Shown here in pieces: positions 1 to 32,646 of a DNA stretch of 32,646 bases. The stretch spans positions 1 through 32,646 of the forward strand of contig DATJYL010000201.1 in the NCBI GenBank assembly GCA_035499655.1. Reading direction: 5' to 3'. The DNA comes from Pirellulales bacterium (lineage in GTDB: Bacteria; Planctomycetota; Planctomycetia; Pirellulales; JADZDJ01). Made by a program: the position numbers and the translations under genes. Positions within the stretch are counted from its first letter, which is position 1. Each line of letters starts with the position of its first letter. Below the pieces are notes generated by a model, which did no database searches, had not been told where the DNA came from, and was given only the letters and a program-made list of their open reading frames with translations.

Positions 1-37
1 GCTTCAATGTGGCCGCGGCTGATCAGCCGCGGAAAGC
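1..37 (-). CRISPR. Leader-proximal CRISPR repeat (array continues left of window)
   Basis: A single repeat-like unit fills the left edge. It contains a perfect 20 bp palindrome (CCGCGGCTGATCAGCCGCGG, 13-32). Read on the minus strand it starts GCTTTCC and ends ATTGAAGC, the 3' end typical of type I repeats that becomes the crRNA 5' handle. That sets transcription leftward, away from cas4-cas1, so this should be the first repeat after the leader. Only one copy is visible, so array length and exact repeat borders (36 or 37 nt) cannot be checked here. Confidence 0.72.
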
Positions 38-248
38 CCGCGGGTGTAAGTTCTGAATTGCCAAAGAGCCAGAGACGATTCCACGAGCGGTCAGCACAAC
101 TGATAGCTGATCAGAAGCCATATCCTACCTTCTGCTTGCCGAAACCACTCTATGTACACAACTTGTGTTCCACGAGCGAGTCCCGGCGTTTCGAACACAC
201 CTCGCCGCTCGCTATCCAATTCGAACTAAAAAATAGCGCAGTGGCCAA
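38..248 (-). promoter_or_regulatory. Probable CRISPR leader
   Basis: This 211 bp stretch has no gene. It lies between the stop of cas4-cas1 and the first repeat, where a leader is expected given the repeat orientation. It contains an 11 bp direct repeat (TTCCACGAGCG at 79-89 and 168-178) and a short copy of the repeat core (GCTGATCAG, 106-114). The minus-strand promoter of the array should lie here, but I see no convincing -35/-10 pair. A plus-strand ORF crossing the repeat and leader looks spurious. Confidence 0.5.
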
Positions 249-2030
249 TCAACGAGTCACAAATACCGGGTATGAGCTAATCTCACCGGTCAAGTGTCGA
301 GCCAGCAAACGAGTCTGTATTTCTAGTAAACGCCGATAATTCACACGATAACCAAACAACGGATGGGTGACCAGGGTGTCCATACGTTGCTCATACGCGC
401 GAAAAAATGATTTGCGCCCCGCAGGTGTCAGTGCCACCGCTTGCCCGGTGCGAATAAAGTCGCCCGGCGTTACCATCCGCGTGTTAATGGCCGACAACAC
501 TGCGGAATCGGCAATCAATGGCCGAAACGGCTCCATCAAGTCCAGTGGAAGCGCGGCGCGACCAAACCGCGGCTGATGGTAAAACCCCAGGTACGCATCA
601 AAGCCTACACCCTGGCAAACAATGGTCAGATCCTTGGCAAGCACGCTATAAGCGAGCGAGAGCAAGGCGTTCACAGGATCGCGAGGCGGACGACGATTGC
701 GGTGCAAAAAGTCGAAGCTGAATTCGGTTTTTGCTCGGCTGGATGATCCCTCGGCCTCATCCACTTTGATCATTCCGGAAAAGTTCTCGAAGTACGCACG
801 AGCCGCGCTGCCCTCGATACCCAATAATTCCTCCAGCGACTTGGCATGTTCGGCATCTTCTTGCATGCACTTGAGAAATGCAATTGGCCCGGAAGGTGGC
901 TCCACATGATTGCGCTGTAACATCGTCCGTTGGTTGCGAATCTTTCCTGAGACGAGTGTCCGAGCCAATCGCAGACAAAACGACGGCTCATCGGCCAATC
1001 GGAATTGGTCGCGCCGCAGGTAAACATTTTTAACGCCCAGCCCTTGGGTAATTCCATAGAACCAGCCGCCCATTGAGAAGTAGGCAATCGGCACTTCATT
1101 TTCGCACAACGCCTGCAGCGCTTGTGTTGAAAGTTGAATGTTCCCAAACAGATTGATTTGGCATGTTTCACCAATGCGAACTTCCTGCACCACTTTGTCT
1201 TTCTCTTTCACCTTGAGCACATTGCCAGATTTGCCAACATGAAGTCCTTGGCTATTTAGATAAAGCGGCCGTAATTCGTCACGAGCGGCAACCATGCGGC
1301 GCGGCTCCACGTCGCTGCGATTGGCGAAAATTGAGTTCGATGAGCCAGCATCGAATAGCATTTGCTGCGGAGAGTGATTGTTTTCGGTGGCAGCACCATG
1401 ACATGCCCACGTTTCATCGGGCAAGCATATGCCGACTAAGGAACATCGTGGGCATTTGGGACTATCGACCAGCGGCAATGGAATGCGATCGGAAGCAGCA
1501 GCCGCCCGGGCATAAGATAGCGATCGTAGTGTCTGAGCGACCAGGGCATCGTCAATCGGCACGCGCACTCGTTGCTTCGTGGCAACGTAGTACACGATGG
1601 CCTCATGGCAATCATAACCGTTGTCGCGCAGCACCAAAGCTTGCGCCGCCAGTTGCACTCGGTCGGCGTCCCACACTTCCGGCAGGTCCGTATCGGCATT
1701 GAGCCGTGGAGAGCCGCGCTTGTAGTCAATCGGCGTGACAGTCCCACCTTCGGCTTCGATTAGGTCAAGCTTGGCGATCAATCCGTGTGTGTCGCTAGAG
1801 AGAGTGACCGAACGAGAGTGAATGCGTTCAGCTGGATCAAGCTCATCGGCCGGCGCCAGTTCATCCTGTTGCCCATCGATTTTCGAGTGCCCCAGCGATC
1901 CCTCCACCGTTTCACGATTGTGGGCAAACACTCCCTCCACCCACTCATAATAGAACAACCGCGGGCAGTAAACGAACTCATTAAGCATCCGTGCCGGCAG
2001 ATAATCTGGCGTGGCATTCGTGTTGATCAT
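249..2030 (-). CDS. cas4-cas1: Cas4-Cas1 fusion, CRISPR adaptation nuclease/integrase
   Basis: At 593 aa this is the Cas4-Cas1 fusion characteristic of type I-G/I-U loci. The N-terminal ~210 residues are Cas4: an early Cys in NEFVYCPRLFYYEW, a RecB-like DYKRG motif near residue 103, and a closing cysteine cluster (CPRCSLVGIC) for an Fe-S site. From about residue 250 it is Cas1, beginning LRPLYLNSQGLHVGKSG. The metal-binding residues are visible as Glu in LLGIEGSAARAYF, His in GFYHQPRFG and the acidic pair in LDLMEPFRP. With Cas2 it should trim prespacers, check for PAM and integrate spacers at the leader end. The start at 2030 has an AAGG upstream. It follows cas2 by 81 bp and runs straight into the leader. 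Both halves look intact. Confidence 0.95.
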   Translation of the reverse strand: MINTNATPDYLPARMLNEFVYCPRLFYYEWVEGVFAHNRETVEGSLGHSKIDGQQDELAPADELDPAERIHSRSVTLSSDTHGLIAKLDLIEAEGGTVTPIDYKRGSPRLNADTDLPEVWDADRVQLAAQALVLRDNGYDCHEAIVYYVATKQRVRVPIDDALVAQTLRSLSYARAAAASDRIPLPLVDSPKCPRCSLVGICLPDETWACHGAATENNHSPQQMLFDAGSSNSIFANRSDVEPRRMVAARDELRPLYLNSQGLHVGKSGNVLKVKEKDKVVQEVRIGETCQINLFGNIQLSTQALQALCENEVPIAYFSMGGWFYGITQGLGVKNVYLRRDQFRLADEPSFCLRLARTLVSGKIRNQRTMLQRNHVEPPSGPIAFLKCMQEDAEHAKSLEELLGIEGSAARAYFENFSGMIKVDEAEGSSSRAKTEFSFDFLHRNRRPPRDPVNALLSLAYSVLAKDLTIVCQGVGFDAYLGFYHQPRFGRAALPLDLMEPFRPLIADSAVLSAINTRMVTPGDFIRTGQAVALTPAGRKSFFRAYEQRMDTLVTHPLFGYRVNYRRLLEIQTRLLARHLTGEISSYPVFVTR

Positions 2031-2111
2031 GAGGGCGCCTTGCTAAACAGAGGTCGGCGTCCATGCAGGATTAACCCTACAATTTGTGTCTATTTCTGGA
2101 TCGGTTCGCTT

Positions 2112-2411
2112 TCAAACCACAATACATGCCGCGCCAATCGGCGAATACGGTTGGCCCAGCGCCGAAATTACCCGTTCCCCGCGCCCTTCCGTCGGTCCAA
2201 GATCCACGAACAATACCTGGTCTTCATTGTGCTTGATAATCTCTGAAAGCACGTGGCGACACTTGGCCAAATCAATGGCCGTGAATTGGCATTCGAAAAC
2301 CGAGTACTGCAGGTGATCGCCAAAATCGCGCATGGCCTTGTAAACCTTGCGCAGGCGTTTGTCATCGCAAATGTCGTAGCAAACTAGATAAGTATTGCGC
2401 ACGATTGGCAC
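2112..2411 (-). CDS. cas2: Cas2, CRISPR adaptation subunit
   Basis: The conserved body begins RNTYLVCYDICDDKRLRKV and continues with FGDHLQYSVFECQF, the usual Cas2 beta1 strand with its conserved Asp and the following helix and strand. It ends after a DLGPTEGRGERV segment typical of Cas2 in type I-C, I-G and V-like loci. The frame stays open to an ATG at 2519, but the extra N-terminus resembles nothing. I place the start at GTG 2411 (99 aa); GTG 2402 (96 aa) is equally close to family length. Cas2 dimers bridge two Cas1 dimers during spacer integration. It is 81 bp upstream of cas4-cas1 and 308 bp downstream of csb2, so the adaptation genes may be transcribed separately. Confidence 0.9.
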   Translation of the reverse strand: MPIVRNTYLVCYDICDDKRLRKVYKAMRDFGDHLQYSVFECQFTAIDLAKCRHVLSEIIKHNEDQVLFVDLGPTEGRGERVISALGQPYSPIGAACIVV

Positions 2412-2719
2412 CAAATCTAATGTCCACGAGATCAACCTTCCGTGCCAAAAAAGTTCCGGATGACCATCCATTGAATTGGCGCGTTGACACCCCCCTAGTG
2501 TAGTTGAACCATGTCCCATTGCAACAATTATCTTCGCAGATTTCTAAGCAACATGCCTGCGGCTCGGAAGATTGCCTACCGACAAATAAAGCCATGCTCC
2601 CGGGCTCAACGAGCCGACCGTCGAACCAGGGAGCCATGCTTCCGCGATCTTATTCAGCTGAAATTTCAAGTTGCCAAAGACCATCCAACCGGCTCATCCT
2701 CCGGTGGGCAAAAGCCCCA
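2412..2719. other. Gap between csb2 and cas2 with possible RNA structure
   Basis: I find no gene in these 308 bp. Around 2590-2640 there are nested inverted repeats: a hairpin GGCTC-AAC-GAGCC (2603-2615) inside imperfect outer arms near 2593-2602 and 2629-2639. On the minus strand this is followed by CTTTATTT, so it could be a terminator or attenuator between interference and adaptation genes. A weak minus-strand promoter (TTGCAA, 16 bp, TACACT; 2497-2524) could serve cas2 and cas4-cas1. Confidence 0.3.
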
Positions 2720-4309
2720 CTACCGATCCTCAGCGGCAAATAGGCCAAGGCCATAAAACCGACCGCCGCCGATACATATTGGCCCTGGAATTTCAATTAT
2801 CTGGCCATCGACGTTTCGCCAGACAATTTTCACATGCCATCGTGAAAAACGCTTTAGATGATCGGGAACTCCATAGCGTGTTGCCAGATCTACCCCAGGC
2901 CGGAAACCACCTTGCCGCCATTGCAATTCCGCTTGCGCGGCCAGTTGTCGCGAAAATCCGGCTTGATGAAGGGCCTTGCGCAACAAACTTTCGATTCGTT
3001 CATCAAGTTTTTCCAACAAACGTTTCTGTTCTTGCGAATTTGTGACACTTCTGAGCCGGCGACGGCAGTGACTTGGGTCGTCATAACCAGGCAGAACCAC
3101 TGGTGTTACTGTGGACCAAACTGAGGCAGGACCGAGGTAATGCTTAAGCATTTTTTCCGTCCGCGGAATTACCGACAGAATGGCTTGCGGGTTCTCGTAT
3201 TTGTCAATTAATTCCGTGCCGGAAATGGCGCGACACGCCCAATCGATTTTCTCAAGACCGCCCTCTGGCAGTACGGCTACAAGTGCTCGGCGGACACTCC
3301 CCACGACAGATGCATTTCGAACGCCGCGAAACTCGATGGTGGGCAGAGGAATATAAGCAAATCGTCGGTTGCTCACCGGAATGTGATCAGCGCCTACTTT
3401 CTCGGCGTGACCTAACACAAAGGAACCTATTTGCTCCTCATTCCAACCGGATAATCGGGCAGCTCTTTTGGTAGCGCTTCGCATCATTCCCGCGACGGTC
3501 ATTCCTCGCCGAACAGTGTCAAAAGCACAGTAGCCGCTTGCGTCAGACTTCAGCAACGAAAATGCAGCGAATTGCCGTATCAAAGGATCGGTCGCGCGAC
3601 GATACCCGACGACACGAAATGCACGCAGTGGGGGCACCGGATTGAATGCGCCTCCATCAAGCCGATGCAAAAATCGCTCGTGCCGCTGGATTAAATCATT
3701 CAAAGTTCCTTCAATTGGCACGCGCAAAGCCGTCCCACCACCCGCGCTTAATACCCAGCGCTCGCCAGGAAGATCGTCGATTTGCTCCGACTGCATTTCT
3801 TTTGCATCGCCAGCCACCATATCAATTCCCCAGCCTAAGTGAGTAATGCTTCGAGCGGCAGTTTTGAGGATTTCAGAGTGCATTTGTAACTTCGCTTGGT
3901 CATTAGCAAAAGGATATAGATAATAAACCGTATCGCCGCCGCAAAGGTGGACTGGACGAATGTCCTTTTCGACTCGGAACTTCACCATACTCGTTTCCGT
4001 ATCTCCGCGAGCCCACGCTGCTGTCACCAAGTCTCCGGAGTTGTTAGGAACATACATGCGATAACCAAAACTCTCAGGCGAAATCTTTGGGGTCACAATC
4101 GAAGGTTGAATCGCTTCAAGCCATTGCAATGCCGGGCACGCTAAATCTTGGAATTGGTTTTCACGCCAGCGTGTAGCCGAAGCGCTCACCAGCGCCTGGA
4201 ACAATCGCAGTGGCGACGGCGGCCATTCGGGGCTACCGTCATCGCCCCGACCGTGGAATCTCGGCATGGGGTCGAGGAAGCGCAGCATAACGCAGAGCAC
4301 GGAAGTCAT
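2720..4309 (-). CDS. csb2: Csb2, Cas5-Cas6 fusion of type I-G Cascade
   Basis: At 529 aa this matches the Csb2 (GSU0054) family. The N-terminus (VLCVMLRFLDPMPRFHGR, then EWPPSPLRLFQALVSA) is the Cas5-like RAMP domain. The C-terminus ends in a glycine-rich Cas6-type loop (GGGRFYGLGLF). In the family this protein processes pre-crRNA and caps the 5' handle of the crRNA complex. The start overlaps the csb1 stop by 4 bp and is preceded by AGGAGG within csb1, indicating translational coupling. No disruption is seen. I cannot assign the Cas6 catalytic residues from sequence alone. Confidence 0.9.
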   Translation of the reverse strand: MTSVLCVMLRFLDPMPRFHGRGDDGSPEWPPSPLRLFQALVSASATRWRENQFQDLACPALQWLEAIQPSIVTPKISPESFGYRMYVPNNSGDLVTAAWARGDTETSMVKFRVEKDIRPVHLCGGDTVYYLYPFANDQAKLQMHSEILKTAARSITHLGWGIDMVAGDAKEMQSEQIDDLPGERWVLSAGGGTALRVPIEGTLNDLIQRHERFLHRLDGGAFNPVPPLRAFRVVGYRRATDPLIRQFAAFSLLKSDASGYCAFDTVRRGMTVAGMMRSATKRAARLSGWNEEQIGSFVLGHAEKVGADHIPVSNRRFAYIPLPTIEFRGVRNASVVGSVRRALVAVLPEGGLEKIDWACRAISGTELIDKYENPQAILSVIPRTEKMLKHYLGPASVWSTVTPVVLPGYDDPSHCRRRLRSVTNSQEQKRLLEKLDERIESLLRKALHQAGFSRQLAAQAELQWRQGGFRPGVDLATRYGVPDHLKRFSRWHVKIVWRNVDGQIIEIPGPICIGGGRFYGLGLFAAEDR

Positions 4310-5415
4310 CCGTTAGCCTCCTGCGGCATTGCAGTTGCTTCGGCTTTCTTTGCCGACTTTTTCCGTGTTCCTTTAACATCGCTCTCACCTCTAATGTCCA
4401 TAACCGCTAGCTTAGGGTCAAATGTTACTTCTTTGCTTTCCCCAACACCGAAGGTCTCGGCTACCACAGTGGCATATTTCAACGCATCTGCCAGCGTTAT
4501 TTTCAGGGCTTCACGTTTGCCGTCAGAATGCACCAAGCTGAATACACGGGGCTTTTCGCTCGATACGAGATTGCACCCCTGCCGAAGATATGTGGAAGCA
4601 TTGGCTGTGAATGCGACGAGCGACAGGCCGAAGATGTATCGGCGTAAAGCGTGTGTTTTTCCCGTATCGCTGCCAGCGTTGAGCAATCGTAATGCGGCGA
4701 GGCTCAAAATCGCATCCCGACGGATTTCGCCGGTTACGATGACGCCACCGTGCGAACCAGTTGCGGGGACGTGAACGAAGCCGCGTTCTGCGTAGGCGTC
4801 TTTCAGCTTTGTGTCAGCAGTGTCTTCCAATAGCTTATCACCAATGTAATCGGTCGAAGGATTGTATTGCGCTGAACGCTTGAGTCGTCTGACATCGAAT
4901 GCCCGAATTGTAGACGCCACCAAACGGGGTAGTTTTGCCTGGGTATCGCGCGAATCCCAGACGCCGAAAACCAGCGAAGTTGGCGCGATTTTGGCGAGTG
5001 GTTCTGCGTTTCCTTTCAGGACCGCTTTGAAAGCATCCTGCAATTCCTTCTGTAGCGGTGTGCAACGGACAAGTGCATCTCCAGCCCGATGACCAGCGTC
5101 CAAAATACTCACGGACTTTTCGCCTGCCCGCACAGAAATTTGCGGAATGAGATGAGCATAGTCCGGTTTGGCGAACATCGGCTCGATTCGGTTCGCTTGC
5201 GAACCAACGCTATCGATGAGGCAAACGTTTTTCTCACCCTCGGGCGGATCAATATTGTAACCACCAGGAAACACTTTCTTGTCTTCCGCCGCGGCATATG
5301 TCGCTGGGAATATCACTCCATCTGGTCCTTCGACAGGTTCGAGGAATTCGCGGATGATCAACGCGGCAAAGTTGTCAGTCGTCAGCCAAGGATCGAACTG
5401 AGCAGGGTCACTCAT
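4306..5415 (-). CDS. csb1: Csb1, Cas7 backbone subunit of type I-G Cascade
   Basis: This 369 aa protein belongs to the Csb1 (GSU0053) family of Cas7 proteins, whose copies polymerise along the crRNA. Family-like segments are NRIEPMF (residues 76-82), SILDAGHRAGDALVR, VFGVWDSRDTQAKLPRLVASTIRAF and HVPATGSHGGVIVTGEIRRDA. It overlaps csb3 by 8 bp at its start, with GGAGG six bases upstream inside csb3. It overlaps csb2 by 4 bp at its end, so it sits in the middle of one translationally coupled operon. The last 20 residues are basic and low in complexity (TRKKSAKKAEATAM), probably a flexible tail. Confidence 0.92.
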   Translation of the reverse strand: MSDPAQFDPWLTTDNFAALIIREFLEPVEGPDGVIFPATYAAAEDKKVFPGGYNIDPPEGEKNVCLIDSVGSQANRIEPMFAKPDYAHLIPQISVRAGEKSVSILDAGHRAGDALVRCTPLQKELQDAFKAVLKGNAEPLAKIAPTSLVFGVWDSRDTQAKLPRLVASTIRAFDVRRLKRSAQYNPSTDYIGDKLLEDTADTKLKDAYAERGFVHVPATGSHGGVIVTGEIRRDAILSLAALRLLNAGSDTGKTHALRRYIFGLSLVAFTANASTYLRQGCNLVSSEKPRVFSLVHSDGKREALKITLADALKYATVVAETFGVGESKEVTFDPKLAVMDIRGESDVKGTRKKSAKKAEATAMPQEANG

Positions 5416-6277
5416 CGGAACCTCCAGTTAAAGAAATAGCGGGCAAAAAACTCTTTAGGTACTTAGTGCGGTACAGCAAGCGGAACTCAAATCGCTTCGC
5501 GCCCGAAAGCGGCAGTACCCCACAAGCAGCGGGCATTGCGACTTGTATAGGGAGTGGTTGATTCCAGGTCGTATATAGGAACCGATTCTCCCCTTTAATT
5601 TCTGCGGGGCGAAATCGTTGCAATCCGACAAATGCGAGCAGTTCTAGCGCGGGTCGGGCTGAAGTTCCGATCCGCGTCAGAGCGCTTGCCGCCAGCGGAT
5701 CGAAACTAAAGCCAACATCGACGGCATCCCCTTGCCCGCCTAGATCGGAATCAAAGTTGAACGGCAGACCGCACTCTTTAGCCAAGAACGTCAAGCATTT
5801 TTCGGTTCGCCATTCGGCAGCTTCCAAAGCTTGTTTCATAGACGTAGCGATATCGAGAACCGATTGCCGGCCTGCCCAAGTTTTGAATCGGCTCCCGCCG
5901 GCATAGCCGTCAGTGAACCAATCGAGTGTAATATCGAAGGGAGCCTTCAGAACAATGGATGCCTCGCGAAGCATTGCTCCCAGCGTCTTTTCCTCGTCTT
6001 CAACTCCGGGTGTGCTTTTTCGCTCCTTCACTTTCATCGCGGTGATTTCTTTAAATCGAACATGTTGAGCCTCGGTCATCGTGTTTGTCAGACGGCAACT
6101 TACGAAAGCATCTAGCACCTTGCATAATGCTCCCTCGCACTCAATGCAAAACTCCCCCTTTTCAAACCATCCTTCCGCGCGTGGCCACAGTCGATCGACC
6201 AGTTCCAGCAGACCGCAGCAGGCGAAAAATTGGCCCGGGTTAGTCGGATCGACATTGATGCGAATGGCTTCGCTCAT
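5408..6277 (-). CDS. csb3: Csb3-like subunit of type I-G system
   Basis: This 289 aa protein starts with MSEAIRINVDPTNPGQFFACCGLL-type sequence that I recognise from Csb3-like proteins of I-U/I-G loci. The position between cas3 and csb1 agrees. The NPGQFFACCG segment recalls the N-terminal motif of Cas8/Csx17 large subunits, and no csx17 is present here. I therefore infer that it takes the large-subunit place, though at 289 aa it is small for one. It overlaps cas3 by 4 bp, with GGAGG seven bases before its ATG, and overlaps csb1 by 8 bp. The family assignment is more certain than the function. Confidence 0.75.
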   Translation of the reverse strand: MSEAIRINVDPTNPGQFFACCGLLELVDRLWPRAEGWFEKGEFCIECEGALCKVLDAFVSCRLTNTMTEAQHVRFKEITAMKVKERKSTPGVEDEEKTLGAMLREASIVLKAPFDITLDWFTDGYAGGSRFKTWAGRQSVLDIATSMKQALEAAEWRTEKCLTFLAKECGLPFNFDSDLGGQGDAVDVGFSFDPLAASALTRIGTSARPALELLAFVGLQRFRPAEIKGENRFLYTTWNQPLPIQVAMPAACGVLPLSGAKRFEFRLLYRTKYLKSFLPAISLTGGSDE

Positions 6278-8988
6278 TGCTTATCCTCCGTCACGAATCC
6301 CTCCGGGCTTGGTTTGGCACTGGCGGCATAGTCAGCGGCGCGGAGCAGCGACTCCAAATATGCCAGGCCCCACCGTCCGTATTTGCGCTGCAAACGGGCA
6401 AACCGCCGCGGCACTGCGGTTGCGATTGTGGCTAAGTTTTGCCCCTTCGGCTCTGGATCGAAGGCTTCGTCCGAATCGCCATTCGATGGAAAGTGAGGCC
6501 GCCCACGGCCGTGATGGGCGGCAATTAGATGCAACACCAAATCTTGCATATCTTCGGTCAGCCTCTGCAACTCGGCGAGATGCTGTTGCTGCTGATCCAA
6601 TACATCGACGAGAGAACCAAATTCGTGACGGTAACCGGTAATTTCTCGCGGCTTCAATTGGCCGCCGTAGGGCAAACGACCAGACTTGGCATATTTTTTC
6701 TTCGGGTAATCGTCATTGCCAATGCTTCGCTGCCAAACGCTGCGACATTTTCCCAAATCATGGAACCGCGCGGCCAGAATTAGTGCCGCGCGCAGCGCCG
6801 GCTTATCCCGCAATAGTAAGTCAGCCAACCTCTTTGCTTCCTGTTCCACGTCGTTTGTGTGATGATCCAAAGTTGTGGCGTCGTGGCTTGTCTTGGATCC
6901 ATCGTCATCGGCAGATTTAGGACGCGTGAACCAGAGCCAAGACCAACCTCCCGTGTCCTCGTCATCGCCTGGGGCAGGGATGTAGATTGATCTAATCAAC
7001 CGCATCTTTTCGGTTTCCGTTTCGAAGTCGTCATCGTCAGCGTTGCCGCGCCATCGACGTCGGATAGACATTTTCTTATCGGTGTACCACTGGTCCGACA
7101 CGTCGTATTCGATTGCTTCTGAGAAGGGTTCATCTCCTTGGAGGAGTCCGCCACTAAATCCACCTGCATGCGGCGGAAGTAAGACCGTGCGGCCGCCCAG
7201 GGGAATTAGAGGTTTGTTTTGCTTATCCTTTTCAGCGAGTTTGACGAGGGGATAGATCGCGATGGAACCATCCGGTTCAATGACCCAGGCAGAGAGGCGC
7301 AAGTTGGGTTCTCGTTTTGCATCTCGTGCAGCGATCTTTTCAAACTGCTCGAATACCTTGTTCTTGCCGTAAGTCGGTCCGCTCAGTTCTTCGTGCGGCT
7401 TTAGCGGGTATAAATCGAGAATGTCTTCCGGTTCAAGCTTGTTCCTTTCCAGAACCTCAGGGGTGAGCAGTTCAACTTCTTGTCGCCAGGCGATTATGGT
7501 CTGTGGCGGATCGTCACTAATGCCGTGCAGGTAAGGCTCGACGACGGGGCGACCTGGAAGCTTATCCTTGATGCTGGTCATTGCCCAGGCATCGAAAAGA
7601 ATATCCGACGTGGGCAGAATCGTCGCTGTGGGGGCAAACGCGGCGAGGCGGTCTTTCAAATTCAATTCTCCGAAAGCGGCAGGACTGCCATTGCCCTTCA
7701 ACCGCGTAAGCAATTCCAGCGTTGCCTTTAACCGTGATTCAAAATCGTCTTTATCGTCGAACTCATTTGGGTGAACGATATCAATGCGGGTGTCGTCGCG
7801 GTCGCCGAAACGATTTACGCGGCCCAAACGTTGAGCCATGCTCTCAAACGTGGATAGATCGCAAGCCAAATGGTCAGCCGAAATGTTGATGCCAACTTCA
7901 CCGGCACTCGTGCAAACGAGATAGACGGTTTTATTTTCGCGCTCAGCTTTAGTTAAGAAGCGTAGAAAAACAGGCTTGTTTACTAACTCATCTCGTTCTT
8001 TGCCTCGAAGCGTGCCGGTTAGTGTTTCAACAAAGTCTTTCCCGGCCGCCTTTCGGAGTTTCTCGGCCACTTTTTCGACCGTATCGACAGTACGTGCGAA
8101 TACTAGAATCGCCCGATTGCTGTCTTTATGAACCAGTGCCAACTCGGCAAGCCGGTCGGGCAATTTTTTTTCCTCACGGACTTCGAGAGGGACCGAGACC
8201 AGCAGTTTTTTGGCCCGAATACGCTTTTGTATGACTTCGTTTCTTTCGTCTTCTTCAGTCAAACTAAAAACGTCGCCGCCACCGCGCGGTGTGGCCGAAA
8301 GTTCAATTACCTTAAGATGATATTTCTCACCCAATTCTGATGGTTCATTCCGTTGCTCATTCTCAATCGCAATTAGCAACTCCTGAAAGGGCTTTTCCAG
8401 GTGTGCCTCGTCATGCACCAGCAGCACGTCTTGCCCGAGGAAACCCGCATGCAGCGGCTTCGATTTGAAACCACACCCATACCCGCTAAATAACAAGCGG
8501 CTGCCGATCATGTCCACGGTGCCAACGATGATGGTAGGCTTGGATGGGTCGGCAGACCACTCGCGGTTGTCTTCAAATTGCCCGCGCAGTGTGCTGATGG
8601 CCAAGGGGGGCTCGTCGGCTTGCAGCGCGGTTGCGGAAAGCTTTTGCAGTTGGGCTTTCAAGGCTGCCAATTGCCGATTGTTGTTCGATTTATCGCCGAG
8701 CTTGTCGCGTAGCTTGTTTGCCTCGTCGGTAGCCTGATCGACCACCGTGCGTCGGTTCACCACATATACCAAACGGCGCGGGACAATGTTTTCCGTATCG
8801 TTGGCCAGTGCGATTAACCAACAAGCAATGACCGACGTTTTTCCGAGGCCGGTTGGGAGACTGCATGTTTTGATTTTCTCAAACCTGCCGGCCGCCAGAT
8901 GTTCGTACCATACCCGCTGCCACGGAAACGGCGGATTGTCGGTGAGGGCTTCGAATGAAGCAGCAAAATCAAGTTGCCGGTTTGTCAC
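6274..8988 (-). CDS. cas3: Cas3 helicase-nuclease, helicase-HD order
   Basis: A superfamily 2 helicase occupies the N-terminus: Walker A SLPTGLGKTS (about residues 43-52), DEAH box in LLVHDEAHLEKPF, motif III LSATPRGG, and motifs V and VI in CTSAGEVGINIS and AQRLGRVNRFGD. The HD nuclease is C-terminal (AARFHDLGKCRSVWQ near residue 743, then GYRHEFGS and LIAAHHGRG), the order found in type I-G Cas3. It unwinds and degrades target DNA recruited by the crRNA complex. I chose GTG 8988 because a G-rich Shine-Dalgarno (GAGGGGGG) lies upstream and the candidate promoter would leave ATG 9009 almost leaderless. ATG 9009 and 9006 remain possible. It is the first gene of the cas operon. Confidence 0.94.
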   Translation of the reverse strand: MTNRQLDFAASFEALTDNPPFPWQRVWYEHLAAGRFEKIKTCSLPTGLGKTSVIACWLIALANDTENIVPRRLVYVVNRRTVVDQATDEANKLRDKLGDKSNNNRQLAALKAQLQKLSATALQADEPPLAISTLRGQFEDNREWSADPSKPTIIVGTVDMIGSRLLFSGYGCGFKSKPLHAGFLGQDVLLVHDEAHLEKPFQELLIAIENEQRNEPSELGEKYHLKVIELSATPRGGGDVFSLTEEDERNEVIQKRIRAKKLLVSVPLEVREEKKLPDRLAELALVHKDSNRAILVFARTVDTVEKVAEKLRKAAGKDFVETLTGTLRGKERDELVNKPVFLRFLTKAERENKTVYLVCTSAGEVGINISADHLACDLSTFESMAQRLGRVNRFGDRDDTRIDIVHPNEFDDKDDFESRLKATLELLTRLKGNGSPAAFGELNLKDRLAAFAPTATILPTSDILFDAWAMTSIKDKLPGRPVVEPYLHGISDDPPQTIIAWRQEVELLTPEVLERNKLEPEDILDLYPLKPHEELSGPTYGKNKVFEQFEKIAARDAKREPNLRLSAWVIEPDGSIAIYPLVKLAEKDKQNKPLIPLGGRTVLLPPHAGGFSGGLLQGDEPFSEAIEYDVSDQWYTDKKMSIRRRWRGNADDDDFETETEKMRLIRSIYIPAPGDDEDTGGWSWLWFTRPKSADDDGSKTSHDATTLDHHTNDVEQEAKRLADLLLRDKPALRAALILAARFHDLGKCRSVWQRSIGNDDYPKKKYAKSGRLPYGGQLKPREITGYRHEFGSLVDVLDQQQQHLAELQRLTEDMQDLVLHLIAAHHGRGRPHFPSNGDSDEAFDPEPKGQNLATIATAVPRRFARLQRKYGRWGLAYLESLLRAADYAASAKPSPEGFVTEDKQ

Positions 8989-9009
8989 GATGACTACCCC
9001 CCTCATCAA

Positions 9010-9466
9010 GAAGAACAGGTACTATACCGCAATGGCGATGGTATACAAGAGTCTAGCAGTGCGATTTCCGGCCTTTGCACGTCAGCAACTCGCTGGACTT
9101 GCCTCAAGACTCGTATACTTCCTCAAGGAGTTTACTCATTTCAATTGGCAAAACTACATTCCGGTCGTGTCCACCCAAGGAACAACAAGGAAAGTGTCGG
9201 CATGACGCAGTCAAAGAGTTTTTGGAAGTGTTGGCCAGATTGATAGTTCGACATCACTTCCGCATGCAATCCATCGATTCGACAAGAAATAGCCAACAAC
9301 ATCCCCACGAAAAGTTGACAAAGGCCAGAGCCCTGCGTCAGATAAATTAAACCGATTCCGTCAAAACCAAACCGTCTCAGCTTTTCCACTAATCCACCTC
9401 GCTCGGCACATCGTAGTGGTTATGTTTTGTCGAGTGTGCCTACAAATCCGTCCATAGGATTTCACC
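9010..9466. other. Divergent intergenic region between cas3 and orf341
   Basis: No gene is supported in these 457 bp. The cas3-proximal end holds a promoter candidate and dyads (listed separately). The rest is AT-richer than the flanking genes. An AGGA at 9457-9460 is the ribosome binding site of orf341. I did not find a convincing plus-strand promoter. Confidence 0.5.
9021..9048 (-). promoter_or_regulatory. Candidate cas operon promoter with overlapping dyad
   Basis: On the minus strand, TTGTAT (9043-9048) and TATAGT (9021-9026) are 16 bp apart and would start transcription about 25 bases before the GTG of cas3. The inverted repeat TATACC-N11-GGTATA (9023-9045) spans the spacer and overlaps both hexamers, so a repressor bound there would block the promoter. 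A further GACTC/GTATAC half-site pair is seen at 9108-9118. Confidence 0.4.
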
Positions 9467-10492
9467 ATGACCAATCTCCTTGATGAATTTCGTGCCCGGT
9501 ATCAACGTTGGTGGACGGCATTTTACGGCAGTGGCCCATTGTACTGTTTGCCCAAAAAGGCAATTGAGTTTCTCTCGGCAGGAACGAGTCGACGCAAGCT
9601 ATTTGTGGGAGCCGCTGATGCCGAGGCTGAGTGTGCCTTTCTCGCGCTCTGTGGCGCGCACGATTCAATTGGTGTCTGGCGGTCAGCGCCTATTGTTTAC
9701 CCGTGCCTGATGCCAATGAAAGAGTGGCCTGAGATTAACAAGATGAAATCCATGGGCTGGACATCACAGCAGATAGCAAGCGTCAGGTCGATGGCGGGCA
9801 AGACTCGGAATATTTGGCGGCGACTTAAGGGCTATGTGGGTTGGCTCGTCCTCGATCCAGACTTCGGTAAGCAGCGTGACGAACTCGCGTCCACTTGGAA
9901 TGCATTGCGTTCGGATGAACAACCCGGTTTCCCTTTAGCTCGCAGTTGTAGTTTGCCGACCGCGCCACCCGAAGCTCGAAAAGTCGGCGCGGAGGCGGCT
10001 GAGTTTCAAACAAAGCTTGAGCAATTCCTAACTCATTGGAGCCTCACCAAGATGGTAACGTGGGATCTACCGGAGCCCCAAGGGCCCCTCATCCCTGCTC
10101 TAATCAAGCTCGACTCACCGGCAATGCCTCGCCACGGCTTACACATTGTTTTGCCGACTCACTATCCACTGACGGGCGATGACTCGCTGTTGGAGGAGAT
10201 TCGTGAGCAGCAGTTGCAAATTGCTCGCGAGCTGGGCTTGGACCGCACCATCGCAGGATTGCCCCACTTCGACGCCTATGGAAAGCTTTTCGAAGTGCAC
10301 CACTTGGAAACGACTATAAGAAGCCGTTATAGGCAGCCGAGGGGCGGCTTTGTGCTGCAGATGGAACAGGCCATTGCGCAGACTCTCGGGTTAAATCTTT
10401 CATATGTCCAAAAGCTGCGCAGGACGATTTCTGCAATCCAACGCGGCAAGCGATCCACGATCAAGTGGCTGAGCGCTAAGAGCCGGGCATAA
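9467..10492 (+). CDS. Unrecognised 341 aa protein of the integrase module
   Basis: I do not recognise this family. The protein is soluble, without signal peptide or membrane segment. It is rich in Trp and basic residues. A middle segment (NKMKSMGWTSQQIASVRSM) could be a helix-turn-helix. The C-terminal third has GLHIVLPTHYPL, a charged helix EEIREQQLQIARELGL, and a basic tail (LRRTISAIQRGKRS). It starts at ATG 9467 with AGGA eight bases upstream. It heads a plus-strand set with an HTH protein 137 bp downstream and then the integrase, so a role in maintenance, regulation or cargo of a mobile element is likely but unproven. It is divergent from cas3, which makes a link to CRISPR possible but unsupported. 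Confidence 0.7.
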   Translation: MTNLLDEFRARYQRWWTAFYGSGPLYCLPKKAIEFLSAGTSRRKLFVGAADAEAECAFLALCGAHDSIGVWRSAPIVYPCLMPMKEWPEINKMKSMGWTSQQIASVRSMAGKTRNIWRRLKGYVGWLVLDPDFGKQRDELASTWNALRSDEQPGFPLARSCSLPTAPPEARKVGAEAAEFQTKLEQFLTHWSLTKMVTWDLPEPQGPLIPALIKLDSPAMPRHGLHIVLPTHYPLTGDDSLLEEIREQQLQIARELGLDRTIAGLPHFDAYGKLFEVHHLETTIRSRYRQPRGGFVLQMEQAIAQTLGLNLSYVQKLRRTISAIQRGKRSTIKWLSAKSRA

Positions 10493-10628
10493 GCTAGCAC
10501 GATCTTGGCAATTCTCAAGGTCGCAAAAAGTTGGACCTGATTTTGTTGTTTTCAGGTCCGAGCTTTTTCCCGTCGAAGCCCAGATGATTTGGCAACAAAT
10601 CTTACTTGGCTCGGCAGGGAATGGCCGC

Positions 10629-10871
10629 ATGAGCAGTAACAGAAAACGACTTTCGCGCGATGAGCTTGAACGCGCCTTCGGCAATAAAGTGCCGCCCATT
10701 CTCAGCCCCGAAAAGCTGGCGCAGCTACTCGGGCTGAGCGTCAAAACCATGTATGCATGGATCGCAGCCGGACGGTTGGACGGAGCATTCCGCAAACGCG
10801 GCAAGCACATTCTCATCTGGCGGGATCGTGCACTCGACATTCTCTTTGATGGACCGGATTGGATGGATTAA
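10629..10871 (+). CDS. Excisionase-like HTH DNA-binding protein
   Basis: This 80 aa protein has a MerR-like winged helix of the excisionase (HTH_17) kind: LSPEKLAQLLGLSVKTMYAWIAAGRL followed by a wing with KRGKHILIWRDRAL. The ATG at 10629 is preceded by AGGGA at good spacing and is preferred over ATG 10584. The stop is 3 bp before the integrase start, so the two are translationally coupled. In integrative elements such proteins act as recombination directionality factor or integrase regulator. Here the role is inferred from family and position. Confidence 0.8.
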   Translation: MSSNRKRLSRDELERAFGNKVPPILSPEKLAQLLGLSVKTMYAWIAAGRLDGAFRKRGKHILIWRDRALDILFDGPDWMD

Positions 10872-10874
10872 ATT

Positions 10875-12029
10875 ATGAATAATGACAACGAAAACAGAAT
10901 TCAGATTGGTGACCATGTCACCATTTATCGCCGCGGCAAAACAGGAATTTGGACTGCCGAATATTGGTATAACCGCCAACATCGGCGAACCTCGCTTAAA
11001 ACGCGGAATCTACGGATTGCGCGACATAGCGCAGTTCGTATGGACGATCGACTAGCGCAGGGACAAAATCCAGTAGATCGTCCGATCCAAAAAGGAATCA
11101 CCCTGCGGCAGGCAGCCGATGACTTCGTCGAGTATCTCATAACCGAGGACCGCCGGCGTAAGACTATCATAAAGTACAAAGGTGTATTGAAAAAATTCAT
11201 AACGTTTTCTAATTCAGTCCAGGTGGCTCGAATAGCAAACGTTGATCTCTTGCTGATTGACCGCTACCGCGCATTCCGTAAACCGATAGTAAGTGAACGC
11301 AGCATGCACAATGAGGGGGTCATACTCAAAACATTTCTCGAATGGTGCGCTGATCGACGACTGATCGCAGCCAATCCCTTGTCTTCCCGTCGATTTCGTC
11401 GCCCCAAAAATGAACCTCGTGGCGGTCCCAATTTGGATCAGGTCAATGCTATCCTCGCTATTGCTGATCGAGATTTGATGTCGATTATTGCTGTGGCGGC
11501 TTTTACTGGGCGCCGCAGTGGAGAGATTCAGCACTTGCTGCTCGACGACGTCGATTTCCAAGGAAATTGGATTTACATAGTCTCCCGGCCAGGTGCGGAA
11601 ACAAAGACCGGCAACAGCACCAAGGTTCCAATTCACCCGAGATTGCGGGCCATCTTAGAGACATTGCCGAAGACAAAGCGTAGGTGGTTCTTTACCGCAG
11701 CGCCGAGCGTGCAATATCCCGAAGGTGGCCATCACTTGAACATGCGGGATATCAACGAACGCTTTCAGAAGCTGCTGAAGATATTAACGATACCGGCTGG
11801 CAAAAAGCACGGCGGCTTTACGTTCCATAGCCTGCGATCGTTTTTCAAAACATTTTGCGTCAACGCCGGTATTCCGCGTGATGCCGTCGACAAATGGCAG
11901 GATCATGCAGGCGATCGACGGCCGACAGCCGGCGATGGGTACTACCAACCCTGGGACGAGGAATCGCAGGAATTTATGAAGAAGGTCCCCTTTGGGGACG
12001 GCAAACCGGCGGCAGATGCCGGCAACTAA
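10875..12029 (+). CDS. int: Tyrosine recombinase / integrase
   Basis: This 384 aa protein has an N-terminal basic DNA-binding part, a SAM-like core-binding domain (residues ~75-165) and a catalytic domain. The active-site set appears complete: Arg214 in TGRRSGE, a Lys near 244-250 (ETKTGNSTK), His318 and Arg321 in FHSLR, His344 in WQDHAGD and the nucleophile Tyr356 or Tyr357 in DGYYQPW. It should catalyse site-specific integration and excision. The likely target is the tRNA-Ser gene 220 bp downstream, whose 3' end points at it. It is coupled to the HTH gene just upstream. No frameshift is seen, so it is probably functional. Confidence 0.95.
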   Translation: MNNDNENRIQIGDHVTIYRRGKTGIWTAEYWYNRQHRRTSLKTRNLRIARHSAVRMDDRLAQGQNPVDRPIQKGITLRQAADDFVEYLITEDRRRKTIIKYKGVLKKFITFSNSVQVARIANVDLLLIDRYRAFRKPIVSERSMHNEGVILKTFLEWCADRRLIAANPLSSRRFRRPKNEPRGGPNLDQVNAILAIADRDLMSIIAVAAFTGRRSGEIQHLLLDDVDFQGNWIYIVSRPGAETKTGNSTKVPIHPRLRAILETLPKTKRRWFFTAAPSVQYPEGGHHLNMRDINERFQKLLKILTIPAGKKHGGFTFHSLRSFFKTFCVNAGIPRDAVDKWQDHAGDRRPTAGDGYYQPWDEESQEFMKKVPFGDGKPAADAGN

Positions 12030-12249
12030 TTGGAGGGTTTAGTTATGAAGTCAATTTTTTCAATCGCGTTCGGTTTAATCCTGCGGACTTGCCTGGTGTC
12101 GAACAACGCCATCGCAGCGCGGTGTGCCGACGTACGTGACAGTGAAGTAACCAACCGGGACAAATCCTGGACAGTGGGGGTGCTCGAAAACACCTGCCTT
12201 CCCGAAATTAATCTACCGTCAGCAGTTACGGCGCGCTGTTCTTTTCAAG

Positions 12250-12331
12250 CGGAGGGCACGGGATTCGAACCCGCAACCGGTTTCCCGGCATCTGATTTCG
12301 AGTCAGACCGCTAGCCATTCGCTTACCCTCC
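12250..12331 (-). tRNA. tRNA-Ser(CGA)
   Basis: Read on the minus strand, the acceptor arm GGAGGGT pairs with GCCCTCC. The anticodon stem TCTGA/TCAGA holds a seven-base loop CTCGAAA with anticodon CGA. There is a long variable arm (CCGG-GAAA-CCGG), and the T arm reads GCGGGTTCGAATCCCGT. The long variable arm and a G discriminator agree with serine. CCA is not encoded. The 3' end lies at the integrase side, the usual target of tyrosine integrases. The D arm is irregular, with only two clear pairs. Confidence 0.93.
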
Positions 12332-12503
12332 GGGGAAAATTCTAATCAATTGCCGGCTGCTCGAAAAGCTGTTGTAGAAAGGCCAAAGGGTTTCGCTACG
12401 CGGCTGATACTTCATTCTCCTCTGTTGACAGTTGCACCAGGGGAGGCAGAGAATTGCAGCATTCTATGAGTATTTGTTCTCAAGCGTCGGGAGTTAACCT
12501 GTC

Positions 12504-12746
12504 ATGCGTAATTCGAATAAGCGAAATTTACGGCGTCGCTTATTGTGGTTGCTGATCGTCTGCGGAGGACTTACGTTAAGCAACATAGGCTGTGGCGGCG
12601 ACGCTTATGAAAAGCAGTTTGACGATAGTTTGCAGCACTTGAAAAAGACGGGTTTGCCATTAGGCCAAGAGCCTGCTCCGCCTGCCGATGGAGCAGCAAC
12701 AGGGGCAGCTTCCAATCCCGAGCCGCAACAACCGCCCCCGAATTAG
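12504..12746 (+). CDS. Small lipoprotein-like secreted protein
   Basis: This 80 aa protein has a basic N-terminus (RNSNKRNLRRR), a hydrophobic stretch (LLWLLIVCGGLTLSNIG) and a cysteine at residue 30 followed by GGD, as in many small planctomycete lipoproteins, although Asn at -3 is not a classical lipobox. The C-terminus is Pro/Ala-rich (PAPPADGAATGAA) and probably disordered. GGGAG nine bases upstream supports the ATG. It stands alone, convergent with the kdp operon and just outside the tRNA-Ser boundary. No function can be assigned. Confidence 0.6.
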   Translation: MRNSNKRNLRRRLLWLLIVCGGLTLSNIGCGGDAYEKQFDDSLQHLKKTGLPLGQEPAPPADGAATGAASNPEPQQPPPN

Positions 12747-12804
12747 GCGGCATTCTCAGAAGTGCATTGACACAGTATGCGCAATGATGTTCGGAAGAGA
12801 AAAA

Positions 12805-12886
12805 TCCCGGAGTTCCAGCTTGAGCCCATCACTTAGGTGTGCAGCCTAAGAGAATCTAAAGGCAGGTCAAACAAGGAACTCCGGGA
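12805..12886 (-). terminator. Long-armed terminator-like structure after kdpC
   Basis: A perfect 12 bp inverted repeat (TCCCGGAGTTCC at 12805-12816 and GGAACTCCGGGA at 12875-12886) encloses 58 bases. Inside is a second perfect hairpin (CTTAGG/CCTAAG, 12831-12849). On the minus strand the outer stem is followed at once by TTTTTC, so it could terminate the kdp transcript. The large apical part is unusual for an intrinsic terminator and might be another structured RNA or a small mobile repeat. Confidence 0.5.
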
Positions 12887-12933
12887 AAACATCGGGAAGA
12901 ATCACCAATTTATTGGCGAAAATTGGATACTGC

Positions 12934-13965
12934 CTATTTCCCTCCGAAGCGAGCACGCAGCGCCAAATTAGTTTCTAGGACGTTCACCAAGGGGACTCCA
13001 ACGGTTCCGCCTAAAGGAGCCGTGGCGCTGTCACGCAATTGCTTTTCGATTTCCTTGTGTACGACGGCTTCGTCGGTGCTTGTTTTCTTGGCCCAGGCGG
13101 CCGCGACGCGATCTAATTGCCACAGCGCGTTATCCAAAGTGATGTCGGGATCGAGACCGGAGCCAGAGGCCATCACCATATCGGCCGGCACAGTTTGCAA
13201 TTCAGCATCGGGATGTTCACTCAGCCACATATCAAAGAAGTTCGATTGGATATCGGCTCCATCGGACACCGGCTCCACGCTGGTCGTTGACTTGCCGTCG
13301 GGGCCCGGTTTCGTGACAACCGACAGGAATTTGCCGGGGTTCACCTTGGAGAAATTCTCAAAGAAAACCACGGCCAAGTCTGCGGGTGCCGGTGAGTCAT
13401 TATCCGGATTATCCGCCTTGAATTTAGCGACGATATCCGGATGCGACTTTTCCCAATCGAGCACGTATTGCTGCTGCGGCGTCGGGTTTTTGTCATCGTA
13501 CGTCGTGCCGACCCAGTTTTGTGCGACGGTATTGTGGGCATCGGCCCATTGCGCAACGACCCCCGGCTTGCCGCCGAACTGATCCTTTTGGAACCACGCT
13601 TCGATATCAGGTGCGACAGGTTGTCCTTTCTTCTCTCCGCTGTTGTATTTCACAATTGGGCCCAGCGCTTTCGCTACTCGGTCGCGCAAGAGGTAGTTGT
13701 TACCACCCCAGTTCGAAGCGCCGGATGCCGCGCCGTTATACGAGGCCGCCGACGGGCGCGGTTGGAAGTATTCGTCGGAAGTGAACGGTTGAGCGATCAG
13801 CCGCGAGCCAATTACTTTGTCACTGGCATCGACAACTAAGCTGCCCTGCGCTTTATCGTGGAACAGCGTTTGGCCGATGATCAGCAAGACCAACGGATAA
13901 AGAATGCAGCATAAGACAATGGTCAGAAACAACAGCCACAAGTTGGCACGAATATGAGCGGACAT
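12934..13965 (-). CDS. kdpC: KdpC, potassium-transporting ATPase subunit C, with insertion
   Basis: KdpC assists KdpB in the high-affinity K+ uptake complex. The N-terminal membrane helix (WLLFLTIVLCCILYPLVLLIIG, residues ~10-31) is followed by IGSRLIAQPF, YFQPRPSAASY and SGASNWGGNN. The C-terminal signature MASGSGLDPDIT (265-276) and GVPLVNVLETNLAL are typical. At 343 aa it is far longer than usual KdpC (about 190 aa). The excess is one block, residues ~105-258, between the two conserved halves, rich in Asp, Pro and Trp. Reading frame and codon pattern continue through it. It is the last gene of the operon, about 70 bp after kdpB. Confidence 0.93.
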   Translation of the reverse strand: MSAHIRANLWLLFLTIVLCCILYPLVLLIIGQTLFHDKAQGSLVVDASDKVIGSRLIAQPFTSDEYFQPRPSAASYNGAASGASNWGGNNYLLRDRVAKALGPIVKYNSGEKKGQPVAPDIEAWFQKDQFGGKPGVVAQWADAHNTVAQNWVGTTYDDKNPTPQQQYVLDWEKSHPDIVAKFKADNPDNDSPAPADLAVVFFENFSKVNPGKFLSVVTKPGPDGKSTTSVEPVSDGADIQSNFFDMWLSEHPDAELQTVPADMVMASGSGLDPDITLDNALWQLDRVAAAWAKKTSTDEAVVHKEIEKQLRDSATAPLGGTVGVPLVNVLETNLALRARFGGK

Positions 13966-14034
13966 AATTTCAATCTCCGAAATAACTGATTTTTTGATAT
14001 TTAATAGTCCCGAGCTTTTTAACGTGACGACCGT

Positions 14035-16233
14035 TTACACCATATGAAGAGCCGTCAGTACAAGGTCGATCAGCTTGATGCCAATAAAGGGCGCGATTAC
14101 GCCTCCCAGGCCCCAAATCAACAGGTTGCGACGCAGCAGGGCATCTGCTCCCACGGGACGATATTTAACTCCCTTTAATGCAATCGGAATGAGAAGCGGA
14201 ATGACAATCGCGTTAAAAATCACGGCTGACAAAATCGCTGACGTGGCCGAGTGTAAATTCATGATGTCGAACGGCTTGAGCCACGGCAACGTGGCCGCAA
14301 ACAACGCCGGGATAATAGCGAAATACTTCGCCAGGTCATTAGCGATGGAAAACGTCGTCAACGCTCCGCGGGTCATCAACAACTGCTTGCCGATTTCGAC
14401 GGTTTCGATCAGCTTCGTGGGATCGCTGTCTAAGTCCACCATGTTTCCTGCTTCCTTGGCGGCCTGCGTGCCGGAATTCATCGCAATGCCCACGTCGGCT
14501 TGCGCCAGCGCTGGGGCGTCGTTGGTGCCATCACCCATCATGGCGACGAGCTTGCCACCCGCCTGCTCTTTGCGAATGTATTCGAGCTTTGCCTCGGGCG
14601 TAGCTTCGGCCACGAAATCGTCCACTCCGGCCTGGGCGGCAATTGCCGCTGCGGTTAGCGGATTGTCGCCGGTGACCATGACGGTTCTGAGTCCCATGCG
14701 CCGCAAGCGTTCGAACCTTTCGGAAATGCCTGGCTTTAAAATGTCTTCCAATACCACCATTCCGGCGATGCGGTTTCCGTCGCAGACCAACAGGGGCGTA
14801 GCCCCTTTGCTTGCCACTTCCGCGACCATGACATCCGTATTGGTCGGTGCGGAACTGTTTTGTTTCTTGACGTGCCGCAGAATGGCATCGGGCGCGCCCT
14901 TACGAATTTGTCGACCATCGGGCAGATCGATACCGCTCATTCGTGTCTGGGCGCTAAACGCTATGAATTGCACTCCGGGGGGAGCTGAGCCGTTGCCCAC
15001 CGGCGACTGTTCCAATTGATGAAACAGTTCTACGATGCTCTTTCCTTCTGGAGTCTCGTCCGCCGCCGAAGCCTGCGCCGCCAGGCTTCCCAACTCGGTG
15101 GCACTAAAGCCGTCGAACGGAACAAATCGCGTCGCTCTCCGGTTGCCGATGGTAATCGTACCTGTTTTGTCCAGCAATAACGTATCGACATCGCCCGCCA
15201 CTTCCACCGCCTTGCCGCTTTTGGCCAGAATGTTTGCTCGCAAGGCTCGGTCCATCCCGGCAATGCCGATGGCCGCCAACAACGCGCCGATTGTCGTGGG
15301 AATTAAACACACCAATAGCGCGACGAGTGTCGGCACGTCAGTCCCAAGGCTTTTCAACGGATGATCAATGCCCAGAAAGTCCTTCATGTAAAGCTCGGCG
15401 TTGAGCGCCATGGGCCAAAGGGCTGCGGTAACAATTAAAAAAATCAAAGTGAACGCCGCCAATACCAGCGAAAGTGCAATTTCGTTGGGTGTGCGCTGGC
15501 GGATTGCGCCTTCGACAAGGGCAATCATGCGATCCAAAAACGATTTGCCAGCGCCAGCCGTGATTTGTACGACGATGCGGTCCGACAAAACCCGCGTGCC
15601 GCCGGTGACTCCCGAGCGATCGCCCCCGGCCTCGCGGATGACCGGCGCTGATTCGCCGGTAATGGCCGATTCATCGACTGAAGCCACACCTTCGATAATT
15701 TCTCCATCGCCGGGAATAATGTGACCGGCTTCGATGACCACTCGATCTCCGGCTTGCAACGCCGTAGAGACGGTTTCCTCGACGGCGCCATTTGCTTTCA
15801 GGCGGAAAGCGGGCGTGGCTTGCCGCGTTTTTCGCAGGGCATCGGCCTGAGCTTTGCCACGAGCTTCGGCCAAGGCGGAAGCAAAATTAGCGAATATGAC
15901 GGTCAAAAATAGCCAAATATCTAGGGCGATGAGATACCCTACGCCCGCTTGGCTGCTATAACCCAGCAGAGCTCGGATGGTGAAGATCATGCACAATACC
16001 GTGCCCACTTCGACCACGAACATTACCGGATTTTTCCACTGGATGTCGGGCCGCAACATCACGAACGATTGCTTCAAGGCCGCCTTGGTCAGCTCCGGCG
16101 CGAACAAACCTGCTCTCCGGCTTTGCCGACGGGCAAGTTTGTTTTGTTCTGGTGAATTCTCGTTTGTAGCAGGCGTCTGCTGCGAATATCTGGCCGTGCT
16201 CGAAAGCTGTTCAAGCGTTGAGAGCTGATCCAT
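14035..16233 (-). CDS. kdpB: KdpB, potassium-transporting P-type ATPase catalytic subunit
   Basis: This is a P-type ATPase of the Kdp class, 732 aa from ATG 16233, chosen because GGAG lies at the right distance and the open frame upstream of it looks non-coding. It has the actuator motif TGES (near residue 192), the phosphorylation site DKTGTIT (Asp355), the KGAP-type nucleotide-binding segment and the hinge [21 protein letters not shown]. Membrane helices flank these domains. It hydrolyses ATP to drive K+ uptake through KdpA. It lies between kdpA (about 70 bp upstream) and kdpC. A long plus-strand ORF opposite it is only its shadow. Confidence 0.97.
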
Positions 16234-16304
16234 TGTGAATGCACTCCAAAATCTATTGATAAATACGCCTATGGCAGGGTGAAGAATTCCACACACGCGC
16301 GGCC

Positions 16305-18128
16305 TTAGCCGCCAAAGGGTAATGGGCCGAAATGTTCTGCAACGGGGCCGAGCACCGCGGCGGGCAAAAACAACAAAGCACCCACAAGAAGGATTGTGCC
16401 TAACAGCACAAATCCGAACGTAACGGTGTCAGTTCGCAATGTGCCCACGGTGAACGGAGTCGCTTTTTTAACCGACAGACTGCCGGCGATTGCAATGGGC
16501 GCAATGATCGGAATAAAGCGCCCCAGTAACATGACTAAACCGCACGCTATATCCCACGCCCGTTGCGGGGCTTTTGCGGGAGCATCGTCGGCGGCAAAGC
16601 CCACGGTATCCCCCAGGCCTTCGAAGCCGGAGCCGTTATTAGCTGATGCCGAAGTGAATTCGTAGACAATTTCTGAAAAACCGTGAGCGGCTGGATTGTT
16701 TTTGGTGCCAAAACCCCAGTCCGTTGCGACAAACAACCCGGCGGGGATCAGGATCAAAAGCGGGTGAGCAAGCATGGCGAACGACGCCAATTTCATTTCC
16801 TTGGCTTCCACCTTTTTGCCTAAATACTCCGGCGTGCGCCCAACCATTAGGCCGGCGATGAAGACGCCAATAATGAGATAAATCAGCAGGTTAATCAGCC
16901 CCACGCCAACGCCCCCCCAAATGCAATTCAGCCACATGCCCGTTAGCGGCGTGATTCCCGCCAACGGATTCAGGCTATCATGCATACAATTCACCGAACC
17001 GTTGGAAGTGTTCGTTGTCAGCGCGGCCCAGGTCGCACCGGCCGCGGTGCCGAAGCGCAGTTCTTTACCCTCTAGATTTCCGAGCGATTGATCAACGGGC
17101 AAACCTGCCACGGCCGATACGTCGATTTCGCGCAAGCCGCCTTCGACGGTGGAATCGGTCGCGTGATATGTTTGCGCTGGATGGGCTGTTAAGGCGGGAT
17201 TCGGACGCTCGGCATCCCAATACAGACTCCAGCCGAGTGTAATCAACGAAAGCACCAGCATCACTCCGAAGATGACCGCGGCGTGTGGATAATTTTTGAG
17301 CATTTTGCCGAACATCACCAATTGCGCCACGGGAATCAAAATGATTCCCATGCAAGTTAGTAAATTCGTCCAGCTATTGGGGTTTTCAAACGGATGGGCA
17401 CTATTGGCGCCGAAGTAACCACCGCCGTTGGTGCCAAATTGTTTCACGGCAACGATGGCTGCTACCGGACCGCGGGCAATTAGTTGGGGGTTGGCATTGC
17501 CGGCATCGTTGGTACCCATCGCTCCTGTTTCAACCGTAGCCGCTTGAGCTGCACCATCCAGGGTCATTGGCGAACCGCCCCAAAGCAGAAGCACGCCAAC
17601 GATGAGATTCAGTGGAATGTAAAAGTAGGCGACGCCTCGCCACATATCTAAATAGAAATTTCCCATGGTCTTGTCGCCGCGCAAGCCACGAATAATGGCC
17701 ACTAAAGCAGCCAAGCCAATTACCGGCGAAAGAATTTGCTTCCAGCAGACGAAAAAGATTTGGGTGAAATATGAGAAGTGCACTTCGCCTGAATAGTGCT
17801 GCTGATTCGTGTTCGTCATGAATGAGATGGCCGTGTGAAAGATTGTGCTCGGCGACAGCATTCCTTTTCCGTCGGGATTCAGAAACGATGGATGGTACGG
17901 CTGCGTGGCCAGTACGGCAAAACCCACGACGAATGTCACGACATTGAATAACATAAACGCCCAGCAGTACTGCTTCCAATATTGTGGCCCCGTGTCCACA
18001 CGGCTTTCGATCCAGCGCAGAAATCCGGGGATGCGACAACGGCCCTCAAACACGTAGGCCATGTACAGGCCCAGCGGAATGGCGAGGACGAATGTGATAG
18101 CGAAAACAAATACCGGCAAAGTCCACAT
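16305..18128 (-). CDS. kdpA: KdpA, potassium-transporting ATPase K+-binding subunit
   Basis: This 607 aa polytopic membrane protein has the repeated pore and selectivity regions of Kdp[50 protein letters not shown] and [16 protein letters not shown], plus the conserved [17 protein letters not shown] loop. It starts [13 protein letters not shown], with GAGGAAA upstream of ATG 18128. It is somewhat longer than E. coli KdpA (557 aa), mainly in a soluble loop around residues 310-370. It selects and channels K+ in the KdpFABC complex. It is preceded by kdpF at 19 bp. Confidence 0.97.
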
Positions 18129-18147
18129 GGAATGAACCTTTTCCTCT

Positions 18148-18228
18148 TTAGAACCATTCAGGGCGCAAAAGCGCCGTGAACAGATAGATAAACAACAACA
18201 CTGTCACGATGGCGGCAAATACGATCAT
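18148..18228 (-). CDS. kdpF: KdpF, small stabilising subunit of the Kdp complex
   Basis: This 26 aa peptide is one membrane helix (IVFAAIVTVLLFIYLFTALL) ending RPEWF, the arrangement typical of KdpF, which stabilises the KdpABC complex in the membrane. AGAGGA seven bases upstream supports ATG 18228. It sits 19 bp before kdpA and 11 bp after the stop of the 31 aa peptide gene. It is too short for standard gene calls and easy to miss. Confidence 0.85.
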   Translation of the reverse strand: MIVFAAIVTVLLFIYLFTALLRPEWF

Positions 18229-18239
18229 GATTTAGTCCT

Positions 18240-18335
18240 CTAGACTTTGTCGCAGCCTTTAATCAGGGCGAACATCAATCCCAGGCCAATGAGACCCAGT
18301 AAAAATAAACCAGGTATCCAGATTGTTAGATTCAT
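18240..18335 (-). CDS. 31 aa membrane peptide gene at the head of kdpFABC
   Basis: An open frame from ATG 18335 to TAG encodes 31 aa: a short N-terminus (MNLTIWIPG), one hydrophobic helix (LFLLGLIGLGLMFALI) and a charged, Cys-containing tail (KGCDKV). It ends 11 bp before kdpF, whose ribosome binding site overlaps its stop region. Position, size and tail suggest a second small subunit or assembly peptide of the Kdp complex. I recall similar unnamed peptides with a C-D/E-K/R-V ending in kdp operons of other bacteria, but cannot check this. Its own ribosome binding site is weak. Confidence 0.6.
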   Translation of the reverse strand: MNLTIWIPGLFLLGLIGLGLMFALIKGCDKV

Positions 18336-18416
18336 GTCGAATGCTCTATTAAATTCGTACAGAATGGCTGCACAACAGAACCAGCGATAGAGGGCTGCAC
18401 ATGCTGGAACTGGGGA

Positions 18417-18773
18417 TCAAGCGCCGATTTGTGCCTGTTCGACTGCAACTATTGAGTTGGTTCTAAATCCTGAAGCGCCGTTTACCTGCGCCGCCGGATA
18501 ATTTTGGTTTGTGGAACCGATCAAAGACTTTTCTAGTTTGGTCGCCCGCTTCGGTGCATGCCCGAGGCTACGGACAGGCATCTCGAGCATCTGATGAAAT
18601 CCTGCCAAAACCGCTAAGACTGCGCAACCCAACGGAAGCACTGCCAAGAGCAGCCCGACCACGGAACCTTTGGGTACAAAAAGGTCAAACAAAATCCCAA
18701 TCGCTGTGAGCGCAACCGAAGCCACGAAAACCGCGCCCATGCCGATCAGCCTTGTTTTTTGATGCACTGTCAT
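18417..18773 (-). CDS. Small membrane protein, first gene of the kdp transcript
   Basis: This 118 aa protein has two hydrophobic segments (MGAVFVASVALTAIGILFDL and VVGLLLAVLPLGCAVLAVLAG) with a short loop between, and a soluble C-terminal half of mixed polarity (APKRATKLEKSLIGSTNQ). ATG 18773 has GGAG eight bases upstream and is preferred to the more upstream start at 18797. No family is recognised. It lies on the same strand as kdp, 81 bp before the 31 aa gene and about 90 bases downstream of the predicted sigma-54 promoter start, so it would lead the kdp operon. A role in K+ transport or sensing is only inferred from position. Confidence 0.6.
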   Translation of the reverse strand: MTVHQKTRLIGMGAVFVASVALTAIGILFDLFVPKGSVVGLLLAVLPLGCAVLAVLAGFHQMLEMPVRSLGHAPKRATKLEKSLIGSTNQNYPAAQVNGASGFRTNSIVAVEQAQIGA

Positions 18774-18871
18774 AATGCACACTCCATTCGCAACCATTGC
18801 TGAGCCGTGGGGGCAATTCTGGTTGTGACAATCTGTCAGGCGTTCTTACGGCATCTTTTCTGCACGCTTCC

Positions 18872-18891
18872 TATTGCATCCTTCGTGCCGG
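18872..18891 (-). promoter_or_regulatory. Sigma-54 (-24/-12) promoter directed at orf118-kdp
   Basis: The minus strand reads CCGGCACGAAGGATGCAATA. This carries the GG (18889-18888) and GC (18877-18876) dinucleotides with the required 10 bases between them, and the flanking matches GGCACG and TGCAA to the consensus TGGCACG-N4-TTGCA. Two bases differ: T to C before GG, and T to A before TGC. Transcription would begin near 18864, upstream of orf118. The neighbouring regulator is of the sigma-54-activating type. Confidence 0.65.
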
Positions 18892-18915
18892 CATCACAAG
18901 GCGCCATGTAAGTCG

Positions 18916-18921
18916 TATAAT
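18916..18921 (+). promoter_or_regulatory. Possible -10 element for the regulator operon
   Basis: A perfect TATAAT lies about 115 bp before the response regulator start, with only a weak -35 (TCACAA, 16 bp spacing). If used, transcription would begin near 18928 and the direct repeats at 18967-19007 would lie in the leader, allowing autoregulation. Confidence 0.3.
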
Positions 18922-18966
18922 TGCCTATGGATACGAGAAACGACCCTCTTTGAGAACTCGTTGGTT

Positions 18967-19007
18967 ATTGCAAATTGCACGATTAACGCATTGCAAATTG
19001 CACGATT
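18967..19007. repeat. Tandem 18 bp repeats, probable activator binding sites
   Basis: ATTGCAAATTGCACGATT occurs twice without mismatch, at 18967-18984 and 18990-19007, a 23 bp period (about two helical turns). Each copy contains the dyad TGCAA-A-TTGCA. They lie 78-118 bp upstream of the -24 element and just before the NtrC-type regulator gene, the usual place of enhancer sites for such activators. Confidence 0.65.
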
Positions 19008-19035
19008 TTAGAACTCGGCGTTAGGCTTTAATTTG

Positions 19036-20367
19036 ATGAATGTCTTGGTTGTCGATGACGACTCGGGCCTGCGACGTACCATGCGCCTCTCGCTGGAATT
19101 GCTGGGGCACACTGCCGTGGAGGCACGAGATAGTTCACAGGCCATTCAATGTTTAGAGCGTCGGCCATTTGATGTGGCTTTTCTCGATTTGCGCCTTGCG
19201 CAAGAGCAAGGCTTAGATTTGCTGCCGCAAATGTTGCGGCTCGCGCCCGGCTTGCAGGTCATCGTAGTCACCGCTTTTGCGACGATTGAAACCGCCGTCG
19301 AAGCCATGCGTCGTGGGGCTTTCGACTATCTTCCCAAGCCATTCACGCCAGACCAACTTCGCGTTCTACTAGATCGCATTGCAAAAATGCGCAAACTTCA
19401 ATTCCAAGTCGAGGAGCTCGAGGAGCAGGTTCGCTCTGTCGAGCCCGAAGTTGATCTGCAAACCGAAGAACCACAAATGCGGCAAGCATTAGATGTGGCT
19501 TTCAAGACAGCACCGACCGAGGCCACCATTCTATTGCGGGGAGAAAGCGGCACCGGAAAAGGCGTGTTGGCGCGTGCCATTCATGCCCGCAGTACCCGTT
19601 CTGCAGCGCCGTTCGTTACGATTCACTGCCCCAGTTTGTCTTCAGAACTACTGGAAAGCGAATTGTTTGGGCATGTTCAAGGCGCGTTTACTGGAGCAGT
19701 TCGAGATACAACCGGCAAAGTCGCCGCAGCGGAAGGTGGAACTTTGTTCCTCGACGAGGTCGGCGATTTGCCGCTTCCTTTACAACCCAAGTTGCTGCGG
19801 CTACTACAGGAAAGGGTGTACGAGCGAGTTGGCGAAACGCAAACGCGAACCAGCAATGTGCGCGTGATTGCAGCCACAAATCGCCACCTGGAAGCCGAAA
19901 TCACCGCTGGACGATTTCGCGAGGACCTCTTTTACCGTTTGAATGTGGTTGAAGTCACAATGCTCTCGCTCCGGCAACGACTAAAAGATATTTTGCCGTT
20001 GGCGGAGCATTTGCTGCGGTTTTTCGTCCGTCAGAATGCAAAAGCTATCGCGGGATTTGCGCAGGAAGTGCGAGATGCAATGGTACGTTATCCTTGGCCA
20101 GGAAATATCCGCGAACTCCGCAACGCCATTGAGCGTGGGGTCATTCTGTCTCCGGGCCCGTGGATCGAACTGAGTCATTTGCCTAGCCAAATTGGCAATC
20201 CTACTGCACTAGATTCTGCGGCGCTGGATTCCAATTCGCTGGACCAGATCGAAGCGGAGCATATCCGTCATGTTCTTGCTTCCAGCGAAACCATTGAAGC
20301 AGCGGCGGAAAAGTTAGGCATCAATCCTAGCACTCTCTATCGAAAGCGCAAACGATACGGGATATGA
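19036..20367 (+). CDS. NtrC-family sigma-54-dependent response regulator
   Basis: This 443 aa protein has a receiver domain (VVDDDSG at the N-terminus, phospho-acceptor Asp51, Thr79, Lys101), a short linker helix, and a sigma-54 AAA+ domain with Walker A GESGTGKG, the sigma-54 contact loop GAFTGA and Walker B GGTLFLDEVGD. The C-terminus is a Fis-type HTH (EAAAEKLGINPSTLYRKRKRYG). ATG 19036 directly follows an in-frame TTG and is chosen as the normal start. The kinase gene follows after 79 bp. Position opposite kdp, the repeats just upstream and the -24/-12 site suggest that it activates kdp, where an OmpR-type KdpE would normally stand. Confidence 0.95.
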   Translation: MNVLVVDDDSGLRRTMRLSLELLGHTAVEARDSSQAIQCLERRPFDVAFLDLRLAQEQGLDLLPQMLRLAPGLQVIVVTAFATIETAVEAMRRGAFDYLPKPFTPDQLRVLLDRIAKMRKLQFQVEELEEQVRSVEPEVDLQTEEPQMRQALDVAFKTAPTEATILLRGESGTGKGVLARAIHARSTRSAAPFVTIHCPSLSSELLESELFGHVQGAFTGAVRDTTGKVAAAEGGTLFLDEVGDLPLPLQPKLLRLLQERVYERVGETQTRTSNVRVIAATNRHLEAEITAGRFREDLFYRLNVVEVTMLSLRQRLKDILPLAEHLLRFFVRQNAKAIAGFAQEVRDAMVRYPWPGNIRELRNAIERGVILSPGPWIELSHLPSQIGNPTALDSAALDSNSLDQIEAEHIRHVLASSETIEAAAEKLGINPSTLYRKRKRYGI

Positions 20368-20446
20368 CGAAGCTGTAAGTTGTCGATGTCTCCGATAAGG
20401 ATCGGCGGCAATCGAAGCTGAAGTATTTTAACTACGGGGTGTAGCA

Positions 20447-22312
20447 GTGACTTTCCGGCAACGCATCATCGTGGCTTTGATTCCACTGCTGATTCTGCTT
20501 GCAGTCATCGGAGGAACGGCCACCATTTTGATCTACCGCATTGGCACACGCATCGAGGAAATCTTGCATGAGAATTATGACAGTGTCATTTACATGCGCA
20601 ACCTCAATGAAGCTTTGGAGCGCATCGACTCGTCATTTCAATTTGCCCTAGCCGGCCGCGAGGACGATGCGTTCAAGCAATACCAAGCCAATTTGACGCC
20701 TTACGATGCCAATTTGAAAGGGGAACAAGGCAATATCACTCTGCCAGGAGAAGCTGAATTAGTTGAGTCGCTCACGATGTTTAGCAAGCAATATCGAGAG
20801 CAGGGTGATGCTTTTTATAAGCAGGCCAAAGAGTCGCGAACATCGCTTTATTTTTCACCGGAAGGTCAACCTGGGCTGTATGATTCCTTTCGAAAAATCA
20901 AAGAAGTATCCAGCAAGATACTCAAGATGAATGAGGATAATATGCATGATGCGGACCAGCAAGCGCGCCGCATGGCGCACTTGTCGCTGTGGTGGTATGG
21001 AGTTGGCCTTGTTCTGGGGGTTGCCCTGGCCGCAGTCTTGCTAGGCAGTACGATTCGCACAATTCTTTATCCCATCCGAGCACTCACCGATTCCGCCACA
21101 GCCATCGGTCACGGCGATTTGGATCAACTGGTATCGGTATCGTCCGACGATGAAATTGGGGCGCTAGCAAGCGCATTCAACACGATGGCCCGCCAACTTC
21201 GCGATCTACTCCAATCGCAACGAGGTCAATTAGTTCTCGCACAGCAAACCGGACAAGCGACGATAAATTCTTTCCCTGACCCAGTATTGGTGATTAACCG
21301 GCAACATGAGGTTGAAATGGCCAATCCAGTGGCTCGGCGTTTGTTGGGCGTTGTGCCGGTGTCAGAGACCGGAAGCGCTTCCACAAAATGGGAACCGCCG
21401 GCCGCCTTGCGACAGCCTTTGGCCGACAGCTTTCGCGAGCAGGGAGAGTATTTGCCGCAAGATTTCGATAAAGCTATCAATTTGCGAACGGGAGACGAAT
21501 CGCGTTCGTTCTTGCCGCGAATTGCACCGATTCGTGATGCACATGGAATGACTCGCGGCGTGGCAGTTTTGCTGCAGGATATTACCCGCTTTCGTCTGTT
21601 GGACGAAGTGAAAAGTAATCTTGTGGCCACGGTCAGTCATGAATTGAAAACTCCTCTGACCAGCATTCGGCTTGCTTTGCACTTGCTGTTGGAAGATACG
21701 ACCGGACCGCTTTTGCCAAAGCAGCTCGAATTGCTGATCGATGCCCGCGATAATGCCGAGCGAATTTTGGTAATGATCAATAACCTGCTCGATCTGGCTC
21801 GTTTGGAACAAGCGCCGGGGCAATTGCATTTCCAGCCGTCGCGGCCGGGGGCACTGATGCGATCCATGGCTGAATCGTTCCGACCACGAGCGGCGGAGCA
21901 AGGCGTCGAGCTCTCTCTGGAAGCGCCTGCTGATCTGCCACAGGTTGCGGTTGATGTGGACCAACTTCAGCATGCGCTGCAAAATTTGTTAGATAATGCG
22001 CTGGCATATACGCCCCTGGGAGGGCGAATCAAGCTGGCCGCCAAACAAGTTGACGGGAAGATTGCTTTCTCCGTGACCGACACAGGCCGCGGGATTCCGT
22101 CCGAATACATTCAATCAGTGTTTGAAAAATATTTCCGTATTCCGGGGAGTTCCGTTCCCGGTGGCAGCGGCCTGGGGCTGGCTATAGTCCGAGAAATTGC
22201 TACGGCGCACGGTGGTTCTGTGGAGTGCGAAAGCGAGCCCGGTAAAAAAACAGTCTTTCGCATGTTCCTGCCGATCTTGCAAACCACAGATTCGGCCGGT
22301 GCCCGGGCCTAA
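20447..22312 (+). CDS. Membrane sensor histidine kinase
   Basis: At 621 aa, this protein has a transmembrane helix (residues ~7-30), a periplasmic four-helix-like sensor of about 145 residues, a second helix (~177-203), HAMP, a PAS-like domain (DPVLVINRQHEVEMANPVARRLLG), a dimerisation domain with the phospho-acceptor His in VSHELKTPLTSIR, and an ATPase domain (NLLDNALAYTP, DTGRGIP, GSGLGLAIV). The start is GTG 20447. It is the probable partner of the upstream regulator. It lacks the four-helix core and N-terminal KdpD region of classical KdpD, which are partly supplied by the next gene, 26 bp downstream. Confidence 0.92.
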   Translation: MTFRQRIIVALIPLLILLAVIGGTATILIYRIGTRIEEILHENYDSVIYMRNLNEALERIDSSFQFALAGREDDAFKQYQANLTPYDANLKGEQGNITLPGEAELVESLTMFSKQYREQGDAFYKQAKESRTSLYFSPEGQPGLYDSFRKIKEVSSKILKMNEDNMHDADQQARRMAHLSLWWYGVGLVLGVALAAVLLGSTIRTILYPIRALTDSATAIGHGDLDQLVSVSSDDEIGALASAFNTMARQLRDLLQSQRGQLVLAQQTGQATINSFPDPVLVINRQHEVEMANPVARRLLGVVPVSETGSASTKWEPPAALRQPLADSFREQGEYLPQDFDKAINLRTGDESRSFLPRIAPIRDAHGMTRGVAVLLQDITRFRLLDEVKSNLVATVSHELKTPLTSIRLALHLLLEDTTGPLLPKQLELLIDARDNAERILVMINNLLDLARLEQAPGQLHFQPSRPGALMRSMAESFRPRAAEQGVELSLEAPADLPQVAVDVDQLQHALQNLLDNALAYTPLGGRIKLAAKQVDGKIAFSVTDTGRGIPSEYIQSVFEKYFRIPGSSVPGGSGLGLAIVREIATAHGGSVECESEPGKKTVFRMFLPILQTTDSAGARA

Positions 22313-22338
22313 GCTCCATCGGTTTGAACATCTGCCCA

Positions 22339-23508
22339 ATGAACAAGGAAGCCGCAGTGTCCAACGATCAAACTCAACAGAAGCCAGAGCAATTTCTCGA
22401 TCTTATCCGACGCCAACAGCGGGGGAGGCTGAAAATCTACCTGGGTTTTGCCGCCGGAGTGGGTAAAACATACCAAATGCTCCAAGAAGGCAACCGGCTG
22501 CGTAGGCAGGGCGTCGATGTGGTGATTGGCCTTGTGGAGACGCACGGTCGCACAGAAACGATGGCCCAAGTCGGTGAGCTGGAACAGGTTCCGCGCAGGA
22601 AAATTGAATATCGCGGTGTAACACTCGACGAAATGGATACCGACCAAGTGCTCGCACGGCATCCTACGATTGCCTTGGTAGACGAACTGGCGCATACCAA
22701 TGCTCCGGGAAGTCGCCACGCGAAACGCTATCAAGATGTCGATGACATTCTCAAAGCGGGGATCAATGTCATCACCACGCTCAACGTTCAACACTTGGAA
22801 AGCCTGCACGAGATTGTCGAGCGTGCCACGGGCGTGCGCGTCAAAGAACGAATTCCGGATTATGTTGTGGCAATGGCCGATCAGATCGTCAATGTGGATT
22901 TATCCGCCGAGGACCTGCGCGAACGACTGCAGGCAGGAAAAGTATATCCCATGGAGCGCATTCCGACGGCCTTGGAGAATTTCTTTGCCGAGGAAAAATT
23001 AACGCAGCTTCGCGAGTTGGCAATGGAAGAGATTGCCTTTCGCTTGGATCGACGGCGTCGGGAGCAAGCGCAGCAAGGCGCCGCAACAGCTTCCGGCTCG
23101 GAATGTGTAATGGCTTGCCTCAGTTCTCGAAGCCCGCGCGCCGATGCGCTGTTGCGCAAGGCCGCTCGTATTGCTGATCGGATGGGGGCCCCTTGGTTTG
23201 CCGTTTATGTACAGACGCCCAGGGAGGCACCGGAAAAGATTGATGCCGCGACTCAGCGCGTCATTGCCAACAACCTTGAGTTGGCCTCGCAATTAGGGGG
23301 GACATCGCTGCAATTTAAGGGAACGGACCTAGTGAATGCGATCGACGCCTTTGTCAAGGAATACGGAGTCACCCACATCGTGTTAGGGCGTAGTCAAAGG
23401 GCTTGGTATCGCCGTTGGTTCAACCAGTCGGTCATCGATCGCCTGCTGCAGAGTGTTCGCGGCGTGGATGTTGTGGTGGTAGATAATGCACCGATAACGG
23501 AAGATTAA
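22339..23508 (+). CDS. kdpD: KdpD N-terminal domain plus Usp protein (kinase-less)
   Basis: This protein corresponds to the cytoplasmic sensory half of KdpD: GRLKIYLGFAAGVGKTYQML (Walker A), VVIGLVETHGRTET, ALVDELAHTNAPGSRHAKRYQD (Walker B), then a universal-stress-protein domain (ACLSSRSPRADALLRKAARIA to VTHIVLGRSQRAW). It stops before any membrane or kinase domain. Stand-alone short KdpD forms are known in cyanobacteria and Deinococcus. It probably tunes the separate kinase encoded just upstream in response to K+ or nucleotide signals. ATG 22339 is given, but GTG 22357 has a better ribosome binding site (AAGGAA seven bases before). Confidence 0.93.
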   Translation: MNKEAAVSNDQTQQKPEQFLDLIRRQQRGRLKIYLGFAAGVGKTYQMLQEGNRLRRQGVDVVIGLVETHGRTETMAQVGELEQVPRRKIEYRGVTLDEMDTDQVLARHPTIALVDELAHTNAPGSRHAKRYQDVDDILKAGINVITTLNVQHLESLHEIVERATGVRVKERIPDYVVAMADQIVNVDLSAEDLRERLQAGKVYPMERIPTALENFFAEEKLTQLRELAMEEIAFRLDRRRREQAQQGAATASGSECVMACLSSRSPRADALLRKAARIADRMGAPWFAVYVQTPREAPEKIDAATQRVIANNLELASQLGGTSLQFKGTDLVNAIDAFVKEYGVTHIVLGRSQRAWYRRWFNQSVIDRLLQSVRGVDVVVVDNAPITED

Positions 23509-23575
23509 GGCTTACAAAACCAGCCGCCAGCCCGCTCATTGGAAGATTTATCAAAGCACGAGGAATGGAACCGAA

Positions 23576-24211
23576 TCATTCGGCGGGCTGAGTATTGAAA
23601 ATTCGGTCGCCGGCGTCGCCCAAGCCAGGCACAATATATTTTTTGGCGTTTAACTCAGGATCGATGGCGCACACATAAATCTGTGTGTTGGGAAACTGAG
23701 AAAAGACTTCGTCGATTCCTTCTCGAGCAGCGATGATTGCCAACAGCTTTGCCTGGGGCACGCCCCACTCCTTCAAGGTGGCCAGAGCTGCCACGGCGGA
23801 TCCGCCGGTGGCTAGCATCGGATCGAGAACCAAAGCCACATCGACCGGATTCGTTCCTTGCACACGGCTGTAGTATTCCACGGGTGTTGCCGTCTTTTCA
23901 TCGCGGTACACGCCCAGGTGCCACACTTCTGCGCCGGGGATCAAGTTCAACACAGGATCGACCATTCCTAAACCGGCCCGCAAAATGGGAATCAGCCCAA
24001 TGCGTTGATTCAACACCTGACCGGTGGTAACGGCCAGCGGGGTTTGCACATGGGCTGGCGCCAATTCAAGATCTTGGGTGGCCTCGTAGGCCAGCAATAC
24101 GGCCAGGCGTTGCACCAGCACGCGAAACTCGGCCGGCGGCGTGCTAACATCGCGCAAGTGAGCCAGATGATTGGCGATGAGCGGATGCTGGACTTCAAAA
24201 ATGCCCGACAT
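23576..24211 (-). CDS. upp: Uracil phosphoribosyltransferase
   Basis: This 211 aa enzyme converts uracil and PRPP to UMP in pyrimidine salvage. The family pattern is clear: MSGIFEVQHPLIANHLAHLR, LIPILRAGLGMVDPVL, the tyrosine-rich flap with VYRDEKTATPVEYY, the PRPP loop ALVLDPMLATGGSA, and the C-terminal uracil-binding YIVPGLGDAGDRIFNT. ATG 24211 has AAGGA at good spacing; an upstream start at 24265 would add 18 non-conserved residues. It is convergent with the kdp regulator operon. An 8 bp inverted repeat (23528-23535 and 23583-23590) across the junction may help termination. It appears to be a chromosomal gene bordering the phage module. Confidence 0.95.
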   Translation of the reverse strand: MSGIFEVQHPLIANHLAHLRDVSTPPAEFRVLVQRLAVLLAYEATQDLELAPAHVQTPLAVTTGQVLNQRIGLIPILRAGLGMVDPVLNLIPGAEVWHLGVYRDEKTATPVEYYSRVQGTNPVDVALVLDPMLATGGSAVAALATLKEWGVPQAKLLAIIAAREGIDEVFSQFPNTQIYVCAIDPELNAKKYIVPGLGDAGDRIFNTQPAE

Positions 24212-24401
24212 GCGCTGCTTCCTTTCTCGTGGCGCGACTGGCCGCGATGGCACTTGGACCGTCATGGGTACCTCCGCCGAAAGAAGATAGTGCGTGGAAC
24301 CTGCTGATGAATTTAGCTTACTATAATCAGTTCAATATGGCCAGTATTGTGGTCGATGTATGTTCCCGACCGACACAGCGTGGCCATATACTTACCGTAT
24401 A

Positions 24402-25817
24402 TTACACCTGGTTGGCATGTCGTTTGTGGGCAGCGAAATTTGCTTGTTCCTGGTCGTAATCCAGGCCGTCGCGTTGGCACCACGTTTGCGGCGAGAGAAT
24501 TCCAGCGGCGTTTTCGATGCGGAAACGCTGGGCTTCCTGCAATTGATCGCGCACAACAAGCGATGGGGGCACCGCCAAGATATCGACCAAGTTTTCGGTT
24601 TCGGCCGGCAAATTGCCGGCATCAATGGCGGCGTTCACCGCGCGCCACATAACTTCCAAATCGTCGATTACTTGTTCCGCTTGCAAACGGGCGAACATTC
24701 GCATGGCCGGTCCTTCGGCCATCATAGTGGACGAGTAGTTCGCGTTGGAAGCATCGGAAGTCAGCATGAATTCTGGCATTACCAACCGGCTGGCGACGGC
24801 GCGCAACTCGGCCTGCAAGACGGTGACAAAGTTTGCGGCATCGACGTTTGATGCCGGAAAGTCGTAATCAATGTTGGCATTCGCATCGAGAATCGTACCG
24901 GGGCCATAGCGGCGGAAAGTACTTGTTCGGCCTGTGTTGGGCGATGTCATTGTGACATCGGCCTGATTGGTTACGAATTGTTGCACACCGGTGGCTGTTC
25001 CTTGACGATGTTTGCGAATGAGCGCGATCGCCGATTGAATTTCCGCCACGACGCTCATGTTCCGTAGCAGCTTTTCGGCACGGCGCAGATTTTTTCGGAC
25101 GGGATAGAAGAGGGGTAAGCCGCGGCGAACGTTGGCATCGACGTTTGCTTTACGGTGTTGAATATCGGCCGCGGCGACCAGTTGGCCGTCGATAAAGTAA
25201 CCCAGCACAGTTTCCACGTCGTGGCGATCAGTGAGAATGCCCAAGCGAGCAGCGGGATTTACAACCTGATCTGGTGGCGTGAAGACTTGATCGGGCTCGA
25301 CAAAACGCAGACACAGGCTGCCATCGGGGTCTGTAAAGAATCGCAGCAGCGCTTCGCCGTCTCGATCCCGGCGACGCACGATTTCTTGCTGACGCTGATG
25401 CCAATGATTGGAGAAGATGAACTGGTCGATCACACTTTGCACCTGGGCGATGAGCGTGGTTAATGTTTGCTCCGTGTGCCCGGTCGGGGGATCGGGAATA
25501 AATTTGCGGCCTGTGGCGCGGTAAGAGTGGCCTGACCCGACAATGTAACTAATTCGATTTTCGTGGCCATTAATGGCAAATTCGTTCTCCAGGGCCAGCA
25601 GACGGCATTGGCGACGGATTTCCGCCAGTTGGGCTTCGTTTGCTGGGCCCAGCAAGGGGGAGCCGCCGGTGGCGCCGTTTTCTGCCAGCGGCAGCCACCA
25701 CTGGCCGTCGTCGCTGTAAGGTTCGCGAGGATCGACGAAACTGTCCCACAGATCGTCATAGGCTTCCAATAGGCGTTTTTCGAGCCGATCGAGGGTGGGT
25801 TGAATGCTGCGTGACAT
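24402..25817 (-). CDS. Phage portal protein (lambda-type family)
   Basis: This 471 aa protein has the layout of lambda-family portal proteins: a central segment RRGLPLFYPVRKNLRRAEKLL, then FPASNVDAANFVTVLQAELRAVASRLVMPEFMLT followed by NANYSSTMMAEGP, which corresponds to the conserved VPYELLTGDxSxxNYSS-type region. Portals form the dodecameric ring through which DNA enters the capsid. ATG 25817 has GGAGA upstream. It is the last gene of the packaging cluster, 80 bp after terminase. No protease, capsid or tail genes follow, and the next gene is upp at 190 bp. Length and motifs look complete. Confidence 0.85.
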   Translation of the reverse strand: MSRSIQPTLDRLEKRLLEAYDDLWDSFVDPREPYSDDGQWWLPLAENGATGGSPLLGPANEAQLAEIRRQCRLLALENEFAINGHENRISYIVGSGHSYRATGRKFIPDPPTGHTEQTLTTLIAQVQSVIDQFIFSNHWHQRQQEIVRRRDRDGEALLRFFTDPDGSLCLRFVEPDQVFTPPDQVVNPAARLGILTDRHDVETVLGYFIDGQLVAAADIQHRKANVDANVRRGLPLFYPVRKNLRRAEKLLRNMSVVAEIQSAIALIRKHRQGTATGVQQFVTNQADVTMTSPNTGRTSTFRRYGPGTILDANANIDYDFPASNVDAANFVTVLQAELRAVASRLVMPEFMLTSDASNANYSSTMMAEGPAMRMFARLQAEQVIDDLEVMWRAVNAAIDAGNLPAETENLVDILAVPPSLVVRDQLQEAQRFRIENAAGILSPQTWCQRDGLDYDQEQANFAAHKRHANQV

Positions 25818-25897
25818 AATTTAATCTCCAAATTGAGTGTTTAAGTGGCGAGTAAGTGAATGACGAATGGTTGAGAAAATAAAATTTTGTTTTTTGG

Positions 25898-27514
25898 TCA
25901 TTTAATTAACCGATTTCCTAAGCCGTCGTCGGCAGGCGTCGGTTGCAAATAGGCTTCCGCCAAGCGCAGGGCCATTTCGGCGGCATCGGGGCCATCGTCA
26001 TGGGCGGAAATGGGAAACTCCTTAAGCTGTTCCACCAGCAGGCGAGTGCCTGGTGAACGGGTTATAAATCGCAGCCGCCGGGCGGCCAGCAGCGGTCCCA
26101 GCCGTCGAATCCGTACGGCTTTGCTGATGCGGTTTTCGATGGAACAGGGAGCGATGCCGATCATGCCCTGGCGAATAAACTCAGCGGCGAAATCTGCCCC
26201 CAGCAATTCTTGAAACTGATTTGCCTCCAGGCCGAACACGTGGGGCTGAAAACGGCGGCAGAGCTCGATTCCGTCGGTCACCATGTGCGGCGAAGGACGG
26301 CGGGCAAGATCGGCTTCCATGTATAATTGGCCTTGGTGATCGATGCCCAAGAGAACGAATGCCGAATAATCGCCGTGGCGAGCATCGGCGCCTTTGCTGG
26401 GATCCAGCGCCAGCGTTCGCAGGCGCAGATTGGTGGGCCAAGAATCGAACCAAATCCAATCGCCGAAATACGATTCGGGCCATTCGCATTGCTCGGGGTT
26501 TATGGGCGTACTTTGTTTTTCGCGTTCGAAAGCCGTATTGCCGCTTTCGGAGCGCATGCACATGAGCGTGTATAAATCTTCTTGCTCCGGCCATAGCACC
26601 ACGGCGCCGGCATCCATTTGTGGGCGATTCTGCTCGTAGAACAGACGAGCCGAGGCGCGGGATTCAGCTTGTTCGACATCGCAATAGATTTGTTCCCAGG
26701 CATGCCAGAGGGGCATTTCATCCGGCCAGTGCCGGATGGCGCGGAACAGGCGTGAAATCCAGCCCGGCGTGCGATGCAACTCCATCGTCAAGCATTCACG
26801 ATGCAAAGCCGTGCCGAGATTTACCACATTGGTGAATTTGGTGCCGGCTTTCAGCAGCATTCCGTGAAACCACGCGCGGGAATGATCGCGGGCCAAGGCG
26901 GATTGAATGTGGCTATCGTTTTGCAAATCGTCGCACACAATCAGGGTGGGGCGATGAAAGCGACGCCGGCGGCCGCGAATTCGCTGGCCGGTGCCGAAGG
27001 CTTCGATTAGCACGCCATTACGCAGCAACGCCGCATTAGCGCGCCAGGCAGGTCCAATGCCGGCCGACTGCGGATACGCGGAGAGCAATCGCCGGTTTTC
27101 CAGCAATTCGGTCTTGACGTTTTCCAAATGGGCGGCGGCCTGGTGCTTGGTGTCGGAAACGATCCAAATGTAAGGCTCGCGGCCACTCAAAGCTTCGCGG
27201 AGCACATAGGCCAGGGTAGTGACCGTTGATTTGGCACTGCCGCGCGGTCCGGCAACGTTGAGTTTTATCCCGCGATTGGTCCGCATGGCGTCCAATTGCT
27301 CGGCCAACCAAATGTGCATCGTCGATGGCGGCAGGCGGAAATGATCGGGTAGAAACGATCGCGACCAAGTCATGAGATCGGCAAGCAGAAATTCGGTGAA
27401 TGGTGCATGTTGACGAGAGAAAGAGCTTTCGGCGCAAACATACAGGTGACTTCTGAGCTCGTCGAGAGAGCCGCCCATTTCATCACGCCAATCGAATTGC
27501 AGTTCAGCGGACAT
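25898..27514 (-). CDS. Phage terminase large subunit
   Basis: This 538 aa packaging motor has ATPase motifs in the first half: Walker A GPRGSAKST (near residues 89-97) and Walker B TLIVCDDLQND. The C-terminal RNase H-like nuclease contains its acidic residues in LALDPSKGAD, VFGLEANQFQ and HDDGPDAAEMAL. It cuts and pumps phage DNA into heads. ATG 27514 has AAGGA upstream and overlaps the end of the small-terminase-like gene by 11 bp. All catalytic residues appear present, so the gene is not obviously decayed even though no structural genes follow. Confidence 0.92.
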   Translation of the reverse strand: MSAELQFDWRDEMGGSLDELRSHLYVCAESSFSRQHAPFTEFLLADLMTWSRSFLPDHFRLPPSTMHIWLAEQLDAMRTNRGIKLNVAGPRGSAKSTVTTLAYVLREALSGREPYIWIVSDTKHQAAAHLENVKTELLENRRLLSAYPQSAGIGPAWRANAALLRNGVLIEAFGTGQRIRGRRRRFHRPTLIVCDDLQNDSHIQSALARDHSRAWFHGMLLKAGTKFTNVVNLGTALHRECLTMELHRTPGWISRLFRAIRHWPDEMPLWHAWEQIYCDVEQAESRASARLFYEQNRPQMDAGAVVLWPEQEDLYTLMCMRSESGNTAFEREKQSTPINPEQCEWPESYFGDWIWFDSWPTNLRLRTLALDPSKGADARHGDYSAFVLLGIDHQGQLYMEADLARRPSPHMVTDGIELCRRFQPHVFGLEANQFQELLGADFAAEFIRQGMIGIAPCSIENRISKAVRIRRLGPLLAARRLRFITRSPGTRLLVEQLKEFPISAHDDGPDAAEMALRLAEAYLQPTPADDGLGNRLIK

Positions 27515-27953
27515 GCCGACGTTTCCTTTTTGAAGGTGGAGCTGCGCCGGCGAGTATGCGAATTTTCCGCCGGATGGCTGCGCGTGTTTTTTCGTCGGGG
27601 ATGGCTTTGTCGATGGACTGGATCATTTGAGAAAGCAATTCCTTCGTTTGATCGATGGTGAATGTTTGAGGGCGGCGCGCGTAACGTTCGGGATAAATGT
27701 GCTGGAGTGCCCATTTGGCGGCCTGCCAATGTTTGGCATCGCTGGCGGCGTTGAATAAGGTTTTGAGAAACGTGATTTCGGGGCTGACGTCGGTTTGCTT
27801 GAGGGCGCGTCGAAAGGCGGGATCACGGGCCGCCGTGTTGCGGATGGTGCGCTCTGCGCATCCGACGAAGCGCGCGGCCATCCGTCGGGTGCCGCCCACC
27901 GAAAGGATGGCGCAAATGGCTTTGCGTTTTGCTTCATCAAGAGTGGGTTGCAT
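27504..27953 (-). CDS. Terminase small subunit-like HTH protein
   Basis: This 149 aa protein opens with a helix-turn-helix of the small terminase sort (ILSVGGTRRMAARFVGCAERTIRNTAARDP, residues ~16-45), followed by helices (FLKTLFNAASDAKHWQAAKWAL) and a basic tail (PPSKRKRRHVR). It overlaps the large terminase by 11 bp. Together these support recognition of packaging sites and loading of TerL. It has little conserved sequence beyond the HTH, so the call leans on position. Confidence 0.72.
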   Translation of the reverse strand: MQPTLDEAKRKAICAILSVGGTRRMAARFVGCAERTIRNTAARDPAFRRALKQTDVSPEITFLKTLFNAASDAKHWQAAKWALQHIYPERYARRPQTFTIDQTKELLSQMIQSIDKAIPDEKTRAAIRRKIRILAGAAPPSKRKRRHVR

Positions 27954-28073
27954 AAAGCGCTTTCAAAAAATCGGAGGGAAAGTGCGAGGGTAAATTGGTG
28001 CGAAAGTGTCGAGGAATATGCGATTTGCGTTGGTTGGACTTTCCAGCATGTTTCCCTTTGGACTCGTTTTGTG

Positions 28074-29270
28074 TCAGATGGGTTTGACTACTTGGTACTC
28101 AAATGAAACGACGGCGCGGCCGGAGCTGCCGCGGTAGCCGGGAATAAAGCGGTCGGTGTGGTGAGCGCCGGTTTTCATGACATTGACGGCCCGCCATTTG
28201 GGCGAGCGGCGGCAATGGGCGATTAAAGCGGGATGGCTGGCGGTGACGTTCAGACGGCAGCCGTCGGCGCGATACAAGTCGGTCACAGCTTCCATCACGC
28301 GCATGCCGATGCCCACGCCTTGGTAGTCGGGCAGGGTTACAATTCGTGATATTCGCCAATGTTTCCTCTTTCCGATGACGGGTAGGGTGGCGCAGAGCGA
28401 GACCGGCTCGTCGTGCCACAACGCCACGTAGCACCGGGCCATTTTGCTCAAGCTGGCGCTCAAATAGTGATGACGCGCAAAGATGCGCCACAAAGCATGC
28501 CGGCAACGGTGGAGCTGCAGTTCGATGGACGGCCGCCGAAGTCGCCTCCGGTGCGGATACTTGTCGGTTTTGCTGATCGAGTTTGTGTTGTCGTCGTATT
28601 GCGTGAATTCGCGGGTGGCCATGTCGATGACCCAATCGGGCGACAGCCATGGCAGAATATCGTAGTGGCACGTGACCGCTACGAACTGGCAGCCGATTTG
28701 CTTGCTACGGACTGCTTTAGCCACGGCAGCGGAGCCGATTTGGGCGACGTTGCGATCGACCACGCTGGTGAATTCGTCGAAAGCGACTAAAGGTACGTCA
28801 TTTGTCAGTAGTCCTTGGTCAGTTGCAGAGAACAACGGCGTGTTGGCAACTATTCCTTGTGCCAGCGCCCGGGCCAAATCGCAGCGAAATTTCTCGCCGC
28901 CGCTGAGGACGTGGTACGGCTTGACCCAGGAAGGAGGCGAACTGAAACCGACCGCGGTCAGAAGCCCGGTGATATGGTGAATGGAAAGCTCGCCGAAACA
29001 ATCGATGACTGCCCGATTTGCGGGCCAGGAGATGCGCTCGATGAACTGTTCCCCGAAAAGCTTGCGGGCGAGCGTTGTTTTGCCGCTGCCAGATGGCCCG
29101 ACGATGACGCCGATTTGCCAATCGAACTTTTCGGATCCGGATAAGGCAGGCACTTCGACGGTAAACTGCAGGCGCATTTTCTCAGCCAGCGGCACATCGA
29201 ACATGCCCGCCACTTGCTGCACACGGAAAGAATCGAAGACGGGGCATTCCAGTTCAACGTTGGTGAGCAT
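28074..29270 (-). CDS. ABC-type ATPase fused to GNAT acetyltransferase (COG2401-like)
   Basis: This 398 aa protein has an ABC ATPase (Walker [10 protein letters not shown], residues 58-66; signature LSGGE, 122-126; Walker B LVAFDE, 161-166; switch His202) joined to a GNAT acetyltransferase (~250-398) with the acetyl-CoA loop DYQGVGIG (315-322). There are no membrane segments. I recognise the architecture as COG2401, an ABC-type ATPase fused to a predicted acetyltransferase, function unknown. Here it lies between a ParB-like gene and terminase, all on one strand, so it is probably phage cargo or a packaging/modification factor. Residues ~149-158 ([10 protein letters not shown]) come from a heptanucleotide-like repeat inserted just before Walker B. 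Confidence 0.85.
28804..28825. repeat. Degenerate AGTGGTC heptamer repeat inside the ABC-GNAT gene
   Basis: The stretch reads as three imperfect heptamers (AGTAGTC, CTTGGTC, AGTTGCA), close to the copies at 29286 and 32090. It keeps the reading frame and adds a few residues between the ABC signature and Walker B. Confidence 0.4.
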
Positions 29271-29285
29271 GGGAAAGCGTGAAGG

Positions 29286-29307
29286 TTAGTGGTCCGTGGT
29301 CAGTTGG
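29286..29307. repeat. AGTGGTC heptamer repeat between ABC-GNAT and ParB-like genes
   Basis: The sequence AGTGGTC-CGTGGTC-AGTTGG lies in the short gap between the two genes. It is the intergenic member of the dispersed heptamer family in this region. Confidence 0.45.
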
Positions 29308-29325
29308 AAACGAAAATCGTTCAAT

Positions 29326-29892
29326 TCAAAGTGTCAGGACGCGGCATTTATGGCCTGCGGCGGTCAACTGTTCGTAGAGCTGTCGTTGCTGCTGTTCGTT
29401 TTGGCATTCCACGACAATTTGGAATAGCTCGGGCAATTTCACTTCTCGCGGAGGGTGGTCGGGATTGTTTTGCGTGAGCTGTTGCTTGTCGGCCGTGGCG
29501 ACAACGTTGCTGAGCATGAGCTGCACGGCGGAGTTATCGATGGGTACATCGGCCAGCAGCGATTGCAGCGCGTCGGCATCGACGGTGGCCATGCCGCTGA
29601 GCGGGTCGTAGGTGGCCAAAAGTTTGTCTGCTTCGTCGCTGGAAAGATCGAGCACGAGCACGGGAACCGGTAAGTCCGGCGTGGTTTCGGCGCGGAGGTG
29701 GCCGTCGATCAATTCGAGCGATCCATCGTTTAGTTCCCGGGCCAGCAATGCACCGGCATACCCAATTTCGGCCAATACCCCGCGCAAAGCGTCTTGCTGT
29801 GTTGACGGATGGATCCGCCAGTTTTTAGGGTTTGGCCGCAAGTCTCGGGCTGGGACGCGGCGTAGTTCCTTAATGCGGTCGCGGATTTGCAT
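29326..29892 (-). CDS. ParB-like N-terminal domain protein
   Basis: This 188 aa protein begins with a ParB/Srx-type domain: RVPARDLRPNPKNWRIHP, then LRGVLAEIGYAGALLARELN, LELIDGHLRAE (the core motif, normally DGxHR) and VPVLVLDLSSDEADKLLATYDPLS. This form is common upstream of terminase genes in phages and mobile elements, acting as a DNA-binding or nuclease-like, now also CTP-binding, domain. The C-terminal ~70 residues (PREVKLPELFQIVVECQNEQQQ) are less conserved. It would be the first gene of the packaging cluster. Confidence 0.75.
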   Translation of the reverse strand: MQIRDRIKELRRVPARDLRPNPKNWRIHPSTQQDALRGVLAEIGYAGALLARELNDGSLELIDGHLRAETTPDLPVPVLVLDLSSDEADKLLATYDPLSGMATVDADALQSLLADVPIDNSAVQLMLSNVVATADKQQLTQNNPDHPPREVKLPELFQIVVECQNEQQQRQLYEQLTAAGHKCRVLTL

Positions 29893-29952
29893 GGCATGCT
29901 GAAATGGATAGTGGGATGGGTTGCAGTTTCAGAAAGAGGAGGGTAAACGATT

Positions 29953-30021
29953 AGCAACTGGGCGATTAGCCGGCCAGCGCAGGATTATGGCTCGACCGTT
30001 TATCACTAATCGCCCGTTGCT
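29953..30021 (-). terminator. Inverted repeat between secreted-protein and ParB-like genes
   Basis: AGCAACTGGGCGATTAG (29953-29969) and CTAATCGCCCGTTGCT (30006-30021) are complementary over 16 pairs with one bulged base, separated by 36 bases. It follows the stop of the 30034 gene on the minus strand and could terminate it. The T run after it is short, so an intrinsic terminator is not certain. Confidence 0.35.
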
Positions 30022-30033
30022 ATTTTCGGCAAC

Positions 30034-30387
30034 CTAGCGAGAGCGCAAACGTACACGGCTAATTTGCACGCGGGCTGATTTTCGTGGCTGATGCACTACG
30101 GTGTTCACGACGACGCTGGGTGTAACCAGGGCCGGCGTGGCCAAAACGGTGGCCGGCGCGACAATGGTGGGCGTTGCCAGGACGGCCACGTTTGGTACCG
30201 CGTAACTTTGGACAGCGACGGTTGGCACAGTTTGAACGACAACCGGAGCCGCTTGTGCAACAACTGGCGCGACCTGCTGGTTGACATTGCAGGAAGCGGC
30301 GCTCATCGCTGCCTGGGGACAAGCTGCGGCGACTTTAGTCGCCAGGATGGATAACATTAACGCTGCGGCGAAACGAATGAACTTCAT
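30034..30387 (-). CDS. Secreted Ala/Val/Pro-rich low-complexity protein
   Basis: This 117 aa protein has a signal peptide (KFIRFAAALMLSILATKVAAA), two cysteines (CPQAAMSAASC), a long hydrophobic repeat-like part built on VAPVV/VATPTIVAP/VATPALVTP units, and a basic end (RKSARVQISRVRLRSR). AAAGGAG precedes ATG 30387. Such short exported proteins are common in planctomycetes and are usually unassigned. It may be cell-surface or envelope-associated. The extreme composition makes homology-based naming unreliable. Confidence 0.6.
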   Translation of the reverse strand: MKFIRFAAALMLSILATKVAAACPQAAMSAASCNVNQQVAPVVAQAAPVVVQTVPTVAVQSYAVPNVAVLATPTIVAPATVLATPALVTPSVVVNTVVHQPRKSARVQISRVRLRSR

Positions 30388-30436
30388 GGTGTGATACTCC
30401 TTTTGTAAAGGGCGAGGAATTGAAAAATTGAACGAG

Positions 30437-31036
30437 CTAATTCTTTTTGTCTGGTGAGTTATTGGAGGAGTCGATGGCCGGATTGCTTTGGGCAGTCAAT
30501 TCGGTGATTACTGCATGGATTTCTTCCGTGGAAATTTGACTTCCTTTGGGCATACGGCCGGTGATTACCGCGCGAACGGCCTTGAGCCGGTCCGTGGGAC
30601 TTAGCGTTTCGGGGTGTTCTAAAGAGAGATTGGCTTTTGGATTTTGTCCGCCGTGGCAGGAAGCGCAGTGTGTGACGGCAGCAGAGGAATTTTGCGGATC
30701 GGGAGATGAGGGACCTGCGACAGAAGGAGAGAATTGAGAGGCGGGGGGCGAAACGGCTGCCGATGGAATATCTATCGGAACCGGATTGATCGGCCGCGAA
30801 ATCGGCATGGAGCCGTTAGTGGGATTCTCGTCTCCAGCTACTCGTCCTTGCACCTGCTGGTAGCTGTAAAAATACGGAGCAAAGGGGGCGACGGGGACAC
30901 CAACCGGCACTGCGAATGGGACGACTACTTGAATTTCGTCGCCCTTGTTTGTCTTACAGTCGGCAGAGACTTGCGAAATGACGGCTGTTAGATAGATCAA
31001 CAACGTGATCGCTAAGAGAGACATAGTTCGTTGCAT
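30437..31036 (-). CDS. Secreted cytochrome c-like protein with one CxxCH
   Basis: This 199 aa protein begins at ATG 31036, supported by GGAG nine bases upstream. It has a signal peptide (MSLLAITLLIYLTAVISQVSA), a Pro-rich spacer (~40-120) and a cytochrome-like domain with haem motif CASCHGG (124-130) and helix PTDRLKAVRAVITGRMPKGSQ, where Met is a plausible axial ligand. The tail is polar. It would carry electrons or bind haem outside the cytoplasmic membrane. It follows the larger CxxCH protein by 35 bp, so the two are probably co-transcribed. Confidence 0.75.
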   Translation of the reverse strand: MQRTMSLLAITLLIYLTAVISQVSADCKTNKGDEIQVVVPFAVPVGVPVAPFAPYFYSYQQVQGRVAGDENPTNGSMPISRPINPVPIDIPSAAVSPPASQFSPSVAGPSSPDPQNSSAAVTHCASCHGGQNPKANLSLEHPETLSPTDRLKAVRAVITGRMPKGSQISTEEIHAVITELTAQSNPAIDSSNNSPDKKN

Positions 31037-31071
31037 GCTGTGGACTCCGTTTGAGTGCGAGTGCGAATTTC

Positions 31072-32520
31072 TCAATTTGAATTGCGTGTATTGCTGGTAA
31101 TGACCTGCCGAAATGCTTCGGCTGCCAGAGCGGCTTCGGCGAAACTTGATTCCCATTGCCCGCGCAGCACGGAGCGATTTTCCAAGAGCAACAGAATCAC
31201 GGGATCGCGAGTGGCAGCCAATGCTTGACGGAACTGCGTTAGATTGAGCCCGACTTCCAGGGCCGCTTGCTGGGGTGTCACTGGCAGGTAAGCATGCTCC
31301 CGAAACAGCGCGGCCAGCGACTGTGCGAGTTCCTCGGGCTTCATGCCTGCGGTGGCGCGGACGACAGCGTCGGCATAAGTTTGGCGATCGAACTCCATTT
31401 GGCGCTGCAAGCGCGGTTCATCGTAGAACTCGACGGCGCGCTGGACGATGGTGGGATCGGGACTGAACAAATCGACCCGGCCCGAGAGCAGCTTGGTTTC
31501 GTCGTCGGTGAACGGTCGCAAGCCCGCTTCGCGATGGCAGCGAATACAGGAGATGATTGGAATTACAATGCCGTCGCCCGCGGGATCCGAGGTATCTTTT
31601 GCCACGCGGTCAGGGACTGAATCTTGGCGGCGGCCAGCGGAATTGAAAAGCGCGGTACGCCACAAACCATTGGGCGCGAGGGCAAACCACTCGCCAAGGT
31701 CGTAGCGAAACGCCAGGCCTGCCGCAGTAATCGGCCTGCGAAGCGGATCGCGTTCGGCATCGACGCGTTCCACATCAAGGGTGGAGTATACTCCGCCCAA
31801 TGGCCCCTGTGCCCAAACAATGCGGCGGGGCTTTGCGGTCACGCCGCTCAAGACTAAATTTGCCCCGGCGTTGGCGTGAAGATGGTCGATTGCAGCGCGA
31901 TCGACGCCAAGGGATTGGAGAAACTCGTTTTCGGTATTTGGCACGTCTGCGAATTCGTAATAATGCGGCGTGGTGGTGGCTTGCACGAGGAAATAATCGG
32001 CTCGGAGCAAAGCCCCGGCGGAGTGCGTGGCCTCCCGCAACTGTGCGGTTGCGTTGAGATCGGCCCAGCCGCCGTCGGTCGTGAGGAAAGTGGTCAGTGG
32101 TCGGTGGTTAGTGGTTTGATGAACGGAGCCGCTGCGTGGGGAAGATTTATTACTGAGGACTGATTCCTGGCGATTGAGGACTTCGGTGCGGAGGTGGAAA
32201 TAAGGATCAGATTCCGCAAGCTTTTCCCAAGCGGCGGCCCAAGCGGCAAATTCGTCCTGCCGCACGGTGTATTGGTTGATACTGAACCGAACCAGAGTGG
32301 GCGTTACCAATACTGGAGGACTGATGGCGCGAGAGTTTGACAATGTGTTGAGCGTGTAGCCGATGACTTGCAAAGCCTCATGACGTTTTGCCGGATCGAT
32401 GGCATACAACGTGAGGTAACGTGCGGCCGAGCATGCTTCCGGCGGCAGTTGTTTCACGTCCGCTGCGGCGGCACGGACCTCATCCGCAGGCGTGACAACT
32501 GCGAAAAGACTTAGAGCCAC
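31072..32520 (-). CDS. Secreted 482 aa protein with a CxxCH haem motif
   Basis: The GTG at 32520 is the only usable start, since an in-frame TAG lies 12 bases upstream. It leaves a short hydrophobic leader (LSLFAVV), so the signal peptide looks clipped. The body is planctomycete-like: many Ala/Leu helices, a central globular part (residues ~150-300) and one haem motif CIRCH (325-329) in PIISCIRCHREAGLRPF. No second haem site is seen. Residues ~136-146 (TTNHRPLTTFL) are encoded by heptamer repeats and interrupt the normal composition. Function is unknown; electron transfer together with the adjacent cytochrome-like protein is a guess. Confidence 0.7.
   Translation of the reverse strand: MALSLFAVVTPADEVRAAAADVKQLPPEACSAARYLTLYAIDPAKRHEALQVIGYTLNTLSNSRAISPPVLVTPTLVRFSINQYTVRQDEFAAWAAAWEKLAESDPYFHLRTEVLNRQESVLSNKSSPRSGSVHQTTNHRPLTTFLTTDGGWADLNATAQLREATHSAGALLRADYFLVQATTTPHYYEFADVPNTENEFLQSLGVDRAAIDHLHANAGANLVLSGVTAKPRRIVWAQGPLGGVYSTLDVERVDAERDPLRRPITAAGLAFRYDLGEWFALAPNGLWRTALFNSAGRRQDSVPDRVAKDTSDPAGDGIVIPIISCIRCHREAGLRPFTDDETKLLSGRVDLFSPDPTIVQRAVEFYDEPRLQRQMEFDRQTYADAVVRATAGMKPEELAQSLAALFREHAYLPVTPQQAALEVGLNLTQFRQALAATRDPVILLLLENRSVLRGQWESSFAEAALAAEAFRQVITSNTRNSN
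32090..32117. repeat. Four AGTGGTC-type heptamers inside the 482 aa gene
   Basis: AGTGGTC, AGTGGTC, GGTGGTT and AGTGGTT follow one another without gap. The repeat lies in coding sequence. A nearby GAGGACT duplication (about 32155-32182) adds to a disturbed patch. Confidence 0.55.
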
Positions 32521-32615
32521 CGGACAAAACTAATCTTGCGTTGGTTGTTGAGTAGGGATCAATATGATGTCCTTTTGTGTTTCGGATCAAGTCGAATCAC
32601 GGAGGGATGAAGGCC

Positions 32616-32646
32616 ATGGCAGGTAAATTATTACCAGACGAGTTGT
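32616..32646 (+). CDS. Start of a plus-strand gene cut by the window edge
   Basis: ATG 32616 is preceded by GGAGGG ten bases upstream and opens MAGKLLPDEL before the sequence ends. An in-frame ATG at 32607 is too close to the ribosome binding site. Ten residues are not enough for identification. Confidence 0.4.
   Translation, partial: MAGKLLPDEL

What the first reader, a model, noticed from the sequence alone, without database searches (positions are those of the whole stretch)
18872..19035. Candidate sigma-54 promoter and enhancer repeats controlling the kdp operon
Seen: a -24/-12 match with exact GG-N10-GC spacing pointing at orf118-kdpFABC; two perfect 18 bp repeats with an internal TGCAA-A-TTGCA dyad 78-118 bp upstream of it; and a divergent regulator with an intact GAFTGA loop. 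Known: Kdp is normally controlled by KdpD/KdpE with an OmpR-type regulator and sigma-70. Inferred: here K+ uptake is switched by an NtrC-type activator through sigma-54.
Basis: partly seen in the sequence, partly recalled or inferred. Interest (0 to 1): 0.82.

Follow-up and report, generated by a model that had tools for sequence, protein, structure and literature searches.

The report
Sigma-54 switch for bacterial potassium uptake
In this apparent planctomycete bacterium, the genes of the high-affinity potassium pump Kdp appear to be switched on by a sigma-54 promoter with two upstream activator sites bound by a neighbouring NtrC-type regulator, a less usual design than the textbook KdpD/KdpE control, already reported in Desulfovibrio but apparently not in this phylum.

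Summary
A -24/-12 site (CGGCACGAAGGATGCA, 18890-18875, minus strand) points at orf118-kdpFABC. Two perfect 18-bp repeats (18967-18984, 18990-19007) lie upstream. The divergent regulator has receiver, GAFTGA-bearing AAA+ and Fis-type HTH domains, and the genome has rpoN.

Alone, the promoter match is modest (p about 0.016). Comparison makes the case. Six other kdp promoters in the order, including a second kdp operon in this genome, share the architecture: a kdp-directed -24/-12 site with TTGCA-N3-TGCAA palindromes about 84-92 and 111-123 bp upstream (combined p about 5e-14, window excluded; spacing ranges chosen after inspection). Twelve canonical kdp loci of the same order lack it (p = 0.90). 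A locus with a 71%-identical KdpA but no orthologous regulator lacks clear activator sites.

The general idea is not new. In Desulfovibrio vulgaris, NtrC-type DVU3334 targets kdpFABC with a split KdpD (Rajeev 2011; Kazakov 2015). Desulfovibrionales loci found here have the same module, regulators in the same clade, strong -24/-12 sites and paired TTACA-N3-TGTAA palindromes. This is a new, well-supported member in another phylum, with a shifted half-site. No transcription start or binding has been measured.

The parts
18875..18890 (-). -24/-12 (sigma-54) promoter CGGCACGAAGGATGCA, directed at orf118-kdpFABC
   Evidence: conserved in L112, L114, L115, L117, L118, L119
18967..18984 (.). activator site 1 (18-bp repeat holding the dyad TTGCA-AAT-TGCAC), proximal, about 90 bp upstream of the -24 element
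18990..19007 (.). activator site 2 (identical repeat), distal, about 113 bp upstream
18893..18921 (+). sigma-70-like promoter (ATCACA-17-TATAAT) toward the regulator gene; the activator sites fall in the predicted leader downstream of it (possible autorepression; inference)
   Evidence: consensus match only; 1 found, 0.7 expected
19039..20367 (+). NtrC-type response regulator, predicted activator: receiver (Asp50), AAA+ with GAFTGA at 19681-19698, Fis-type HTH
   Evidence: clade with Desulfovibrionales kdp-linked regulators
20447..22312 (+). histidine kinase, HAMP-PAS-HisKA-HATPase; predicted partner of the regulator
   Evidence: co-linear in L112, L114, L115
22324..23508 (+). KdpD sensor domain plus Usp domain without kinase domains (split KdpD)
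   Evidence: best NCBIfam model NF038185 KdpD_non_kinase, 365 bits, below its cut-off of 550
18417..18773 (-). orf118, first gene of the kdp operon, no known family; counterparts of 142-151 aa at the same place in L112 and L119
18240..18335 (-). 31-aa single-helix peptide upstream of kdpF, conserved in the long-KdpA loci
   Evidence: no family
18148..18228 (-). kdpF (26 aa)
16305..18128 (-). kdpA (607 aa)
14035..16296 (-). kdpB
12934..13965 (-). kdpC (343 aa, with a large insertion in the middle)
   Evidence: two stretches matched

Best explanation
The kdp operon (orf118, a 31-aa membrane peptide, kdpF, kdpA, kdpB, kdpC) is transcribed by sigma-54 RNA polymerase from the -24/-12 site at 18890-18875. 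Two dimers of the divergent NtrC-type regulator bind the tandem palindromes TTGCA-N3-TGC(A/C) about 90 and 113 bp upstream, assemble into the AAA+ hexamer and melt the promoter through GAFTGA. Phosphorylation comes from the HAMP-PAS histidine kinase encoded next; the K+ signal is gathered by the kinase-less KdpD-Usp protein encoded third, as in the split KdpD of Desulfovibrio. The same regulator probably controls the second kdp operon of the genome (contig 23) and may repress its own gene, because its sites lie between a sigma-70-like promoter and the start codon. Shown by sequence: site architecture, its conservation and its link to this regulator clade. Inferred: binding, phosphorylation path, response to low K+, autorepression.
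For: Joint architecture (kdp-strand -24/-12, proximal and distal palindromes) in the window and L112, L114, L115, L117, L118, L119: each p of 0.001 or less by dinucleotide shuffles, combined 5e-14 without the window; 12 canonical kdp loci of the same order combined p = 0.90 (independent scoring). L119 is the second kdp operon of this genome and has no regulator on its contig piece; the genome's next best regulator hit is only 40% identical. L116 has a 71%-identical KdpA but no orthologous regulator, and lacks convincing palindromes (p = 0.55; 0.014 in the joint test). The regulator falls in a 100/99-supported clade with kdp-linked regulators of Desulfovibrionales, whose promoters carry -24/-12 sites scoring 0.95-1.0 and paired TTACA-N3-TGTAA sites. 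D. vulgaris DVU3334 targets kdpFABC experimentally (PMC3333781, PMC4641369). rpoN is present with an RpoN box. No sigma-70-like site faces kdp and no riboswitch is found.
Against: No transcript or binding data. The spacing ranges of the joint test were set after seeing the loci. Some members of the same regulator clade occur in genomes, several incomplete, with no kdpA found (7 of 10 genomes), so the clade is not only a Kdp regulator. L167 has an adjacent regulator of this clade but no recognisable site. DVU3334 itself was not retrieved by name and its published motif was not seen; the match is through Desulfovibrionales loci with the same gene order. The genome is identified as Planctomycetota only by kinship in searches and tree.
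Confidence: 0.87

Rival explanations
1. kdp is driven by a sigma-70 promoter and the -24/-12 match is chance or minor; the repeats serve another regulator.
For: One -24/-12 match alone is only p about 0.016 in this intergenic region; planctomycete sigma-70 promoters may escape a consensus scan.
Against: No sigma-70-like site faces kdp. The site and its spacing to the palindromes recur in six other promoters and not in 12 canonical controls.
Confidence: 0.06
2. The promoter is sigma-54 dependent, but a different NtrC-type protein of this genome, or several of them, is the activator.
For: The genome holds at least 11 matches to NtrC-type proteins. In D. vulgaris two further response regulators target kdp (PMC3333781). 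L119 has sites without an adjacent regulator.
Against: The palindromes accompany this regulator clade across contigs and genomes, and differ in one base between the Planctomycetota and Desulfovibrionales regulators, whose recognition helices also differ (PSTLYRKRKRYG versus TVTLWRKRKELG).
Confidence: 0.06
3. The 18-bp repeats act only on the regulator's own gene (autoregulation) and do not take part in kdp activation.
For: They lie between the sigma-70-like promoter (18893-18921) and the regulator's start codon.
Against: In L119 and L117 the same sites sit upstream of kdp with no divergent copy of the regulator next to them, and in L118 they sit upstream of a kdp operon.
Confidence: 0.04

Closest known systems
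DVU3334-DVU3339 kdp module of Desulfovibrio vulgaris Hildenborough (Rajeev 2011, PMC3333781; Kazakov 2015, PMC4641369)
   Same: NtrC-type response regulator with GAFTGA; KdpD split into a sensor-plus-Usp protein and a separate histidine kinase; kdpFABC as target; counted among sigma-54-dependent operons. The Desulfovibrionales loci with this gene order found here have strong -24/-12 sites and paired N3-spaced palindromes.
   Different: In the window the regulatory genes are divergent, not at the end of the kdp operon; half-site TTGCA rather than TTACA; activator sites about 90/113 bp upstream rather than 64-123; an extra orf118; long KdpA and KdpC; two kdp operons in one genome.
Canonical KdpD/KdpE control (E. 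coli type)
   Same: Same pump and the KdpD sensor domain with Usp.
   Different: No KdpE (OmpR-type) and no kinase domains on the KdpD protein; NtrC-type regulator and -24/-12 promoter instead. The canonical type exists in other genomes of the same order (L120, L122-L129, L131).
sigma-54 regulator beside kdp in Acidihalobacter aeolianus / Acidithiobacillus (PMC9062700)
   Same: A sigma-54 regulator gene next to kdp.
   Different: There KdpD/KdpE is also present, and no promoter or binding site was described in the passages read.

Membership tests
sigma-54-dependent (-24/-12) promoter | GG-N10-GC with TGGCACG...TTGC-like context | tested here: met
   CGGCACGAAGGATGCA
sigma-54-dependent (-24/-12) promoter | rpoN in the genome | tested here: met
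   PF00309 match E 2.5e-13; RpoN box in the ORF
sigma-54-dependent (-24/-12) promoter | transcription start about 12 bp downstream, RpoN dependent | not testable with these tools
   needs 5'-end mapping
NtrC-type activator | receiver with phosphorylatable Asp, AAA+ with GAFTGA, Fis-type HTH | tested here: met
DVU3334-type Kdp regulation module | split KdpD (sensor+Usp, no kinase) plus separate histidine kinase plus NtrC-type regulator next to kdp | tested here: met
DVU3334-type Kdp regulation module | regulator in the same clade as the Desulfovibrionales kdp regulators | tested here: met
   clade support 100/99, (DVU3334 itself not identified by name)
DVU3334-type Kdp regulation module | same DNA motif | tested here: inconclusive
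   same N3 palindrome and tandem layout, but TTGCA half-sites instead of TTACA; published motif not seen
Canonical KdpD/KdpE system | OmpR-type KdpE and kinase-bearing KdpD at the locus | tested here: not met
c-di-AMP or other K+ riboswitch control of kdp | Rfam match in the leader | tested here: not met
   no Rfam match up to E = 1 in 18100-19300

The most novel reading that the evidence does not exclude
A second lineage of Kdp control, split KdpD plus histidine kinase plus NtrC-type activator with sigma-54, shared between Planctomycetota and Desulfovibrionales. It has a conserved enhancer layout and a half-site that changed together with the recognition helix, and it coexists in one order with canonical KdpD/KdpE, so that kdp operons have switched between sigma-54 and (presumably) sigma-70 control during evolution.
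Probability: 0.6. Interest if true: 0.55.

Novelty: new member of a known kind. Interest (0 to 1): 0.45.

Why it matters
Kdp is the textbook emergency K+ pump and KdpD/KdpE its textbook switch. A well-defined alternative using sigma-54 makes the promoter fully dependent on an activator, with no basal leak expected. It gives a clean case for asking how one operon changes its sigma factor in evolution, and how a KdpD without a kinase passes on the K+ signal. It also gives a predicted DNA motif that can be used to annotate K+ regulons in planctomycetes, where little regulation has been mapped.

Tried and rejected
Nearest regulators in the named genome collection: only one of 80 loci had a regulator of this kind next to kdp (L017, Bacteroidetes), and it branches apart and shows no clear site. 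Riboswitch in the leader: no Rfam match. Whether the 18-mer is a dispersed genome repeat: no, two exact copies only. Whether every member of the regulator clade serves Kdp: no, 7 of 10 checked genomes have no kdpA found. Flanks of non-kdp clade members (L169, L172, L173, L175) were listed but not pursued. Literature for prior work on planctomycete kdp and sigma-54: none found in the held library.

Full report
OBSERVATION. The -24/-12 site, the two 18-bp repeats and their distances are as described. The intergenic region between the first kdp-operon gene (orf118, ATG at 18773) and the regulator (ATG at 19039) is 265 bp. The site CGGCACGAAGGATGCA lies on the minus strand at 18890-18875; its distance to the orf118 start is 101 bp. 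Taken alone, a site this good appears in 1.6% of shuffled versions of the region. The repeats ATTGCAAATTGCACGATT are exact copies 23 bp apart; no other exact copy exists in the 4.54-Mb genome and no other place has two TGCAN3TGCA sites 7-13 bp apart. The genome has rpoN with an intact RpoN box.

GENES. Divergent from kdp lie, in order, an NtrC-type response regulator (receiver, AAA+ with GAFTGA, Fis HTH), a HAMP-PAS-HisKA-HATPase histidine kinase, and a KdpD sensor domain plus Usp protein without kinase. NCBIfam's closest model for the last is 'KdpD-like non-kinase potassium sensor', below its cut-off. The kdp side reads orf118, a 31-aa membrane peptide, kdpF, kdpA (607 aa), kdpB, kdpC (343 aa).

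CONSERVATION. Among relatives of the same order, three genomes carry the same divergent arrangement with regulators 65-67% identical (L112, L114, L115). A second kdp operon of the same long-KdpA type lies in the window's own genome (L119, contig 23) without a regulator on that contig piece, and genome G034 has two kdp operons on contigs L117 and L118, with a 50%-identical regulator on L118. All six upstream regions outside the window have a kdp-directed -24/-12 site with N3-spaced TTGCA/TGCAA palindromes: proximal at 84-92 and distal at 111-123 bp. A joint score (site plus two palindromes at these distances) gives p of 0.001 or less for each and 5e-14 combined without the window. Twelve canonical-type kdp loci of the same order give 0.90 combined. 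Separate scoring of site and palindromes gave the same picture. The distance ranges were chosen after the loci had been seen, so the p values are somewhat optimistic; the controls were treated in the same way apart from a fixed 500-bp upstream region. L116, whose KdpA is the closest of all (71%) but whose genome has no regulator ortholog (best E 2.9e-93) and has canonical KdpD/KdpE upstream, lacks convincing palindromes (p = 0.55; joint p = 0.014).

WIDER FAMILY. Elsewhere in the phylum the same module sits next to ordinary kdp operons (L165, L167, L176). L165 shows a good site and palindromes, L176 a weaker site with palindromes, L167 none. In Desulfovibrionales, eight loci have kdpABC, split KdpD, histidine kinase and NtrC-type regulator in a row (L206-L213). 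Of the seven whose promoter region is held, all have -24/-12 sites scoring 0.95-1.0 and paired TTACA-N3-TGTAA-like palindromes at 64-123 bp. A maximum-likelihood tree of 87 NtrC-type proteins puts these and the planctomycete kdp regulators in one clade (100/99), apart from the bulk of NtrC-type proteins; the Bacteroidetes case L017/L186 is separate. Recognition helices differ between the two groups (PSTLYRKRKRYG against TVTLWRKRKELG), in step with the half-site G or A. That link is a correlation over two groups, not a test.

PRECEDENT. Rajeev et al. 2011 (PMC3333781) report that DVU3334 regulates kdpFABC in D. vulgaris and that KdpD is split into a K+ sensor plus UspA protein and a histidine kinase. 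Kazakov et al. 2015 (PMC4641369) list DVU3334 with GAFTGA and kdp as its sigma-54-dependent target. No paper on planctomycete kdp and sigma-54 was found in the library held.

MECHANISM. Best reading: low K+ is sensed through the kinase-less KdpD-Usp protein and the separate kinase; the phosphorylated regulator binds the two palindromes as two dimers, assembles its hexamer and activates sigma-54 polymerase at 18890-18875, turning on both kdp operons of the genome. The palindromes also lie downstream of the only sigma-70-like promoter found (18893-18921, toward the regulator), so autorepression is plausible. Binding, signal and start site are inferred.

LIMITS. No expression or binding data. DVU3334 was not retrieved by name and its published motif was not seen. 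The regulator clade also occurs in genomes, several of them incomplete, where no kdpA was found, so it has other roles or lost partners.

Noticed in passing
window 18240-18335 (-): A 31-aa single-helix peptide between orf118 and kdpF is conserved in the long-KdpA loci L112, L114, L115, L117 and L119, and a similar 26-aa peptide precedes kdpF in Desulfovibrionales L211 and L213; no family matches. Possible extra small subunit of the Kdp complex.
   Followed up: partly
window 16305-18128 and 12934-13965 (-): KdpA is 607 aa and KdpC 343 aa, with a large insertion in the middle of KdpC; this long type was found in only 7 of 397 genomes of the order, which suggests transfer or loss.
   Followed up: partly
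L119 (own genome, contig 23): A second long-type kdp operon, KdpA 57% identical to the first, with its own orf118 homolog and the same promoter layout.
   Followed up: yes
L173 5661-9882, L180 5335-9556: Split KdpD, histidine kinase and NtrC-type regulator in a row in two 9-10 Mb genomes where no kdpA was found; what they control is unknown.
   Followed up: partly
L116: A kdp operon with canonical KdpD/KdpE upstream and a split KdpD plus histidine kinase downstream, without a regulator ortholog: a possible intermediate between the two kinds of control.
   Followed up: partly
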